64,000 nucleotides of DNA, taken from assembly GCF_010894435.1 (NCBI RefSeq), contig NZ_JAAIXZ010000005.1, positions 372,001-436,000 of the forward strand. The letters run 5' to 3'. Position 1 is the stretch's first letter. Each line of letters starts with the position of its first letter. Both the position numbers and the translations under genes were made by a program. Positions 1 to 64,000 of the stretch are shown in pieces. The notes under the pieces were generated by a model. The model worked only from the letters and a program-made list of their open reading frames with translations, did no database searches and was not told the DNA's origin. The stretch is from Pyxidicoccus trucidator (GTDB lineage Bacteria; Myxococcota; Myxococcia; Myxococcales; Myxococcaceae).

Positions 1-436
1 CGTAGATCCACACGAGTTGCATGATCGCATTGCGCCCCCACTTGGGCTCGCCCTTCATCTGAAAGGGCGCCTTCTGCTTCATTCCGATGCCGCACTTCTC
101 GCACCAGTCCGTGAGGTCGTACGTCGCTTGGCGATACCCGAAGACGTCCTCTGCCGGCTGCGGGTAGCCGTGGTGCCATGCGCCGATCTCCAACCAGCGC
201 GCAGAATCGATCTCCTTCTTCGTGAATTCGGTACGGGTCACGTCGGAAGCTCGCCACCGCTGAAACAGCGATGAGAGTGCTCCCCAGTTCTGGTGCTCCT
301 CGTCCACGTCGAAGGCCAGGAGTGAATCGCCGCCACCAGGGAGGGCGACCCCCTCGGGAAGCTTCACGCCGAGTGTCTCAATCTCGCGCCGCTGCTCCGG
401 ATTCGCCCGAAGTCCGATTCGATGAACAACTTTCAT
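1..436 (-). CDS. Putative immunity protein to the Rhs toxin (3' end beyond window)
   Basis: The reading frame starts at an ATG whose first bases overlap the TGA of the upstream rhs gene (ATGA, 4 bp) and stays open to the window edge, giving at least 145 residues. Visible motifs are HHGYPQP near residue 93, WCEKCG (a CXXC pair, possibly half of a zinc site) near residue 115, and GEPKWGRNAIMQLVW near the edge. I recognise the style of small myxobacterial CXXCG-type immunity proteins but cannot name a family firmly. The assignment rests on position: a small gene translationally coupled to the 3' end of a polymorphic Rhs toxin is normally its cognate immunity gene, neutralising the toxin in the producing cell. 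Base composition is lower in GC than the neighbouring T6SS genes. The stop codon is not in the window. Confidence 0.6.
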   Translation of the reverse strand, partial: MKVVHRIGLRANPEQRREIETLGVKLPEGVALPGGGDSLLAFDVDEEHQNWGALSSLFQRWRASDVTRTEFTKKEIDSARWLEIGAWHHGYPQPAEDVFGYRQATYDLTDWCEKCGIGMKQKAPFQMKGEPKWGRNAIMQLVWIY

Positions 437-3400
437 AGGCCCAGCGCCTTCAATATCCCGGGGTACGATGAGTATATTTGCCGCGCGGCATCCCTAACCA
501 TCTCAGGATTCGCTGCGCCTGTTCCCTTTGTTCCGTAGGGAATCAGCGCCCGCCACGCATTCGTGAATACTTGGTGTTCCGTCGGCGTAACCGCAACAGA
601 CACCATCTGACGCGCTTTTTCGTTCATAACCTTCGCAAAGCGCTTCTCGAGCAGGTGATGCGCCTGGAGACCGGTCCCCTTGATCGCCTTGCCGAGTTGC
701 CCGTAGGACTTCAGGCCGAACTCGCCCGCCCGAGAAAGCCCACCGAAGGCTTGTAGCGCACCCTTCGCGGCATCACCACATTTGCTCAGCCCCAAGGGAT
801 CGGTGGCAGAGAGTGGATCTTCGGGGTAGCCGTAAAGACGAGGCCCTGCCGCCAGCCCTAGCGGGTCCTGGCTGATGTAGCGCCCAGCCTCTGCGTCGTA
901 GTAGCGGAAGCGATTGTAGAGGAGGCCCGTCTCCTCATCCTCGTACTGGCCAGGCCAGCGCCAGGGGCAGTGACGAACGGCGACGTCGGACCTTCCCACC
1001 CCGAAGGCATCCAACTGCATCCGCCAGGCGAGCTGACCCAGTTCGTCGTACATCTCGGTTGGCGCACCCAGGTGGTCCGTCACCACCGAGTAGCGCCCAG
1101 TCGCGTCCTCCCGCGCCATCGGGGAGAAGCTGTCCGGCTCGAACAACCACGTCGTGACTCCCTCAGCTGAAGCCACCTCGTGCAGGGGCACGTGCCCGTC
1201 CCACACGAAGCGCACCTCGCGCTTGGAGGCGGCCACGGGGCCTGCTCCTTCCGCGCCCAGCACCACCTTCTGGGTGCGTCTGTCCAGCGCGTCATAGCCC
1301 AGGAGCACACGCTGGCCATCCGGCCGTTGCACCTCGTGCAGCAGGCCCGCCCCGTTCCATCCATAGCGCCAGGTTCCCTGGGCCGTCTGCTTCTCCGTCA
1401 GGTTGCCGTCGGCGTCATATTCGTAACGGGTACCGTCCGCCTCCAGCAGCCGCCCGCCCGGTCCATAGCGCCTGTCTTGCCGCTCTCGGGTGCGGTAGAG
1501 GTTGCCCACCGCGTCCATGGCGCGGTGCTGGAGGCTGCCGTCCGGCCTTCGCTCCCCCACCAGCCGTCCCCGGATGTCGTGGAAGTACTCGGTGGCTCGG
1601 TCGTGCGCCGTGTCCGACATGGCCGCCAGCTGCCCCTCGGGGCGCCAGCGCCACGTGCGTTGAGCTTCCTTCCTCCCACCAACGAGAGTCCGTCTCTCGG
1701 TGGGAAGGCCGGCCTCGTCGTGCTTCCAGGCGGCGACCACACCGCCGGGCATCCACCGCGTCACCTCCAGCCCGCCCGCGTCCCGCTCCATCCGGACGGT
1801 CCACTCCGCCCGGCCCGGCGAGCTGTACGTCACGCCACTGACCGCGCCCAGTGCATCCCGCAGCAGCTTCTGGTGGGCCCCCAGGGTGCTCTCCACCTCC
1901 ACCCGGTGACCGGCCGACGAGTAGCGTGACGTCACCTCGCCATCCGCCTGCTTCTCCGACACCACCCGTCCCAGCGCGTCCCGCTCCAGCGCCACCTTGC
2001 CTGACTCGTTCTCCGCCTCCAGCAGCGCTCCGTCCGGCCGGTAGCGGAAGGCGCGGAAGGTCCCGTCGCCGTAGTCCACCCGTGTCAGCCGCCCGGCCTC
2101 GTCGTAGGAGAAGTGCCGAGTCCGTCCGCTGGGCTGGGTGGCCTTCGAAATCCGGCCCGCCGCGTCGTACACGTAATGCCACGTGGCCCCGTCGAAGCCC
2201 TCCTCGCTCGCGACGCGGCCCAGCTCATCCCGCGTATAGCGATACACCTCGCCCGCCTCGTTCTTCACTTCCACCAGGCGGCCCTCGGCGTCGTGGGTCA
2301 TGCCCAGTCGGGTGCCCGCCTCTTCGCGGAAGGCAGGCCAGTGGAAGCCCGCATAACCCATGCGCACCTGCCGCAGTGGCCCCTTCACCTCCAGGAGATT
2401 GCCCTCCGCGTCATAGCGGCTCTCCCAGGTGTCGCGGCCGGGCCCCTCGACTCGCACGGGCCTGTTCAGCAGGTCGTATTGCACCCGCTCCGTTCCACCG
2501 CGCGCGTCTCGCAGGGAGGTTCTCCGGCCTCGCCTGTCATGCTCCAGGCGCACCTGCGCCCCGGTAGGAAAGCGCACACGGATGGGGTTGCACTGCGCGT
2601 CGTACGCGTACTCCGTCCGCTCGCCGCCCGCACCCACCTCCGCCGCCAGCAGGCCGCCCTCGTATTCGTAGCGCCGCGCCTCCTTCAGGGGGTTGGTTTC
2701 CTCCAGTAACTGTCCCCGTACGTCGTAACGCCAACGCCAGACGCCACCGTTCGCATCAGTGGCCTCCTCGGGCAGGTTGTGGCCGTTGTAGCGCAGCACC
2801 ACTGAGGCCCCGTCCGGACCCACCACCTTCGTGCGGTTGCCGCGCGCGTCGTACTCGTAGAAGGTGGCGAGGCCCAGTGCGTCCGTCTCCGCCACCAGCC
2901 GCAGCGCCTCGTCGTACTCCTTGCGCTTCTCCCCGCCCAGCGCGTCCACCTCCCTCACCACCACGCCGCGCCCGTCCGACGCGTACGTGGTGGTGTGGCC
3001 CAGCGAGTCCGTCACCTCGGTGACGCCGGCCTTCCTGTCGTAGCGCAGTCGGTGATTGAAGATGTCCCCGTCCCCCCAAGTGCGCACGCACCAGGCATCC
3101 GGTCCCTGGCCGTCGTACTCGAAGTGGAAGGACAGCCCCGTCCTGTCCGTCTCCCGGACCAGCACGCCACCTTCGTAGGCGTAGCGCGTGGCTTGGCCCA
3201 GGGCGTCCTGCGCCTCCAGCAGGTGCCCTGACTCCGAGTACACGTAGCGGTTGTGTGTCACCTGTCCCGGCTCGCGCGGATGCGGCAGTGCCACCCGGAG
3301 CAGGTGTCCCGCCGCGTCGCACTCGAAGAGCACCCGCCGGCCCGCGCTGTCCCGCACCCACCGCAGGTGCCCTTGCCCGTCGTACTCGTACTCCACCGAG

Positions 3401-4491
3401 TGGCCCACCCGGTTGCGCGTGCGTACCACCCGGCACACGCCGGCCTGCCGCTCCCCGGGAACGCCCCGCAGCTCATGAGTGAGGCCTTCCGCCGACTCCA
3501 CCTCCCAGCGCTGCTCCGCCTCCCGTCGCAGCGTCAGCCGGTTCACCGGGTCATACAGCTCCGTCTGCACCGGCATCCGCTGCCTGGGAAGGCTCGCGGT
3601 GTTGAACTCAAGCTCCCTCCCGTCCTCCGCCCGGTACACCACGCGCCCGGGCTCCTCCCAGACAGCGAGGTCCAGCGAGTGGCTCCACCCGTACCCCACG
3701 GCCGTGTCCCGCCACCCCAGGCTGGAGGAGTAGTGACGCGTGAACCGCAACGGAATGGGCCCCGGCAGCTCCCAGTCCGTCGCCTCCGTCACCACCCGTC
3801 CCGTCACCACGTCCACCGGGTGCCCCGTCATGGAGCAGAGCTTTTTGTGGGTCCAGTCGCGGGCGCGCTTGCCCAGGCCCAGCTTGTTCATCACCCGGGC
3901 CGCCTTGCGGTGCAGGCGCTGGGACAGGGCCTTCATCCTCCGGCTGGCCTTCTGCGCCTTGCGGAGCTTCTTGAGTCCCTTGCCCAGGACTCCCATCGCC
4001 AGCTTCCCCGCCATGACCGACAGGGAGATGGTGGGGGGGCCTCCCACGATGACGGGCGGCCCCGCGGGGATGGAGAGCGCGATGGAGGTGGGCAGCTGCA
4101 GCGTCTTCGCTCCCGGCCCCTTCTTGCGCGGCGGCGACGGCATGCCGATGTCCTGGCAGCTCAGCACCGGCAGCAGCATGTAGGTGAAGGGCTCTTCATC
4201 CACCACCACGGTGGAGCTGCCCATGAACGTCTCGTTCTCATTCCCTGGAGGCTTGGCGAAGACCCCTCCAATGGGAAAGTGCGGAGGCAGCGTGCGACCG
4301 CCCGTGCCCGCTTGCGCTCGCGGCAGCCCGTTCACCTTCACCGTGGCACCGATGATGGGCAGGTAGTCGAACGGGTCGAACACGATTCCAATATGCGGGT
4401 GGGGAATGGGCACCACCGGGCCGGGCGGAGTGATGATGAAGTGGATGTCCACTCCCAGCACCGGGTCGAGATGCTTCACCGCGGGCATCAT
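433..4491 (-). CDS. PAAR-like/Rhs-repeat T6SS effector with C-terminal HNH-like nuclease toxin
   Basis: A 1352-residue polymorphic toxin. Residues about 1-110 form a PAAR-like N-terminus that would cap the VgrG spike. A basic linker follows, then the Rhs entry segment (GHPVDVVTGRVV near 228) and a long run of YD repeats such as YEYDARGN and YAYDAQCN. The Rhs core ends with GLLYNRFRYYDAEAGRYISQ and two DPLGL boxes, the usual self-cleavage region. The last 117 residues (436-786) are the variable toxin: GLQAHHLLEKRF (about 1274-1285) and TPTEHQVF (about 1302-1309) resemble the His-rich core of HNH/endonuclease VII-like toxins, so DNA or RNA cleavage is inferred. The start codon overlaps the stop of the TPR gene (ATGATG), showing tight coupling; the second ATG at 4488 is an alternative start. 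The toxin-coding end has a lower GC content than the core. Confidence 0.85.
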   Translation of the reverse strand: MMPAVKHLDPVLGVDIHFIITPPGPVVPIPHPHIGIVFDPFDYLPIIGATVKVNGLPRAQAGTGGRTLPPHFPIGGVFAKPPGNENETFMGSSTVVVDEEPFTYMLLPVLSCQDIGMPSPPRKKGPGAKTLQLPTSIALSIPAGPPVIVGGPPTISLSVMAGKLAMGVLGKGLKKLRKAQKASRRMKALSQRLHRKAARVMNKLGLGKRARDWTHKKLCSMTGHPVDVVTGRVVTEATDWELPGPIPLRFTRHYSSSLGWRDTAVGYGWSHSLDLAVWEEPGRVVYRAEDGRELEFNTASLPRQRMPVQTELYDPVNRLTLRREAEQRWEVESAEGLTHELRGVPGERQAGVCRVVRTRNRVGHSVEYEYDGQGHLRWVRDSAGRRVLFECDAAGHLLRVALPHPREPGQVTHNRYVYSESGHLLEAQDALGQATRYAYEGGVLVRETDRTGLSFHFEYDGQGPDAWCVRTWGDGDIFNHRLRYDRKAGVTEVTDSLGHTTTYASDGRGVVVREVDALGGEKRKEYDEALRLVAETDALGLATFYEYDARGNRTKVVGPDGASVVLRYNGHNLPEEATDANGGVWRWRYDVRGQLLEETNPLKEARRYEYEGGLLAAEVGAGGERTEYAYDAQCNPIRVRFPTGAQVRLEHDRRGRRTSLRDARGGTERVQYDLLNRPVRVEGPGRDTWESRYDAEGNLLEVKGPLRQVRMGYAGFHWPAFREEAGTRLGMTHDAEGRLVEVKNEAGEVYRYTRDELGRVASEEGFDGATWHYVYDAAGRISKATQPSGRTRHFSYDEAGRLTRVDYGDGTFRAFRYRPDGALLEAENESGKVALERDALGRVVSEKQADGEVTSRYSSAGHRVEVESTLGAHQKLLRDALGAVSGVTYSSPGRAEWTVRMERDAGGLEVTRWMPGGVVAAWKHDEAGLPTERRTLVGGRKEAQRTWRWRPEGQLAAMSDTAHDRATEYFHDIRGRLVGERRPDGSLQHRAMDAVGNLYRTRERQDRRYGPGGRLLEADGTRYEYDADGNLTEKQTAQGTWRYGWNGAGLLHEVQRPDGQRVLLGYDALDRRTQKVVLGAEGAGPVAASKREVRFVWDGHVPLHEVASAEGVTTWLFEPDSFSPMAREDATGRYSVVTDHLGAPTEMYDELGQLAWRMQLDAFGVGRSDVAVRHCPWRWPGQYEDEETGLLYNRFRYYDAEAGRYISQDPLGLAAGPRLYGYPEDPLSATDPLGLSKCGDAAKGALQAFGGLSRAGEFGLKSYGQLGKAIKGTGLQAHHLLEKRFAKVMNEKARQMVSVAVTPTEHQVFTNAWRALIPYGTKGTGAANPEMVRDAARQIYSSYPGILKALGL

Positions 4492-5798
4492 GCTGCCTGA
4501 CCTCCCGCGGCCGGAGTCTCCGGACGCCAGTCATCTCCCAGGACCGACCGCACCTCCGACTCCATCGCCTCCGCGGCGCGTGCCCCCTGTCTCTCGTGGC
4601 TCAGTCGCACCAGCGCCTCCCCCACATAGGGCAGCGTCGAGGTCTCCCGCGTCGTGGCAGCCATGGCCCGGCCCACCTCCCACGCGCGCTGGCCGTGCTC
4701 CCAGGCCCGCTCCACCTCCTTCGTCACCTCGCGGCACCAGCTGGCCATGCGCCAGCACTCCAGCTCCAGGCGGGCGTCCTCCAACTGGCGCGCCAGGGGC
4801 GCCGTCTCCTCGTACAGCGTCGCCGCCTGGGAATGCTCCTGCGCCGTGACCCAGGCGGCTCCCTGAGCCAGGCGCGACCTCAACCGCAGCTGTGCGCCTT
4901 GTGGCTCGCCCTTCGCCGCCGACTCTTCGGCTGCTGCCTCCGCCTGGCGGTAGTGCTCGAGCGCCTCCTTCGGCCTTCCAGCCCCCAGCAGGGCGCCGCC
5001 CATCACGAAGCGCGCCGCGACCACCAACGCGTACAGACCTTGCCCGGCGACCACGGCCACCGCCTGGGCCCCCAGCCGCTCCACCTGTCCCACGTCGCCC
5101 TTCGTCGCCGCGTTCCCCATGCGGACGAAGAGCTCCCGGAACTTCCCTCCCGGTGTGTCCAGGTGCCCGGCCTCCTGAGACAGCTCCTCCAGGGCCCGCC
5201 CCATGGCCAGCTTCGCCGGTATCGTCACCACCCGCTCGGGCCAGACCTCGGCCAGCGGCTCCAGCCCCAGTGTCCTCGCGTCGTCCAGCACCACCAGGCG
5301 GACGTGCGCCGACGCGGCCTTCCGCACCGCGTCCTCCAGCCACTTCAGCCACGCGCCTGCGTCCGTTCCGCGCGCTGGCATCAGCACCACCGCCAGGTGC
5401 TCGCACAGGCTCTCGGAGTGGGCCCGCAGCGAGTCGCACGCGGCCAGGAAGGCGTCCACGTCCGTTCCACTGGCCTGCACCGGCGGGCACGTCCAGCCTG
5501 GAAGCCCTGCGTCGTCGAGGTCCGCGCGGCTCTCCTCCGCCAGCCGCACCAGGGCCTCGCGCAGCGCGTACCCGTACCGTGCCGGCTCATCGAAGGGCTC
5601 CTCCAGGCGGAGAAAGAGGTCCGGACACTCCCCGAGCCGCTCATCTCCCTCCTTGTGGAGGAAGGCCTCCACCATCCGCACCTCGTCCGGCTCCACCACC
5701 CAGCGCAGCAGGCGCGCCTCGGGAAGCTGGGCAAACTCCGTCCACTGGTCGTGTAGCAAATCCAGCCGCCGCTCCACCGCGTTCTTGCTCACCATCAT
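4488..5798 (-). CDS. TPR-containing T6SS effector adaptor or loading protein (putative)
   Basis: A 436-residue soluble protein between vgrG and rhs. The first half has no recognisable domain. The second half, about residues 225-420, is a set of TPR-like helical pairs with Ala/Leu/Tyr spacing (for example GAGRPKEALEHYRQAEAAAE and AQEHSQAATLYEETAPLARQ). T6SS effectors of the Rhs class usually need a chaperone (EagR, DUF4123 or DUF2169 families) encoded next to vgrG. None of these is obvious here, so this protein is the best candidate for that job, by context only. It overlaps rhs by 4 bp. Two ATGs lie in tandem; an AGGAG sits about 6 nt before the second (5795), which is probably the one used. 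Confidence 0.6.
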   Translation of the reverse strand: MMVSKNAVERRLDLLHDQWTEFAQLPEARLLRWVVEPDEVRMVEAFLHKEGDERLGECPDLFLRLEEPFDEPARYGYALREALVRLAEESRADLDDAGLPGWTCPPVQASGTDVDAFLAACDSLRAHSESLCEHLAVVLMPARGTDAGAWLKWLEDAVRKAASAHVRLVVLDDARTLGLEPLAEVWPERVVTIPAKLAMGRALEELSQEAGHLDTPGGKFRELFVRMGNAATKGDVGQVERLGAQAVAVVAGQGLYALVVAARFVMGGALLGAGRPKEALEHYRQAEAAAEESAAKGEPQGAQLRLRSRLAQGAAWVTAQEHSQAATLYEETAPLARQLEDARLELECWRMASWCREVTKEVERAWEHGQRAWEVGRAMAATTRETSTLPYVGEALVRLSHERQGARAAEAMESEVRSVLGDDWRPETPAAGGQAA

Positions 5799-5822
5799 CC
5801 GCTCCTGGGGGACGGGGCTGGC

Positions 5823-7967
5823 TTACTGGCGCCCACTGTCGGCCGGCGTGGGCGCCGTGGGTTGCGCATCCGCCGGTGTCTCTGGCGCGGCTGCGTTCAC
5901 GCCACTGCCGTTGAGCGGCGCTCCTCCGCTGTTGAGGTTCACCACCGTCCCCATCACGGAGATGCTCGCCGCGTCGATGGTGATGAAGTTGCCTCCCACC
6001 TTCAAGGTCAGGCCCTGCGACGCCTCGATGACCACTTTGGGGGCGCTCAGGTGAATCTCCTTGCCGGCTTCCAGCGCGTGGTTGCTGCCCACCTTGAGCT
6101 GCACGTCCTTGCCCACGGTGATGGACCAGGTGTCCCCCACCTGCTCGTTGCGCTTGCCCCCCACCGACAGGTGGCTGTCCGCGTCCACCTTCTCCTTGCG
6201 GCTGGCCTGGATGTGGACGTCCTGGTTGCCCGGTCCATCAATGCCACCCACCAGCAGCTTCAGGTCTCCGCCGATGTGCTCCTGGCTGTGGCGGTGCACC
6301 TTGAGGTTCTTGTCCCGGAAGACCAGCTCGTTCTGGTCTCCGACCTTCCCATTGCTTCCCTCGCCGCCGATGGTCTGATGACGGTCGTTGAGGATGTTCT
6401 CCATGGAGTCGTGTTTGACGTGCACGTCCATGTTGCGCTGGGAGTGGATGAACACCTGCTCGGCACCCTTCTTGTCCTCGAAGCGCAGCTCGTTGAAGCC
6501 CTGGCCCCCGGGCGAGGTATTGGTGCGCAAGGTGCTCTTGGTCTTCTCGTCAGGGAGCGGGTAGGGCGTGGGGTTGATTCCGTTGTACACACGCCCCGTA
6601 ATCAGTGGCCGGTCCGGGTCTCCTTCGATGAAATCCACCACCACTTCCTGGCCGATGCGCGGGATGAACATGCCGCCCCAGGCCTCGCCGCCCCAGGGCT
6701 GGCTGACCCGGACCCAGCAGGAACTCTTCTCGTCACGCTTGCCCTCGCGGTCCCAGTGGAACTGGACCTTCACCCGGCCGAACTCGTCCGTGTAGATCTC
6801 CTCGCCCGAGGGCCCCACCACGATGGCCGTCTGGATACCTCGCACCACCGGCTTCGGCGTCACCCGCGCCGGCCGGTACGGTACGTCCTCCGGCAGGCAC
6901 GAGAAGTGGTTGGAGTAGCTCAGCTGCCCGCCAACCCCAGACTCCTCCTCCAGCACCTGCGGTTGGTAGCCCTCATGCGCCACCCCTGTCAGGAGATGGC
7001 GGCGATTGAAGAGCTTCCGCGCATGGCCCGTCAGCGTGAACATTCCTCCAGGCACGAAGCGCTCGCAGTCGCTCTCTCCGTGCCCCTCCACCCGTAGCGC
7101 CTGCCACTCCTCCATCCGCACCTGTGCCAGCGTCGCGCCCTTGGCCGGCGAGCCCCGGCCCGGCAGCTGGTACTCGCCCGGGTAGTCGTACACCTCCAGG
7201 TCCGCGTCCTTCGCCCCCGTGCCCTTCACCTCCATGGGCATGTTCGGACGCTTGAAGTTGAAGTCGCGCAGCGCCACCTGCCCCGGCTGCACCTCCTCCG
7301 TGAAGCGGAAGCGCTCCACGTGGTCCCCGTCCGTCACCATCCCCGTGCTGTGCCGGAAGGGAATCAGCTCGGCTGGAATCGCCTTGAAGGCGCTTGCGGC
7401 ATCTCCCATCACCAGCACGTGCCCGTCCGGCGAGTGCTCGAAGAAGTAGAAGATGCCGTCCTCCTCCATGAGCCGGCTCATGAAGGCCCAGTCGGACTCG
7501 CGGTACTGCACGCAGTAGTCCCGCGGCTCGTAGCTGCCGCTCAGTGCCACCCGGTACTGGTCGCCCGCGATGCCCGCCGCCGCCAGCACCTTCTTGAGGA
7601 TGTCCGGCGTCGTCATCCCCTGGAAGATGCGGCAGTCCTGCCGGTGCCTCAGCCGCCAGACCTGCGGCACCAGCGTGGCCCGATACAGGGTGTAGCGGGG
7701 GAGTGCCTGTACCTGCTCGAAGCGGCACACCATGCCGTGCACGCTCCGGGGCCCCTTGTCTCCCAGCACCGTCAGCAGCGCCGGCTTGCCGACGATGCTG
7801 TCGAAGTCCAGCGCCGGGCTCGTGCTGGCCAGCTCCAGGTGGAATTCGAAGAGGCCGGACAGCGCCTCCTGCCCGGAGAAGCGCGTGACCCGCAGCTCCG
7901 CCGCGCAGCCGGTCACCTCGAACCGGAACACCGCCGTGCTGCTCAGGAATGAGGACCTTGCAACCAT
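5823..7967 (-). CDS. vgrG: T6SS spike protein VgrG
   Basis: A trimeric needle tip of the type VI secretion system, related to phage T4 gp27/gp5. The 714-residue form starts at ATG 7967 (MVARSSFL); the longer open frame to 8018 would overlap tssG and lacks a ribosome site. Residues about 10-320 fit the gp27-like base (FRFEVTG, SGLFEFHLEL, FEHSPDG). About 370-450 is the OB-fold/gp5 segment (TDEFGRVKVQFHWDREGK, SCWVRVSQPWGG, FIPRIGQEVVVDFIEGDPDR, VYNGINPTPYPLP). About 460-690 is a repetitive beta-rich needle, and a short Pro/Ala-rich tail ends in DSGRQ. No separate enzymatic C-terminal domain is visible, so the cargo is probably the downstream PAAR-Rhs protein. Confidence 0.95.
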   Translation of the reverse strand: MVARSSFLSSTAVFRFEVTGCAAELRVTRFSGQEALSGLFEFHLELASTSPALDFDSIVGKPALLTVLGDKGPRSVHGMVCRFEQVQALPRYTLYRATLVPQVWRLRHRQDCRIFQGMTTPDILKKVLAAAGIAGDQYRVALSGSYEPRDYCVQYRESDWAFMSRLMEEDGIFYFFEHSPDGHVLVMGDAASAFKAIPAELIPFRHSTGMVTDGDHVERFRFTEEVQPGQVALRDFNFKRPNMPMEVKGTGAKDADLEVYDYPGEYQLPGRGSPAKGATLAQVRMEEWQALRVEGHGESDCERFVPGGMFTLTGHARKLFNRRHLLTGVAHEGYQPQVLEEESGVGGQLSYSNHFSCLPEDVPYRPARVTPKPVVRGIQTAIVVGPSGEEIYTDEFGRVKVQFHWDREGKRDEKSSCWVRVSQPWGGEAWGGMFIPRIGQEVVVDFIEGDPDRPLITGRVYNGINPTPYPLPDEKTKSTLRTNTSPGGQGFNELRFEDKKGAEQVFIHSQRNMDVHVKHDSMENILNDRHQTIGGEGSNGKVGDQNELVFRDKNLKVHRHSQEHIGGDLKLLVGGIDGPGNQDVHIQASRKEKVDADSHLSVGGKRNEQVGDTWSITVGKDVQLKVGSNHALEAGKEIHLSAPKVVIEASQGLTLKVGGNFITIDAASISVMGTVVNLNSGGAPLNGSGVNAAAPETPADAQPTAPTPADSGRQ

Positions 7968-7998
7968 GGTGACGGACCTCGAAGGAGAGGGGAGGGGC

Positions 7999-9045
7999 TC
8001 ACGAAGAGCCGGGAACACTCACGTGCATGCGCCGGTTCGTGCCAATCCACGTGTCGCGGCCGAGCCGGCGCGGCTCGTTGCTGGTCAGCTGGAAGGACTG
8101 CTGCACGCTTTCTGCCAGGAACAGCTCGAAGCTGTACTCGAGCGGGTCGCGGATGAAGAGCTCCACCAGCTCGCGCGCCTGCGGGAAGAGGTCTCCTTCC
8201 GGCAGCAGTCGTTGCCACGTGCGCGGCGGCAGCGGGCCAATCTCGATCTGGAAGCGCCCCATGCGGTCCACCGCCTTGCTTCCCAGCAGGAAGTTGCGGC
8301 CGAGCTGGCGGTGCGCCCGCCCCAGTTGCGTGCGCGCGTCGATGTCCACCCACCGCCCCACGAACTGGTTCACCGTGACTCGCGCCTCGCCCAGGTGCTC
8401 GCCCAGAAGGTCTGTCAGTGCCAGCTCCAGCCGCTCCGCCGAGCGCGTGTGGCACGCCAGCAGGTGTGCGATGCGCAAGAGCCGCCACGGCGGCAGCGTG
8501 CCCGGCCGCTCCTTCTCGTAGGTGTCCAGGCCCGCGAGGCTCAGCATCCGCCGGGACCATTCGTCCGTGCAGTCCGAGGTCAGCTCGCTCGTCACCCGGT
8601 AGCGGCAGAGCACCCGAAACAAGAGTGACAGCAGCCGGTGGTGGAACAGGTCCAGGAACTCGCGGCGGACGGGGTGGTCCGGGTCCTCCTGCGCCACCTC
8701 CTCGGCCATCTGCGAGGGCAGGGGGCTGCTCGCGCCGGTGAGCCCGAGGAAGGTGGTGACCACCTCGAAGAGCGGCCGCTTCGAGTCCGGGACGTCCGGC
8801 CGGGCGGGCATCTGGCGCAGCGTGACTGCGCTGACATCTCCCGACGCGAAGGCCAGCGACGGATCATGCCGGAAGCGGATGCGCTCCTCCAACACCGGCC
8901 CGAGGTCTCCCACGCGGACCGCGTCCGGCGTCAGCCGCTCCAGGTAGGCCACGAGCTCGAAGAAGCCAAACTGCGAGGCCTGCGGCGCAAGCTGCTGCGC
9001 CGTCGCGGCTAGCAGATCATCTTCGCGCCGTTGCGCGGTGTCCAC
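7999..9045 (-). CDS. tssG: T6SS baseplate subunit TssG
   Basis: A component of the T6SS baseplate wedge, which contains TssE, TssF and TssG with TssK. I choose the GTG at 9045, which has GGAG five bases upstream and lies inside the end of tssF, a common arrangement for this pair. It gives 348 residues, the usual size. The N-terminal GFFELVAYLERLTPD and the following FRHDPSLAFASGDVS, then PLPSQMAEEV and EFLDLFHHRLLSLLFRVL, are typical of VasB/ImpH-type proteins. A longer frame to 9138 would only add sequence shadowing tssF. It is followed by vgrG after a 31-bp gap. Confidence 0.92.
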   Translation of the reverse strand: MDTAQRREDDLLAATAQQLAPQASQFGFFELVAYLERLTPDAVRVGDLGPVLEERIRFRHDPSLAFASGDVSAVTLRQMPARPDVPDSKRPLFEVVTTFLGLTGASSPLPSQMAEEVAQEDPDHPVRREFLDLFHHRLLSLLFRVLCRYRVTSELTSDCTDEWSRRMLSLAGLDTYEKERPGTLPPWRLLRIAHLLACHTRSAERLELALTDLLGEHLGEARVTVNQFVGRWVDIDARTQLGRAHRQLGRNFLLGSKAVDRMGRFQIEIGPLPPRTWQRLLPEGDLFPQARELVELFIRDPLEYSFELFLAESVQQSFQLTSNEPRRLGRDTWIGTNRRMHVSVPGSS

Positions 9046-10760
9046 GTGTACTCCGTCTGAGAGGGGTGGAGGCGGACGGCCAGTTCGTGGAACGCGTTGA
9101 GCGTGACGTTGGTGGCGAGCAGCTCGTCGAGGATGCAACCAAAGAGGAAGGCGTCTCCCACGCCCAGGAAGCCGGACTCATCTAGCTCCAGCAGGGTGCG
9201 GTTGCCGCGCACGGCCACCCCGTCCAGGAAGCGGGTGCCCGCGCGCACCTGGGCCGAGCGCAGCGCGTTGATTCGCAGCCGGTTGGTACGCGCCGCCAGG
9301 TTGTCCGTCAGCGCATGGAAGTTGTAGAGGTCCAGCAGCCGTCGTAGCGCCGCGGCGTCCGACAGGGACTGCTGGTTTGCGGCCAGATGCGACAGCAGGC
9401 GCCAATGCAGCTCGGTGCCCAGGGGGGGCCGGGTGGGGCGGCTCACGGGGGTAATGTTGCGGAAGCGGGCGTTGATGGGGGACGAGGGCGTGGGCAGGCA
9501 GACGTCCCCCACCTGGAGCCGCGCGGGCAGGGAGCGGTTGGTGCACGTCAGCTCCACTGACAGCAGCTCCTCCCCGAGCGGCGCCGCGACGTCCCGGGCC
9601 GTGTCCAGCTGCAGCCACGTGTCGATACCCTCGTGCACGGGCGACAGGGCGCGCCGCAGGCGGTAGAAGGTTCGCTGCCGGTCCTCCTCGGCCATTGCAT
9701 GGGCGAAGTCGTAGAAGGGCTTGTAGTGGTGCCGCTCGTTGCGACCCGTGCGGATGCCCGTCACCGAGTCCACCGAGTAGATCTCCGCGTGCTCCGCAGG
9801 CAGGTCTGCGGCCCTCAGCAGGTGCTCGCGGTCCAGTGTCCGGTGGCGGATGGGGTGTGCAGAGGCGGGGAACAGGTTGATGGCCGGCGCGCAGTGGAGC
9901 CGGAACGTCTCCCGGCCGATGCGCGCCTCCGTCGCTGGTGGACGCTCCAGCAGGAAGGACACCTCGAACCGGTCCTCCTGGATGATGCCCCGGGCGGCTT
10001 CCAGGTGCCGGACCTCGAAGAAGACGAACTTGTCCGGCAGCGTGAGGTACTCCTGGAGCTGGCGGTAGCCCTCAGGCGCATTGGGCCAGGGGAGCAGGCG
10101 GAAGTCCCGGTCGAAGCCGACCGGGTGGATGGCGTCTGGCCCCAGCCGTACCGTGCGCCCTGATGCTCCGCGCAGCTGTACCCCGCCGCAGTAGCGCAGC
10201 AGCCACAGCAAGATGTGCGAGCTGGTGACCAGCTCCGCGTGGATGAACAGCCTCAGGCTGCCGCCGGGCTTGAAGAGCTCCGTGCGGCCCTGCTCGGTGG
10301 TCTCGAAGACCAGGTGCAGGACGGGCGACGTGGCGGAGGAGCGGTCCAGCACCACGTCCTCCAGGGTGATGGGAAGCAGATCCACGTCCGCCGTGGTGCG
10401 GAAGGTGCAGGAGGTGCCGTCTATGGGGCGCGCCGCCAGTTCCGTGCCCGCCACGACCCGGGTGCGCCCGCGCAGGGCCCTGACTTGCGGCGTCAGCTCG
10501 ACGATGGTGCACGCCGGCAGTGGGCGCAGGTAGTGGGGAAGCAGCAGGTCCGCCAGCACATGCACCAGCTCGGGAATGTCATTCTCGACCCGCTCGCGGA
10601 TGCGCGCGGTGAGAAAGGCAAAGCCCTCCAGAAGGCGCTCCACATCCGGGTCCGCCCCTCCCTCGATGAGATGGCCGGCGACGCCTGGGTTGGATAGGCC
10701 AAACGCCCGTCCCATCTCGCGCAGGTAGGCGAGCTCACTCATGTAGTACTTGCTGAACAT
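9009..10760 (-). CDS. tssF: T6SS baseplate subunit TssF
   Basis: 583 residues, a normal length for the VasA/ImpG family, which forms the baseplate wedge around the VgrG hub. The N-terminus (MFSKYYMSELAYLREMGRAF) and GGADPDVERLLEGFAFLTAR with LVHVLADLLLPHYLRPLPAC are hallmark segments. The Gly/Arg-rich C-terminal half contains the conserved stretch with RLLDLYNF and a final ELAVRLHPSQTEYTWTPRNG. The ATG at 10760 lies 21 bp after the tssE stop. Its 3' end overlaps the tssG start by 37 bp, so the genes are surely cotranscribed. Confidence 0.95.
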   Translation of the reverse strand: MFSKYYMSELAYLREMGRAFGLSNPGVAGHLIEGGADPDVERLLEGFAFLTARIRERVENDIPELVHVLADLLLPHYLRPLPACTIVELTPQVRALRGRTRVVAGTELAARPIDGTSCTFRTTADVDLLPITLEDVVLDRSSATSPVLHLVFETTEQGRTELFKPGGSLRLFIHAELVTSSHILLWLLRYCGGVQLRGASGRTVRLGPDAIHPVGFDRDFRLLPWPNAPEGYRQLQEYLTLPDKFVFFEVRHLEAARGIIQEDRFEVSFLLERPPATEARIGRETFRLHCAPAINLFPASAHPIRHRTLDREHLLRAADLPAEHAEIYSVDSVTGIRTGRNERHHYKPFYDFAHAMAEEDRQRTFYRLRRALSPVHEGIDTWLQLDTARDVAAPLGEELLSVELTCTNRSLPARLQVGDVCLPTPSSPINARFRNITPVSRPTRPPLGTELHWRLLSHLAANQQSLSDAAALRRLLDLYNFHALTDNLAARTNRLRINALRSAQVRAGTRFLDGVAVRGNRTLLELDESGFLGVGDAFLFGCILDELLATNVTLNAFHELAVRLHPSQTEYTWTPRNGAKMIC

Positions 10761-10781
10761 GCTTTTCCCAGCAGAGGAGCG

Positions 10782-11177
10782 TCAGCTCAACTCCATCCGC
10801 CCATTGGTCCCCACTCGCGTGCGCAGGCGCACCTGTCCCTGTGAGTCCTGGTGTACGAGCTGCGCCGTGATTTCGAATTGCAGAGCGAAGGGCTCGTTTT
10901 CACCTTCCACGTGGAGGACAATCACGTTGTTCAGCCGCGGTTCGAATGCCTCGATCGCCTGCTGAATGAAGCCCTGCAGGCGGTGGATTGCCGCCGGAAA
11001 GCTGTGGACCACTTCGTTGAAGTCCGGAATGCCGTAGTCCGGGTTGGACGCGACCTGACCCTTGCGCGTGTTGAGCAGCATTTTCAGGTGCTCAACGACT
11101 GGTTCCACGGGGTTGGACTGTCGGGGCGCATGAGGGTCCACCACGTCAAGGCGGGACAGAAGTCCGCGGATGGCCAT
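10782..11177 (-). CDS. tssE: T6SS baseplate subunit TssE (gp25-like)
   Basis: A small gp25-like protein that starts sheath assembly from the baseplate. From ATG 11177 (MAIRGLLSRLD) it has 131 residues; this start has AGGAG nine bases upstream, while a longer TTG-initiated form up to 11195 would use that same AGGAG as coding sequence. Recognisable segments are VVEHLKMLLNTRKGQVASNP, YGIPDFNEVV and the end FEITAQLV. It is the first gene of the operon within the window. The remaining core genes (tssA, B, C, H, J, K, L, M) are not seen here and presumably lie to the left or elsewhere. Confidence 0.9.
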   Translation of the reverse strand: MAIRGLLSRLDVVDPHAPRQSNPVEPVVEHLKMLLNTRKGQVASNPDYGIPDFNEVVHSFPAAIHRLQGFIQQAIEAFEPRLNNVIVLHVEGENEPFALQFEITAQLVHQDSQGQVRLRTRVGTNGRMELS

Positions 11178-11540
11178 GCGCCAAGGCTCCTGCAATTCAC
11201 ATCAATCGCTCAAATTGGAGCGGGCGCACGGTGGAATGCACCTTGATTCATTTATAACTAGACCTTTTAGCTATTTCAATACTCAGACGCAACTGTTGCC
11301 CAAGTGCGCTTCCGTCTGAAAATTATGCCTTGTCTGAAGTGGGCATGGGGAAGTTGCCCCGCAGGGCCATTGCAAAGCCCTCTGTGGGCGCGTGCTCAGG
11401 CTCTGCAATGCATTCACAGGCGTAAGGCGTCAGGACCTCGCTGTTTTGGCGGGTGTTCTATGACACCGCCTGGGGCGTGAATGACGCCACGCTTTGGAGG
11501 AGTACGCTGTTTGTCGTTGGAGCGGGCCTGCGGTTGTTCC
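11178..11540. other. Intergenic region between tssE and the MutS-like gene
   Basis: About 360 bp without a convincing gene. It holds the tssE promoter at 11251-11279. The rest (11280-11540) is mixed-composition sequence, including direct repetition of CTGAA-type words near 11317 and 11334. I see no clear terminator with a T-run for the MutS-like gene, which ends at 11541 and is transcribed towards this region. Confidence 0.5.
11251..11279 (-). promoter_or_regulatory. Sigma70-type promoter of the tssE-vgrG-rhs operon
   Basis: On the minus strand TTGAAA (11279-11274) and TATAAA (11256-11251) are separated by exactly 17 bases. They lie in an AT-rich island that stands out in this GC-rich genome. 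Transcription would begin near 11244, giving a leader of about 66 nt before tssE. The match to the -35/-10 consensus is 5 of 6 at each hexamer. No operator is evident. Confidence 0.6.
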
Positions 11541-13379
11541 TCACCGCGCCGGAGCCTCGGGGTCGTCCACCGGCACGCCGGCCAGCCTCAGCACGCGCAA
11601 GGCATTGGTCGTGTCCACCACGCCCTGCCGCAGCTTGTAGTCGAACACCATCTTCCCGTCCTCCAGGTGGTCCCGGAAGTGGACGTTGACCACGTGCGCG
11701 CCTGGGTCGTCCGCGAGCACGGCCAGGGACAAGTCATGCGTCGTCACCGCGCCGCACGCGCCCGTGCCCAGGAGCAACCGCAGCACCTCGCGCGAGGCAA
11801 TCTGCCGCTCCCGCGTGTTGGTGCCGAGCAGGATTTCATCGAGCAGGAACAACGCCTGTCCCTTCGCTGCCTCCGCCGCATCCAGCACCGCCTTGATGCG
11901 CTGCACCTCCGCGTAGAAGTACGACACACCGCGCTCCAGCGAGTCCTTCACCCGCATGCTCGTGAGCACCTGGAGCGGCGACAGGCGGAACGTCTTCGCG
12001 CACACCGGCGCCCCCGCCAGCGCCAGCACCACGTTGGCCCCCATCGCACGCATCAGCGTCGTCTTGCCGCTCATGTTGGAGCCGGTGATGAGCAGGCCGT
12101 GCCGTGTGCCTGGCAGCGACACGTCATTGGGCACCGGTGCGTCCAGCAGGGGGTGTCCCAGCGCGGTGGCCTCCACGCGCGGACCCTGCGCCTCCAGCAC
12201 CGGCCAGGCGAACTCCGGCCGGTCGTGCGCGAGGCCCGCCACGCACGACAGCGCCTCCAGCTCCGCGAGCGCCTCGAACCACTGCCGCACCTGCGCGCCA
12301 TGCGCCTTGCGCCAGCGCTCCAGGGCAAACAGCGCGTGGATGTCCCACAGCGTGAGCCAGTGCACCACCGGGTGGAACTGGTGCCGCTTGAACTCGATGA
12401 ACGAGAACAGCCGGCTGAACCGCGCGAAGTGTGCCGACACGGGCTTCTCGCCCTGCCGCTGCAGGCCGGCTTGGAGCTGGCGCAGCTTGGGATGCTCGAA
12501 GCGCTGGCCCTCCACGCGCTCGAAGAGGGGGGCGTAGCGCACGAAGCCGCGCTCTCCCACCTCCACGCTCTGGTCCATGGCCTGCAACGTGCGGCGGGTG
12601 ATGACCGCCACCGCGAGCTGCGCCGCCAGCCCGGCCCACACCGACGAGTCCGGCAGCACGCCCGTCTCGCCCAGGATGTAGAGCGTCAGCGTCACCAGCG
12701 GCAGCACCACCGCCACGGGCCGCGCCCAGCGGATGGCGTCCAGCGACGGCCCCGACTCCGCCCAGCGGATGAACAGGCTCGGCTCCGCCTTCTCCTTCGC
12801 CACCACCCGCGAGTCCACGCAGAGGTCCTGCCGGAAGTCCACGCGCGGGGCCAGCTCGCGCGCCGCACCCTGGCGCGCCTCCACCTCCGCCGCCGCGGCG
12901 GGGCCGGACAGCCAGGCCGCCAGCCGCTCCTCGCCCGCGCGCGTGGCTGTCTCGTTCATGAGCTGGAAGAGGCTGCCCTGGCCGAACACGTCCAGATCCG
13001 GGGTGTACAGGTGGCTGCCGGAGAGGAAGCGCTCACCGCGCTCGGTGAACTCGTGCCAGCCGCGTCCGAGCCGAGCCAGGCCGCGCTCGTTGAGCAGCAC
13101 GTACAGCCTCGCCCGGGCTTCGCGTCGAAAGACTCCGTGATGCAGCACGGCGAGCACGCCGTAGAGGCCGACGGCCCCCGCCGCGCCCCACCACCAGACC
13201 TTCGGCAGCCTCCCGGCGAGGATGAAGCCCGCGATGCCGACCGCCGCCAGGAAGGCGACGGTGCGCAGGTTGGCGTAGCGGGCGCTCACGCGGTCCAGCG
13301 CGGCCAGGTCCGCCTGCGCGGAGGCGCGGCGCTCGGTGTACGTGCGGTGCGGGGAGGGGCTCTCGGCGGTGGCGGACAC
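11541..13379 (-). CDS. Membrane-anchored MutS-family ATPase
   Basis: 612 residues beginning at a GTG. After a short basic N-terminus, two hydrophobic segments (about residues 40-58 and 64-82) probably anchor it in the membrane. The C-terminal third is the MutS ABC-type ATPase: Walker A ITGSNMSGKTTL (about 432-443), a Q-loop/signature region (RVKDSLERGVSYFYAEVQRI) and Walker B LFLLDEIL (about 513) followed by GTNTRERQIAS and a switch His in VTTHDLSL. The mismatch-recognition domain I of true MutS is absent. It belongs to the small MutS-like membrane proteins found in Bacteroidetes and myxobacteria, whose function is not established. It lies on the same strand as the epimerase gene, 82 bp downstream of it. 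Confidence 0.8.
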   Translation of the reverse strand: MSATAESPSPHRTYTERRASAQADLAALDRVSARYANLRTVAFLAAVGIAGFILAGRLPKVWWWGAAGAVGLYGVLAVLHHGVFRREARARLYVLLNERGLARLGRGWHEFTERGERFLSGSHLYTPDLDVFGQGSLFQLMNETATRAGEERLAAWLSGPAAAAEVEARQGAARELAPRVDFRQDLCVDSRVVAKEKAEPSLFIRWAESGPSLDAIRWARPVAVVLPLVTLTLYILGETGVLPDSSVWAGLAAQLAVAVITRRTLQAMDQSVEVGERGFVRYAPLFERVEGQRFEHPKLRQLQAGLQRQGEKPVSAHFARFSRLFSFIEFKRHQFHPVVHWLTLWDIHALFALERWRKAHGAQVRQWFEALAELEALSCVAGLAHDRPEFAWPVLEAQGPRVEATALGHPLLDAPVPNDVSLPGTRHGLLITGSNMSGKTTLMRAMGANVVLALAGAPVCAKTFRLSPLQVLTSMRVKDSLERGVSYFYAEVQRIKAVLDAAEAAKGQALFLLDEILLGTNTRERQIASREVLRLLLGTGACGAVTTHDLSLAVLADDPGAHVVNVHFRDHLEDGKMVFDYKLRQGVVDTTNALRVLRLAGVPVDDPEAPAR

Positions 13380-13461
13380 GATGGCCGCGCATGCTGTGCG
13401 CCCACGGGTCCCAGGGCAAGCGGCACCTTCGGCCGCATGACGTGGAGAGGACGGTGCCTCG

Positions 13462-14445
13462 TCAGCCCCAGAGCTCGCGGGGCGGCCAGTACATCCGGCT
13501 CCCCTCGAACCGGATGCCCGGCTCCCTGTCCCGGGCGAGCAGCAGCGGCCCGTCCAGGTCCACCACGGTGGCGTGCCGGGCCACGAGCATCGCCGGCGCC
13601 ATGGCCAGCGACGTCGCCACCATGCAGCCCACCATGAGCTGGAGCCCCTCCGCCCGCGCGGCGTCGGCCAGGGCCAGCGCCTCCGTCAGGCCCCCGGTCT
13701 TGTCCAGCTTGATGTTGATGGCGTCGTACTTCCCCAGGAGCGCCGCCAGCCCATGGCGGTCATGCGCGGACTCGTCGGCGCACACCGGGACGGCCCGGCG
13801 CAGGCCCTGGAGCGCCCCGTCATTCCCGGCGGGCAGGGGCTGCTCCACCATCACCACGCCCAGCTCGGCGCAGGCGTCGAACAGCGCGGGCAGCGCCTCC
13901 GGCTTCCACCCCTCGTTGGCGTCCACGATGAGCTGGCTTCGCGGAGCGCCCGCGCGGATGGCCCGCAGCCGCTCGATGTCCTCCTCGCCGCGCCCGAGCT
14001 TTACCTTCAGCAGCGGCCGGTGCGCGGCCTTCTCCGCGGCCGCGCGCATCGCCTCCGCCGTGTCGAGGCTCAGCGTGTACGCGGTGACGAGCGGTTGCGG
14101 CTCTTCCATGCCCAGCAGCTGCCAGATGGGCCGGCCGCTCCGCTTGGCTTCCAAGTCCCACAGCGCGCAGTCCAGCGCGTTGCGCGCGGCCCTGGGCTCC
14201 AGCACCTGCGCGATGCCGTCCCGCTCCAGCCCTGCCTCGATGCGCGGCCGCGCCGCCTCCATCGCGGCCATGACGCCCTCGAGCGTCTCGCCGTAGCGGG
14301 CATACGGCACGCACTCACCGCGGCCCACGGCGCCGTCCTGCTCCAGCGTGACGACCACCACCTCGGCCGACGTCTTCGAGCCCCGGGAGATGGTGAAGCT
14401 CCCGGCGATGGGCCAGCTCTCGTGCTTGACGGTGAGCTTGCGCAT
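13462..14445 (-). CDS. Enolase-superfamily dipeptide / N-acyl amino acid epimerase (DgcA-like)
   Basis: 327 residues with the full muconate-lactonizing-type active site: KxK acid/base pair LLKVKLG (K147/K149), metal ligands D175 (IVDANEGW), E201 (MVEQPLP) and D224 (VCADES), and the opposing base K246 (INIKLDK). This is the layout of L-Ala-D/L-Glu epimerases, which recycle murein peptides. Its partner, 6 bp upstream in the operon, is a DUF1611 protein. That pairing matches the described DgcN-DgcA route, in which D-glutamate is N-acetylated and then racemised to the L form. Either murein dipeptides or N-acetyl-D-glutamate are plausible substrates; the sequence alone does not decide. Confidence 0.85.
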   Translation of the reverse strand: MRKLTVKHESWPIAGSFTISRGSKTSAEVVVVTLEQDGAVGRGECVPYARYGETLEGVMAAMEAARPRIEAGLERDGIAQVLEPRAARNALDCALWDLEAKRSGRPIWQLLGMEEPQPLVTAYTLSLDTAEAMRAAAEKAAHRPLLKVKLGRGEEDIERLRAIRAGAPRSQLIVDANEGWKPEALPALFDACAELGVVMVEQPLPAGNDGALQGLRRAVPVCADESAHDRHGLAALLGKYDAINIKLDKTGGLTEALALADAARAEGLQLMVGCMVATSLAMAPAMLVARHATVVDLDGPLLLARDREPGIRFEGSRMYWPPRELWG

Positions 14446-14451
14446 GGACGT

Positions 14452-15468
14452 TCAGCTCTTGCCGGGGAAGTGGTGCTCCAGCGCGTCCACGAGGGGGCCG
14501 ACACCGGTGCGGATGGGGTCCACGCAGGGCAGCCCGTACTCGCGGCCGGTGCTCACCAGCAGCTCCAGGGCCTCCTGCTCGCCCAGGTGCTCGGTGTTGA
14601 TGGCCAGGCCGGTGCACTGGATGCCCGGGTTGGTGAGCTGGCCCTCCAGAATCGTCCGGTCGATGACGGCCTGGATGGAGGGGAGGGGATGCTGCACGCC
14701 GCGCATCTTCGTGCGCGTGGGCTCGTGGCAGACGACGAAGGCGTCCGGCTGCGCGCCGTGGAGCAGCCCCAGGGTGACGCCCGCGAAGGACGGATGGAAG
14801 ATCGAGCCCTGGCCTTCCACCAGGTCCCAGTGGTCCGCGTCGTTGGCGGGGGTGAGCCACTCGGCCGCGCCCGCGACGAAGTCCGACACCACCGCGTCGA
14901 TGGCCACGCCGCGCCCGGAGATGAAGATGCCCGTCTGCCCGGTGGCGCGGAAGTCCGCCTTGAGGCCGCGTGCGCGCATCTCCTTCTCCAGCGCGAGCAC
15001 CGTGTACTTCTTGCCCACCGAGCAATCCGTCCCCACCGTCAGCAGGCGGAGCCCCGGGCGCTTCGTGCCCTTGCCGGTGGCGAAGTCCATGTCGGGGATG
15101 CGCACGTCGTGCAGCTTGCGGCCCGTGCGCGCGGCGGCCGCGGCGATGGCGGGGAACGCGCTCAGCCGCTTGTGCAGGCCGGTGGCGATGTCCATGCCCG
15201 CGTCGAGTGCCTCCACCAGCTTGCCAATCCAGTGCTCCGGCAGCACGCCGCCCGCGTTGGCCACTCCGACGATGAGCGTCTTCGCGCCCTTCGCCTTCGC
15301 CTGGGCGATGTCCAGGTCCGGGAGGCCGCAGTCCGCCTTGCAGCCCTCCAGGCGGAGCTGGCCGACACACCAGTCGGGCCGCCAGTCGACGATGCCATGC
15401 GCCGTCTTCGCGGCGAGCTGGTCCGGCACGTCACCCAGAAACAGAAGGTACGGCTTCTCGATCTCCAC
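14452..15468 (-). CDS. DUF1611 family P-loop protein (DgcN-like N-acyltransferase)
   Basis: 338 residues from a GTG (15468) that has GGAGG six bases upstream; longer frames up to 15609 have no ribosome site. The N-terminal half is a Rossmann-like domain (YLLFLGDV, TLIVGVANAGGVLP). The C-terminal half is a BioD-like P-loop domain with VGTDCSVGKKYT (about 186-197), ATGQTGIFISG, DAVVSDFVAGAAEWL and VEGQGSIFHPSFAG. DUF1611 includes DgcN, shown to N-acetylate D-glutamate. The 6-bp spacing to an epimerase gene suggests a two-step D-glutamate conversion. For a predator that digests prey cell walls this would recover peptidoglycan glutamate (inference). Confidence 0.8.
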   Translation of the reverse strand: MEIEKPYLLFLGDVPDQLAAKTAHGIVDWRPDWCVGQLRLEGCKADCGLPDLDIAQAKAKGAKTLIVGVANAGGVLPEHWIGKLVEALDAGMDIATGLHKRLSAFPAIAAAAARTGRKLHDVRIPDMDFATGKGTKRPGLRLLTVGTDCSVGKKYTVLALEKEMRARGLKADFRATGQTGIFISGRGVAIDAVVSDFVAGAAEWLTPANDADHWDLVEGQGSIFHPSFAGVTLGLLHGAQPDAFVVCHEPTRTKMRGVQHPLPSIQAVIDRTILEGQLTNPGIQCTGLAINTEHLGEQEALELLVSTGREYGLPCVDPIRTGVGPLVDALEHHFPGKS

Positions 15469-15565
15469 CTGGGACCTCCGCACGCCCCACGTCCGGGGGC
15501 TGTGGGCCGGGCGTTTCAGCATGCCCGCAGGGTCCGGGCAAGGCCGGCGAGCGACCCCGTAGCTG

Positions 15566-16124
15566 ATGCATCCGTCCGCCCGCTTCCTGCGGGAGCTGAC
15601 CCTGGGCATTCCGAACTACGAGAGCGACAGCTCCTACGGCGGCGCCATCCAGGCCATCGTCGAGGCGGGCGGCTCCCGCTCGCTGCGGAGCTTGTTCATC
15701 GGAGACTTCAAGTACCCCGGCGAGACGGAAATCTCGTGGACGCCGGTGGGCAATGTCGAGCCGCTGTACGCCGTCCTGCCCCGGCTGGGCACGCTGCGGC
15801 TGCGCGGTGGCGGCGTGGTGCTGGGAAAGATTCGACTGCCGGAACTGCGCGAGTTCGTCATGGAGACGGGCGGGCTGCCACTGGCCGCGGTGAAGTCCAT
15901 TGCCCGGGCGCAGTGGCCGAGCCTGGAGCGGCTGGAGGTGTGGTTCGGCAACCGTCACTACGGCGCGAAGGGCGGTGTCTCCGATATCCGCCCCATCCTG
16001 GACGGAAGAGGCCGTGGCGCAGGTGGCCGGGCTGTGCCCGGACGTCCAGCACCACTCCCAACAACGGTACATGGATCTCGTCGAGGCCGGCGACGGGTAC
16101 CGCTTCGTCTCGGTGGGGGAGTAG
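15566..16124 (+). pseudogene. Remnant of a leucine-rich-repeat (STM4015/TIGR02996-like) gene
   Basis: From 15566 one frame encodes leucine-rich-repeat-like sequence (FLRELTLGIPNYES, LRSLFIGDFKYPGETEISW, WPSLERLEVWFGNRHYGA, SDIRPILDG) but then loses sense near 16008. In the +1 frame from about 16008 the protein resumes as EEAVAQVAGLCPDVQ and ends DGYRFVSVGE at the TAG at 16124, an ending typical of this family. The N-terminal part is missing and the junction lacks the repeats expected between the two pieces. I read this as a 5' truncation plus an out-of-frame internal deletion. The family is abundant in myxobacteria and its function is unclear. Confidence 0.6.
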
Positions 16125-16168
16125 CCCGCCGCAGGCTCAAGCGAGCGACGGGGGGCTCAGCTTTCTCT

Positions 16169-16200
16169 GCCCCACTGGAACCCCGATTCACGGGTGGGGC
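16169..16200 (+). terminator. Hairpin between the LRR remnant and the sialidase-like gene
   Basis: GCCCCAC (16169-16175) pairs with GTGGGGC (16194-16200) around an 18-nt loop that itself contains ACCC/GGGT. There is no T-run, so termination is only possible, not shown. Confidence 0.3.
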
Positions 16201-16303
16201 GGCGGAAATGCGCGCTGTCGTGTCCGGACGGGTCTGTCTTGACCATCACGATTTACAGGTTGCGAATTGAGTTGGACGGTCACCTTCCGGCACGCTGGTC
16301 GCC

Positions 16304-17497
16304 ATGCCCTTCCCCCACCTGACGCAGCAGCCCCCAGTTCGCCGTCCCTCCCGATACTTCCTGGCAGTGGGCCTCCTCGCGGCAGCACTCGCCGCGTGCG
16401 CCCCGGAGGCCCCCGCCGCGGATGGCGAAGCGCCCCTTGCACAGCACGAAGCGGAGCTCCCGGCCGGAGGCTGGAGCACGCTGATGGCGAGCGGGGGCGC
16501 TCCGGTCCGGCACATCACCCGCCGCTCCGATGGCCTCCTGATTGGCGGCGTGAGCGCGGGGACTCGCATCGACGTCTGGACGAGCGCCAACGGAGGCGCG
16601 AGCTGGCAGCTCCGCGGCTCCGTCGCCAACAACCCGGCCGTGCAGTTCGGCGATGTGATGATGCGAGCCATCCCCGGGACGCGCACCATCTTCTGTGCCT
16701 TCCGCGAGCTGTCCAATGGGCAGTGGCGCATCACCGTCACCCGCAGCGACAACGACGGCGACCACTGGGTCTACGACAGCACCGTCATCGGCCCCGTCAG
16801 CCGCTTCGTGGGCGCGCCGTACCTCTTCCAGCGCGCCAACGGCGACCTGCAGGTCTACTACGACTCCGAGCCGCTCGCCGCGCAGCGGGGCTACCCCGGC
16901 CACCAGTGGATTGCCATGCAGGGCCGCAGCGGCACCACCGGCGCCTGGACGGCCTACGGCGTCGTCGCCGTGGCCTGGGACAAGCGGGCCGGTGCGCTGA
17001 ACCGCGAGGGCATGCCCACCGTCGTACAGCTCGGGGGAGACCGCCTCATGGCTGTCGTCGAGGGCGTCGAGCCCTTTGCCACCGGCGGCGCCCACGCCAA
17101 CGTCATCAACGCCGTCCAGTCGTGGGACGGTGGAAGGACGTGGGACGAGTCGCTGCGCCGCACCGTCTACCGCTCCCGCGTCGATTCGGGCTCGGGACGG
17201 CGCTACAACGCCTACGTGCCCTCCGCCATCCGGGTGGGCAACGGGCCCGTGGGCGTCGCGTTCTGCACCGACGAGGACAAGGCGGGGCCGCCCGACTCCG
17301 CGAGCGCCCCAGTCCCCCAGCGCAACTGCCACGTCGGGTACGTCAGCACCACGGTCAACTTCGAGACCTGGTCCGCTCCGAGCGCCGTCTGGACCGCGAC
17401 CTCGCGCAACTACACGCCGGGCCTCTTCGAGCGCGCCTCCAACGACGTCATCGTGCTGATTGACGCCCTTGGAGACAATCGCGTCCTCCGGCGCTGA
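16304..17497 (+). CDS. Sialidase-like (BNR/Asp-box) lipoprotein
   Basis: 397 residues with a lipoprotein signal (FLAVGLLAAALAAC, Cys near residue 31), so it is probably lipid-anchored outside the cytoplasmic membrane. Three Asp-box motifs are visible: TSANGGASW (about 92-100), SDNDGDHW (about 146-153) and SWDGGRTW (about 274-281). These mark a six-bladed sialidase-type propeller. I cannot locate the full Arg triad and Tyr/Glu catalytic pair of a true exo-alpha-sialidase with certainty, so glycan binding or another glycosidase specificity remains possible. It stands alone in its transcription unit, followed 80 bp later by the VWA gene. Confidence 0.75.
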   Translation: MPFPHLTQQPPVRRPSRYFLAVGLLAAALAACAPEAPAADGEAPLAQHEAELPAGGWSTLMASGGAPVRHITRRSDGLLIGGVSAGTRIDVWTSANGGASWQLRGSVANNPAVQFGDVMMRAIPGTRTIFCAFRELSNGQWRITVTRSDNDGDHWVYDSTVIGPVSRFVGAPYLFQRANGDLQVYYDSEPLAAQRGYPGHQWIAMQGRSGTTGAWTAYGVVAVAWDKRAGALNREGMPTVVQLGGDRLMAVVEGVEPFATGGAHANVINAVQSWDGGRTWDESLRRTVYRSRVDSGSGRRYNAYVPSAIRVGNGPVGVAFCTDEDKAGPPDSASAPVPQRNCHVGYVSTTVNFETWSAPSAVWTATSRNYTPGLFERASNDVIVLIDALGDNRVLRR

Positions 17498-17577
17498 GGG
17501 GGCGGTTCCACGCCCGTCGAATGTCAGACCCGACACGTATGGTTCTCCTCGTCGGCACACACGAGGGGGCCATACAC

Positions 17578-18672
17578 ATGGGCACGTCAGTCATTGATAA
17601 CCGCGTCGAAATCGCCTTCAGCTTCGACACCACGGGCAGCATGTATCCGTGTCTCGCGCAGGTGCGGAAGAAGCTGCGCGGCACCGTGTCCCGGCTGATG
17701 AAGGAGATTCCCGGCATCCGCATCGGCGTCATCGCGCACGGGGACTACTGCGACGCAGGCTCCACCTATGTCACCAAGGTGCTGGACCTGACGGACGACG
17801 AGAACGCGGTCGTCCGCTTCGTGGACCGCGTGGGGCAGACGGGCGGCGGTGACGCGCCGGAGTGCTACGAGCTGGTGCTGCGCGAGGCCCAATCCCTCTC
17901 ATGGACGACGGGGTATACGCGCGCGCTGGTGCTGATTGGCGATGACGTGCCGCACGCGCCCAACCAGAACCCGAAGAAGCTGGACTGGCGCAAGGAAGTG
18001 GACGCGCTGGGGAAGATGGGCGTGCCGGTGTACGGGGTGCAGGCGCTCGCGCGCCGCCATGCGACGCCCTTCTACAAGGAGCTGGCGGAGAAGTCGGGCG
18101 GCTTCCACCTGAGCCTGGACCAGTTCGCCCACGTCACCGACATGCTGCTGGCCGTCTGCTACAAGCAGTCGTCCGACACGCAGCTCCAGGCCTACGAGGC
18201 GGAGGTGGTGAAGGAAGGCCGCATGAGCCGCGGGCTGAACGCCATCTTCAGCACGATGCTCAAGCGCAAGACGCCGTCCATCTACGGGGAGGCGGACCTG
18301 CGCTCGGTGCCGCCGGGCCGCTTCCAGGTGCTGGACGTGGACAAGGCCATGCCCATCAAGGACTTCGTGCACGAAAACGGCCTGGGCTTCAAGACGGGCC
18401 GCGGCTTCTACGAGTTCACCAAGACGGAGACCATCCAGGGCCACAAGGAAGTGGTGCTGATGGACCGCAAGACGGGCGACCTCTACAGCGGCGAGCGCGC
18501 CCGGGAGCTGCTCGGCCTGCCCGAGGGTGAGACGGTGCGCATCCGCCCCGCGAGCCTGGAGAAGTACACCGTCTTCGTCCAGAGCACGTCCGCCAACCGC
18601 AAGCTGATGGGCAACTCGAAGTTCCTCTACGAGGTGGAGGACTGGGACGGCGGGAAGGCCGCCGCGGCGTAG
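17578..18672 (+). CDS. VWA-domain protein
   Basis: 364 residues from ATG 17578, which has a GAGGGGG element about 8 bases upstream; the longer frame from 17521 lacks one. A von Willebrand A domain fills about residues 1-200, with the MIDAS metal site DTTGSM (17-22) and the later conserved TGGGDAPE and LVLIGDDVPH. The remaining part contains a basic linker and a small domain ending FLYEVEDWDGGKAAAA that I do not recognise. There is no signal peptide, so it should be cytoplasmic. VWA proteins mediate metal-dependent protein contacts; no partner gene is evident nearby. Confidence 0.75.
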   Translation: MGTSVIDNRVEIAFSFDTTGSMYPCLAQVRKKLRGTVSRLMKEIPGIRIGVIAHGDYCDAGSTYVTKVLDLTDDENAVVRFVDRVGQTGGGDAPECYELVLREAQSLSWTTGYTRALVLIGDDVPHAPNQNPKKLDWRKEVDALGKMGVPVYGVQALARRHATPFYKELAEKSGGFHLSLDQFAHVTDMLLAVCYKQSSDTQLQAYEAEVVKEGRMSRGLNAIFSTMLKRKTPSIYGEADLRSVPPGRFQVLDVDKAMPIKDFVHENGLGFKTGRGFYEFTKTETIQGHKEVVLMDRKTGDLYSGERARELLGLPEGETVRIRPASLEKYTVFVQSTSANRKLMGNSKFLYEVEDWDGGKAAAA

Positions 18673-18691
18673 CAGGCCGCCTCGGAGCCCT

Positions 18692-20530
18692 TCACGCCCT
18701 GGCCTCCGGAGGCGCTTCCGGGGAGCTTCCGGGGCGTGGCGGAGCGTCGAGCTGCGTGAGGATGGCCTCGTAGATATCGGCGAACTGGCTCAGCCGCTGG
18801 AGCTCCTGGGGCGTGCCGCTCCACCGGACGGCGAGCAGCTTCAGCTCTTCCTCCAGGTAGGTCCCGAAGTGCTCGGCGAAGAGGGGGAATTGGCCCAGGC
18901 ACTTCGCGCTCTTCCCGGAAGGAGCCTGTCCGGTGTGGAGGGCGTCACCGAGCTGGACTCCACAGCGGTTCAGGGCCCGGCTGATGGCCTGGACGAGACG
19001 GCCGCGCAGCGCGGAGGTCTTCACGCCCCGGTGGTGCCAGAGGTTGGTGAGGAGCTGGACATGGAAGTCCTCGGACAGGTTCGCGCCGATGTGGAAGAGG
19101 ACGGGCAGCCCGAGCTCCGCGCGCGTGGACAGCTCCTGGAACACCGCCATCGGGTCGGGAAAGACGGGGCCTTGGGCATGGTCGTTGCCAGCGGCCTTGG
19201 GTGTACCGTTCGGTGCACAGGCCCGGGCCTCGAGGACGCCGAGATAGAGCGCGCACATATCAATGGCCCCGCGGATGCCCAGCTCTCGCGCCGGGACGAT
19301 TTTCTGTCGCAGGTAGGTGATGAGGATGGCCTGGTCAATCCAGTCGATGACCCGGTGGAAGGGATAGAGCGTCCTGAGGGTCAGCTCCACCGGGTCCACG
19401 GTGGCCAGGTGCTGGATGTTGGCGATGCCCATCTCCTCGAGCCGTTCGATGGTGGGTTCGTCCAGCCCGTCCACGTACTCCAGGGAGTAGTTGCTCGTGC
19501 CGGCGGCCTCCGGCCTCAGGAAATGTCGCGCCTTGTCGCGCAGGGCCTCATAGCCCCAGGAGGGAAAGGCCCCGACGACGAAGTACACGAACAGGCCCAT
19601 GCCTGACGTAATCGTGTCCTCGCTGCTGAAGATGCCCGTCAGACCGATGGCGAACCCGATGACCATCATCAGCGTCGCCCGGAGTGTCGCGCTCATCAGG
19701 CACTCGGTGGACAGCGCGGAGGCGTTGATGCGGTGGATGAGGACCACCACCGTATAGGTGTAGACGCCGTAGCCCGTGAAGACGATGCCCTCGATGCCTC
19801 TCTTGAAGGCCGGCTGCAGCGCGGGGTCGCCAAACTCCACGCCCGGCAGGTAGCCACGCGTGAAGAAGAGCGCGTCCGAGAGCGCCGCCAGTCCGAGGAA
19901 GGGGCCGGACAGGAGCATCGCGCCCAGCAGGTATTCGAGGGGACGAGGGCGGTGGAGCTCCAGCTCCTCTTCCACGGGGAGGCGGTTCGTCCGCGAGTCG
20001 CTGTCCCGGTAGCCCGTCTCCAGGAAGAACGGCTGTCCGTCCGAACGGGACCTCGCGAAGTCCCGTCGGAACTCGAGGTAATACAGGGTGTTTTCCTGGC
20101 GCATCAGGGACTCGCGCTTGCGGCCCAGCGCGTAGTAGCCGAAGGCCAGGAGGCTGGGGGTGACGGCGAGCAGCGCGGCGAGGTTGTTGATGATGAACTG
20201 GCCCGTTCCCTGGAAGCGCTCCGGCTGGAAGGTGCCGCCGAGCTGCCCGGGTTGGGCCGGCCCCAGACAAAATAGATAGGCCGCCACTCCGGCGAGCAGC
20301 ACCAGGAGCAGGGAGGCGCTATACGCGCGGGACAGCCCCGGGTGCCGGATGCGGTAGCCCTTCACCTGGCTCGTGGATTCGTCCAGGCGGCGGACACACC
20401 GCGCCAGCAGGCGTGGGGGAACCTCGCTGGAGGCCGCATCCGCCCGTGGGTCGCTCGGCGATGGAGCTCCGTCCCTCCTGGAGCGTTCGCGCGAGCGTCC
20501 GCTCCTCCAGAGCCTCTCTGCCCATTCCAT
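18692..20530 (-). CDS. Unrecognised polytopic membrane protein with C-terminal helical/HhH-like domain
   Basis: 612 residues. The start ATG at 20530 has GGGAGAAG five bases upstream. A charged N-terminal tail of about 65 residues precedes hydrophobic segments near 68-90, 115-135, 205-225, 245-265 and 285-335. The soluble C-terminal part contains VDGLDEPTIERLEEMGIANI then QHLATVDPVELTLRTLYPF, which looks like a helix-hairpin-helix unit, and further helices to the end. I do not recognise the whole protein. It converges on the VWA gene with only 19 bp between the stops and diverges from the phosphoesterase gene. Confidence 0.6.
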   Translation of the reverse strand: MEWAERLWRSGRSRERSRRDGAPSPSDPRADAASSEVPPRLLARCVRRLDESTSQVKGYRIRHPGLSRAYSASLLLVLLAGVAAYLFCLGPAQPGQLGGTFQPERFQGTGQFIINNLAALLAVTPSLLAFGYYALGRKRESLMRQENTLYYLEFRRDFARSRSDGQPFFLETGYRDSDSRTNRLPVEEELELHRPRPLEYLLGAMLLSGPFLGLAALSDALFFTRGYLPGVEFGDPALQPAFKRGIEGIVFTGYGVYTYTVVVLIHRINASALSTECLMSATLRATLMMVIGFAIGLTGIFSSEDTITSGMGLFVYFVVGAFPSWGYEALRDKARHFLRPEAAGTSNYSLEYVDGLDEPTIERLEEMGIANIQHLATVDPVELTLRTLYPFHRVIDWIDQAILITYLRQKIVPARELGIRGAIDMCALYLGVLEARACAPNGTPKAAGNDHAQGPVFPDPMAVFQELSTRAELGLPVLFHIGANLSEDFHVQLLTNLWHHRGVKTSALRGRLVQAISRALNRCGVQLGDALHTGQAPSGKSAKCLGQFPLFAEHFGTYLEEELKLLAVRWSGTPQELQRLSQFADIYEAILTQLDAPPRPGSSPEAPPEARA

Positions 20531-20707
20531 GACGCTTCTCCCTCGCGGGGGCTCGTTTCCGGCTCCCGCTCCCGAGGAGGCCGAGCCGTGAAGTTCCGGA
20601 TGTGACGGCGCCGAGGGCGGGTGGTCCTCCCGGCGAGCGAGCCTGAGCCGCGCTGTCGGCCCTGGCGGTGAGGGCGTCCCAGGCCCGGGGTATGTGTCCG
20701 GCAGTCG
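20531..20707. other. Divergent intergenic region
   Basis: About 180 bp separate the membrane-protein gene and the phosphoesterase gene. It must hold promoters for both, but I see no convincing -35/-10 pair or dyad. Confidence 0.4.
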
Positions 20708-21565
20708 ATGCGACTGCCTCGTCAGCGTGTCGCCTCATCGACTTGTGGGCACCGCGGGTTGAAGGCGGAGGGCACCGTCATTAGCTCGCAGCCCGTGCGC
20801 TTCTGGGTGCCATGGCTGCTGCTCTGCGCGGGTTGCGGCGTCTTCGAGTTCCACCCCTACGAGCTTCGCGGGATGGACGGAGACCGGCATGCGCGGGCCC
20901 TCGAGCGGTTGCGAAGCGAGGCCGGAGACGGCCCGCTGCGCTTCGCGGTGCTCGGGGACATCCAGCTCTTCCTGGACGAGTCGGGCGCCGCCGTGGAGGA
21001 CCTGGAGCAGCGGGACGTGGACTTCGTGGTGCAGGTCGGCGACCTCACGGAGTACGGCTCCGCGCAGGAGTACGCGTGGGTGGCCCGGCTCCTCGACAGG
21101 CTGCGGGTGCCGTCCTTCGCGGTGCTCGGCAACCATGACGTGCTGGGCACCGGGGCGGACATCTACCGGAGGACCTTCGGGCCGACCTTCTTCTCCTTCC
21201 AGCACGCGGGCAGCCGCTTCGTCCTCTTCGACTCCAACTCCCGCGAGTATGGCTTCCCGGGCAACGTCCCGGACCTGGAGGCCCTGCGCGAGGCGCTCGC
21301 GCCGGAGCCGGGCCTCTTCCACACCTTCACCTTCTCCCACGTGCCACCCGGGCACGGCGACTTCGACGCCTCCCTGGCCGGGCCACTGGAGCAGCTCCAG
21401 GCGGAGCAGGGTGTCTCCGTCTCCTTCCACGCGCACATCCATCAATTCGGCAGCGAGGTGCGGCAGGGCGTCCGGTACTTCGTCGCGGACTCGCTCGACC
21501 ACCGCAACTACCTGCTGGTCACCGTCGATGGACCCCTGGTGCGCGTCGAGCAGGTCTTCTTTTGA
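20708..21565 (+). CDS. Metallophosphoesterase lipoprotein
   Basis: A calcineurin-like phosphoesterase domain follows a lipoprotein signal (WVPWLLLCAGC, Cys at about residue 40 of the longest frame). Metal-binding motifs occur in the family order: VLGDIQ (GD-x, about 79-84), VGDLTEYGS (GDxx, about 109), LGNHDVLG (GNHD, about 138), FSHVPPGH and SFHAHIHQFG (GHxH-like). The substrate is unknown. The start is uncertain: ATG 20708 is the longest, a TTG at 20759 and a GTG at 20795 are also in frame and would give a more normal signal peptide. The stop overlaps the next start (TGATG), so the next gene is its operon partner. Confidence 0.8.
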   Translation: MRLPRQRVASSTCGHRGLKAEGTVISSQPVRFWVPWLLLCAGCGVFEFHPYELRGMDGDRHARALERLRSEAGDGPLRFAVLGDIQLFLDESGAAVEDLEQRDVDFVVQVGDLTEYGSAQEYAWVARLLDRLRVPSFAVLGNHDVLGTGADIYRRTFGPTFFSFQHAGSRFVLFDSNSREYGFPGNVPDLEALREALAPEPGLFHTFTFSHVPPGHGDFDASLAGPLEQLQAEQGVSVSFHAHIHQFGSEVRQGVRYFVADSLDHRNYLLVTVDGPLVRVEQVFF

Positions 21566-22158
21566 TGCCGGCGCCCTGGCACCTGCGAGGGCTCCTCCTG
21601 GCGCTCCTCCTCGTCTCGGCGGAGGCCCGTGCGGAGTCGCCGGAGGACGAGCGGCCGTGGTTCGTGCCGGACCAGGCGGCGCTCCAACTCGCGGGCTCCA
21701 TCGGCTTCCTCTCCGCGGGGCCGGGCTGGGGCTTCTTCGACGACAAGGTGGAGGCCGGCTTGCTGCTGGGCTGGGCGCCGCCCGCCGTGGCGGGAGAGGA
21801 CTTCCTCACCGTCACGCTCAAGGGGCAGTGGCACCCGTTCCGGCTCGACTGGCGGGGCTGGACGCTCCGGCCGCTCACGGTGGGACTGCTGCTCAGCTAC
21901 ACCTTCGGCGACGCGTACTTCGTGGGGCTGCCGGACCGCTATCCCGACGGGTACTACTGGTTCCGCACCGGGCTGCGGCCCGCCGTGCTGCTGGGCGCAA
22001 GCGCGGGGCGGCCGGTGTCCGCGCTCGGCCTGCGACTGCTGGAGGGGTACGTGGAGCTCGTCGCCACCGACTACCGGCTGGTCCACTTCCTCCGGAACCC
22101 CGTGACGGTGGAGACGGGGCTGTTCTCGCTGGCCCTGGGCGCGAAGCTCCGGTTCTGA
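21565..22158 (+). CDS. Secreted, barrel-like protein of unknown function
   Basis: 197 residues with a cleavable signal (LRGLLLALLLVSAEARA). The mature part is rich in alternating hydrophobic and aromatic residues (LAGSIGFLSAGPGWGFFD, GLLLSYTFGDAYFVGLPDRY, GYYWFRTGLRPAVLLGAS) and ends FSLALGAKLRF, with a terminal Phe as in outer-membrane beta-barrels. The spacing suggests about eight strands. Translational coupling to the phosphoesterase lipoprotein suggests a shared envelope role. No family recognised. Confidence 0.65.
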   Translation: MPAPWHLRGLLLALLLVSAEARAESPEDERPWFVPDQAALQLAGSIGFLSAGPGWGFFDDKVEAGLLLGWAPPAVAGEDFLTVTLKGQWHPFRLDWRGWTLRPLTVGLLLSYTFGDAYFVGLPDRYPDGYYWFRTGLRPAVLLGASAGRPVSALGLRLLEGYVELVATDYRLVHFLRNPVTVETGLFSLALGAKLRF

Positions 22159-22167
22159 CGCCGGGGC

Positions 22168-24099
22168 TCACGGCGCGGCGGGGCCTGCCGCCGCGGGCGT
22201 GGACCGGGAGTCGGGTGCGCTCACCGGCGCGGAGCCGGGGTGCTCCGCTCCACCGCGCAGCCGGCGAAGGATGCGCGGCGCCTCCGCGGCGAAGCGGGCC
22301 TGGGCGTCGGGCAGCGGCTGGTCCCTCACGTCGGTGAGCTCCGTGCCCGGGAGTCCCGCGCCGAAGCGAATCTTGAGGTGCTGGCCGATGAGCGCGTAGC
22401 GGGGCTCCCAGCCGATGGTGGTGAGCAGGTAGCGCGACGGGTCCGGCCGCGTCATGGGAATCCCGTCGCCCAGCAGCGCCGGGTCATGGGTGTCGCCGAG
22501 CAGGTCGAACAGCGTCGACACCACGTCGACGTGGCCGGTGACGGCGTCCACCTCGCCCGGGGCGAGCCGCTCGTCGAAGATGAGCATGGGGACGTGGAGC
22601 TGGTACGCCGTCACGTCGGTGGCGTGGCCGACGCGGCCGTACTCGCGGAACTCCTCGCCGTGGTCTCCGGTGAAGAGGGTGAGCGGCCGCCTGCCCCGGA
22701 CGGCCTCGATGCGGGACAGCAGCGCCTCCACCTTGGTGTCCACCTCGTAGGCGGCATTCCATGCGCGGGCCTTGAGGTGCTCCCCGGGGACGCGCGTCGT
22801 GGCAAGGCCGCCCGTGCCGTCCCACGCCGGCGAGAAGACCTCCGAGCGGGGCGGGTAGTCGTAGTCGAAGTGCGTGCCGGCGAAGAACAGGAAGAGGAAG
22901 AGCGGCGTGTCCGACGGGGCCGTCTCCACCACTGCGAGCGCGTCCTTCACCATGGCCTCGTCACGCAGGTGGCTGCGGCCTTCGTAGTCGGTGCGGAGGC
23001 CGCCCTGCACGTCGCGGAAGACGGTGTCCTTCAGGCCCATCCAGTCCACCGACGACGCGGCGAAGAAGACCTGGTGATAGCCGTTCTGCCGCAGCGCGGG
23101 GAAGAGCAGGGGCGTACGCCCGGCGCCCACCACCGCGTCGCGCCGCTGGGCCTCCAGCCCGAAGAAGAGGCCGAAGAGGGAGTAGTCGGTGGAGCTCGCC
23201 GCGCTGTGGTGGAGCAGGAAGCGCGTCCCATCCCCGGCCCGCCGCCACAGGTTCGGCATCACGTCCTGGCGGAAGAAGTCATCGCGCAGGCTCTCCGCGA
23301 GGATGATGACGATGTCGGGCCGACGGGTGAAGCGCACGGCGGCCGGGTCGATGGTCGCCGCGGGGACTCCGGCCTCGGGACTCACGCCCAGGCGCAGCCC
23401 GGCGGCGGGTGTCTGGCCGGTGAAGCGCGTCAGCAGCGTGTTCATCCGCACCGGCGCCTGGAGGGGCAGGGTGGTGGCGGCGTGCTGGACGGCGCCGCCG
23501 TGGGAGAAGATGAGGTACGCGCTCATCAGCCGCTCTCCGGCGCAGAGCACCGTCAGCAGCAGCACGGCGCGAAGCACCCGGCGCGGGCCGTGGCGCCGCC
23601 GCAGGAAGAGGACCCCCGCCCACACGTCGAGCCCCAGCAGCGTCACCGCCCCCGCCGCGACGAGCAGGACCTCCGCGGAAGAGAGGCCCGTCTCCGCCAG
23701 CGCGCGGGGCTGGAGCGCCACCGCCAGGACGAGTCCATTGATGTGGAAGCCCAGGGACGACAGCACGAGTGAGTCCACCCCGAGCAGCGCCACGCCCACC
23801 GCCACCACCACCGACACACCCACCACGTAGTGGCGGCCGAGCAGCACCAGCGGCAGCGCCACCACGAAGACGAGGAGTCCGAGGAACAGCGACTGGACGA
23901 CGCCTCCCGCCAGCACCAGCGGGCGCAGGGCCGGGGCCAGTCGCTCGGCGGCGGAGAGCAGGGAGCTGCCGAAGAACCCGAGCGAGAGCAGCCCATGCAG
24001 CACGCACCACAACAGGGCGGGGCCCAGGAACGGCCGGGCCGCTTCCAGCCGGCGGCGGAGCCCTGCCGTGGCGGGAGGGGCGTGAGGCAATCGAGACAT
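22168..24099 (-). CDS. Membrane-bound alkaline-phosphatase-fold enzyme (sulfatase / LTA-synthase-like)
   Basis: 643 residues. Five or so hydrophobic segments fill residues about 25-205. The periplasmic catalytic domain follows: RRPDIVIILAESLRDDFF (metal-binding Glu), the likely nucleophile region HHSAASSTDYSLFGLFFG, VKDALAVVE, FAGTHFDYDYP, AYEVDTKVEALLSRIEA and the metal site FTGDHGEEFREYG with VGHATDVTAYQLHVPMLIF. Lipoteichoic acid synthases, PbgA/YejM and phosphoethanolamine transferases share this architecture. In a Gram-negative host a phospholipid or LPS headgroup transfer role is likely, but the substrate cannot be told. An Ala/Pro-rich tail ends the protein. It converges on the barrel-like gene with 9 bp between stops. 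Confidence 0.75.
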   Translation of the reverse strand: MSRLPHAPPATAGLRRRLEAARPFLGPALLWCVLHGLLSLGFFGSSLLSAAERLAPALRPLVLAGGVVQSLFLGLLVFVVALPLVLLGRHYVVGVSVVVAVGVALLGVDSLVLSSLGFHINGLVLAVALQPRALAETGLSSAEVLLVAAGAVTLLGLDVWAGVLFLRRRHGPRRVLRAVLLLTVLCAGERLMSAYLIFSHGGAVQHAATTLPLQAPVRMNTLLTRFTGQTPAAGLRLGVSPEAGVPAATIDPAAVRFTRRPDIVIILAESLRDDFFRQDVMPNLWRRAGDGTRFLLHHSAASSTDYSLFGLFFGLEAQRRDAVVGAGRTPLLFPALRQNGYHQVFFAASSVDWMGLKDTVFRDVQGGLRTDYEGRSHLRDEAMVKDALAVVETAPSDTPLFLFLFFAGTHFDYDYPPRSEVFSPAWDGTGGLATTRVPGEHLKARAWNAAYEVDTKVEALLSRIEAVRGRRPLTLFTGDHGEEFREYGRVGHATDVTAYQLHVPMLIFDERLAPGEVDAVTGHVDVVSTLFDLLGDTHDPALLGDGIPMTRPDPSRYLLTTIGWEPRYALIGQHLKIRFGAGLPGTELTDVRDQPLPDAQARFAAEAPRILRRLRGGAEHPGSAPVSAPDSRSTPAAAGPAAP

Positions 24100-24289
24100 C
24101 GCGCTTCCTGCTAGCCCGCCCCTGGCGGATGTTCAAGAAGTGACGAATGCCCGGCCGCTCCTCCACCCAGGGGGCGTGACGCGGCCTTCTACCCGCCACC
24201 CGGGCGCGGAGCCAGACGCGTTGCGGCGAGGTCGGGTCGCGCTGGAGGAAGCCCGTGTCGCCCGGGAAGCCCGGTGCCAGGATGGGCGC

Positions 24290-25210
24290 ATGCCCCCGCG
24301 CAAGCTCGTACGACACCTCGTCTGGTTGGAGTCCTTCGCCGCCGCCGTGGAGGCCGGCAGCATCGAGGCCGCCGCCGAGCACCTGGGCGTGGCGCGCTCG
24401 GTGGTGAGCGAGCACATCCGCGCCCTGGAGGTGGCCCTGGCGGAAGGCGCCTCCCTCCTGGAGCGCGGCCCCGGCCGCCGCCTGCAGCTCACCGCCCGGG
24501 GCGAGCGCCTCTTCGCGGGCACGCAGACGCCCCTGCACCAACTGGACATGAAGCGGCTGCGAGACCTGGCCAGCGCCGAGCCGGTGGTGCGCCTGGGCCT
24601 CAATCCCACCCTGTCCCTGTCCCTGCTGGGCAACGTCGCGCGGGAGGCCGCCGCCCAGGGCCTCAAGCTGGTGCTGAGCTTCGGCGGGCCGCATGACCTG
24701 ACCCGGCAGGTCCAGACGCGGCAGCTCGACCTCGCCCTGGACTTCACGCCCCTGCCTCCCCACGAGGGCGTGGAGTCCGAGTCCCTGCTGCGCATGCCCT
24801 TCGTGGTGCTGGCCGGGCCCGACAACGCGCTGGTCCGCGATGCCGCCTCCCGTCGGACGCTGCACGTGAAGGAGCTGGAGGGCCAGCCCTTCGTCGACTG
24901 GCTGCGGGACGACCCGTACGGGGGCGCCAACAGCGCGCGCTTCACCACCCACGGGGTGACGGTGGTGGAGGTGGCCCGCGCGGAGAGCTTCCTCCTCATC
25001 TACGAGTTGCTGCGCGCCTTCAACGCCTGCGCCATCGCCCCGGACCTGCGCCTGATGCACCCCTTTCCACCGGACATCCGCGCCTGGCCCCTGCGAGAGG
25101 AGGAGCCCCAGGCCGTGGAAGTCGTCGCCCTCTGGCCCTCCGGCTCGCTCAGTCCGGGCGCTCGCACCCTCCTGGATGGGGTGAGGCATATCCACTCGCC
25201 TCGTCGTTAA
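24290..25210 (+). CDS. LysR-family transcriptional regulator
   Basis: 306 residues from ATG 24290, which has AGGA seven bases upstream. The winged helix-turn-helix is at residues about 10-65 (LVWLESFAAAVEAGSIEAAA, GVARSVVSEHIRALE), followed by a periplasmic-binding-protein-like effector domain (VVRLGLNPTLSLSLLGNVAR, LDLALDFTPLP, VVLAGPDNALV). It lies 92 bp upstream of, and on the same strand as, the aromatic amino acid hydroxylase gene. Control of that gene by an aromatic amino acid is a reasonable inference. Confidence 0.9.
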   Translation: MPPRKLVRHLVWLESFAAAVEAGSIEAAAEHLGVARSVVSEHIRALEVALAEGASLLERGPGRRLQLTARGERLFAGTQTPLHQLDMKRLRDLASAEPVVRLGLNPTLSLSLLGNVAREAAAQGLKLVLSFGGPHDLTRQVQTRQLDLALDFTPLPPHEGVESESLLRMPFVVLAGPDNALVRDAASRRTLHVKELEGQPFVDWLRDDPYGGANSARFTTHGVTVVEVARAESFLLIYELLRAFNACAIAPDLRLMHPFPPDIRAWPLREEEPQAVEVVALWPSGSLSPGARTLLDGVRHIHSPRR

Positions 25211-25218
25211 AACGACGA
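25201..25218 (+). promoter_or_regulatory. Inverted repeat at the end of the LysR gene
   Basis: TCGTCGTT (25201-25208) and AACGACGA (25211-25218) form a perfect 8-bp inverted repeat that includes the lysR stop codon. It stands about 85 bp before the hydroxylase start. It could be a weak terminator or an operator; there is no T-run. A possible promoter follows at TTGCCT (about 25251). Confidence 0.4.
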
Positions 25219-25302
25219 AGGCGTCGAATTCTGTCGGATTTCCGTTTGCCTTGAGAAGGGATATCGTTAGTCTGTAGAAGATTACACCAGAGGTGCACAA
25301 GG

Positions 25303-26877
25303 ATGACAGCCACGGAACGGACGATTGCACGCCTTCCCGCCCACCTGCGTCGGTACGTGGTGAGCCAGGACTATGCGGCGTACACGGCCCGGGACCATGC
25401 CGTGTGGCGCAACATCCTGGGCAAGCTGCGCGGCCACCTGGCGGACAAGGCGCACCCCGTCTACCTGGAGGGCCTGGAGGCGACCGGTATCGGCGCCGAG
25501 TCCATCCCCAGCCTGGATGAGATGAACGAGAAGCTCGCCCGCCTGGGCTGGGCCTGCGTGGGCGTGCGTGGCTTCATCCCGCCCGCGGTCTTCACGGAGC
25601 TGCAGGCGCTGGGCGTGCTGGCCATCGCCGCGGACATCCGCACGCACGAGCACATCGAATACACGCCCGCGCCGGACATCGTCCACGAGAGCGCGGGCCA
25701 CGCCCCCATCATCGCGAACCGCCGCTATGCGGAGTACGTCAAGGGGTGCGGGATGGTGGGCTTCAAGTCCATCGCCAGCGTGGAGGACCAGGCCGTCTTC
25801 GAGGCCATCCGCAACCTGTCCGTGGTGAAGGAGGACCCGGAGGCCAGCGAGGAGGAGCAGGCTCACGCGCAGGCGCGGCTGGAGGCGGCCAGCGCCAGCC
25901 GCCGCTACGTCAGCGAGAGCACCCGCGCCACGCGGCTGTACTGGTGGACGGCGGAGTACGGCCTCATCGGCGACGTGGAGCGTCCGCGCATCTACGGCGC
26001 CGGCCTGCTGTCCAGCATCGGTGAAGCCCACCACTGCCTCACCCCGACGGTGACGAAGCTGCCGCTGAGCGTGGGCTGCGTGGACACGGACTTCGACATC
26101 ACCCGCATGCAGCCGCAGCTCTTCGTGGCGCGCGACTTCGAGCACCTCTTCGAGGTGCTGCGCGAGTTCGAGTCCACGCTGGCGTGGAAGCGCGGTGGGG
26201 ACTACGGGCTGGAGCAGGCGCTGCGCGCCCGCACCGTCAACCACCTGGTGCTCGCGGATGGCCGCGAAGTGACGGGTCGGGTGGTGGGCATGGTGGCCGC
26301 GCCGAAGGCGGTGGCCGAGGGACTGTCCACCGCGCTGGTCCGGCTGGATGGCCCCATCCTCGCCTCGCGTGGCGGGAAGGCCGAGGACAGCAAGCCGTGG
26401 AACGGGCCGGCCCTGGTCGCCTTTGGCGCGGGCAAGCTGCCGGAGCGCGGGTCGTTCAAGTTGTCGATGGCGAGCGGGCTGGAGCTGGAGGGCTTCGCCA
26501 CGGACGGCGGCCAGGTGCTGGTGCTGCGAGGCCGGCTGGCGGGTCGCGAGCTGGAGCTGCCCGCGGTGGCCAGGCTCTTCATCACCACGCACCTGCCCTC
26601 GGTGGCGGGCGGGCCCGCGGACCCGGAGGCGTGGGACCACTGGTTCGGCGAGCTGAGCGCGTTCTCGGAGGGTGACGGCGAGTCCAAGGCGCGCTCGCGC
26701 AAGGCGCACGCCCTGCACCCGTCGCTCGCCGCGCTCTACCGCGAGGTCCGGCAGATGCGTGAGTCGCGCACCGTGAAGCCCGAGCGGCTGGCGCAGATCG
26801 CCGCCGCCGTCACCGACTTCCCCGACGACTGGCTGCTGCGCACCGAGGTGGAGGAGCTGCGCGCACCCCGCGCCTGA
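25303..26877 (+). CDS. Biopterin-dependent aromatic amino acid hydroxylase
   Basis: 524 residues. The iron site is complete: EYTPAPDIVHESAGHAP carries H128 and H133, and YWWTAEYGLIGD carries E218, matching the His-His-Glu triad of phenylalanine, tyrosine and tryptophan hydroxylases. The catalytic domain spans about residues 1-330. A further domain of about 190 residues (VLADGREVTGRVVGMVAAPK onward) is not part of classical bacterial PhhA, which has about 270 residues, but occurs in longer bacterial homologues. The likely reaction is phenylalanine to tyrosine with tetrahydropterin and O2, feeding aromatic catabolism. GAGG lies a short distance upstream of the ATG. Probably regulated by the LysR protein encoded upstream. 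Confidence 0.88.
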   Translation: MTATERTIARLPAHLRRYVVSQDYAAYTARDHAVWRNILGKLRGHLADKAHPVYLEGLEATGIGAESIPSLDEMNEKLARLGWACVGVRGFIPPAVFTELQALGVLAIAADIRTHEHIEYTPAPDIVHESAGHAPIIANRRYAEYVKGCGMVGFKSIASVEDQAVFEAIRNLSVVKEDPEASEEEQAHAQARLEAASASRRYVSESTRATRLYWWTAEYGLIGDVERPRIYGAGLLSSIGEAHHCLTPTVTKLPLSVGCVDTDFDITRMQPQLFVARDFEHLFEVLREFESTLAWKRGGDYGLEQALRARTVNHLVLADGREVTGRVVGMVAAPKAVAEGLSTALVRLDGPILASRGGKAEDSKPWNGPALVAFGAGKLPERGSFKLSMASGLELEGFATDGGQVLVLRGRLAGRELELPAVARLFITTHLPSVAGGPADPEAWDHWFGELSAFSEGDGESKARSRKAHALHPSLAALYREVRQMRESRTVKPERLAQIAAAVTDFPDDWLLRTEVEELRAPRA

Positions 26878-26903
26878 AGTCCGCCCCGATTCCCGCACCA
26901 CGG

Positions 26904-26936
26904 ACGCCCTCTGCTCCTCTCGAGTGGAGGGCGTTT
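26904..26936 (+). terminator. Terminator of the hydroxylase gene
   Basis: ACGCCCTC (26904-26911) pairs perfectly with GAGGGCGT (26927-26934) around a 15-nt loop and is followed by TTGCGTT. It lies 27 bp after the stop codon. Confidence 0.6.
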
Positions 26937-27100
26937 GCGTTGGGCCCGAGGCTCACGGCTCCGGTGCTCCTCGCGGGTGGGGGCGTCGACGTTTCGTGCA
27001 ACTCAGAGCGCGCGTGCGCGGGGCGTCACGTGGCCCCGCAAAAGCGCCACGGGCCCGGCCACACGGTTTTCCGCGCGGTCAGGCCCGAGGTCTGGCATCA

Positions 27101-27116
27101 GCTCCCGCGAGGGAGC
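27101..27116 (-). terminator. Hairpin just after mrpC
   Basis: GCTCCC (27101-27106) and GGGAGC (27111-27116) form a perfect stem with a 4-nt loop, six bases beyond the mrpC stop on the minus strand. There is no U-run, so it may protect the mRNA end rather than terminate. Confidence 0.35.
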
Positions 27117-27122
27117 GGTGAC

Positions 27123-27869
27123 TCACTTCTCCTTGGAAGCAATCTTGCGCAGCGCCTTCTGGTCGCGCACGCAGAGGATGCGGCCGACGTTGCCGAGCAC
27201 GCCCTCGCGCTTCATCTCGTTGATGAGCGTGGACACGAAGGAGCGCGAGGCGCCGACGAGGTCCGCGAGGTCCTGCTGGGTGATTCCGCGCAGGTCCGTC
27301 TCACCGCCGTGCGGGCAGCGCTCGCCGTGCGCCTCGACCAGGGTGAGCAGGGTGTCCGCCAAGCGGGCCGGAACTTCCTTGAACGTCAGGCCCAGCACGC
27401 GCTTGCGCAGCGAGCGAACGCGCTCGGCGTAGGCGCGGACCACGTCCACCGCCAGGGCCGGACGGGCCTCCAGCTGGGCGCGGAAGTCACGGCCTTCGAT
27501 GCTCCACACCTCGGCCTCACCGGCGGCGACGGCCATCTCCTCGATGGGCGTGCCCTCGGGGCGGAACAGCTCGCCGAACAAGTCACCGGGGCGGAGGATG
27601 GACACCACCGAGCGGGTGCTGTTCTTGCCGATGCGCATCAGACGCACGCGGCCGGACTTGAGCAGGTACACGCGGTCCGTGTTGTCGCCGGGGCGGTAGA
27701 TGGTCGAGTTGTGGGGGAAGGACTCGACCTTGAAGTACCCCTTGAAGTCGATGGCCTCCTGGCCGGGGATGAGCTTGTTGGCGGTGACCATCATCCCGGA
27801 GGAGGTCGTCTGCAGCGGCGCCACGACGTTGGAACCGATAGGGCCGAGGGGGCGATTGAAACCGTGCAT
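27123..27869 (-). CDS. mrpC: Developmental transcription factor MrpC (Crp/Fnr family)
   Basis: 248 residues from ATG 27869, which has GGAG eight bases upstream. A cyclic-nucleotide-binding-like barrel (about 45-150; YRPGDNTDRVYLLKSGRVRL, GDLFGELF) is followed by a helix-turn-helix (ITQQDLADLVGASRSFVSTL). In Myxococcus xanthus MrpC is essential for fruiting-body formation: it activates fruA and many developmental genes and represses its own promoter. The sequence agrees with what I recall of that protein almost residue for residue. A Met-Met pair at residues 26-27 is retained where the shorter MrpC2 form of M. xanthus begins. The gene follows mrpAB on the same strand but has its own promoter region of about 260 bp. 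Confidence 0.93.
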   Translation of the reverse strand: MHGFNRPLGPIGSNVVAPLQTTSSGMMVTANKLIPGQEAIDFKGYFKVESFPHNSTIYRPGDNTDRVYLLKSGRVRLMRIGKNSTRSVVSILRPGDLFGELFRPEGTPIEEMAVAAGEAEVWSIEGRDFRAQLEARPALAVDVVRAYAERVRSLRKRVLGLTFKEVPARLADTLLTLVEAHGERCPHGGETDLRGITQQDLADLVGASRSFVSTLINEMKREGVLGNVGRILCVRDQKALRKIASKEK

Positions 27870-27941
27870 GGGATTCACTCCGGGGAAGGAAGGAAGAGGG
27901 CGACTGGCCGCTTGCCTCAGCGGCGGACGGGGGTTTCCTTT

Positions 27942-27957
27942 TCCAAGTTACGTGCCA
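27942..27957 (-). promoter_or_regulatory. Sigma54-type promoter of mrpC
   Basis: On the minus strand TGGCAC (27957-27952), five bases, then TTGG (27946-27943) matches the -24/-12 consensus TGGCAC-N5-TTGC except for the last base. Transcription would begin near 27931, about 60 nt before the ATG. In M. xanthus mrpC transcription depends on the NtrC-type activator MrpB, which fits a sigma54 promoter. Confidence 0.65.
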
Positions 27958-28039
27958 GCCAGGAATGAAGTGCCAGCGGGGGAACACATTCAGTAATGCC
28001 GGGTACTTAGCGCTACAGCCCCGCATCACCCGGGTTTCT

Positions 28040-28057
28040 GTGTCCAAAACCTGAAAC
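28040..28057. promoter_or_regulatory. MrpC-like binding site upstream of mrpC
   Basis: GTGTC (28040-28044), eight bases, then GAAAC (28053-28057). This is one change from GTGTC-N8-GACAC, the half-site arrangement I recall for MrpC sites. It lies roughly 85-100 bp upstream of the sigma54-type promoter, consistent with negative autoregulation. Assignment is by motif similarity only. Confidence 0.45.
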
Positions 28058-28058
28058 A

Positions 28059-28097
28059 GAACGTTCAAACAGTCTGATCAAGTTGAACGGAACGTTC
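28059..28097. promoter_or_regulatory. Two GAACGTTC palindromes, candidate MrpB enhancer sites
   Basis: The perfect palindrome GAACGTTC occurs at 28059-28066 and again at 28090-28097, 31 bp apart (about three helical turns), each followed by AA. A GTTGAAC variant lies between them at 28083-28088. Paired dyads on one helical face 100-150 bp upstream of a -24/-12 promoter are what an NtrC-type activator such as MrpB would bind. Confidence 0.5.
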
Positions 28098-28113
28098 AAT
28101 CCGGGCCCCCCAC

Positions 28114-28129
28114 TGTCGCGCCCGCGACA
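28114..28129 (-). terminator. Hairpin after mrpB
   Basis: TGTCGCG (28114-28120) and CGCGACA (28123-28129) form a perfect inverted repeat immediately downstream of the mrpB stop on the minus strand. There is no U-run. It may separate mrpAB from mrpC transcription. Confidence 0.4.
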
Positions 28130-28133
28130 ATGT

Positions 28134-29585
<1,452 letters not shown>

Positions 29586-29594
29586 GGCGTCGTC

Positions 29595-30569
29595 TCAGGT
29601 GGCGAACGTCAGTGTGAAGACCATTCCCGGCTCGGAGCTGCCCTCGGCGGCCAGGTCCCCGCCCTGGCCCGTCATCACCCGGCGCAGGGCCGCGAGCGAC
29701 AGGCCCGCCCCCCTCGCCAGCCGCGAGCCGAAGGGCTCGAAGAGGGTGCCGCGCTCCTCGGGGGGGAGGGCGGCGGCGGGGTCCTTGAGCACCATCAGCA
29801 CCTGGCCCGAGCCGCCCCGGCGCAGGGCGACCTCCACCGGGCTGTCCTCGGGCTGGCCCATGGCGACGTTGAGGAGCACCTGCGCCAGCACCGGGCGCAG
29901 CCGGTTGGGGTCCACCCTCACGCGCGGCAGGTCGGGCTCCTCGTCCACGCGCACCTCGATGCGGCGCTCGGCCAGCTCGGGGGCCACCATGCCTGTAGCT
30001 TCCTGTAGCACCGAGCGCAGCGGGTGCGCGTCCAGGTTGGGCGTGGTGTCCCGGCCGTACTCGGACAGGAGCCACAGCATCCGCTCCATGGTGCGAATCT
30101 CGCGGTTGGCGATGGTGAGCCGCCGCCTGTCGCGGTCCGACAGGCCGGTGTTCCGGGCCAGCGTCTGCACCGCCATCTTCACGGAGGACAGGGGGTTGCG
30201 AATCTCGTGGCTGAGCGAGGAGGACAGGCGGGAGATCTGCACCGGCGGCGCGTCCTCCAGCACGGTGTTCAGGTCGAGCACGCCGGCGCAGGCCTCGCCC
30301 GCGTCCAGGCCCAGCGTCAGGCGCAGCGGGGTGGCGTCCTCGCCGCCGAGCTGCGCGGAGACGAACTCCACGGCGCGGCGGTCTTCACGGGCGCGGGCGT
30401 CCAGCTCGCGTGCGCGCTCGGCCGTGACGCCGAGCACCGCGTGGAGCGGGCGCTCCAGCAGCTCCGAGGCGGGGCGCCGCAACACGGTGGCGGTATCACC
30501 CTCGACACGGGTCACCCGCAGGCTTGGAGACCAGGCGAGCAACACGGCTTGCAGGAGGTGGGCGTTCAT
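29595..30569 (-). CDS. mrpA: Soluble histidine kinase/phosphatase MrpA
   Basis: 324 residues from ATG 30569; a longer form from 30587 (six extra residues) cannot be excluded. An N-terminal PAS-like region precedes the H-box LSSSLSHEIRNPLSSVKM (phospho-acceptor His about 121). The ATPase domain has an N-box-like segment (QVLLNVAMG) and the F/G2 end (LFEPFGSRLARGAGLSLAAL), but the G1 box is poor: LKDPAAALPPEE stands where DxGxGI is expected. No membrane segment is present. It sits with mrpB as in M. xanthus, where MrpA has been thought to act on MrpB, perhaps mainly as a phosphatase. Confidence 0.88.
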   Translation of the reverse strand: MNAHLLQAVLLAWSPSLRVTRVEGDTATVLRRPASELLERPLHAVLGVTAERARELDARAREDRRAVEFVSAQLGGEDATPLRLTLGLDAGEACAGVLDLNTVLEDAPPVQISRLSSSLSHEIRNPLSSVKMAVQTLARNTGLSDRDRRRLTIANREIRTMERMLWLLSEYGRDTTPNLDAHPLRSVLQEATGMVAPELAERRIEVRVDEEPDLPRVRVDPNRLRPVLAQVLLNVAMGQPEDSPVEVALRRGGSGQVLMVLKDPAAALPPEERGTLFEPFGSRLARGAGLSLAALRRVMTGQGGDLAAEGSSEPGMVFTLTFAT

Positions 30570-30613
30570 TTGATGGGCCTGAAACATACCGAGTAAGGTC
30601 GCGCGCTGTCCCT

Positions 30614-33475
30614 ATGTCCATCACGACACGTCTTCCGAAGAACCTTGTGGCGGCCCTCCTCTTCCTGTCGGGCGCCACGGCTCTGGTGTACGAACTGGTC
30701 TGGTCCAAGTACCTCGGGAACGTCCTCGGGAACAGCGGACAGGCGCATGCCGTGGTGCTCGCTACCTTCATGGGTGGACTGGCGCTCGGGGCATCTGTCT
30801 TTGGGAGGACAGCCGACCGGGTGAAGAACCCCCTGGCCCTCTACGGGCTCCTGGAGCTGGGCGTGGGCCTCTACGCCCTGGCCTTCCCCTATGTCCTGGA
30901 CGCCCTGAGCTCGCTCTGGCTGGTGCTGGCGCCCGCCGTCCCGGACGGCTTCCGGGTGGCGCCCCGGCTGCTGGTGGCCTCGCTGTCGCTGGTGGTGCCC
31001 ACGCTGCTGATGGGTGGCACGCTGCCGGCGCTGGTGCGGCACTTCGCCTCCAGCCTGGCGGGCGTCCAGCGCGAGCTGGCCCGCCTCTACGCCGTCAACA
31101 GCCTGGGCGCGGCGACGGGCGTGTTCATCGCGGGCACGAAGCTGGTGCCGGCGGTGGGGCTGGCGGCCTCCGCGCAGGGGGCCGCGGCGCTCAACGTGCT
31201 CCTGGCCCTGGCGGCGCTGGCCCTGGCGCGGCAGCACCCGCCGACGCTGGCCCCGGGTCAGTCCGCACCGGACGTGGACGGGACGGCGGACGTGGTCTAC
31301 CCCCGGGCGGCGGTGCGGGCGGCGCTGGTGGGCGTGGCGCTGTCGGGCTTCACGTCCATGCTGTACCAGGTGACGTGGATCCGCCTGCTGTCCATCGTCC
31401 TGGGCGCGTCCACGTACGCCTTCACGCTCATCCTCACCGCCTTCATCCTCGGCATCGGCCTGGGCAGCTTCTGGCTGATGACGCGCGCCGCGAAGGTGGA
31501 CTCGCTGCGGCTGTATGCGCGGATGCAGGTGGCGCTGGTGGTGAGCCTGTGTGTGGCGCTGCCCCTGTACGTCCGGCTTCCGTACTACTTCCGCACGGCG
31601 CGCTGGATGCTGACACCGTCGCTGGACACGTGGTCCGTGTTCCAGTTCGTCACCTTCGCCTTCTGCTGCGTGGTGCTGCTGGTGCCCACCTTCTTCATGG
31701 GGGCGGCCTTCCCGGCGGCCGCGCGCGTGGCCACGGCCAAGGTGTCCGAGGTGGGGCGGCAGCTCGGCGGCGTGTACCTGTGGAACACGGTGGGCACCAT
31801 CACCGGCTCGGTGCTGGGCGGGCTGGTGCTGATGCCGTGGTGGGGCATGGAGGGCAACTTCGTGGCGGGGGCGGTGGTCAACCTGGCCGCCGCGGCGCTG
31901 GCCTTCTCCGCCGTGCCGGGACGCCCGGCCAGCCCCGTCCGCGCCCTCTGGCCGGTGGCGGCGGCGGCGGGACTGGCGGCCGTGGTGCTGGGCGGCATGC
32001 AGGGCTGGGCGGTGCGGCTGAGCAGCATCACCTCGCCGCGCATCCACGAGCGGGCGCCGAGCTACGAGAAGCTGGTGGCGAGCACGGAGCGCAACACCGC
32101 CCCCGTCTTCTACAAGGACGACACCTTCGCCACGGTGCTGGTGGCGGACATGACGGGCAAGCACCGCTTCATGAAGCTCAACGGCAAGGTGGACGCCTCC
32201 ACCGGCAGCGACGTGGAGACGCAGGTGGTGGCCGGGCACCTGGGCGCGCTGCTGCACCCGCGTGAGCCGAAGAACGTGCTGGTGGTGGGCGCGGGCGCCG
32301 CCATCACCGCCGGCAGCGTGCTGGCGCACCCGGTGGAGCGGATGGACCTGGTGGAAATCTCCCCGGCCGTCATCGACGCGGCGCGCCTGTTCAAGGACGC
32401 CAACCGCAACGCGGTGGACGACCCGCGCACGCACGTGCACGTGGACGATGCCAAGACGTTCATGGCCCTGGCGCCCCGCAAGTACGACATCATCGTGAGC
32501 GTGCCCTCCAACCCATGGGTGGCGGGCGTGTCGGGCCTCTTCACCCGGGACTTCTTCCAGACGGTGGACCGGCACCTGGCGGACGACGGCATCCTGGTGC
32601 AGTGGATCCACACCTACGAGAACCGGCAGGAGCTCATCCAGCTGGTGATGCGCACGCTGCGGGACACCTTCCCGCACGCCACCACGTGGCTGGGGCCGTA
32701 TGACCTGGTGCTGGTGGCCAGCCGCAAGCCGCTGACCTTCGACGCGCAGCGCATGGCGGCGCGCATGGCCCTGCCCGCAGTGAAGGAGGACCTGGCGCGG
32801 GTGGACATCCACGACGTCTTCGCGCTGCTGTCCAAGCAGGTGCACAGCGAGCAGGGGCAGCTCGAGTTCGCCGGAGAGGGCCCCATCAACACCGACGACG
32901 ACAACATCCTGGAGTACGCCTCGCCCATCGCGTTCTTCGTCGGGGACCTGGACCGCTACCACGACGAGCGGCGCGCCCCGGACGGCGGCTCGCGGCTGCT
33001 CATCAACGACTACGTGCGCCAGCATCCGCCCACCGCGGAGCAGCTGGCGCGGCTGCACCGCAACATGTCGCGCTATCACCGGGTGGACGACCCCCTGGTG
33101 CGCGGCGTGGCGGCGCGGTGGCACGCGCTGGCCCCGGACAGCCGCGACGCGGCGGTGGCGCTGGCGAAGGCGGCGCTCGCCCAGCAGGACCTGTCGCTGG
33201 CCGCCTCGCTGCTGGAGGCGGAGGTGGCGCGGGGCGGGCGTGAGCCGGCGCTGGTGACTGCCTACCTGGAGATGGCGACCACGCGCCTGTGGGCCACGCG
33301 CACCGTCTGGACGCCCGCGGAGGCCGATGCGGCGCTGGCGCTGGGCCGCGAGGTGGCCGGCGCCCACCCCGGAGACACCGCGCTGGCCGAGGCGCTGACC
33401 TCGCTCTGCAAGGCCCTGCCGACCTCCACCTGCGTCCCGGCTCCGGCCCCCGCCGCCAGCCCCAATCCCCCCTGA
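30614..33475 (+). CDS. Fused MFS-like membrane domain / spermidine-synthase-like protein
   Basis: 953 residues from ATG 30614 (MSITTRLPKNL). The first half has about a dozen hydrophobic segments (LVAALLFLSGATALVYELVW, VVLATFMGGLALGASVFG, LIMTRAAK-type loops). The second half carries an aminopropyltransferase/methyltransferase Rossmann domain: FYKDDTFATVLVAD, KLNGKVDAST, LVVGAGAAITAGSVL, MDLVEISPAVIDAARLF, DDAKTFMALAPRKYDIIVSV, then FTRDFFQTVDRHLADDGILV. A helical repeat-like tail with Pro/Ala end follows. Such fusions are annotated as fused MFS/spermidine synthase; real polyamine synthesis has seldom been shown for them. Only 44 bp separate it from the divergent mrpA gene. Confidence 0.8.
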   Translation: MSITTRLPKNLVAALLFLSGATALVYELVWSKYLGNVLGNSGQAHAVVLATFMGGLALGASVFGRTADRVKNPLALYGLLELGVGLYALAFPYVLDALSSLWLVLAPAVPDGFRVAPRLLVASLSLVVPTLLMGGTLPALVRHFASSLAGVQRELARLYAVNSLGAATGVFIAGTKLVPAVGLAASAQGAAALNVLLALAALALARQHPPTLAPGQSAPDVDGTADVVYPRAAVRAALVGVALSGFTSMLYQVTWIRLLSIVLGASTYAFTLILTAFILGIGLGSFWLMTRAAKVDSLRLYARMQVALVVSLCVALPLYVRLPYYFRTARWMLTPSLDTWSVFQFVTFAFCCVVLLVPTFFMGAAFPAAARVATAKVSEVGRQLGGVYLWNTVGTITGSVLGGLVLMPWWGMEGNFVAGAVVNLAAAALAFSAVPGRPASPVRALWPVAAAAGLAAVVLGGMQGWAVRLSSITSPRIHERAPSYEKLVASTERNTAPVFYKDDTFATVLVADMTGKHRFMKLNGKVDASTGSDVETQVVAGHLGALLHPREPKNVLVVGAGAAITAGSVLAHPVERMDLVEISPAVIDAARLFKDANRNAVDDPRTHVHVDDAKTFMALAPRKYDIIVSVPSNPWVAGVSGLFTRDFFQTVDRHLADDGILVQWIHTYENRQELIQLVMRTLRDTFPHATTWLGPYDLVLVASRKPLTFDAQRMAARMALPAVKEDLARVDIHDVFALLSKQVHSEQGQLEFAGEGPINTDDDNILEYASPIAFFVGDLDRYHDERRAPDGGSRLLINDYVRQHPPTAEQLARLHRNMSRYHRVDDPLVRGVAARWHALAPDSRDAAVALAKAALAQQDLSLAASLLEAEVARGGREPALVTAYLEMATTRLWATRTVWTPAEADAALALGREVAGAHPGDTALAEALTSLCKALPTSTCVPAPAPAASPNPP

Positions 33476-33483
33476 AAGGGGGG
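33467..33483 (+). terminator. Hairpin overlapping the stop of the spermidine-synthase-like gene
   Basis: CCCCCC (33467-33472) and GGGGGG (33478-33483) flank a 5-nt loop that contains the TGA stop. There is no T-run. A second stem, cccgggaatc (33510-33519) with gattccggg (33526-33534), follows after a T-containing stretch and may complete termination. Confidence 0.45.
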
Positions 33484-33509
33484 TCGGAGCTGTCACGATT
33501 TTGCTAAAT

Positions 33510-33534
33510 CCCGGGAATCGCTAAGGATTCCGGG
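33510..33534 (+). terminator. Second hairpin between the synthase-like gene and the Flp pilin
   Basis: CCCGGGAATC (33510-33519) pairs with GATTCCGGG (33526-33534) with a single bulged base and a 6-nt loop. Function uncertain. Confidence 0.4.
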
Positions 33535-33588
33535 CATCCTCCCGATGACGGATGGAGGGCGGGCGGCCATCCATCCTAGTGTACTTGC

Positions 33589-33608
33589 AACCCTGAGTAG
33601 TCAGGGTT
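33589..33608 (+). promoter_or_regulatory. Perfect inverted repeat in the leader of the Flp pilin gene
   Basis: AACCCTGA (33589-33596), GTAG loop, TCAGGGTT (33601-33608). It ends 32 nt before the pilin ATG. It could be an operator or a 5' mRNA stem-loop that stabilises an abundant pilin transcript. Confidence 0.5.
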
Positions 33609-33640
33609 CGCTTTCCCGCCTGAACCCCCTGGAGACTCTC

Positions 33641-33901
33641 ATGAAGACCCTTCCCCTTCCCAAGAAGAACCTCCGCAAGGCCCGTGGTCAGGGCATGACC
33701 GAGTACATCATCATCGTCGCGCTGATCGCGATCGCCGCCATCGGCGTCATCACGCTGTTCGGCGACAACATCCGCAAGCTGTTCGGCGCCTCCGCCGCGG
33801 CCCTCGCCGGTAACGACAACGTGCTGAACGACGGCGTGAAGTCGAACGACGCGCTGAACAAGAAGACGATGAAGACGTTCGGCCAGAACAACACGTACTG
33901 A
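33641..33901 (+). CDS. Flp-family type IVb pilin
   Basis: 86 residues from ATG 33641, with GGAG six bases upstream; the frame continues further upstream without a ribosome site. A short basic leader (MKTLPLPKKNLRKARG) is followed by QGMTEYIIIVALIAIAAIGV. Processing after RG would place Glu at +5 and Tyr at +6, as in Flp prepilins cut by a TadV-type peptidase. A 20-residue hydrophobic helix and a short hydrophilic tail complete the protein. Flp pilins polymerise into Tad pili for adhesion; no tad assembly genes are in this window, so it is an orphan pilin locus. A strong hairpin follows. Confidence 0.88.
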   Translation: MKTLPLPKKNLRKARGQGMTEYIIIVALIAIAAIGVITLFGDNIRKLFGASAAALAGNDNVLNDGVKSNDALNKKTMKTFGQNNTY

Positions 33902-33925
33902 GCCGTTCCGAGTCGTTCTTCCGGA

Positions 33926-33961
33926 GGCGTCATCCCCTGGCATCTGCCATGGGATGGCGCC
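33926..33961 (+). terminator. Strong terminator hairpin after the Flp pilin gene
   Basis: GGCGTCATCCC (33926-33936) pairs with GGGATGGCGCC (33951-33961) with one G-T pair, and inside it TGGCA pairs with TGCCA. The structure is followed by TTCAGTCGTTTCTGG, which is moderately T-rich. Confidence 0.7.
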
Positions 33962-34129
33962 TTCAGTCGTTTCTGGCTTCGCCGCTGCGAGCCGTGCCGT
34001 GGCTGAAGGCGCCCCCTGCGCCTGGTAGCTGGCACCCGACGTGGTGATTCCCCCGTCGAGGCGCTGATCCAGTACCGGGCAGCCAGGGCTTCGCGTGGTC
34101 CCCCGCCGCAGGTCCGCCGCGAGGGGGGC

Positions 34130-34160
34130 TTGACCCTCACGCGACGTGAGACCTTAGACC
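34130..34160 (+). promoter_or_regulatory. MerR-type promoter/operator of the TipA-like regulator gene
   Basis: TTGACC (34130-34135) and TAGACC (34155-34160) are separated by 19 bases, the over-long spacer typical of MerR-activated promoters. The spacer contains the perfect dyad CTCACG-CGA-CGTGAG (34136-34150). This predicts autoregulation by the MerR-family protein encoded 23 bp downstream. Confidence 0.7.
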
Positions 34161-34182
34161 CTCTCTTCCGAGGTGGAGGGAT

Positions 34183-34944
34183 ATGGCCCTTACAGTGAGT
34201 CAGGTGGCGCGCCTGGCGAAGATCAGTGTCCGGGCGCTGCACCACTACGACGAGATTGGCCTGCTGAGCCCTTCGGAGCGCAGCGAGGCCGGTTATCGGC
34301 TGTACACCCAGGTGGACCTGCAGCGGTTGCAGCAGGTGCTCTTCTTCCGGGAGCTGGGTTTCCCGCTGGAAGAGGTTCGCCGCATCCTGGGGGATCCTTC
34401 CTTTGACCTGCGTTCGGCCCTGCTGATGCAGCGGCAGTTGCTGTCGGAACGGTCCGCACGGCTGGACGCATTGCTGGGCGCCGTGGATGCGGCGCTCGAC
34501 GCACTGGAGAAGGGGAAGAGCATGGACCAGGAGAAGATGTTCGAGGCCTTCGGGGACTTCGACCCGACGAAGTACGAGGCCGAGGTGAAGGAGCGCTGGG
34601 GCGACACGGAGGCCTACAAGGAGTCCGCCCGCAGGACGTCGCGCTACACGAAGCAGGACTGGACGGCCATCAAGGAGGAGATGGACCGCATCCAGAAGTC
34701 GCTCGCGGAGCTGCTCGGCGCGGGCCGCGCACCCACGGAGGCGGCGGCCATGGACCTGGCCGAGGAGTACCGGCAGCACATCTCCCGGTGGTTCTACCCC
34801 TGCTCGTACGTCATGCACCGCGGGCTGGGGGAGATGTACGTGGCGGACCAGCGCTTCACGGAGAACATCGACCGGGTGCGGCCCGGGCTCGCCCGGTTCC
34901 TGCGGGAGGCCATCATCGCCAACGCGGAACGGCACGGCGAGTAG
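34183..34944 (+). CDS. MerR-family regulator with TipAS-like effector domain
   Basis: 253 residues. The MerR DNA-binding domain is at 1-75 (LTVSQVARLAKISVRALHHY, LLSPSERSEAGYRLYTQVDL) followed by a dimerisation coiled coil (about 78-115). Residues about 115-253 form a TipAS/antibiotic-recognition-type helical domain (DPTKYEAEVKERWGDTEAYK, YVADQRFTENIDRVRPGLAR). Proteins of this class bind multidrug ligands and activate their own promoter. The gene is preceded by GGAGG and by a promoter with a dyad in a 19-bp spacer. No transporter gene is adjacent, so its other targets are unknown. Confidence 0.9.
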   Translation: MALTVSQVARLAKISVRALHHYDEIGLLSPSERSEAGYRLYTQVDLQRLQQVLFFRELGFPLEEVRRILGDPSFDLRSALLMQRQLLSERSARLDALLGAVDAALDALEKGKSMDQEKMFEAFGDFDPTKYEAEVKERWGDTEAYKESARRTSRYTKQDWTAIKEEMDRIQKSLAELLGAGRAPTEAAAMDLAEEYRQHISRWFYPCSYVMHRGLGEMYVADQRFTENIDRVRPGLARFLREAIIANAERHGE

Positions 34945-34978
34945 CCCGGGGCCGCGCGACCCGCACACCGCCGCGACG

Positions 34979-36484
34979 TCAGGGACTCCGCGTCGCGGCG
35001 GGCCGCTCCCTCACCCAGAGGACGTAGTCGCCATCCTGGAACTGCTCGCGCCAGCCGCCTCGTGCGCGCAGGCTGTCGAGCAGGATGTTGCCCGGGTTCT
35101 CCAGCTTCCAGAGGAGGTAGTCCGGGTCGTACTTCGCGAGGGCGTCCTCCCAGCCCGGCTCGCCCCAGACCAGCTTGTTGTAGTCCTGGTGGATGGCCAG
35201 CGGGAACGGGTCATTGCGGCTGTCGATGAAGACCTTGTAGTCCGGCCCGGCGAAGAACGAGATGGGGCCGCCGATGACGAACGGGTTGAGCACCCGGCCT
35301 GGCGGCAGACGGCGGAGCGCGTCCAGCGCACCCAGCGGAATCCACGTGCGCAGCACGCCCTGCTCCATCGGCGTCGGCTGCCGCGCATGGACGACGGTCA
35401 GCGCGGCCAGCAGCAGGGCGGGCCAGAGGGCACCCCGGCCCCGGGCGCTCCATCCCGCCACCGCGTCATCGAGCCCCTTCCACAGCCGCCTCCACGCTCC
35501 GAGGGTGGATGCGCCCGCCTCGCTCGCCGGGGTCTGCACGGCATGCTCCAGCAGGGCGAGCGCCAGCAGCACGGCGGCGAACGGCGCATGGCGCTGCACC
35601 TTGATGGCGGCAATGCCGAGCACCGCCGCGGGCAGGAGGATGGCCACCCGGCGCGAGGGCGCCCGCCCCACGGCGAACAGCGTCGCGCCCGCCAGCGCGA
35701 GGTACGCCCAACTCCAGCGCTCGTCCAGGCCGAGCGGCCGCCACTCGTTGATGCCCTGCGTGGACTCCAGCACCGAGTGGAGCAGGGGATAGAGGTAGAT
35801 GGCGGGGCCATCCGGGCCCAGGCCGGCCGCGAGGAAGGCCACCGCGCCGAAGGCCAGGGCCCGCAGGGCGCGGCGCCGGGACTCGGGGCTCGGGGCGTCC
35901 AGCGCTGCACCCACGGCGGTGGCGCCGAGCAGGGCCGGGCCCAGGGGCCAGCTCCCGTGGAGGTTGGCCCAGGCCACGCCGAGGAAGGGGAAGACCCAGA
36001 GGACGCGGTGCTGGCCCGCGCGCCAGGCCTGGACGCACAGCACCGAGACGGTGAAGAGCAGGTGCCCCACATGGAAGGGGCGCTCCTGGTTCCAGGTGGG
36101 GAGGTGCACCCAGAGGACGAGGCCCAGCGTGGCCAGGGCCACCAGCCCGCGGCGCCCGGAGGCGGCCCGGCCCAGGGCGCTCCACAGCAGCAGGACGTTG
36201 GCGCAGACGAGCGCGGCGACGAACAGCGCGGGCCCTCCCGCGCCGAGCCAGCGCACCAGCAGCATGCACAGCACGCCGAAGCCCCACTCATGGGGCACCC
36301 AGCCCGCGGTCCCCGTGACGCTGAAGGGGTCCACCCGGGTGAAGCCGTGCTCCAGGAGGAAGCGGCCCCCGGCGAGGTGGAAGAAGAGGTCGAAGTGCTT
36401 GAGCGGCGACATCCCCAGCCGCACGACGAGCGCCAGGGCCAGGAGGGCCGCCGGCCCGGGGAGAAGGAAGGACCGCGCCCGCAT
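34979..36484 (-). CDS. Polytopic membrane protein, GT-C glycosyltransferase-like
   Basis: 501 residues from ATG 36484; a GTG nine bases earlier is also possible. About ten hydrophobic segments cover residues 5-370. The first outer loop carries HFDLFFHLAGGRFLLEHG and the second HEWGF, in the way GT-C enzymes carry acidic/His residues after the first helix. The C-terminal soluble part (VLNPFVIGGPISFFAGPDYK, VFIDSRNDPFP, YDPDYLLWKLENPGN) recurs in bacterial membrane proteins of unknown function. Lipid-linked sugar transfer is possible but unproven. It begins 12 bp after the stop of the next membrane-protein gene, forming a two-gene operon. Confidence 0.6.
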   Translation of the reverse strand: MRARSFLLPGPAALLALALVVRLGMSPLKHFDLFFHLAGGRFLLEHGFTRVDPFSVTGTAGWVPHEWGFGVLCMLLVRWLGAGGPALFVAALVCANVLLLWSALGRAASGRRGLVALATLGLVLWVHLPTWNQERPFHVGHLLFTVSVLCVQAWRAGQHRVLWVFPFLGVAWANLHGSWPLGPALLGATAVGAALDAPSPESRRRALRALAFGAVAFLAAGLGPDGPAIYLYPLLHSVLESTQGINEWRPLGLDERWSWAYLALAGATLFAVGRAPSRRVAILLPAAVLGIAAIKVQRHAPFAAVLLALALLEHAVQTPASEAGASTLGAWRRLWKGLDDAVAGWSARGRGALWPALLLAALTVVHARQPTPMEQGVLRTWIPLGALDALRRLPPGRVLNPFVIGGPISFFAGPDYKVFIDSRNDPFPLAIHQDYNKLVWGEPGWEDALAKYDPDYLLWKLENPGNILLDSLRARGGWREQFQDGDYVLWVRERPAATRSP

Positions 36485-36496
36485 GGAGCCCACTGC

Positions 36497-37663
36497 CTAG
36501 CGGAACCCCAGCCGGCGCAGCATCACCGCCCGGATGGAGGGAATCCGGAAGCGGTAGATGAGCGCGTCCGCGAAGTAGTGCGCCAGCACCACCGCGAAGC
36601 TCAGCGAAGTCACGGCCCGCAGCAGGGGATGGGCGCTCAGCAGGGTGGCGTTGCTCGCGAGCACGCCGAACGTGGCCCCCTCCTGCATCAGCCCGTGCAG
36701 CACGCCCAGGGCCAGCAGGGGCAGCATGCTCGCAATCATCGCCGGGACGATGAGCCCGCGGGGAAGGCGGGACGTGTCACCCGGACGCGGCTCCAGCATC
36801 CGCGCGGTGAGGACGTAGTACTCCAGGCCGTGCATGGCGGGCAGCATGACGTAGCCCCAGGAGGGCGCCACCAGGGCCAGCCCCGTGGCCGTCGCCATGG
36901 CCAGCAGGTAGAGCACCTTCGGCCCGCTCCGGGGCCCCGTGCCGAGCACGGACCGGAAGAGCACCACGAAGTAGCCCATCCACACCGCCAGCAGGACGGC
37001 GAGCGTCTCGCGCGGCAGCACCGTGCCCTGGCCCACGTCGAGGTAGGCGGAGGACGCGGGGCCGGAGGACTCGGAGACGAAGAGGATGCGGACCAGGAGC
37101 AGCGTCAGCATCAGGGGCACGTACATCCGCTGCAGCTGGCGCTCCCGTGAGGCGGGGGCCGGCAGCCCGGCGTCACTCTCACGCAGCCCGTGCAGCGACC
37201 AGAGGCCGCGGTGCTGGGACAGCGTGTGGTGCAGGCCGAAGACGTTGAAGATGACGGCCACCGCGTACATGTGCGCCGTGCGGTCCGCGTAGAAGCTGAA
37301 GAAGAGGCCCGTGCCCACCGCGAGCATGGCCAGCGCCCCCGCCAGGACCTGCCGGGGCTGACCCGGCGCCGACGTCAGCACGTCCCGGTGCACGGCGAAG
37401 AGCAGGAAGGTGAGGACCACGTGTGTGGCATTGCCCAGCAGGTTCTGCGCCGTCCACCCCGCCAGCCGGTGCGCCGCGTCGGAGGCGGGGGCGGACAGTG
37501 CGCTGGAGGCTGCCACGCTCAGGGCGAGCAGCAGGGGGATGGCGAAGATGAGGACATCCGCCCGCGCCGAGAAGAGCCACAGGCCCCGGAAGGTCAGGGT
37601 GCCCGGCAGGCCAGGGGCGGGGGCATGGGTCCGCGAAGGGGCGGCGGGAAGCACCGGCGTCAT
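36497..37663 (-). CDS. Polytopic membrane protein of unknown function
   Basis: 388 residues with about ten hydrophobic segments spread through the whole length. Conserved-looking polar features inside the membrane region include GNATHVVLTFLLFAVHRD (about 77-94), a second His cluster FNVFGLHHTLSQHRGLW (about 139-155), a PAMHGLEYYV segment and AHYFADALIYRFRIPSIR near the end. Intramembrane His residues of this kind suggest metal or redox chemistry, but I recognise no family. Cotranscribed with the GT-C-like gene. Confidence 0.6.
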   Translation of the reverse strand: MTPVLPAAPSRTHAPAPGLPGTLTFRGLWLFSARADVLIFAIPLLLALSVAASSALSAPASDAAHRLAGWTAQNLLGNATHVVLTFLLFAVHRDVLTSAPGQPRQVLAGALAMLAVGTGLFFSFYADRTAHMYAVAVIFNVFGLHHTLSQHRGLWSLHGLRESDAGLPAPASRERQLQRMYVPLMLTLLLVRILFVSESSGPASSAYLDVGQGTVLPRETLAVLLAVWMGYFVVLFRSVLGTGPRSGPKVLYLLAMATATGLALVAPSWGYVMLPAMHGLEYYVLTARMLEPRPGDTSRLPRGLIVPAMIASMLPLLALGVLHGLMQEGATFGVLASNATLLSAHPLLRAVTSLSFAVVLAHYFADALIYRFRIPSIRAVMLRRLGFR

Positions 37664-37807
37664 CGAGGCGGAATCCTACCACGCCTGGCGGGGGCCGCGC
37701 CCCCGGGCCCCACGCGCGGGGGCCTCCAGGAATTCCAGCCAATTTGAACATCCCTTCACCTTCTGGCCGGTTTCGCCGCCGGGGCTCGTGCTAAGACAGA
37801 CCCGTTC

Positions 37808-39133
37808 ATGGAAGGCCGCCTGCTGCTGAAGAACTGCGCCGTGTTCCGCGCGGATGGTCGGGTCCGCAACGGCATGGCCGTGGTGGTGGAGGGCAACACC
37901 ATCCGCCGCGTCGCGCCGGACGCCCAGGTGCCCGTGCTGCCCGGGGACTGGGAAGTCGCTTGCCGGGGACGTCTCGTCGCGCCGGGGCTGGTGGACTGTC
38001 ACTCGCACCTCGTCAACGGCCAGCTCCTCCCGCCCTCCGGACACTTCCTGCTGATGCCGCCGGCTGAACGGCTGGAGCGGATGCTGCGCGTGGCCCGGCT
38101 CCTCGCCGACGAGGACGTGGAGGCCCTCACCCGCTTCGCCGCGGCCCGCGCCCTGCGGGATGGCGTCACCCTGGTCGTGGAGCACCTGTCCTGTCAGGAC
38201 GTCGCTGGAGGGCTCGCCGCCCAGGCCCGCGCGGCGGAAGGCCTGGGCCTGCGGCTGCTGACCAGCCACGCCACCCACAGCCTGGATGGCGCCCAGCAGG
38301 CGGAGACGTGGCTGGAGGCCAACGCCGACTTCGCCCGCGAGCGGCGGGAGCACCCGCTGGTGCGCGGGGCCATCGGCTTCCATGCCTCGTACACGTGCGA
38401 CCACGCGCTGCTCACCCGCGTGGCGCGGCTGAGCCGGCAGTTGGACGTGCCCACCGTCTTCCACCTCGCGGAGAGCGAGGACGACCTCACCACCACCTAC
38501 TCCCGGCACAGCCAGCGCGTGGTGCCCCGGCTGGATGCGCTGGGGTTGCTCAACCCTCGTGCCATCGCCGCCTATGCGCGCACGCTGGACAGCTCGGAAG
38601 CAGGGCGCCTGGAGGAGAGCGGCACCTTCGTGGCGCTCGCGCCCCGCGGCCTCCGTACCCTGGAGCGTGGCGCGGACCCGATGGAGGCCGTGCTGGCGCG
38701 CATCCACATGGTGGGGCTGGGCACGGGCGGCCACGGCACGCTCCAGGACGAGCTGCTGGCCGCGCTGGTGGGGGCGCTGCGCATCTCCCGCGCCGGACGC
38801 CTGCCGGATGTGGACGGCTCGCTGGCCCACCTGCTCGTCAACGGCCCCGCGGAGCTGTGCACGCGGCTGTTCGGCTTGCCCTCGGGCAACGTGGAAGAGG
38901 GGAGCATCGCGGACCTCGTCGTCTACGACTCCGTGCCCCCGTCGGACCCGGAGACGGGCTACTCGCCGCACCTGCTCGGGCAGATGACCCGCTCGCCGGT
39001 GGCGTGGACGGTGGTGGACGGCCGCGTCTGCGTGCGCGAGGGCCAGCTGCTCGGCTTCGACTACGTGGACCTGGCCCGCGGCGCGACGGAAGCGCTCCAC
39101 CGGGTGTGGACGCGCGCGCGGCTGGGCAGCTGA
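37808..39133 (+). CDS. Amidohydrolase-superfamily protein (SsnA/TRZ-ATZ-like)
   Basis: 441 residues. The metal-binding start of the barrel is DCHSHL (about 59-64), preceded by the usual small beta-sandwich (LLLKNCAVFRADGRVRNGM, GRLVAPGLVD). Further ligands fit FHASYTCDHA (His about 196) and VFHLAESEDD (His about 219). The C-terminal beta-sandwich returns with GSIADLVVYD and VVDGRVCVREGQL. The expected late catalytic Asp in a GTDG-like motif appears as GLGTGGHG, so activity on classical aminohydrolase substrates is uncertain. SsnA-type proteins act in purine or selenium-related catabolism. It is followed 7 bp later by a methyltransferase gene, so cotranscription is likely. Confidence 0.75.
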   Translation: MEGRLLLKNCAVFRADGRVRNGMAVVVEGNTIRRVAPDAQVPVLPGDWEVACRGRLVAPGLVDCHSHLVNGQLLPPSGHFLLMPPAERLERMLRVARLLADEDVEALTRFAAARALRDGVTLVVEHLSCQDVAGGLAAQARAAEGLGLRLLTSHATHSLDGAQQAETWLEANADFARERREHPLVRGAIGFHASYTCDHALLTRVARLSRQLDVPTVFHLAESEDDLTTTYSRHSQRVVPRLDALGLLNPRAIAAYARTLDSSEAGRLEESGTFVALAPRGLRTLERGADPMEAVLARIHMVGLGTGGHGTLQDELLAALVGALRISRAGRLPDVDGSLAHLLVNGPAELCTRLFGLPSGNVEEGSIADLVVYDSVPPSDPETGYSPHLLGQMTRSPVAWTVVDGRVCVREGQLLGFDYVDLARGATEALHRVWTRARLGS

Positions 39134-39140
39134 GGGCTCC

Positions 39141-40127
39141 ATGAGCGCCGCGCCTTCCCCGCTGGTGGACACCCTTCGCGCCGCGCGTGAGCGGCGGGGA
39201 CCGCTGCTGACGGACCCGCGCACCACGGCCTTTCGCGTGCTGAACGGCGAGGCGGACGGCGTCCCCGACGTGACGGCGGATGTCTTTGGCGGGCTGTACG
39301 TCATCAGCCTCTACCGCGACCTCTCCACCGCCGAGGAGGAGGCGCTCCTGGACGCCGCCGTGGCCGCGTGGGCGCCGCGCGGCGTCTACCTGAAGCGCCG
39401 TCCCCGCGAGGCGCGGGTGCTGGCCAACGTGGCGAAGGAGGAGCTCGCGCCGGAGGTGCCGGCCCGGGGCGAGCCGGTGGAGTCGCTCACCGCGCTGGAG
39501 AATGGCCTGTCGTTCCTCATCCGCCCCGCGCAGGGGCTGTCGGTGGGGCTGTATCTGGACATGCGCGACACGCGCGCGTGGCTCCAGGAGCGGGTGCGGG
39601 GCCTCACCGTGCTCAACCTCTTCGCCTACACCTGCGCCTTCGGCGTGGTGGCCGCCGCGAGCGGCGCGAAGCGGGCGCTCAACCTCGACGCCAGCCGCCG
39701 CGTGCTGGAGTGGGGTGAGGAGAACGCGCGCCTCAACGGCCAGCCGGTGGACCGCTACGACTACGTGGCCGGGGACGTGTTCGACTGGCTCAAGCGGCTG
39801 GCGAAGAAGGGCGAGACGTTCGACGTCGTCATCTCGGATCCCCCGTCCTTCTCCACCACCCGCACCGCCCGCTTCTCCGCCGCGCGCGACTACGCCCGGC
39901 TGGCGGAGGCCGCCGCGCGCGTGGTGACTCCCGGAGGCCGGCTGGTCGCCTGCTGCAACCACGCGGGGCTGCCCGCGCGCCGCTTCGAGACCATGGTGGC
40001 CGAGGGCGTCGCCCTCGCGGGCCGGAAGGGGAAGGCGGTGGGCTCGCTCGGCCCCTCTCCGCTCGACTTCCCGTCGCCCCCGGGACAGGAGCCCGCTCTC
40101 AAGGTGCATGTGGTGGAACTTCGTTAG
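39141..40127 (+). CDS. RlmI/RlmK-type class I rRNA methyltransferase
   Basis: 328 residues. An N-terminal EEHD-like segment (FRVLNGEADGVPDVTADVFG) leads to the SAM-binding domain: LYLDMRDTRAWLQE, VLNLFAYTCAFGVVAAASGA (motif I), LDASRRVLEW (acidic loop), the catalytic-type motif DPPSFS (about 233-238) and a late GGRLVACCNH. This fits the large-subunit rRNA cytosine-C5 methyltransferase family of RlmI. The PUA domain normally at the N-terminus seems to be missing, making the protein shorter than the usual 390-400 residues. Confidence 0.8.
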   Translation: MSAAPSPLVDTLRAARERRGPLLTDPRTTAFRVLNGEADGVPDVTADVFGGLYVISLYRDLSTAEEEALLDAAVAAWAPRGVYLKRRPREARVLANVAKEELAPEVPARGEPVESLTALENGLSFLIRPAQGLSVGLYLDMRDTRAWLQERVRGLTVLNLFAYTCAFGVVAAASGAKRALNLDASRRVLEWGEENARLNGQPVDRYDYVAGDVFDWLKRLAKKGETFDVVISDPPSFSTTRTARFSAARDYARLAEAAARVVTPGGRLVACCNHAGLPARRFETMVAEGVALAGRKGKAVGSLGPSPLDFPSPPGQEPALKVHVVELR

Positions 40128-40163
40128 CCCCGCGGGCCCCGGCGCGGGTAATGTCCAGGCGTC

Positions 40164-41387
40164 ATGGCTCCCGCGGCACAGCAGCAGCGCGACACCGCCC
40201 GCTTCGGCAAGTACCGGCTCATCGAGCGCATCGCCGTGGGGGGGATGGCGGAGATCTTCCTCGCGCACCAGAAGCACGATGACGGGCACGAGTCGCCCGT
40301 CGTCATCAAGCGCATCCGCCCCCACCTGTCCAAGCATGCGGCCTTCGTGAAGATGTTCCTCAACGAGGCCCGGCTCGCCGCGCAGCTCAACCACCCCAAC
40401 GTGGTGCAGATTCACGACCTGGGGAAGATCGCCGAGAGCCACTTCATCGCCATGGAGTACGTCGCCGGGCGTGACATGCGCCGGGTGGTACCCAAGGCGG
40501 AGGCGCTCGGGATTCCCTTCCCGCTGGTGTACGCGGTGAAGATTGCCTCGTGCGTCTGCGCGGGGCTGCACCACGCGCACACCAAGGTGGACCTGTACGG
40601 CAACCCGCTCAACATCGTCCACCGGGACGTGTCGCCGGAGAACATCGTCGTCGCCTTCGACGGCTCGGTGAAGATTCTCGACTTCGGCATCGCCAAGGCC
40701 GCCAACCAGGTGGGCCAGACGCGCACGGGCGAAATCAAGGGCAAGCTCAGCTACATGAGCCCGGAGCAGTGTCTGGGCACCCCGCTGGACTGCCGCAGCG
40801 ACATCTTCTCCCTCGGCGTGGTGCTCTACGAGTGGCTCACCGGCTTCAAGCTGTTCACCGGCGAGTCCGAGGTGGCGGTGATGCGCAGCATCACCGAGGG
40901 GAAGATCTATGCGCCCTCGTACTTCCGGGAGGACCTGCCCGAGCGGCTGGAGCTCATCCTGATGAAGGCGCTGGAGCGCGACAAGGACAAGCGCTACCAG
41001 ACGGCCGCGCAGATGCAGAAGGACCTGGACGCCTTCCTGGACGCGTACGAGTTCACCCCCACGCCGCTGCACCTGTCCAACTTCCTCAAGCAGCTCTTCG
41101 AGGAGGAGCAGCGGCGCATGCAGGCGCGCGCCTCGAACGCGCCCACGTCCGAGGAGGCGCTGGAGCTGTCCGACGTCGTGGCCGCGCTCGACACGGTGAA
41201 GGGCACCCCCGCGCCGGAGCCCGTCGCGCCCCAGGCCACGAGCGACGACCACACCGAGCCGCGCATGGTGGCCGTGCCGCTCAGCCCGGCCGCATACGAG
41301 GCGCTGGAGGCGGCGGCGCGCCGCAACGACATCTCGCCGGGCAAGCTGATTTCAGAGCTGCTCGAGTCTTGGCTGAAGTACCGCTGA
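40164..41387 (+). CDS. Ser/Thr protein kinase with ribbon-helix-helix-like tail
   Basis: 407 residues. The kinase domain (about 15-285) is complete: glycine loop IAVGGMAEIF (23-32), K49 in VVIK, E69, HRDVSPENI with catalytic D155, DFG 173-175 and SPEQ in the activation segment. The HRDVSPEN variant is common in myxobacterial kinases. A variable linker (about 320-370) is followed by VPLSPAAYEALEAAARRNDI and SPGKLISELLESWLKYR, a 38-residue segment that looks like a ribbon-helix-helix DNA-binding or dimerisation unit. There is no membrane segment. The stop is one base before the truA start, so expression is coupled to tRNA modification. Confidence 0.88.
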   Translation: MAPAAQQQRDTARFGKYRLIERIAVGGMAEIFLAHQKHDDGHESPVVIKRIRPHLSKHAAFVKMFLNEARLAAQLNHPNVVQIHDLGKIAESHFIAMEYVAGRDMRRVVPKAEALGIPFPLVYAVKIASCVCAGLHHAHTKVDLYGNPLNIVHRDVSPENIVVAFDGSVKILDFGIAKAANQVGQTRTGEIKGKLSYMSPEQCLGTPLDCRSDIFSLGVVLYEWLTGFKLFTGESEVAVMRSITEGKIYAPSYFREDLPERLELILMKALERDKDKRYQTAAQMQKDLDAFLDAYEFTPTPLHLSNFLKQLFEEEQRRMQARASNAPTSEEALELSDVVAALDTVKGTPAPEPVAPQATSDDHTEPRMVAVPLSPAAYEALEAAARRNDISPGKLISELLESWLKYR

Positions 41388-41388
41388 C

Positions 41389-42186
41389 ATGCCTCGGTTG
41401 AAGCTGACGCTCGAATACGACGGAACGCGCTTCGTGGGCTGGCAGGTGCAGCCCAACGGCCCGTCCGTGCAGGCGGCGCTGGAGGACGGGCTGGCCCGGC
41501 TGCTGGGCGAGCAGGTGTCCGTGTTCTGCGCGGGGCGCACCGACTCGGGGGTGCACGCCGCCGGGCAGGTGGCCTGCTTCGACACCCCGAGGGTGCTGCC
41601 GATGAAGGCCTATGTCCGGGGCCTCAATGGCCTGCTGCCGGACGACCTCGCGGTGGTGTCCGCCATGGAGGTTCCGGAGGGGTTCGACCCGCGCCGCTGG
41701 TCCCGGGGCAAGCGCTACAGGTACCGGCTGAGCAACCGCGCCACGCGCTCGCCGCTGCGCCGGCTGACGCACTGGGAGGTATTCGCCCCGCTGGACGTGG
41801 ACGCCATGCGGCGGGCCGCGGTGCACCTGCTGGGCCGGCATGACTTCTCCGCCTTCCGGGCGGCGGACTGCCAGGCGAAGCACGCGGTGCGCGAGGTGCG
41901 CAGCCTGACGGTGGAGGGCCAGTCCGGGGACGAGGTGTCCTTCGTGGTGGAGGGCACGGCGTTCCTCAAGCACATGGTGCGCAACCTCGTGGGGACGCTG
42001 GTGGAGGTGGGGAAGGGGCGCAGGCCGGAGGCCTGGGTGGCGGAGGTGCTGGCCTCGCGCAACCGGAAGCGGGCCGGGCCCACGGCGCCGCCCCAGGGGC
42101 TGGTGATGGAAGAGGTCTTCTACGGGGATGGCCCGCCTCCTCGCACGCCGGGGGGCTCGGCGGACGCGGACGAGGACGAGGGCTGA
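41389..42186 (+). CDS. truA: tRNA pseudouridine(38-40) synthase
   Basis: 265 residues. TruA modifies uridines in the anticodon arm. Hallmarks are LEYDGTRFVGWQVQPNGPSV at the start, the catalytic Asp in CAGRTDSGVHAAGQV (about 43-57), RYRYRLSN, HDFSAFRAADC and the C-terminal FLKHMVRNLVGTLVEVGKGR. An acidic tail (SADADEDEG) extends it slightly. It is coupled to the kinase gene. Confidence 0.95.
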   Translation: MPRLKLTLEYDGTRFVGWQVQPNGPSVQAALEDGLARLLGEQVSVFCAGRTDSGVHAAGQVACFDTPRVLPMKAYVRGLNGLLPDDLAVVSAMEVPEGFDPRRWSRGKRYRYRLSNRATRSPLRRLTHWEVFAPLDVDAMRRAAVHLLGRHDFSAFRAADCQAKHAVREVRSLTVEGQSGDEVSFVVEGTAFLKHMVRNLVGTLVEVGKGRRPEAWVAEVLASRNRKRAGPTAPPQGLVMEEVFYGDGPPPRTPGGSADADEDEG

Positions 42187-42206
42187 ACTGGGGTAGGCTG
42201 CCGGCC

Positions 42207-42833
42207 GTGAGCTCCAAGACGAGTGTTCTCGAACCGCTGCGCGTACGCATCCGCCGCCTCCAGTTCATCGTGGGGCTGGGGTTCATCTCGCTCGTCGGCG
42301 GCTCGGTGCTGAGCGTGGCGCTGACGCTGCGGCTGAGCGTGCGGGTGCAGGCACTGCCGACCGGGCTGATGCGGGTGCTGATGGCGGTGCTGCTGGAGAA
42401 CCTCTGGGTGCTCGGCGTGCTGCCGCTGCTCTGCTATGGCGCAGCGCGCGTCATGGAGCTGAAGCCCTGGTCCACGGCGGCGGGCGCGGCCGTGTCCGGC
42501 GCGACGTTCGTCCTGGCGCTCAACTACGTGCAGAGCGGGGCAGGGGGCCTGTGGCTGGGCGGCCTGGGCTCGGTGCTCAACGTGGTGGCCTTCGCCGTGG
42601 GCGTGGTGCTCAGCGCCCGCGCGGTGATGCTGGGCCGGGCCGCCGCGGCGCAGCAGTCCGGGAAGGCCCAGGAGAAGGCGCAGGAGCGCAAGTCCGAGTA
42701 CGACGAGTTCCTCCGCGCGGCGGAGGCGGGCGCGGCCCGGCTGGAGCAGCGCGAGTCCGCGGCGCAGGCCCCGGCCCCCGAGGCGGCTCCCGCGCCGGAA
42801 GCCCCGGACACGAGCAAGACTCCGGCGGCCTGA
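42207..42833 (+). CDS. Small membrane protein of unknown function
   Basis: 208 residues from a GTG. Four hydrophobic segments (FIVGLGFISLVGGSVLSVAL, LLENLWVLGVLPLLCYGAAR, a Gly/Ala-rich helix near 92-105 and VLNVVAFAVGVVLSARAVML) are followed by a charged, coiled-coil-like cytoplasmic tail (QEKAQERKSEYDEFLRAAEA) and an Ala/Pro-rich end. No family recognised. It follows truA by 20 bp on the same strand. Confidence 0.65.
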   Translation: MSSKTSVLEPLRVRIRRLQFIVGLGFISLVGGSVLSVALTLRLSVRVQALPTGLMRVLMAVLLENLWVLGVLPLLCYGAARVMELKPWSTAAGAAVSGATFVLALNYVQSGAGGLWLGGLGSVLNVVAFAVGVVLSARAVMLGRAAAAQQSGKAQEKAQERKSEYDEFLRAAEAGAARLEQRESAAQAPAPEAAPAPEAPDTSKTPAA

Positions 42834-42986
42834 GCCGAACCGCGGCCCGGAGTTTCGTCCCGTCCCTGGCGTGCTTCGTCCCGGGGCCGGGCGCCTTCAT
42901 CACATTCCGCGCTGGCTGGCCGACCCCTGCGGGTACTGAACACGCGTGGTTCGTGTTTCAAGTCACTCCGCAGAGGGGGTCGTCGT

Positions 42987-45900
42987 ATGACATCGGTCTC
43001 AGCCATCAGAAGTGTCTTTCTTTCAGGAGCCGTGCTCCTGGCGTCCACGTCCGGATGCCAGGGCGATGAAGCGTCCGTCGAAGTGGCCGGGTCCGAGAGC
43101 CCACTGGCCACCCGGACCCAGCAGCTCACCTGCACCAGCCTGGTGCCCTTCATGACCAGCGCGACGCTGCCCTCGGGCAACGTGACGCGCTCGGGGGTGC
43201 TCAGCTCGAGCTATGAGGCGTGGCTGGCGTTCGACAGCAATGACTCGGCACCCTCCATGTGGCTCTCCCAGGTGGGACAGACGCCCGCGTGGCTTGGCTA
43301 CCAGTGGGCGGACGGCGCGAAGCGCGCCACCCACTACGCCATCCGCTTCGTGAACGGCTCGCTCACCTCGCGGGCGCCCCGGAATTGGACGCTCCAGGGG
43401 TGGAATGGCACCGCGTGGGTCGTCGTGGATACGCGCCCCAATGAGGTGGGCTGGGGCGGCAGCGAGCGGCGTGAGTACGCGGTCGCCTCACCGGGCAGCT
43501 TCACCCAATACCGCCTGAACGTGACGGACGACAATGACAGCCGTGCCCCGACCATCGAGACCGTCTCCATCGGTCGGCTCGAGCTCCTCAATTGCATCAT
43601 GGACACCCAGGCGCCGGCCGCCCCGGTGCTGACGAGCTTCACGCCGGCCTCGCCGTCCAGCAACACCCAGCCCGTCCTGGCGGGCACCGCCGAGGCGAGC
43701 TCCACCGTGCGCATCTTCTCCGGCGCCTCCTGCTCCGGCACGGCGGTCGCCACCGTGACGGCCAACGCGAGCGGCGCCTTCACCTCGGTCCGGCCGGTGA
43801 CTGCCAACGCCACGTCCACCTTCACCGCCACTGCGACGGACGCGGCGGGCAATGTGTCCCCGTGCTCGACGAGCCTCGGCTACCTGCACGACGGCCTGGC
43901 GCCCGCCGCGCCGGTGCTGACGGGCTTCTCGCCGGCGTCTCCGTCCAGCAGCACGCAGCCGGTGCTCTCTGGCACGGCCGAGGTGAGCTCCACCGTGCGC
44001 ATCTTCTCCGGAGCCTCCTGCACTGGCACGGCGTTGGCCACGGTGACGGTTGCTGCCAACGGCACCTTCTCATCGACGCGCTCGGTGACCTTGAACGCCA
44101 CGTCCACCTTCACCGCCACCGCGACGGACGCGGCGGGCAACGTGTCCGTCTGCTCTTCGAGTCTCAGCTACCGGCATGACAGCATTGTGCCGGCCGCCCC
44201 GGTGTTGACGGGCTTCACCCCCGCGTCGCCGTCGAACAGCACCCAGCCCGTTCTCTCTGGCACGGCCGAAGCGGGCGCCTCCGTACGCATCTTCTCCGGG
44301 GCCTCCTGCGCGGGCAGTGTGCTCGCAACGGTGCCCGTCGCGGCGGACAACACCTTCTCCTCTCTGCGTTCCGTGACGGCCAACACCACGTCCACCTTCA
44401 CCGCCAGGGCGGTGGACGCGGCGGGCAACGTTTCTGCCTGCTCCACGAGCCTCGGCTACCGGCATGACAGTGTTCCGCCCTCGGCGCCCTCGCTGACGGG
44501 CTTCACGCCGGCCTCGCCGGGCCAGTCACTGACGCCACAGCTGCGCGGCACCGCGGAGCAGGGCTCCTCCGTCCGGCTCTTCTCCGGCGGCGGGTGTCTG
44601 GCGCCGGTGCTGGCCACCCTCACGGCGGACGCCACGACGGGCGCCTTCGCCACCTCGGTGGCCGTCGCCACGAACGCGGCGACGGGCTTCTCCGCTCGCG
44701 CGGTGGACGCGGTGGGGAACGTCTCCAACTGCTCCGCCACCGCCACCTACGTCCACGACACCGTGGCCCCGGCGCCTCCCGTGTTCGCCCAGGACTTCAT
44801 CCCTATCGACACCTCGCCCTTCGTCGGAGTGGTGCGCACCCAGACGGAGCCCCAGGGCCGGGTGAGCCTGTTCACCGACGCGGCCTGCACCGCCGTGGCG
44901 CCCCCGGGCATGGTGGCGCAGGCGGATGCGAGCGGCACCGCGCACGTGGCGCTGACGCAGGCCCAGATCGACGTCACGGTGTTCGCCGTGGCTCACGACG
45001 CGGCGGGCAATCGCTCTGTCTGCGTGTCCTTCGAGGTAGGCTGCGCCGTGGGCTTCGCGGACTGCGATGGCAACCCGGTCAACGGCTGCGAGTCGGACCT
45101 GCTGCTGGACGAGGCGAACTGCGGCGCCTGTGGAACGACGTGCGGCGGAGCACTCTCCGCCAACGGCGTGTGTGGCGCCGGCACCTGTGGCCTGGGCTGC
45201 GTGGTGGGGACCTTCGACTGTGACGGTCTCGCGGCAAACGGCTGCGAGTCCGCCTCCGCGTGCAACGCGGCGGTCTGCCAGGTGGACGCTCCCGAGGAAC
45301 TGCTCATCAACGCCCTGTCCGTGGTGGAGGACCCGGTGCGCACCACCGGCGCTGGCGCGTGGACCTTCGGCACCCTGATGAGGGCGATGAACGGAGGCGC
45401 GGACCCGTCCGGGCTGGTGCGCAACTGGCTCCGGACGTGGGAGCAGGACCAGTTCATCGAGGCCACCTTCGTGCCGGCCCGGCCGGGCATGCGGGGCCTG
45501 GTGCTCGGGCCCTGGGAGGCGCGCAGCGGCGGTGCCAACGCTCCCCTGGACTTCAACTCCGCGCCGTTCCGGCTGCTGGCCATCGTCAACCGCATGGACC
45601 TGCGGAACGAGGGCACTCACGCGGGTGAGGGACGGTTCGTGTTCGGCGTCCTGGACCCCGCGGGTAACCCGACGCCGTTCACCGTCATCCTGGAGTACAC
45701 CCTGCCCGGTGGCAGCCCGGACGAAATCCAGCGCTGGTCGCGTGACTGGCACGAACTGGGGCGGCTCGGGGTGTCACACCCGGACTACAACGCGAAGCTC
45801 CAGGCGGTGACGGATCGCTTCACGAAGGCGTTCGTGGCGCGAGGGCGCTTCCTCGGCAGCGCCATCAGCCAGGTGCGCACCAACGAGAACGCGCTGGAGC

Positions 45901-46487
45901 CGGAGTGGGAGCTGCGCGAGTTCCACTTCGGCCCTGCAGGACTCGCCCCCGCGCACGTGGCGCTCACGCCCGCCTTCTTCCTCAACGGCTCCCCGCTGCT
46001 GACGGACTACATCCTGCAGAACCGGCCTGCCATCCTCACCGGGACGCATGACGTGCCTCAGTTCTTCCAGGGGCAGCCCTTCCTCTGGGGCTCGGCGCTC
46101 ACCCCGTTCTTCTTCTTCTGGGACGCTCCCGGCGTGGACTCGGAGGCGCGGCATCAGTTCTCGCTCAACACGTGCAACGGCTGCCACGCAGGGGAGACGC
46201 AGACCGTCTTCCTCCACGTCGGGCCGCGCAGCCCTGGCCAGACTGCCTTCCTGTCTCCGTTCATGGTCAGCACAGCGCCCATTCCGGACCCGCTCACCGG
46301 GGCGCCTCGCGTGTTCAATGACCTGGGCCGGCGCACGGTGGACCTGAAGGCCCTGGTGTGCGGCGTGCCTCCGTCGCTGGCGCGGGACGCGGTGGGCGAG
46401 TCGCTGCTCGCGCCAGCACGGCCAGCGGCCTCCGCCGTCCCGGGCTTCCCGGCTCGCTCCAACCTGCCGGCAGGCCGCGTCCACTGA
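42987..46487 (+). CDS. Large lipoprotein with Ig-like repeats, Cys-rich motifs and a CXXCH site
   Basis: 1166 residues with a lipoprotein signal (VFLSGAVLLASTSGC, Cys at 24). Residues about 50-200 resemble a discoidin-type carbohydrate-binding domain (GVLSSSYEAWLAFDSNDSAP, WTLQGWNGTAWVVVDTRPNE). Four Ig-like repeats of about 96 residues follow (206-591). Then come two CDGNPxNGCES-type Cys motifs (about 690-755) of a kind frequent in myxobacterial surface proteins. The last 400 residues (DAPEELLINALSVVEDPVRT onward) form a domain I do not recognise; it holds CNGCHAG (C1063, C1066, H1067), a single heme-c-type motif. The protein is probably surface-exposed and may bind polysaccharide. Confidence 0.75.
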   Translation: MTSVSAIRSVFLSGAVLLASTSGCQGDEASVEVAGSESPLATRTQQLTCTSLVPFMTSATLPSGNVTRSGVLSSSYEAWLAFDSNDSAPSMWLSQVGQTPAWLGYQWADGAKRATHYAIRFVNGSLTSRAPRNWTLQGWNGTAWVVVDTRPNEVGWGGSERREYAVASPGSFTQYRLNVTDDNDSRAPTIETVSIGRLELLNCIMDTQAPAAPVLTSFTPASPSSNTQPVLAGTAEASSTVRIFSGASCSGTAVATVTANASGAFTSVRPVTANATSTFTATATDAAGNVSPCSTSLGYLHDGLAPAAPVLTGFSPASPSSSTQPVLSGTAEVSSTVRIFSGASCTGTALATVTVAANGTFSSTRSVTLNATSTFTATATDAAGNVSVCSSSLSYRHDSIVPAAPVLTGFTPASPSNSTQPVLSGTAEAGASVRIFSGASCAGSVLATVPVAADNTFSSLRSVTANTTSTFTARAVDAAGNVSACSTSLGYRHDSVPPSAPSLTGFTPASPGQSLTPQLRGTAEQGSSVRLFSGGGCLAPVLATLTADATTGAFATSVAVATNAATGFSARAVDAVGNVSNCSATATYVHDTVAPAPPVFAQDFIPIDTSPFVGVVRTQTEPQGRVSLFTDAACTAVAPPGMVAQADASGTAHVALTQAQIDVTVFAVAHDAAGNRSVCVSFEVGCAVGFADCDGNPVNGCESDLLLDEANCGACGTTCGGALSANGVCGAGTCGLGCVVGTFDCDGLAANGCESASACNAAVCQVDAPEELLINALSVVEDPVRTTGAGAWTFGTLMRAMNGGADPSGLVRNWLRTWEQDQFIEATFVPARPGMRGLVLGPWEARSGGANAPLDFNSAPFRLLAIVNRMDLRNEGTHAGEGRFVFGVLDPAGNPTPFTVILEYTLPGGSPDEIQRWSRDWHELGRLGVSHPDYNAKLQAVTDRFTKAFVARGRFLGSAISQVRTNENALEPEWELREFHFGPAGLAPAHVALTPAFFLNGSPLLTDYILQNRPAILTGTHDVPQFFQGQPFLWGSALTPFFFFWDAPGVDSEARHQFSLNTCNGCHAGETQTVFLHVGPRSPGQTAFLSPFMVSTAPIPDPLTGAPRVFNDLGRRTVDLKALVCGVPPSLARDAVGESLLAPARPAASAVPGFPARSNLPAGRVH
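43602..44759 (+). repeat. Four tandem ~288-bp coding repeats
   Basis: Units start at 43602, 43890, 44178 and 44466. Units 1-3 each encode 96 residues and the fourth is slightly longer. They share PAAPVLTGFTPASPSSSTQP, TVRIFSGASC and STFTATATDAAGNVS. The close similarity of units 1-3 at DNA level suggests recent duplication or gene conversion. Confidence 0.8.
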
Positions 46488-46500
46488 CGCGGGGCTGAGC

Positions 46501-46535
46501 GCGCGGCACGCCCGGTGGACACGGGCGTGCCGCGC
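46501..46535 (+). terminator. Terminator of the large lipoprotein gene
   Basis: A perfect 14-bp stem, GCGCGGCACGCCCG (46501-46514) with CGGGCGTGCCGCGC (46522-46535), and a 7-nt loop, followed by TGCCTTGTC. It starts 13 bp after the stop codon. Confidence 0.7.
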
Positions 46536-46639
46536 TGCCTTGTCAGGGTGGGGGGAAGTCTCGGGATTATTCCTAAATTACAGGAAAATCTCGTTTATTC
46601 TCTTGCGCTGTGAGAACCCGGTTGGGTATTCCCGGCCGC

Positions 46640-48271
46640 ATGAATGAGTCAATCCGCTCTGTGGCTGCTTCCCGTGGGTTCCTGCTGGGGCTCGCGCTCA
46701 CCGTGTCGTCCGTGGCGCATGCGTCCTCGGTTACCTTCTCCCGGCCGGAGAGGGAGCCCGTGGCGCTGAACACGGCGCTGGCGTCGCTCACCTTCACGCC
46801 CGTGAACGACGCCATGGTCAAGGAGGCCGCGCCCGCTTCCAACTTCGGCACGCAGAACCTGCTCCAAGCCTCCAACCAGCCCGGCTATCGCAAGTGGGTC
46901 TACCTGCAGTTCGACGTCACCGGCCTTCCGGCGGGGGCCACGAACATCTCCGCGCAGCTCCGGATGGGCTCGACGACCACCGGGACGGGACGGGCGATTA
47001 CGGCCCACGCGGTGGCGAACACGGGCTGGAGCGAGACGGCCATCAACTGGAACACGCGCCTGCCCATGGGCACCGCGCTCTCCACCGTGTCCAGCCATAC
47101 CGCCGGCCAGGTCTCCGTCTGGGACGTCAGCGCCCACATCAACGGCAATGGCAGCTTCACCCTCGGCCTGGACAGCGCCTACTCGGGCGATACGAACTTC
47201 ACGTCGAGCGAGGGCGTCACCGTGCCGACGCTCGTCGTGAGCTACGACACGGCCGTGACGTATCAGGTCTACCGGGGCAACACCCACTCGCACACCAGCT
47301 ACACGTCGTCGCACGGCGACCAGGTCTCCAGCGGGGACCCGACCCGCAACGGCTTGCCGGAGGCGCACCACAGCCAGGCGAAGGCGGCGGGCTACGACTT
47401 CTACGCCACCACGGACCACTCGCAGGAGGTCGCCTTCAACCCGACCAGCGCGACCAATGCCGCGTGGGTGGCGACGAAGCAGCAGGCGACGGATGCGACG
47501 ACGCCTGCGTACGTGGGCCTCTGGGGCTATGAGCACTCGGAGAACAATGGTCCGGATGGCAATGGCCACATCAACGTCATCAACAGCCCCGCGTACCTGG
47601 ATGCGCTGGAGTCGGGCGTGGGCCTCCAGCAGCTCTACACGTGGCTGAAGACCCAGTCCGGCGCGGTGGCCACGTTCAACCACCCGGATTCGGGCAGCTA
47701 CAACAGCTTCGCCTACCGCGACGAGGCGATCACCGACGTCATCACCATGCTGGAGGTCATCAACTCCAACGACAACATCCACTACGACGGCTGGCTCGCG
47801 GCGCTGCAGAAGGGCTGGAAGGTGTCGCCCGTGTGCGGCAATGACAACCATGGCTTCTGGGGCATCACCCGCCACACCGCGCGCACCTTCGTCGTGGCCA
47901 CCGCCCGCACGAAGGAGGCCATCCTCGATGCGATGAGGAACCGCCGCACCTATGCCGCGCTGGATGACAACATCCAGATTCAATACACGGTCAACGGCGC
48001 CATCATGGGCTCCACCCTCGCCAGCCCGTCGACGTTCGACTTCGCCATCACCGCCAGCGACTCCGACGCGGGGCAGCGCATCACGAAGCTCGAGCTGCTC
48101 AAGGACAACGGCGCCTTCGTGCAGGACTACTCCCCAGCAAGTCCGCAGGCCTCCGTCTCGTGGAACCCGACAGTCAACGACAGCACGAGCAAGTACTTCT
48201 TCCTGCTCGTCTACAGGGAGGGCCGCACCGACCCCGTGGCCTGGGTCTCCCCCACCTGGACGGGCCGGTAG
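46640..48271 (+). CDS. Secreted CBM96-like / CehA-McbA-type PHP metallohydrolase
   Basis: 543 residues from ATG 46640 (a GTG at 46610 is also in frame) with a signal peptide (FLLGLALTVSSVAHA). Residues about 35-210 form a DNRLRE/CBM96-like sandwich (VNDAMVKEAAPASNFGTQNL, WVYLQFDVTG, VWDVSAHINGNGSFTLGLDS). The rest is a PHP-type hydrolase: metal ligands in RGNTHSHTSYTS, EAHHSQAKAAGYDFYATTDH, WGYEHSENNGPDGNGHINVI, TFNHPDSGSYN and CGNDNHGFWG. CehA/McbA enzymes hydrolyse phospho- or carboxyl esters. The fused sandwich domain suggests it acts on polymers outside the cell. A TTCCT/AGGAA dyad lies upstream at 46570-46586. Confidence 0.78.
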   Translation: MNESIRSVAASRGFLLGLALTVSSVAHASSVTFSRPEREPVALNTALASLTFTPVNDAMVKEAAPASNFGTQNLLQASNQPGYRKWVYLQFDVTGLPAGATNISAQLRMGSTTTGTGRAITAHAVANTGWSETAINWNTRLPMGTALSTVSSHTAGQVSVWDVSAHINGNGSFTLGLDSAYSGDTNFTSSEGVTVPTLVVSYDTAVTYQVYRGNTHSHTSYTSSHGDQVSSGDPTRNGLPEAHHSQAKAAGYDFYATTDHSQEVAFNPTSATNAAWVATKQQATDATTPAYVGLWGYEHSENNGPDGNGHINVINSPAYLDALESGVGLQQLYTWLKTQSGAVATFNHPDSGSYNSFAYRDEAITDVITMLEVINSNDNIHYDGWLAALQKGWKVSPVCGNDNHGFWGITRHTARTFVVATARTKEAILDAMRNRRTYAALDDNIQIQYTVNGAIMGSTLASPSTFDFAITASDSDAGQRITKLELLKDNGAFVQDYSPASPQASVSWNPTVNDSTSKYFFLLVYREGRTDPVAWVSPTWTGR

Positions 48272-48298
48272 TCAGCGCCGTCTTGCCGTGAGCCTCAT

Positions 48299-48324
48299 GG
48301 GTCCGGAGTCAGCGCTCCGGGCCC
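48299..48324 (+). terminator. Terminator after the PHP hydrolase gene
   Basis: GGGTCCGGAG (48299-48308) pairs with CTCCGGGCCC (48315-48324) including one G-T pair around a 6-nt loop, 27 bp beyond the stop. The rest of the 295-bp gap up to 48566 shows no gene. Confidence 0.6.
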
Positions 48325-48566
48325 ACGGCTGTTTCAGGGACTCCAGGTCGCCTTGCATGGTGGAGCCTGTCGGCTCGGGGATGCGGACCTCGCGCGGGGA
48401 CTCATGGTTTTCTAGTTTCGCTGGTTGGTTCGGAAGTGTTCCATCCAGTCGTGGACTGCCGCCCGGCCTCCGAGGGCACGTCGGGCCGGGGCCCCGCGCT
48501 TCCGATATCCTCCGGGGGCGCTGGCGTTTCCAGGCGCACCCACGGAAGAGAAGAGAGGGGATGTTG

Positions 48567-50180
48567 ATGCGTCGTGCCCTGGCCTGTGCCGTCGTGCTGA
48601 TGGCGGGTTGCGCGAGGAACGCCCGTCCCGAGGAGGCGGCGCTCGCCGCGGCCCAGGAGCCCGAGCTCGTGGCTCCGCGTTACGAGCACATCTTCCTGAT
48701 GCCCGTGGAGCGGGCGCTGGCCGAGGCCACGAAGCTCCTGAGCGAGAATGGCTGGGTGCTCAAGCCCATGGAGGACCCGAAGTACCTCCTGACGGAGTGG
48801 AAGTCCGCGCAGATTGGCTACGAGTCGTGGGGCTGGAGCAGCGACGGCGACCACACGCGGTACTTCGTGGCCGGCGAGCCGCTCGGCGTGCGGCGGTCCG
48901 TCGTGCGCATCTTCCGGATGAAGCGGGTGGCCTTCGGCAACGACGCGGAGCTTCGCTACGACGGGCATACCGGGGAGCTGGTCCCGAAGCACCTGCTGAT
49001 GGACCAGATTGAGCAGAGCTTGCGACGGAAGGGCGCCCCCGTGGACCTCGCCCAGCGGGAGCGGGACACCGCGCCGTGGGTGGAGCTGGACGGCGCCATC
49101 CAGGGCACCCGGGACCTGAAGCTGGAGCGGGACCTGACGCTGCGGCTGGAGTCGCGCCCTTCGCTGGAGACGCTCACCGGCACGCTGCGCCTGACGCGCG
49201 ATGACGCCTTCGCGAGGGACCCGTCCTTCTACCTGAAGCGCTGGCGCCAGGAGGTCCAGGAGCCGTGTGAGCGGAAGGTCCAGGGCTTCCAGCCAATGCT
49301 TCGCGCCGGGCTCACGGTGCTCGTCGGCGAGCAGCTCGGCACGCGCGAGGTCCCCGCCGCCGTGGGCGACCTGCTGTGCGAGGCCGCCGGGGCGGGGCTG
49401 GGTGTCACGGTGGGGCTCTCCATTCCGCAGAAGGAGCAGGAGCGCATCGGCCGGTACCTGGCGAGCGCGGGAGGGCCGCCGGACCAGGATGCGCTGCTGA
49501 GCGGAGACTTCTGGCGCAAGGTCCAGCAGGACGGCCGTGGCAGCCGGGCCATGATGGACCTCATCGACCGGGCGCGGGCGCTGCGTGCCGCCGGGCACTC
49601 CGTCTCCGTGGTGGCCATCGACACGGACATGAACCACGGCAGCGCGCGCGATGCCCGCATGGCCCGGGCGGTGCTCAATGCGCGCACGGCGCGTCCCCGG
49701 GATGTGCTCCTCGTGCTCGCGGGCAACGCGCACACGCGGCTGGTGGCGGAGGCGGCCTGGAACGAGGACTTCATCCCCATGTCGCGGCACATTGCAGAGA
49801 CCGACAAGGCGCTGAAGGTCCTGGAGGTCGGCTACGCCCAGGGACGGCGGTGGGGCTGCGACCTGGCGCCGAACGCAGAGCTGGAGTGCGACGTCATGGG
49901 CATTACTCCCGGGCCTCTCGTCGCGGCCCCGGCGGAGGGGCCTCCAGCCATCCGGTTGATTCCAACGCTGGACGACGATGACGGGTTCCACGGCTTCCTG
50001 GACGTGGGGGCCCTCACGGCGTCGCTGCCCGCCATCGCGCTGCGGGGGCATGAGTCGCCTACCCCCGCGACGACGCCTGCTGCGGTGGCGCCGGAACCTC
50101 CTGCGGCTCCGAGTGGACCGAAGGCGACGACGCCTGGCGCAGTGGCGCCGGAACCTCCAGCGGCTCCGGTGCCACGCTGA
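48567..50180 (+). CDS. Lipoprotein with ChaN/EreA-like domain
   Basis: 537 residues from ATG 48567, with GAGAGGGG six bases upstream. The lipoprotein signal is RRALACAVVLMAGC. Residues about 25-150 form a small alpha/beta domain with AEATKLLSENGWVLKPMEDP and LLTEWKSAQIGYESW. The central part (about 240-420) carries LTVLVGEQLGTREVPAAVGD, GVTVGLSIPQKEQERI, DALLSGDFWRK and VLLVLAGNAHTRL, the Glu/His pattern of the ChaN-like superfamily, some members of which bind heme. The tail contains two copies of VAPEPPAAP. A host-envelope role is likely; the substrate is unknown. Confidence 0.65.
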   Translation: MRRALACAVVLMAGCARNARPEEAALAAAQEPELVAPRYEHIFLMPVERALAEATKLLSENGWVLKPMEDPKYLLTEWKSAQIGYESWGWSSDGDHTRYFVAGEPLGVRRSVVRIFRMKRVAFGNDAELRYDGHTGELVPKHLLMDQIEQSLRRKGAPVDLAQRERDTAPWVELDGAIQGTRDLKLERDLTLRLESRPSLETLTGTLRLTRDDAFARDPSFYLKRWRQEVQEPCERKVQGFQPMLRAGLTVLVGEQLGTREVPAAVGDLLCEAAGAGLGVTVGLSIPQKEQERIGRYLASAGGPPDQDALLSGDFWRKVQQDGRGSRAMMDLIDRARALRAAGHSVSVVAIDTDMNHGSARDARMARAVLNARTARPRDVLLVLAGNAHTRLVAEAAWNEDFIPMSRHIAETDKALKVLEVGYAQGRRWGCDLAPNAELECDVMGITPGPLVAAPAEGPPAIRLIPTLDDDDGFHGFLDVGALTASLPAIALRGHESPTPATTPAAVAPEPPAAPSGPKATTPGAVAPEPPAAPVPR

Positions 50181-50198
50181 CGTCGCCGGGCAAACGGC

Positions 50199-51320
50199 TC
50201 ACCGCCGGGCGAGCACCTCCAGCAGGCTCAGGGTGACTGCGGAGGGGTCGCCGTCGTCGTGGTTGGTCAGCACGGAAACCGCCGCCTTGTGGTCGGGGTA
50301 GTAGCCGGCCAGGGCGGAATACCCTGGGACGCCGCCTTCATGGCCATGAAGCGGCCCCAGCGGACTGGTGCCGAGCAGGAGCCCCAGCCCATACGCCGGA
50401 GCGCCGCCGGGCTCGGCGGGCACCCAGCGGGTCAGCTCCGCACGCTGCGCCGGGGACAGCAGCGAGCCCTCGAAGAGCGCCAGGTAGAACCGGCTGATGT
50501 CCTCGGCACTGGAGATGAGGGCGCCGGCCGCGCCGATGGCGGAAGGGTGGAGCAGCTCGGTGAGGTCGACCCAGGCGCCGTCCTCGTGCGCGAGGCCGCG
50601 CACGGTGAGGGGTGGCAGGGCTTCGGAGCCATCCATTCCCGTGCTTCGCAGCTCCAGCGGCTCGAGGATGCGCTCGCGCACCTGCCGGGCGAAGGGCGTC
50701 CCCGTCACCTTCTCGATGACGACGCTGGCGAGGATGTAGTTGGTATTGGAGTAGGTCCAGCCAGCTCCCGGCTCGAAGAGCGGGGAGTGCTCGGCCCCCA
50801 GGAGGATGAGCTCCTCGACGGTCCACTCCCTGCCGGGCTCGGCCATCGCCCGCTCCAGGAAGCCTGGGTGGTCCGTGTAGTTGGCCGCGCCACTGGTGTG
50901 GTTGAGGAGCTGCCGCACGGTGATGCGGTCCGCGCGGGGAAAGTCGGGGAGCCAGGTCGCCAGCGGCGTGTCCAGCGACAGCCTTCCCTCGGCCTGGAGT
51001 TGCAAGGCCACCACCGAGATGAAGGTCTTGGTGATGCTGCCCACGCGCAGCCGGTCCCCGGGGACCATGGCCACGGCGGGCTCCATGCGGGACGCGCCCG
51101 CCGCTCCACTCCAGGTGCAGTCCGGGAGCCGCACCGAGGCGGTGGCGCCGACGAGCGCCTTCTCGGACACCGCCTGCGTGAGCGCGTCCTGCAAGCGGGA
51201 CGAGAGCTCCTCGCAGGAGACGCGCGGCCGCGGGTCGTCTCCGTCGTCCCCACATCCCGCGAGCCAGAGCGTCAGGGTCAGGCCGAGCACGGCACGCCCA
51301 AGGAGCTGATTGACGAACAT
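50199..51320 (-). CDS. Beta-lactamase-family serine hydrolase, lipoprotein
   Basis: 373 residues from ATG 51320, which has GGAGGA six bases upstream; the frame extends to 51389 without support. The lipoprotein signal is GLTLTLWLAGC. The class C/DD-peptidase triad motifs are present: SITK (catalytic Ser and Lys), YSN (WTYSNTNYI) and HEG (GHEGGVPG, KTG-equivalent). The family includes D-aminopeptidases, esterases and peptidoglycan DD-peptidases, so substrate remains open; resistance to beta-lactams is not implied. It converges on the ChaN-like gene with 18 bp between stops. Confidence 0.85.
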   Translation of the reverse strand: MFVNQLLGRAVLGLTLTLWLAGCGDDGDDPRPRVSCEELSSRLQDALTQAVSEKALVGATASVRLPDCTWSGAAGASRMEPAVAMVPGDRLRVGSITKTFISVVALQLQAEGRLSLDTPLATWLPDFPRADRITVRQLLNHTSGAANYTDHPGFLERAMAEPGREWTVEELILLGAEHSPLFEPGAGWTYSNTNYILASVVIEKVTGTPFARQVRERILEPLELRSTGMDGSEALPPLTVRGLAHEDGAWVDLTELLHPSAIGAAGALISSAEDISRFYLALFEGSLLSPAQRAELTRWVPAEPGGAPAYGLGLLLGTSPLGPLHGHEGGVPGYSALAGYYPDHKAAVSVLTNHDDGDPSAVTLSLLEVLARR

Positions 51321-51408
51321 ACAAAGTCCTCCAGATGAATGAGTGCACGCTGCGCGCACTCGAACACTGGGGGACTCCGCTGCTGTCACTCCGCGTGGCG
51401 ATTACGAC

Positions 51409-53019
51409 TCAGGTGCCGACGGCCTCCGTGGCGGTGCGCGGCTCTCCCGGCGCGGGCGCGTGGCTCTCCGCGGCGTCCGCATGGGCGATGCGCTCGTCCA
51501 GCTCCGCCGAGAGTCGCTCGAAGGCCTCCTTGCCAATCGTGGCCGACTGGTAGGCCTTGAAGAGCGACTCCTTCTCCACGATGAGCATGCGGCGGACCGC
51601 CTCCTGGTGCTCCTCCTCATGGAAGCGCATCGACTGTTGCTTCAGCGACGCCAGCTCCTTCTCGGCGGTGGTCTCCTTCTCCTGGTACTCCCGCTCCAGC
51701 TGCCCCAGCACGTCCGCGGGAATCTCCCGGTTGCGGCGCATGCCCTCCAGCGCGGCCAGGGCGGCGTGGACGGCGCCCAGGCGGCCCCGCGCCAGCTCGT
51801 ACTGCTCCTGGTAGGCGTCCTTCAGGCCGGTGATGCCCAGCCGCCGCAGCAGCGGCGCCATCGTGAGCCCCTGGATGATGATGGAGAGCACCACCACGCC
51901 GAAGGTCATGTTCACCAGCAGCTCGCGGTGGGGGAAGTCCGCCGGAAGACCGAGCACCAGCACCATGGAGATGGCGCCCCGCAGCCCGCTCCAGGTGAGC
52001 ACCGCGCTCCACGTCCAGGGCAGGCGCTCCGACGTGAGGCGCAGCAGCGCGGACATGCCGAACACCACCACCGCGCGGCCGGCGATGACCGCCACGTACG
52101 CCGCGAGGATGGGCTTCCACGAGGCCAGCAGCGAGCCGAGCTCCACCTCCAGGCCGATGAGCAGGAACACCACCGAGTTGAGCGCGAAGGCCAGGTACTC
52201 CCAGAAGCTCTCCACCGCGACGCGCGTGGTGGGGCTCATGCCCGCATGCGTCGCCCAGTTGCCGCACAGCATGCCGGCCACCACCGTCGCGATGACGCCC
52301 GAGTAGTGGAAGTTCTCCGCCACCACGAACGAGCCATAGGCGGCGATGACGGTGAGGGTGATTTCCACCATCGCGTCGTCCACGCGCTTGATGACCTGCG
52401 CCACCACGAAGCCCACGGCGCTGCCCACGAGCACGCCCATCCCCGCCACCTTGATGAAGTCGAAGATGGCTCCGCCCACCGTGAACTTGCCGCCGGTGGC
52501 CACCGCCACGACGAGGGTGAAGAGCACGACGGCGGTGCCGTCATTCAGCAGGCTCTCTCCCTCCACGAGGATGAGCAGGCGCTTGGGGGCACCCAGCGTC
52601 TTGAAGAGGCCCACCACCGCGATGGGGTCCGTGGAGACGATGACCGCGGCGAACACCAGCGCCGGCAACATTCCGAAGCCGCTCACGAAGTCCATCCCCT
52701 CCACCACCGGAGAGAGGATGAGCGCCGTCAGGCCCGCCGACGCGGCCACCCCGGGGATGGCCATGGAGTGGATGGCCAGCTTGTTCTTCCAGAACTTGCG
52801 GAACTCGACGTGGAAGGCCGCCTCGAACAGCAGTCCGGGGAGGATGATGGCGAAGAGCAGCTCTTTCGTGAGGTGGGGCGGCTCGAAGGCCTGCACCGCA
52901 CCCAGCGACAACCCGGCCACCACCAGCGCCACCGTGTAGGGGAACTTGAAGTGGCGCGCGACGATGGCCACTGCGGTCGCGACGGCGAAGATGAGGACGA
53001 AGGCCAGCTCGAAGTGCAT
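51409..53019 (-). CDS. Na+/H+ antiporter, CPA1 family
   Basis: 536 residues. About twelve hydrophobic segments occupy residues 1-400, with the ion-binding Asp in VSTDPIAVVG (about 127-136), GESLLNDGTAV (about 150-160) and the conserved WSGLRGAISMVL (about 335-346). The C-terminal 130 residues are cytoplasmic and largely helical (YQEQYELARGRLGAVHAALA, LEREYQEKETTAEKELASL), probably a regulatory coiled coil. It exports Na+ or K+ in exchange for protons for pH and salt homeostasis. It stands in its own unit, upstream of the serine-hydrolase gene on the same strand. Confidence 0.9.
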   Translation of the reverse strand: MHFELAFVLIFAVATAVAIVARHFKFPYTVALVVAGLSLGAVQAFEPPHLTKELLFAIILPGLLFEAAFHVEFRKFWKNKLAIHSMAIPGVAASAGLTALILSPVVEGMDFVSGFGMLPALVFAAVIVSTDPIAVVGLFKTLGAPKRLLILVEGESLLNDGTAVVLFTLVVAVATGGKFTVGGAIFDFIKVAGMGVLVGSAVGFVVAQVIKRVDDAMVEITLTVIAAYGSFVVAENFHYSGVIATVVAGMLCGNWATHAGMSPTTRVAVESFWEYLAFALNSVVFLLIGLEVELGSLLASWKPILAAYVAVIAGRAVVVFGMSALLRLTSERLPWTWSAVLTWSGLRGAISMVLVLGLPADFPHRELLVNMTFGVVVLSIIIQGLTMAPLLRRLGITGLKDAYQEQYELARGRLGAVHAALAALEGMRRNREIPADVLGQLEREYQEKETTAEKELASLKQQSMRFHEEEHQEAVRRMLIVEKESLFKAYQSATIGKEAFERLSAELDERIAHADAAESHAPAPGEPRTATEAVGT

Positions 53020-53111
53020 TGCTGGTGTTTAATTTGTGCACCAACGTCATTGCAACCCCGGCGCACCGGGCCCGGACACGCTGCGTCCGGGCCCGCCTGC
53101 CTGCCGACGTA

Positions 53112-54179
53112 CTACGGGTAGCAGGCCGCCTGGCGCAGGGCCGTGTCTTCCGGCAGCCCCAGGGCGACGTTGAAGTTCTGCACGGCCTGGCCGGCCATGC
53201 CCTTCACGAGGTTGTCCAGCGCGGCCATGACGGCCACCGAGCGGCCCTTGGTGGCCACGGAGATGTCGCAGAAGTTGCTGCCCGCCACCGCGGCCACGCG
53301 GGGCGTGCCCTCGACGATGCGGACGAACTTCGAGCCCTCGTAGTAGCGGCGGAACTTCTCCGTCAGCGACGCCGTCACCACCGCGCCGCCATGCTCCGGC
53401 CACTCGAACTGCACGGTGGCGAAGATGCCGCGCACCATGGGCGCCGAGTGCGGGACGAAGGCGAGCCGGTGCCGCTGCGCGCCGTGCGCCACCAGCATGA
53501 CCTCCACCTCGGCCTCGTGCTGGTGCTCCAGCGGCTTGTACGCCCGGAAGTCATGCGCGCGCGTCGGGTGGTGCGTGCCCTCGCCCGGCAGCGAGCCGGA
53601 GCCGGACGAGCCCGTCACGCCGGACACGGCCAGCAGCCCCAGGCCCGGCGTGGACGCAATCGGCAGCAGCGCGAGCTGCACCGCCGTGGCGAAGCAGCCC
53701 GGGTTGGCGATGCGCTTCGCGCCCTTGATGGCGTCGCGCTTCCACTCGGTGAGGCCGTAGGTGAAGGTGCCCAGCAGGTCCGGAGCGGGGTGGGGGCGGC
53801 CGTACGCGCCCGCGTAGCGGCCCGGGTGGTCCAGCCGGAAGTCGGAGGACAGGTCCACCAGGAGCACGCGCTCGGCGATGCCGGCCTCGGCCCACTTCTT
53901 CTCGATGTCGACGAACTGCTTCGCCAGCTCGCCATGGCTCAGCGCGCTGAACACCACCGGCTGCTCCGAGTCCGACAGCCAGCGCCAGTCCGGCTCCGCC
54001 TCGAAGCGGCCGTCCACCAGCCCGCGCAGGTGCGGGTGCACCTTGTGGATGGGCTCGCCCGCGTGGTGCCGCGACACCACGCGGATGCCGGCCACCGCCG
54101 GATGGCCGGAGAGGATGCGCAGCAGCTCGCCTCCGCCAAAGCCGGAGGCCCCCAGGATGTAGATGTTCGCCCGCGTCAT
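53112..54179 (-). CDS. argC: N-acetyl-gamma-glutamyl-phosphate reductase
   Basis: 355 residues from ATG 54179, which overlaps the stop of the upstream P-loop gene by 4 bp; a longer frame upstream is only the shadow of that gene. It catalyses the NADPH-dependent reduction of N-acetylglutamyl phosphate to the semialdehyde. The NADP-binding start is YILGASGFGGGELLRILSGH. The catalytic Cys is in IANPGCFATAVQLALLPI. The conserved His region is GSGSLPGEGTHHPTRA, and VAFVPHSAPMVRGIFATVQF follows. It is the last gene of the arginine operon. Confidence 0.94.
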   Translation of the reverse strand: MTRANIYILGASGFGGGELLRILSGHPAVAGIRVVSRHHAGEPIHKVHPHLRGLVDGRFEAEPDWRWLSDSEQPVVFSALSHGELAKQFVDIEKKWAEAGIAERVLLVDLSSDFRLDHPGRYAGAYGRPHPAPDLLGTFTYGLTEWKRDAIKGAKRIANPGCFATAVQLALLPIASTPGLGLLAVSGVTGSSGSGSLPGEGTHHPTRAHDFRAYKPLEHQHEAEVEVMLVAHGAQRHRLAFVPHSAPMVRGIFATVQFEWPEHGGAVVTASLTEKFRRYYEGSKFVRIVEGTPRVAAVAGSNFCDISVATKGRSVAVMAALDNLVKGMAGQAVQNFNVALGLPEDTALRQAACYP

Positions 54180-55237
54180 GACTTCCTCCCCGCGCCCAGC
54201 TTGGGCGTGAGCTTCTCCAGGATGAGCCCACCCAGCGCCGCCGCGTTGGCGCGGGCGTTGCGGGCGGGAATCCCCACCACCTGCTCCACGAAGCGCACGC
54301 CCACCGCGTTGTCCGTGGCGGGGCCCGCTACCATGTCCACGTCGATGCCGTACGCCTCGCGCAGGTGCCGCACGCCGCCGGCCGCGCCCACCGGGTCGTT
54401 CGCGCACAGCACCCACGCGCCCGCCAGGCTCCGCAGCTCCGCGTCCGCGAGGATGCCCTGCACCCCGTACTCACCCATGATGCCGTCGCCCGTCTCCGCG
54501 ACGATGACGTCCACGTTCTCCGCCGCCAGCTCGGAGAACAGCACCCGCGCCACGCGCGCACCCGTGCGCGCGCCGGTGCAGACGACGCCCGCGTCGGTGA
54601 AGTCCATGACGACGTCCGCGCCGGAGTCCTGCATGGCCAGCGTGTCCCGCATCAGCGACACGCCCGTCAGCTTCGCCCCGCCCACGCGGTAGCCGGCCTG
54701 CGCCAGCGTGCGCACCATGGCGCTGGCCGCGTACGTCTTGCCCGCGTTCATGCAGGTGCCGACGACGTAGACCACCGGGCACTTCACCGGGGTGGACGTC
54801 CCCTTGAGGGCGCCCGAGGTGACGTGCGCCGGCTGGCCGGTGCGCGACATCAGCTCCGGGAACTCCAGCACCTGGCCGAGGATTTCCGCCTCGAAGGGCG
54901 TGCCCACGCCGGGGTTGTGCGAGGTGCACTTGCCGATGACGCCGCCCATGTTGAGCACGTGCAGCCGCTCGCCCACGGTGACGGACTCGGGCACCACGCC
55001 CTCGTAGCCGTGCAGCGCGTTGCGGTGCCCCAGGGCGCCCACGACGATGTCGCCCGCGTGCAGCGTGACGAGGCGCCCGTGCGGGTCCTCGAGCTGGTTG
55101 TAGACGCTCTTCTCCCCGTGGATGCGCACGGCCACCACCGCGCCCTCCTCGGCCTTCACCTCGGGTGCCAGATGCACCGTGCGGCCCAGGCCCAGGTTCC
55201 GGGTGACGCTACCCACCTTGTCGACGAAGACCTTCAT
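54176..55237 (-). CDS. BioD/DUF1611-like P-loop protein in the arginine operon, function unknown
   Basis: 353 residues. Residues 1-125 form a beta-rich domain (VHLAPEVKAEEGAVVAVRIH, GDIVVGALGHRNALHGYEGV). The rest is a P-loop domain with Walker A VVGTCMNAGKTYAASAMV (about 139-156), GAKLTGVSLMRD, DSGADVVMDFTDAG and VIVAETGDGIMGEYGVQGIL. The order of motifs parallels dethiobiotin synthetase and the DUF1611 proteins, one of which (DgcN) N-acetylates glutamate. The gene begins one base after the argG stop region and overlaps argC by 4 bp, so it belongs to arginine synthesis. I know no arginine enzyme with this sequence; an acyl-transfer or ligase step on glutamate is a hypothesis. Confidence 0.6.
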   Translation of the reverse strand: MKVFVDKVGSVTRNLGLGRTVHLAPEVKAEEGAVVAVRIHGEKSVYNQLEDPHGRLVTLHAGDIVVGALGHRNALHGYEGVVPESVTVGERLHVLNMGGVIGKCTSHNPGVGTPFEAEILGQVLEFPELMSRTGQPAHVTSGALKGTSTPVKCPVVYVVGTCMNAGKTYAASAMVRTLAQAGYRVGGAKLTGVSLMRDTLAMQDSGADVVMDFTDAGVVCTGARTGARVARVLFSELAAENVDVIVAETGDGIMGEYGVQGILADAELRSLAGAWVLCANDPVGAAGGVRHLREAYGIDVDMVAGPATDNAVGVRFVEQVVGIPARNARANAAALGGLILEKLTPKLGAGRKS

Positions 55238-55238
55238 T

Positions 55239-56432
55239 TCAACCTCCCTTGGCCCGGTGAGAGAGCATCTGCGCGACGCCGTACAGCTTGGCGAATCCAG
55301 CGGCTTCAGAACCCGTCCACAGCACGTTTGCTTCCCCGTACGTCGCCACCTTCGCGTCCATCAGCGAGTGCGGCGAGCGCACGCCTTCCACCACCAGCGT
55401 CCGCGGGTGCATGACGAGCCGCACCTCGCCCGTCACCCGGTCCTGCGACGAGGTGAGGAACGCCTCCAGGTCCTTCACCAGCGGGTCGAAGAAGTGCCCC
55501 TCGTGCAGCAGCGAGCCGTAGAGGTTGCCCATCGACTCCTTCCAGAAGAGCTGCTTGCCGGAGAGCACCACCTTCTCCAGCTCGCGGTGCGCGGTGATGA
55601 GCAGGTGCGCCGCCGGCGCCTCGAAGCCCACCCGGCCCTTGATGCCGAGAATCGTGTCCCCCAGGTGCACACCCCGGCCGATGCCGTAGGTGCGCCCCAG
55701 CGCGTTGAGCACCTCCACCAGCTTCACGGGCGACAGCTTCTCGCCGTCCAGCGCCACGGGGACGCCCTTGTCGAAGGACAGCGTCAGCGTGCGGGGCTTC
55801 AGGTCGGTGGGAATCTCCCCGCCGGGGAAGGCCGCCTCGGGCAGCGCGCTCCACGAGTCCAGGGTCTCCCGGCCGCCCACCGAGGTGCCCCACATGCCCT
55901 CGTTGACGGAGTAGGAGCCCAGCTTCGGCGGCATGTGGATGCCGCGCTCGGCGAGGAAGGACAGCTCCTGCTGCCGGCTCAGGCCCAGCGTGCGGACGGG
56001 GGTGAGCAGCTCCAGCTCCGGCGCCAGCGAGCGGAAGGCCACGTCGAAGCGCACCTGGTCGTTGCCGGCGCCCGTGCTGCCGTGGGCAATCGCCTGCACG
56101 CCCAGCTCGCGCGCCATGCGCACCGCCTCCACCGCCTGGCAGGCCCGCTCGGCGGAGACGCTCAGCGGGTAGACCTGCCCGCGCAGCACGTTGCCGGCGA
56201 TGAGGTAGCGCAGGTAGCCCTGGAAGAGGGTGTCGCGCGCGTCCACCGTGTGGTGCGCCACCGCGCCCAGCTTCGCGGACAGCGCGGCGATGCTGGCGAG
56301 CTGCTCGGGCGGGAAGCCGCCCGTGTCCACGGTGACAGTCGTCACGTCGTAGCCCTGCTCACGCAGGTAGACGGTGCAGAAAGCGGTATCGAGTCCGCCG
56401 GAGAAGGCCAGCACCACGTTCTTCTTGCTCAT
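55239..56432 (-). CDS. argG: Argininosuccinate synthase
   Basis: 397 residues from ATG 56432, which has GAGGAG seven bases upstream; the frame to 56471 has no ribosome site. It condenses citrulline and aspartate using ATP. Hallmarks are the PP-loop VVLAFSGGLDTAFC at the N-terminus, AIAHGSTGAGNDQVRFDVAF, and the C-terminal RVTGEVRLVMHPRTLVVEGV and KLYGVAQML. The pattern resembles the divergent ArgG of Xanthomonas rather than the enterobacterial enzyme, which fits the acetylated pathway encoded alongside. Confidence 0.92.
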   Translation of the reverse strand: MSKKNVVLAFSGGLDTAFCTVYLREQGYDVTTVTVDTGGFPPEQLASIAALSAKLGAVAHHTVDARDTLFQGYLRYLIAGNVLRGQVYPLSVSAERACQAVEAVRMARELGVQAIAHGSTGAGNDQVRFDVAFRSLAPELELLTPVRTLGLSRQQELSFLAERGIHMPPKLGSYSVNEGMWGTSVGGRETLDSWSALPEAAFPGGEIPTDLKPRTLTLSFDKGVPVALDGEKLSPVKLVEVLNALGRTYGIGRGVHLGDTILGIKGRVGFEAPAAHLLITAHRELEKVVLSGKQLFWKESMGNLYGSLLHEGHFFDPLVKDLEAFLTSSQDRVTGEVRLVMHPRTLVVEGVRSPHSLMDAKVATYGEANVLWTGSEAAGFAKLYGVAQMLSHRAKGG

Positions 56433-56458
56433 GTCTTCACTCCTCACGGGGAAGGGGT

Positions 56459-57808
56459 TCACAGCGCCCACACGCGCTCGGCCGCAGTGGCCATGGCGCG
56501 GTGGGTGTCGTCGAGCCAGGCGCGCGCGGCGGCCAGCTCCTCACGGGCCTGGGGCAGGCCCAGGTTGCCGGCGCCACCCAGGTGGGTGGCCGTCAGTGCC
56601 CCGCGGTCCGGATGGAACGTTCCGCCCGCGATTTCGCGTCCCACCTGGCGGTAGGCGTCTCGGAAGGGCAGGCCCTGGGCGACCAGCGCGTAGGCGTGGT
56701 GGGCCGCGTACAGCGAGTCATCGCTCGCCCGTGCCGCCGCCTCCGCCTTCACCTGGAGCACGGGCACCAGGCGGGCAAGCACCTCCAGCAGCTCCTTCAT
56801 GGAGCCCAGCGCCGCCAGGGTGGGGGACTTCAGGAGCTGGAAGTCACGGTGGTAGCTGGACGGCAGGCCGCCGGCCACCGCCTCCACCTGGTGCGCGATT
56901 CCGCGCAGCTCGCGGCAGCGGCCGCGCGCCAGCTCCACTACGTCCGGGTTCTTCTTCTGCGGCATGATGGACGAGCCGGTGGTGAACGCGTCCGGCAGCG
57001 CCAGGAAGCCGAACTCGTCCATGCTGTAGAGCTGCACGTCCCACAGCCACTTCTCCAGCGTGCCCGCCACCGAGCACGCCCACCCCAGCACCGCCGACTC
57101 GTGCCGGCCCCGGCCGTTCTGCACGTCGATGGGGCTGCGCTGCACCCGGCTGAAGCCGAGCAGCGCCGCCACATACTCCCGGTCGATGGGCAGCGGCACG
57201 CCAAAGCCCGCCGCCGCGCCCAGCGGGCAGCGATCCAACCGGGCCCACACCCCGCGCAGCGCCTCCAACTCCTCCAGCAGCCCTTCCGCGAAGGCCATGC
57301 CCCACAGGCCGAAGGTGGACGGCATGGCGCGGCGCAGGTGCGTGTAGCCGGGCAGGGCCACGGCCGCGTGCGCCTGGGCGAAGTCCAGGAACGTCCCCGC
57401 CAGCTCCACCGTGCGCGCGCCCATGGCGAGCACCTCCTCGCGGAGGAGCAGGCGCAGGGCGAGCTGCACCTGGTCGTTGCGCGAGCGCCCCAGGTGGATG
57501 CGCTTGCCGGCCTCACCCGCGCGCTCCACGAGCGCCGCCTCCAGCGCGGTGTGGCCGTCCTCCTGCTCCGGGCGGATGGTGAACGCCCCGGCGCGCGCCT
57601 CGTCGTGCAGCACCTTCAGCGCCGCCACCAGCGTCTTCGCTTCGTCAGCGCCCAGGAGGCCCACGTGCGCCAGCATCCGCGCGTGCGCGGCGCTGCCGAG
57701 CGCGTCATGGGGCGCGAGCGCCAGGTCCACCACCGGGTCATTGCCCACGGTGAAGCGGTGGATGGCCGCGTCCAGCGGCGTACCCTTTCCCCACAGCGTG
57801 TCAGCCAC
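56459..57808 (-). CDS. argH: Argininosuccinate lyase
   Basis: 449 residues from a GTG that lies inside the end of argE (8-bp overlap) and has GAGG six bases upstream. It splits argininosuccinate into arginine and fumarate. Family signatures are HLGRSRNDQVQLALRL (about 104-119), the active-site loop GSSIMPQKKNPDVVELARG (about 282-300) with its conserved Ser, and ALPGYTHLRRAMPSTFGLW. Domain order and length are normal. Confidence 0.94.
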   Translation of the reverse strand: MADTLWGKGTPLDAAIHRFTVGNDPVVDLALAPHDALGSAAHARMLAHVGLLGADEAKTLVAALKVLHDEARAGAFTIRPEQEDGHTALEAALVERAGEAGKRIHLGRSRNDQVQLALRLLLREEVLAMGARTVELAGTFLDFAQAHAAVALPGYTHLRRAMPSTFGLWGMAFAEGLLEELEALRGVWARLDRCPLGAAAGFGVPLPIDREYVAALLGFSRVQRSPIDVQNGRGRHESAVLGWACSVAGTLEKWLWDVQLYSMDEFGFLALPDAFTTGSSIMPQKKNPDVVELARGRCRELRGIAHQVEAVAGGLPSSYHRDFQLLKSPTLAALGSMKELLEVLARLVPVLQVKAEAAARASDDSLYAAHHAYALVAQGLPFRDAYRQVGREIAGGTFHPDRGALTATHLGGAGNLGLPQAREELAAARAWLDDTHRAMATAAERVWAL

Positions 57809-58862
57809 GGGCCACCTCCTCGAAGTAGGCGCGCACCAGGCGCGTGTAGAAGGCGGCGCCCGCTTCGAGCTCCGCCCGGGTGAGGTACTCGTCCGCCTGG
57901 TGGCTGCGCAGCGTGTCGCCAGGGCCCACCTTCACCGCCGGCAGCTCGCCGAGGAAGGCCCAGTCGGACGTGGTGCTGGAGCCCACCGGCTCCGCGCCCG
58001 ACGCCGCCACGGCCGCGCGGACGATGGGCTGGTTCGCCCCCGTCGCCTTCGGCAGGTACCGCGCCGAGTGCACCTGCACCTCGCTCTTCAGCACCCCGGC
58101 CACCTGCTTCGCCACCTCCGCGTGCTCCATGGCCGGCGTGGTGCGCAGGTCCACGAAGAACTCGCACTTGTCCGGCACCTGGTTGCGCGCCAGCCCACCG
58201 TTGATTTGCGTCACCTGCGCCCGGGCCTCGCCCAGCAGCGGGTGCGAGGGGAAGCGCAGCTCCGACAGGACGGAGATGTCCACCGCCGCCATATGGATGG
58301 CGTTCACCGCCGGGGTGCTGTGCACGTGGGCCACGTGGCCGCTCTTGCCATGCGCCGTGCAGCGCAAGAGCAGCATGCCCCGCTGCGCGGTGCAGGGCTT
58401 CAGCCCCGTGGGCTCGCCCACCACGGCCGCATCCAGCGGCCCCAGCTCGGAGAGCAGCGTTCCCAGTCCCTGGCCTCCCGTCTCTTCCTCGGCGGTGAAG
58501 GCGAAGACGACTTCGCCTCCGGTGGGTGCTCCTTCGGTCAACAGGGCGCGGGCGGTGAGGAGCATCCCCGCCACGCAGCCCTTGGCGTCATTGCTGCCCA
58601 GGCCGTACAGTCGGTCCTCGCGCCAATCGGGCGCGTGCGGCTGATACGTCCACCCGGCGCACGGCTTCACCGTGTCCAGGTGCGAGTTGACGAGCAGCCG
58701 GCGCGGCCCGCTTCCCACGGAGAACCACACGTTGTGGCCCTTCCGCTGGACGCGCGCGCCCCAGCCCTCGGCCCACGCGGACACGGTGTCCGCGATGCGG
58801 CCCTCGTCACCCGACACGCTGGGGATGGCCACCAGCGCCTGGAGCAGCTCCGCCGCCTTCAT
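57801..58862 (-). CDS. argE: M20-family deacetylase, probably N-acetylcitrulline deacetylase
   Basis: 353 residues. Metal ligands are visible as HLDTVKP (His about 78), NDAKGC (Asp about 109), AEEETGGQG (catalytic Glu-Glu pair, about 142), VGEPTG and the late SHQADEY. The operon encodes an N-acetylornithine-type carbamoyltransferase, so the expected substrate here is N-acetylcitrulline rather than N-acetylornithine, as in Xanthomonas. The motif STTSDWAFLGELPAVKVGPG matches that subgroup as I remember it. The start overlaps the argB stop by 4 bp. Confidence 0.85.
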   Translation of the reverse strand: MKAAELLQALVAIPSVSGDEGRIADTVSAWAEGWGARVQRKGHNVWFSVGSGPRRLLVNSHLDTVKPCAGWTYQPHAPDWREDRLYGLGSNDAKGCVAGMLLTARALLTEGAPTGGEVVFAFTAEEETGGQGLGTLLSELGPLDAAVVGEPTGLKPCTAQRGMLLLRCTAHGKSGHVAHVHSTPAVNAIHMAAVDISVLSELRFPSHPLLGEARAQVTQINGGLARNQVPDKCEFFVDLRTTPAMEHAEVAKQVAGVLKSEVQVHSARYLPKATGANQPIVRAAVAASGAEPVGSSTTSDWAFLGELPAVKVGPGDTLRSHQADEYLTRAELEAGAAFYTRLVRAYFEEVARG

Positions 58863-59785
58863 CCCACGGCCCCGGCCGGCTTGGGCGCGGACTCGCGCAC
58901 CACCATGGTGCCGCTGCCCTCGTTGGTGAAGACCTCCTCCAGCAGCGCGTTGGGCAGCACCCCGCTGACGAGGTGCACGCTGCCCACGCCGCCCACCAGC
59001 GCGTGGCGGATGGCGTGCGCCTTCGGCCGCATGCCGCCGGAGATGGCGCCCGTGTTCTCCATGGTGGCCAGGTCCGTCAGGTTGGCGAGCGTGACGAGCG
59101 ACGTCGGGTCATTCAGGTCCTTGAGCAGGCCCGGCACCTGGACGAGGAAGAAGAGCTTCTCCGCCGACAGCGCCACCGCGAGCGCCGCGGCCACCGTGTC
59201 CGCGTTGGTGTTGTAGACGGCGCCGTCGGGGCCGCCCGACAGGGGCGCCACCACCGGGACGTAGTCCGCCGAGCGCAGGTGCTCCACCACCCGCGTGTCC
59301 ACCGACTCGATGTCACCCACGAGGCCGTAGTCGACGAGCTTCCCCTCGGTGGAGCCGGGCTCGGTCACCATGACGGGCGGGCGCTTGCGCGCCTTGATGA
59401 GGCCGGCGTCCACGCCGCTCAGGCCCACGGAGGGCACGCCCGCCGCCTGGAGGTCCGCCAGCAGGTCCGTGTGCAGCTTGCCCGCGAGCACCATCTTCGC
59501 CGCGTCCAGCACGGGCGCGGAGGTGATGCGGCGGCCCGCCACCTTCTCGATGGGCAGGTGGAGGGCGTCACACAGCGTGTCCAGCTCCGGGCCGCCGCCG
59601 TGCACCACGACGGGACGGATGGAGAAGGTCCACAGGAGGGCAATCTGCTCGCACGCGGAGCGGCGCAGCTTCGGGTCGCTCAGCATGGCGCCGCCGAGCT
59701 TCACGACGAACGTCTTGCGGCGGAACTGCTGCACGTAGCGCGCGGCGTGGCGAAGCGCGGAGTACGGGTCGGGCGACAGGGGCAC
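58859..59785 (-). CDS. argB: N-acetylglutamate kinase
   Basis: 308 residues from a GTG with GAGG nearby upstream. It phosphorylates N-acetylglutamate. The amino-acid-kinase fold shows TFVVKLGGAMLSD (first Lys and glycine loop), RPVVVHGGGPELD, GLSGVDAGLIKARKRP, YNTNADTVAAALAVALSAEK and TGAISGGMRPKAHAI. No GNAT acetyltransferase domain is fused, unlike the Xanthomonas NAGS-kinase proteins, so the source of N-acetylglutamate is not encoded here in a recognisable form. Confidence 0.93.
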   Translation of the reverse strand: MPLSPDPYSALRHAARYVQQFRRKTFVVKLGGAMLSDPKLRRSACEQIALLWTFSIRPVVVHGGGPELDTLCDALHLPIEKVAGRRITSAPVLDAAKMVLAGKLHTDLLADLQAAGVPSVGLSGVDAGLIKARKRPPVMVTEPGSTEGKLVDYGLVGDIESVDTRVVEHLRSADYVPVVAPLSGGPDGAVYNTNADTVAAALAVALSAEKLFFLVQVPGLLKDLNDPTSLVTLANLTDLATMENTGAISGGMRPKAHAIRHALVGGVGSVHLVSGVLPNALLEEVFTNEGSGTMVVRESAPKPAGAVG

Positions 59786-59837
59786 GGGGCACCTCTAAAA
59801 AAGGAAGGAAGGGGAGGGAAGCTCGGGCGCGCTGCGC

Positions 59838-60851
59838 CTAGCGGGACTGCGTGCGCATCCAGTGCAGGAGCGCGCGCTGGACGTGGTAGCGGTTGCCGGC
59901 CTCGTCCACCACGCGGCTGCTGGGGTGGTCGAGCACCTCGTCGGCCACCTCCACGTTGCGGCGCACGGGCAGGCAGTGGAGGAAGGCCGCGTCCTTCGCC
60001 GCGCGGGACATGGTGCGCCGCGTGGGCATCCACCCGGAGTAGGAGGCCAGCAGCGTGTTGACGTCGGTCAGCGAGTACGCCGCCGCGGCCGACGGCCCCC
60101 ACGACTTGGCGTACACCGCGCGGCTGCCGGCGAGCGCCTCGTCCTGGTCATGGGTGTAGGTGATGCTGCCGCCGGTGGCCTTGGCGTACGCCTCCGCCTC
60201 CGCCCGCACGGCGGGGTGCAGGTCGAAGCCCGGAGGGTGCGCTACGCGTACCTCACAGCCCGCCGCGGCGGCGCTCAGGAGGAAGGAGTTGGGGACGGCC
60301 TTGGGCAGGGGCTTGATGTGCGGGGCCCAGGTGAGCGTCACCGGCAGCTTCTTGGTTCCGCCGAACGTCTCGCGCAGGGTGAGCACGTCCGCCAGGCCCT
60401 GGCAGGGGTGCTCGCGCGCGGACTCCATGCTCACCACCGGCACGGTGGCCCACTTGCGGAAGGCTCCGATGATGGGGTCCACCTCGTCCTCCTCGTCGCC
60501 GCCGCCCTGCGAGAAGGTCCGCACGCCCAGCATGTCCACGAAGCGCGAGAGGACGGGCGCCGCCTCCTTGAGGTGCTCGGCCCGGTCCGCGTTCATCACC
60601 GCGCCCTCGCGGTGCTCGAGCTTCCACACGCCCGAGCCCACGTCGAGGATGATGGCGTTGCCACCCCCGCGCAGCATGACGGCCTCGAACGAGGTGCGCG
60701 TGCGCAGCGACGGGTTGAAGAACACCATGCCGAGGATGCTGCCCGGGAACAGCGGCTGTCCCGGCGCCTTCAGCTTCCACGCCGCCGCCTGCGCGAGCAC
60801 CGCCTCGACGCCCTCGGGCCCGAGGTCCTTGATGTGGGTGACGTGCTTCAT
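59838..60851 (-). CDS. argF': N-acetylornithine carbamoyltransferase
   Basis: 337 residues from ATG 60851, which has GGAG nine bases upstream; the frame to 61022 only extends into the operator region. It carbamoylates N-acetyl-L-ornithine to N-acetylcitrulline. The carbamoyl-phosphate site is FFNPSLRTRTSFE. Features I associate with the acetylornithine enzyme of Xanthomonas rather than ordinary OTCase are TWAPHIKPLPKAVPNSF, VYAKSWG, HCLPVRRNVEVADEVLD and DEAGNRYHVQRAL. The succinylornithine variant of Bacteroides differs at few positions and cannot be fully excluded. It is the first gene of the operon. Confidence 0.88.
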   Translation of the reverse strand: MKHVTHIKDLGPEGVEAVLAQAAAWKLKAPGQPLFPGSILGMVFFNPSLRTRTSFEAVMLRGGGNAIILDVGSGVWKLEHREGAVMNADRAEHLKEAAPVLSRFVDMLGVRTFSQGGGDEEDEVDPIIGAFRKWATVPVVSMESAREHPCQGLADVLTLRETFGGTKKLPVTLTWAPHIKPLPKAVPNSFLLSAAAAGCEVRVAHPPGFDLHPAVRAEAEAYAKATGGSITYTHDQDEALAGSRAVYAKSWGPSAAAAYSLTDVNTLLASYSGWMPTRRTMSRAAKDAAFLHCLPVRRNVEVADEVLDHPSSRVVDEAGNRYHVQRALLHWMRTQSR

Positions 60852-60891
60852 GGGCCTGTGCTCCAACCGGCTGCGGGCCGGATGCAGAGTG

Positions 60892-60919
60892 GATGAATAT
60901 GCACGAAAATGCGTGCATC
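60892..60919. promoter_or_regulatory. ARG-box-like operator in the arg operon leader
   Basis: GATGAATATGCACG followed by AAAATGCGTGCATC. It contains the TGAATATGCA word also found in the second cluster at 61001-61012. It lies just downstream of the predicted start of transcription of the arg operon, a position suited to repression. Confidence 0.6.
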
Positions 60920-60936
60920 CTCTTTGAGAGGGGCGG

Positions 60937-60964
60937 ATATTATGCAAGAAGACGCAGCGCGCAA
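60937..60964 (-). promoter_or_regulatory. Predicted promoter of the arg operon
   Basis: On the minus strand TTGCGC (60964-60959), 16 bases, TAATAT (60942-60937). The spacer end and -10 include TGCATAATAT, part of another ARG-box-like half site, so ArgR binding would occlude it. Confidence 0.45.
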
Positions 60965-60985
60965 GCCTCTTGTTCCCAAATTTTT

Positions 60986-61022
60986 CATGCAGACTCTTGC
61001 ATGAATATGCATGCAAATGCAT
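60986..61022. promoter_or_regulatory. ARG-box cluster in front of argR
   Basis: CATGCA-GACTCT-TGCATG (60986-61003) overlaps TGCATGAATATGCATGCA (60998-61015, palindromic at 16 of 18 bases), which overlaps TGCATGCAAATGCAT (61008-61022). It resembles the TGAAT-N4-ATTCA consensus of ArgR. It ends ten bases before the argR ATG and predicts autorepression. Confidence 0.65.
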
Positions 61023-61031
61023 GGTGACTGA

Positions 61032-61454
61032 ATGACCCTGGACGAGACCATCCTGAGGCTCATCTCCGAGCGGGAGATCAGTGATCAGGCGGTGTTACAG
61101 GAGCTGCTGGAGACAGAGGGCGAGGCACCGAGCCAGTCCACGCTGTCGAGGCGGCTGAAGAAGCTGGGGGTGCAGAAGGTGGCGGGGCGCTACCAGCGGG
61201 TGGAGGCGCCGCCCGTGGTGGCCCCCGCGAGGCCCTGGCTGAGGATCATCGAAGCGCCTCCCAGCCTGCTGGTGCTGAAGACGGCGCCCGGCTACGCGCA
61301 GGTGTTCGCGCTGGCGTTGGACCGGGAGCCGGACGTGCCCGGACTCGCCGGCACCGTGGCGGGGGACGACACCATCTTCGTCGCGGTGACGGACCCCTCG
61401 CGGCTGCGCGAGGTGCGCGAGGTGGTGGAGGAGCTGATGGCGCGGGGGACGTAG
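61032..61454 (+). CDS. argR: Arginine repressor ArgR
   Basis: 140 residues, slightly shorter than the usual 150. The winged helix-turn-helix is in the first half (LISEREISDQAVLQELLETE, SQSTLSRRLKKLGVQKVAG) and the arginine-binding, hexamer-forming half ends with LAGTVAGDDTIFVAVTDPSR. It is transcribed divergently from the arg operon across 180 bp filled with ARG-box-like palindromes, so it should repress both itself and the operon when arginine is plentiful. Confidence 0.92.
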   Translation: MTLDETILRLISEREISDQAVLQELLETEGEAPSQSTLSRRLKKLGVQKVAGRYQRVEAPPVVAPARPWLRIIEAPPSLLVLKTAPGYAQVFALALDREPDVPGLAGTVAGDDTIFVAVTDPSRLREVREVVEELMARGT

Positions 61455-61556
61455 GTCCGCGGGACACGCCAGCCTCCGGTGAGGAACTTTCCCGGCTCGC
61501 TTCGTTGGGAGGGCAGGCCCATTTCCGGGTCCTTTTCCTTCTGACGGGGCTGAACC

Positions 61557-63533
61557 ATGGCGTGGTCGAAGAAGTTCGCGGTGACGGCTGGCATCCTGTT
61601 CGCGCCGCTGTGCGTCCAGGCGCAGGTGGCGGACACGCAGGATGACCTCTCCGAGAGTGAGGCCGTGCGCATCATCGCCGGCGCCACGGGCTTCCCGCTG
61701 TCGGACGTGCAGATCCTCCAGCAGCAGGCGGTGACGCTGCCGAACCTGGGAACCTCCCTGGAGGTGTTCAAGGTCCGCAACCCGCGCACCGACGAGTCCG
61801 TGCGCCTGGCCATCCAGGGCCGCTCGGTGGTGGACTACGAGCAGCTCCTGCGGGACGAGGAGGGCCGCCGGAAGGCGCGCTACGGCAGCATGCAGCTGGC
61901 GCTGCACCGCCGCGTCACCACCAACACGCAGACGGCCGTGCAGGTGCTCATCAAGATGAACGCCTCGGAGCCCGTGCTGGACAAGGCGCAGCTCACCCCC
62001 GGCCGCGAACTGGAGGAGGCGGCCACGCAGGCGGTCGCCTACAACACTCGGGTGGAGGACGAGTCGTACTCGCTGCTCCAGGCGGCGCTGAGGGATGCGG
62101 GCGTGGGGCTCACGTACCGGCCGCCGCAGACGGGCCCCTTCGTTCAGATGACGCTGGCGCCGTCCGCGCTCCTGCGGCTGGCGCAGGACGGGCGGGTGGG
62201 CTTCCTCGGCCTCAACGAGGGCCTGGACGTGCTCGACTACCCCACGATTCCGCAGTCGCTGCCCACCACGCAGACGGACGTGGTCCACGCGGCCGGGGCG
62301 AAGGGCGCCGGGGTGAAGATCGCCATCCTGGAGGGCGGCACCCTGAACGTGCCCGCCGCGTGCTTCAACATCGGCGCCACGCAGGACGCGGCGGCGGGTT
62401 CCAATGACCACATGACGAAGAGCGCCGGCATCATCGGCAACCGGTACTCCGTCACGGGAGGGTGCAATGGCGCCTGGCAGGGCTATGCGCCGGAGGCCAC
62501 CGTGCTGCTGGCGAACAAGGGCGGCAACTGCTCCGGCTACGCGGACCGCTACAAGTGGGCGAAGGCGCAGGGGGCCAACGTCATCACCATGAGCTGGCAC
62601 TGCGGGGATGAGGAGACGGACGGAGACCTGCATGCCCGCGACGTCTTCTTCGACCACGCGGTGGCCCACTTCCCGTGGCCTTCCGTCTTCACCTCGGCGG
62701 GCAACCAGTCGGCGAGTGACGCGTTCGCCTCCGGGAAGGGGTTCAACTTCTTCGGCGTGGGCAATGTCGCCAACGACGGGGACGGCAACCGCTGCAACGA
62801 CACGATGACGGCCTCCAGCACCTGGAAGGACCCCACCAGCATCCATGGTGACCGCGAGGTCCCGGCCATTGCCTCACCTGGCAGCCGGCACGACCTGCTG
62901 GGCACGAACTTCGGGGGCACCAGCGCGGCCACGCCGGTGACGGCCTCCATCGCCACGGTGTTGATGAGCGCGAAGCCGGCCCTGCGCAGCTGGCCCGAGG
63001 CGGTGCGCGCCATCCTGCTCGCGACTGCGAACTACCAGAACACCGACGGTGCCACCTGGAGCAAGTGGAGCGATGGCAAGGACGGCACCGGCATGACGAA
63101 CACGAAGTACGCGCACTGGGCCGCCCTGCGCCGGGAGACCACCTCCACGCCGCAGTTCCGGGCGCATGACTACGGCAGCATGACGGCCTCCAGCTTCAGC
63201 GGCGGGTACCTGTCGAAGGTGTGGAAGGCTCATGTCACCAACACCAACTCGCGCGTCCGCGTCGCGCTGACGTGGAACAGCAAGACGGGCTCCTCCTCGG
63301 GTACGCCGTCCAGCAGCCAGCTCGACGCAGACCTGGACCTGTACGTGTACGACGCGGACGGCAATCAGGTGGCGACGTCCAGCACCTGGGACAGCAGCCA
63401 CGAGTTCGTGGAGTTCACGCCCAAGAAGACTGGCTCGTACACCATCAAGGTCCGTGGCTTCAGCGTCCCCTCGGACTTCTTCAGCTACTACGGCGTGGCG
63501 TGGACCACGCACTACGACCTCTGCGCCGGGTAG
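61557..63533 (+). CDS. Secreted S8 (subtilisin-like) peptidase with Glu at the Asp position
   Basis: 658 residues with a signal peptide (FAVTAGILFAPLCVQAQ). Residues about 25-230 form a propeptide-like region. The catalytic domain has VKIAILEGGTL where VAVLDTGI is usual (E259 at the Asp position), H285 in NDHMTKSAGIIG, oxyanion N383 in TSAGNQSA and S456 in GGTSAATPV. A C-terminal beta-sandwich (about 560-658; SRVRVALTWNSKTG, SQLDADLDLYVYDADGNQV, GSYTIKVRGF) resembles a P-domain-like or pre-peptidase module. A Glu can occur at this position in some S8 proteases, so activity is likely but not certain. A hairpin terminator follows. Confidence 0.82.
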   Translation: MAWSKKFAVTAGILFAPLCVQAQVADTQDDLSESEAVRIIAGATGFPLSDVQILQQQAVTLPNLGTSLEVFKVRNPRTDESVRLAIQGRSVVDYEQLLRDEEGRRKARYGSMQLALHRRVTTNTQTAVQVLIKMNASEPVLDKAQLTPGRELEEAATQAVAYNTRVEDESYSLLQAALRDAGVGLTYRPPQTGPFVQMTLAPSALLRLAQDGRVGFLGLNEGLDVLDYPTIPQSLPTTQTDVVHAAGAKGAGVKIAILEGGTLNVPAACFNIGATQDAAAGSNDHMTKSAGIIGNRYSVTGGCNGAWQGYAPEATVLLANKGGNCSGYADRYKWAKAQGANVITMSWHCGDEETDGDLHARDVFFDHAVAHFPWPSVFTSAGNQSASDAFASGKGFNFFGVGNVANDGDGNRCNDTMTASSTWKDPTSIHGDREVPAIASPGSRHDLLGTNFGGTSAATPVTASIATVLMSAKPALRSWPEAVRAILLATANYQNTDGATWSKWSDGKDGTGMTNTKYAHWAALRRETTSTPQFRAHDYGSMTASSFSGGYLSKVWKAHVTNTNSRVRVALTWNSKTGSSSGTPSSSQLDADLDLYVYDADGNQVATSSTWDSSHEFVEFTPKKTGSYTIKVRGFSVPSDFFSYYGVAWTTHYDLCAG

Positions 63534-63555
63534 CCGTGGAGTGACTTGAAGTATC

Positions 63556-63605
63556 CGGGGGTACGTCCTTCCAGGCTGGGAGGGGCGTGCCCCCGTCGTG
63601 TTTTC
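63556..63605 (+). terminator. Terminator of the S8 peptidase gene
   Basis: CGGGGGTACG (63556-63565) pairs with CGTGCCCCCG (63586-63595) with one mismatch-tolerant pair, and CCTTCCAG/CTGGGAGG extends it inwards. TCGTGTTTTCC follows, a short T-run. Confidence 0.65.
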
Positions 63606-63716
63606 CGCGACTGACGCCGGGGGGCCTTGCGCTTTCTTACGGGTGGGGACAACCTTTGAGGGTGGGTGAGGGATGGGTGCCCTCACACGTCAGACCCCGG
63701 TGTTATCTCCGCGTGC

Positions 63717-64000
63717 ATGGAACTGGAGACGGGCGTCGGGGAACATGGGCGGGAGATGGAACGGAAACCGGCGACCTACGCGGACCTGGAGGCGCTTCCC
63801 GACAATGTCGTGGGGGAGATCGTCGGCGGCGTGTTGCACGCCAGCCCCCGGCCTGCGGGGCCGCACGGGATTGCGGCCTTCCGACTCGGCGTCGAGCTGG
63901 GAGGACCATTCGACCGTGGCAGAAACGGTCCGGGCGGCTGGGTCTTGATGGGTGAACCCGAGCTTCACCTGGGAGGCGATGTCCTCGTTCCGGACCTCGT
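63717..64000 (+). CDS. Uma2-family (DUF820) putative endonuclease, 3' end beyond window
   Basis: The frame opens at ATG 63717 (a second ATG at 63756 is also possible) and runs off the right edge, so no stop is seen. The translation has ATYADLEALPDNVVGEIVGG, HASPRPAGPHGIAAFRLGVE and GGWVLMGEPELHLGGDVLVP then DLV, the standard N-terminal pattern of Uma2 proteins, which have a PD-(D/E)XK nuclease fold. The family is greatly expanded in myxobacteria and cyanobacteria and its physiological role is unknown. Confidence 0.75.
   Translation, partial: MELETGVGEHGREMERKPATYADLEALPDNVVGEIVGGVLHASPRPAGPHGIAAFRLGVELGGPFDRGRNGPGGWVLMGEPELHLGGDVLVPDL

Follow-up and report, generated by a model that had tools for sequence, protein, structure and literature searches.

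Paired MrpB-type dyads and an overlapping MrpC-type site upstream of mrpC in Pyxidicoccus trucidator and its relatives

The genes mrpA, mrpB and mrpC are consecutive on the minus strand of a 64,000-nucleotide stretch of the Pyxidicoccus trucidator genome (contig NZ_JAAIXZ010000005.1, positions 372,001 to 436,000; called the window here), and a control region lies between the intact genes mrpB and mrpC, the latter a fruiting-body gene. This locus raises the question which sequences in the gap could be read by MrpB and by MrpC and how the two proteins would share them. For Myxococcus xanthus the binding of both proteins, their competition and its effect on expression have been published (McLaughlin and Higgs 2023, PMC10701913). 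A preliminary description of the window had listed a -24/-12 promoter, a GTGTC-N8-GAAAC element and two GAACGTTC palindromes, all of which are present where it placed them, and had proposed the palindromes as the recognition sequence of MrpB. Our analysis upholds the general picture and replaces this recognition sequence.

The mrpB-mrpC gap and its relatives

The genome containing the window has a size of 12.67 Mb. Its MrpC is 100% identical to a Pyxidicoccus fallax protein and also identical in two other named genomes, and the MrpC of M. xanthus AM003 shows 98% identity to it. In relatives, too, mrpC is preceded by mrpB. The recognition-helix stretch ISRPTLERKL of MrpB is kept wherever the helix-turn-helix was located by our script, with the exception of L034 (LEREL); the script gave nothing for L106, L107, L112, L123, L124, L125 and L126. 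Upstream of the operon the predicted starts of mrpA and of the divergent gene are only 26 bp apart (30587-30614), so that an mrpAB promoter would fall largely inside the neighbouring coding sequence.

For the comparison MrpC was sought in the genome collection, which gave 35 loci, and in 145 genomes of the order, 94 of which had a match and 90 of these were fetched (without G011, G012, G058 and G068). A search of the wider class (147 genomes, the order plus two) left the number of matches unchanged at 94. Merging of identical upstream sequences, with L018 left out for its shortness and L033 because it begins inside mrpC, gave 91 rows: 63 close relatives, 26 deeper rows with mrpB and two rows lacking an mrpB match. 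Counts over the 63 close relatives are not independent, since the relatives are kin and only identical rows were merged. We searched for the proximal site at a distance of exactly 31 bp to the distal dyad, the MrpC motif was scored as TGTYN8RACA, derived from the TGTYN8RAC given in PMC4320627, and column identities were computed on all 63 close-relative rows. The locus L011, from a record titled Comamonas sp. KCTC 72670, carries mrpB-mrpC of the Myxococcus type, and the label looks wrong.

Table 1. Genes and sequence elements around the mrpB-mrpC gap (window coordinates; row counts refer to the 63 close relatives)
Feature	Position	Strand	Remarks
mrpC, CRP/Fnr-type regulator, 248 aa from ATG at 27869	27123..27869	-	Pfam cNMP_binding and HTH_Crp_2 (scan began at upstream GTG, 27878)
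Sigma54 (-24/-12) promoter TGGCACGTAACTTGG	27943..27957	-	TGGCAYN5TTGG in 63/63
Weak MrpC-type site TGTT-N8-GGCA, candidate counterpart of M. xanthus BS1	27971..27986	-	1 mismatch of 8; <=1 mismatch at fixed offset in 52/63
Conserved block, core AGCGCTAAGTACCCGGCATT	27993..28015	-	Mean column identity 0.93
MrpC-type site GTTTC-N8-GACAC on the minus strand (= GTGTC-N8-GAAAC)	28040..28057	-	Left arm overlaps proximal MrpB-type dyad; <=1 mismatch of 8 to TGTYN8RACA in 63/63
Proximal MrpB-type dyad TTGAACGTTCTGTTTCA	28052..28068	-	Good arm TTGAAC exact in 63/63; degenerate right arm GTTTCA in 60/63
Conserved stretch between dyads, ending TGATCAGACTGT	28069..28082	-	TGATCAGACTGT in 62/63; mean column identity 0.94
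Distal MrpB-type dyad TTGAACGTTCCGTTCAA	28083..28099	-	TTGAAC-N5-GTTCAA with 0/1/2 mismatches of 12 in 39/22/2 of 63
Perfect MrpC consensus TGTC-N8-GACA, candidate counterpart of M. xanthus BS5	28114..28129		0 mismatches; starts exactly 30 bp before distal dyad in 61/63
mrpB, NtrC-type enhancer-binding protein, 483 aa, Fis-type HTH	28134..29585	-	Pfam Response_reg, Sigma54_activat, HTH_8; C-terminus matches chains of Fis and NtrC
mrpA, histidine kinase, 330 aa	29595..30587	-	Pfam HisKA and HATPase_c

Extent of the candidate MrpB recognition unit

In the window the two copies of GAACGTTC lie at 28059-28066 and 28090-28097 with a spacing of 31 bp. The alignment of the close relatives separates two parts of what had been predicted for this pair. 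The spacing is retained without exception, the TTGAAC of the proximal site being exact and placed 31 bp after the start of the distal dyad in 63/63 rows. The exact palindrome pair is found in only 4/63 rows, with GAACGTTC exact at the proximal position in 47 rows and at the distal position in 4; in the other 59 rows the distal 8-mer is missing and the dyad around it is kept. The conserved distal unit is a 17-bp dyad, TTGAAC-N5-GTTCAA, which is present with at most one mismatch of 12 in 61/63 rows. Its five middle bases read GTTTC in 44 rows, GAAAC in 10 (Archangium and others), GTTCC in 3 and otherwise in the remaining 6, and its centre is TTT, AAA, ATT, AAT or TTC. Since the centre varies while the dyad stays, the 8-mer arises at the distal site only if the centre happens to read TTC, with a middle starting GTTC. 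This can be seen by comparison with M. xanthus AM003 (L008), whose distal dyad is TTGAACGTTTCGTTCAA: the difference from the window creates the second GAACGTTC. In L031 the same change is found in both arms of the distal core (TCAACG-N3-CGTTGA), as would be expected for symmetric recognition.

Counts over larger stretches of DNA are in line with this correction. Three copies of GAACGTTC are found in the window and 0.53 are expected from shuffling, a statistic which flatters the 8-mer because it is over-represented genome-wide (135 occurrences vs 14 of the reversed pattern as a rough control) and partly clustered (among 50 places listed of the 135, 26 are within about 130 bp of another), and because the loci read show a GGAACGTTC-type repeat. 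Pairs of the form GAACGTTC-N20..26-GAACGTTC occur at two places in the 12.67 Mb, the window and L001. We set the L001 pair aside as a second MrpB enhancer, since this stretch of the window's own genome contains three GGAACGTTC-type copies and the pair lies inside their cluster. The dyad core TGAACGN3CGTTCA is rare, with 4 exact copies in 12.67 Mb, of which the three outside this locus are located in another promoter (one, at L129) and inside open reading frames (two). That MrpB recognizes two 8-bp GAACGTTC units would suit the window itself, where both are perfect and correctly spaced, and the good conservation of the proximal copy; the loss of the distal copy in nearly all relatives, its variable middle bases and the abundance of the 8-mer in the genome led us to reject this reading, which we regard as highly improbable. 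None of the papers searched combines mrpC and GAACGTT.

What is added here is a corrected motif, a rigid layout with fixed 30-, 31-, 12- and 111-bp offsets, an element outside the interval described before and an apparent MrpB/MrpC compromise half-site.

Layout of the promoter and proposed sharing of a site by MrpB and MrpC

The control region had been delimited as 27942-28099. Its elements are confirmed, and its extent proved too small, because the best MrpC-type site lies outside it (28114-28129). Measured from the start of the proximal dyad, the overlapping MrpC-type site with at most one mismatch begins after 12 bp and TGGCAYN5TTGG after 110-112 bp, both in 63/63 rows. Mean column identity over these rows is 0.94 in the distal dyad and likewise between the dyads, 0.98 in the proximal dyad, 0.94 in the rest of the overlapping MrpC-type site and 0.87 in the sigma54 promoter; the outer and the weak MrpC-type sites reach 0.79 and 0.74 with their middle eight bases free, the spacers 0.54-0.65 and the leader 0.67. 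The sigma54 promoter, proposed before from the window, is thereby supported in all close relatives. Its assignment rests on this conservation, since matches to the pattern as such are no more frequent in the window than expected (52 at <=2 mismatches vs 76).

Two further conserved stretches were noted. The TGATCAGACTGT between the dyads (28069-28082) fits neither the MrpB nor the MrpC motif. The block at 27993-28015, between the promoter and the MrpB-type sites, shows a degree of conservation close to that of the binding sites. It was rejected as an MrpC site, TGT not being its conserved part in the 64-row alignment described below, and also as a regulon-wide box, its core AGCGCTAAGTACCCGGCATT having no second copy in the genome at <=2 mismatches and one other at 3.

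The described M. xanthus promoter has overlapping MrpB and MrpC sites, UAS1/BS3 and UAS2/BS4, and in BS5 and BS1 further MrpC sites, the latter placed to hinder sigma54; its MrpB sites are published at -182 from the start codon (McLaughlin and Higgs 2023, PMC10701913). MrpC sites between -261 and -84 are cited by Robinson 2014 (PMC4320627). The dyads start at -230 and -199 in the window and at -229 and -198 in M. xanthus AM003; in the latter genome the proximal dyad ends at -182, and the starts of MrpC-type sites are at -259, -186 and -116. Measured from the start codon, the dyads, the sigma54 promoter and the MrpC-type sites are displaced by 1 bp between the two. The dyads agree in position with the pair of MrpB sites published at about 182 bp upstream of the mrpC start, a match by distances and not by site sequences. 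The UAS and BS sequences of the M. xanthus mrpC promoter were reportedly published by McLaughlin in 2018. Gene order, sigma54 promoter, two candidate upstream activating sites, flanking MrpC-type sites and an MrpC-type site overlapping the proximal dyad are common to the window and M. xanthus. Judged from position and consensus, 28114-28129 is probably the counterpart of BS5, and position and TGT residues suggest 27971-27986 as that of BS1. As layout and coordinates match the published promoter, we consider it very probable that the region in the window is the ortholog of the M. xanthus mrpC promoter at which MrpB and MrpC compete, and works by the mechanism proposed below; the competition with a sigma54 core suggested in the preliminary description agrees with this (PMC10701913).

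According to this mechanism MrpB, the sigma54 activator encoded just upstream, would bind two sites 31 bp apart, of which one is presumably read as a strong 17-bp dyad, TTGAAC-N5-GTTCAA, and the other as a weaker dyad with a single intact arm. Because 31 bp are about three helical turns, both sites would probably lie on one face of the DNA, and MrpB may loop from there to the sigma54 polymerase about 110 bp downstream, whereupon mrpC transcription would start. MrpC would bind the site sharing bases with the weak MrpB arm and so block MrpB there, and it would also bind the perfect site 30 bp further out and the weak site just upstream of -24. The predicted outcome is negative autoregulation of mrpC. 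The basis of this mechanism in the window is the positions of the elements, their conservation and spacing, the rarity of the dyad in the genome and its linkage to mrpB. Enhancers of NtrC-type activators are paired inverted repeats upstream of sigma54 promoters. The window resembles them in its paired dyads about three turns apart and about 110 bp upstream of -24 and in the Fis-type HTH of the activator; it differs in the half-site TTGAAC and in having one dyad that is degenerate in one half and shares bases with a CRP-type site. Regarding other inputs, PMC9765219 and PMC7643160 together add control of the mrpB promoter by Nla28 and binding of AskB to the mrpC promoter.

The mrpB stop codon (28134) is followed within about 82 bp by both dyads, and the inverted repeat of the distal one is perfect, as one would also expect if they were RNA or terminator structures ending the mrpAB transcript. 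We give this explanation very little probability: no T-run follows the dyads, a 17-bp dyad with near-invariant 30/31/12-bp offsets looks like protein sites, and a reporter without the region carrying UAS1 and 2 showed no significant expression (PMC10701913).

The MrpC-like site had been described as lying next to the first palindrome. This adjacency is correct; with respect to the 17-bp dyad, however, the two overlap, the MrpC-type site sharing 5-6 bp with the downstream arm of the proximal dyad. In 60/63 rows this arm reads GTTTCA and not GTTCAA. The arms of MrpB (GTTCAA) and MrpC (TGTY) call for different bases at three positions, one of which has the base of MrpB and the other two that of MrpC. 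Against the CRP-family MrpC motif TGTYN8RAC (PMC4320627), scored as TGTYN8RACA, the window has a perfect match at 28114-28129 and matches with one mismatch of 8 at 28041-28056 and 27971-27986; the middle one of these lacks the G of TGT, at the base where the MrpB arm wants T. Read at the level of bases, the pattern of the proximal arm fits competition at this site.

Two such overlaps are published for M. xanthus, whereas by consensus we find one at the proximal dyad only. Over the distal dyad no offset gave an MrpC consensus with a mean of 3.2 mismatches of 8 or better in a 64-row alignment selected by GATCAG (without L040, with L029 and L035; the block was checked for TGT in the same alignment). 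The second published overlap must therefore be of another type, or our MrpC motif is too strict. According to PMC10701913 its authors could not design mutations separating MrpC from MrpB at the overlapping sites. At the proximal site the 17-bp MrpB-type dyad includes no base of the GACAC arm of the MrpC-type site (28040-28044), nor does the MrpC-type site extend into the TTGAAC arm, and the conservation pattern suggests that MrpB and MrpC could be separated there by mutating these non-shared arms. If so, experiments could ask how far direct competition contributes to the timing of development.

The dyad in deeper families and at other loci

The 26 deeper rows with mrpB have MrpC proteins of about 52-92% identity. 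The dyad is present in 19 of them with at most one mismatch and in 23 with at most two (means of 0.04 and 0.32 in 300 dinucleotide shuffles); at <=2 mismatches it is absent from 3/26, and it is absent from both rows without an mrpB match. Two dyads with at most two mismatches each occur in 10/26 deeper rows at spacings of 20-46 bp, none of them at 31 bp. The MrpC overlap is found in L027 and L031 and is absent from the other 24; L111, without overlap, has kept the outer MrpC site at 30 bp. Of the 20 rows with overlap, 19 fall into one branch (support 93/91, below the starred level) of an MrpC tree built from 46 chosen rows. As L031 stands outside this branch, one origin with losses and two origins both fit. 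Tentatively, and with slightly more doubt than confidence, we suggest that the weak proximal arm might be a frozen, selected compromise between MrpB and MrpC, and that with the fixed 30/31/12/~111-bp offsets it might form a module for competition. In this tentative view the module would have arisen within the fruiting lineage and a few near relatives from an ancestral dyad or dyad pair of MrpB only, which other families keep without MrpC overlap. In some Corallococcus rows a one-mismatch dyad is located within the coding region of mrpB, at about -344 to -354; it is presumably fortuitous.

The corrected motif permits a sensible search for other MrpB targets. With at most one mismatch the dyad occurs 42 times in the window's genome, 38 times in G104 and 55 times in G075, an excess in all three over the pattern read backwards (14, 12 and 18). 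We claim no targets and no wider MrpB regulon from these sites. Among eight stretches chosen for GGAACGTTC-like sites, L202-L205 hold two or more repeat copies each, the site in L206 is inside an open reading frame, and L209 is again the locus described next.

An TGAACGGAACGTTCA dyad lies between D-Ala-D-Ala ligase-like and glycosyltransferase-like genes (named by eye from sequence) at L129 1501-1515 (G000:C2:615237-615251). In 26/27 genus genomes it is exact. A sigma70-like TTGACA-N17-TATTGT follows about 15 bp downstream, and the dyad may serve another regulator or be a second target of MrpB. With a conserved copy at a sigma70-like promoter elsewhere, the TGAACGGAACGTTCA motif may not be MrpB's alone. 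Taken further, this copy would speak for the dyads upstream of mrpC being the sites of another regulator that merely adjoin those of MrpB. We think this unlikely, since the dyads adjoin mrpB also in families with MrpC about 52-73% identical and are missing in the two rows without mrpB, their coordinates fit the published MrpB sites, and the centre of the ligase/glycosyltransferase copy is GAA in 27/27 genomes whereas that of the mrpC copies is variable.

A palindromic repeat around GGAACGTTCC, for example TGGAAGGAACGTTCCGTCCA, was seen in L001 of the window's genome and in L202-L205 of a relative; GGAACGTTCC was absent among the matches listed in a literature search on this repeat. It may account for part of the 135 GAACGTTC copies in the window's genome. 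In L203 (1548-2345) about 14 copies of the GGAACGTTCC-type repeat form an array with a period of 56.
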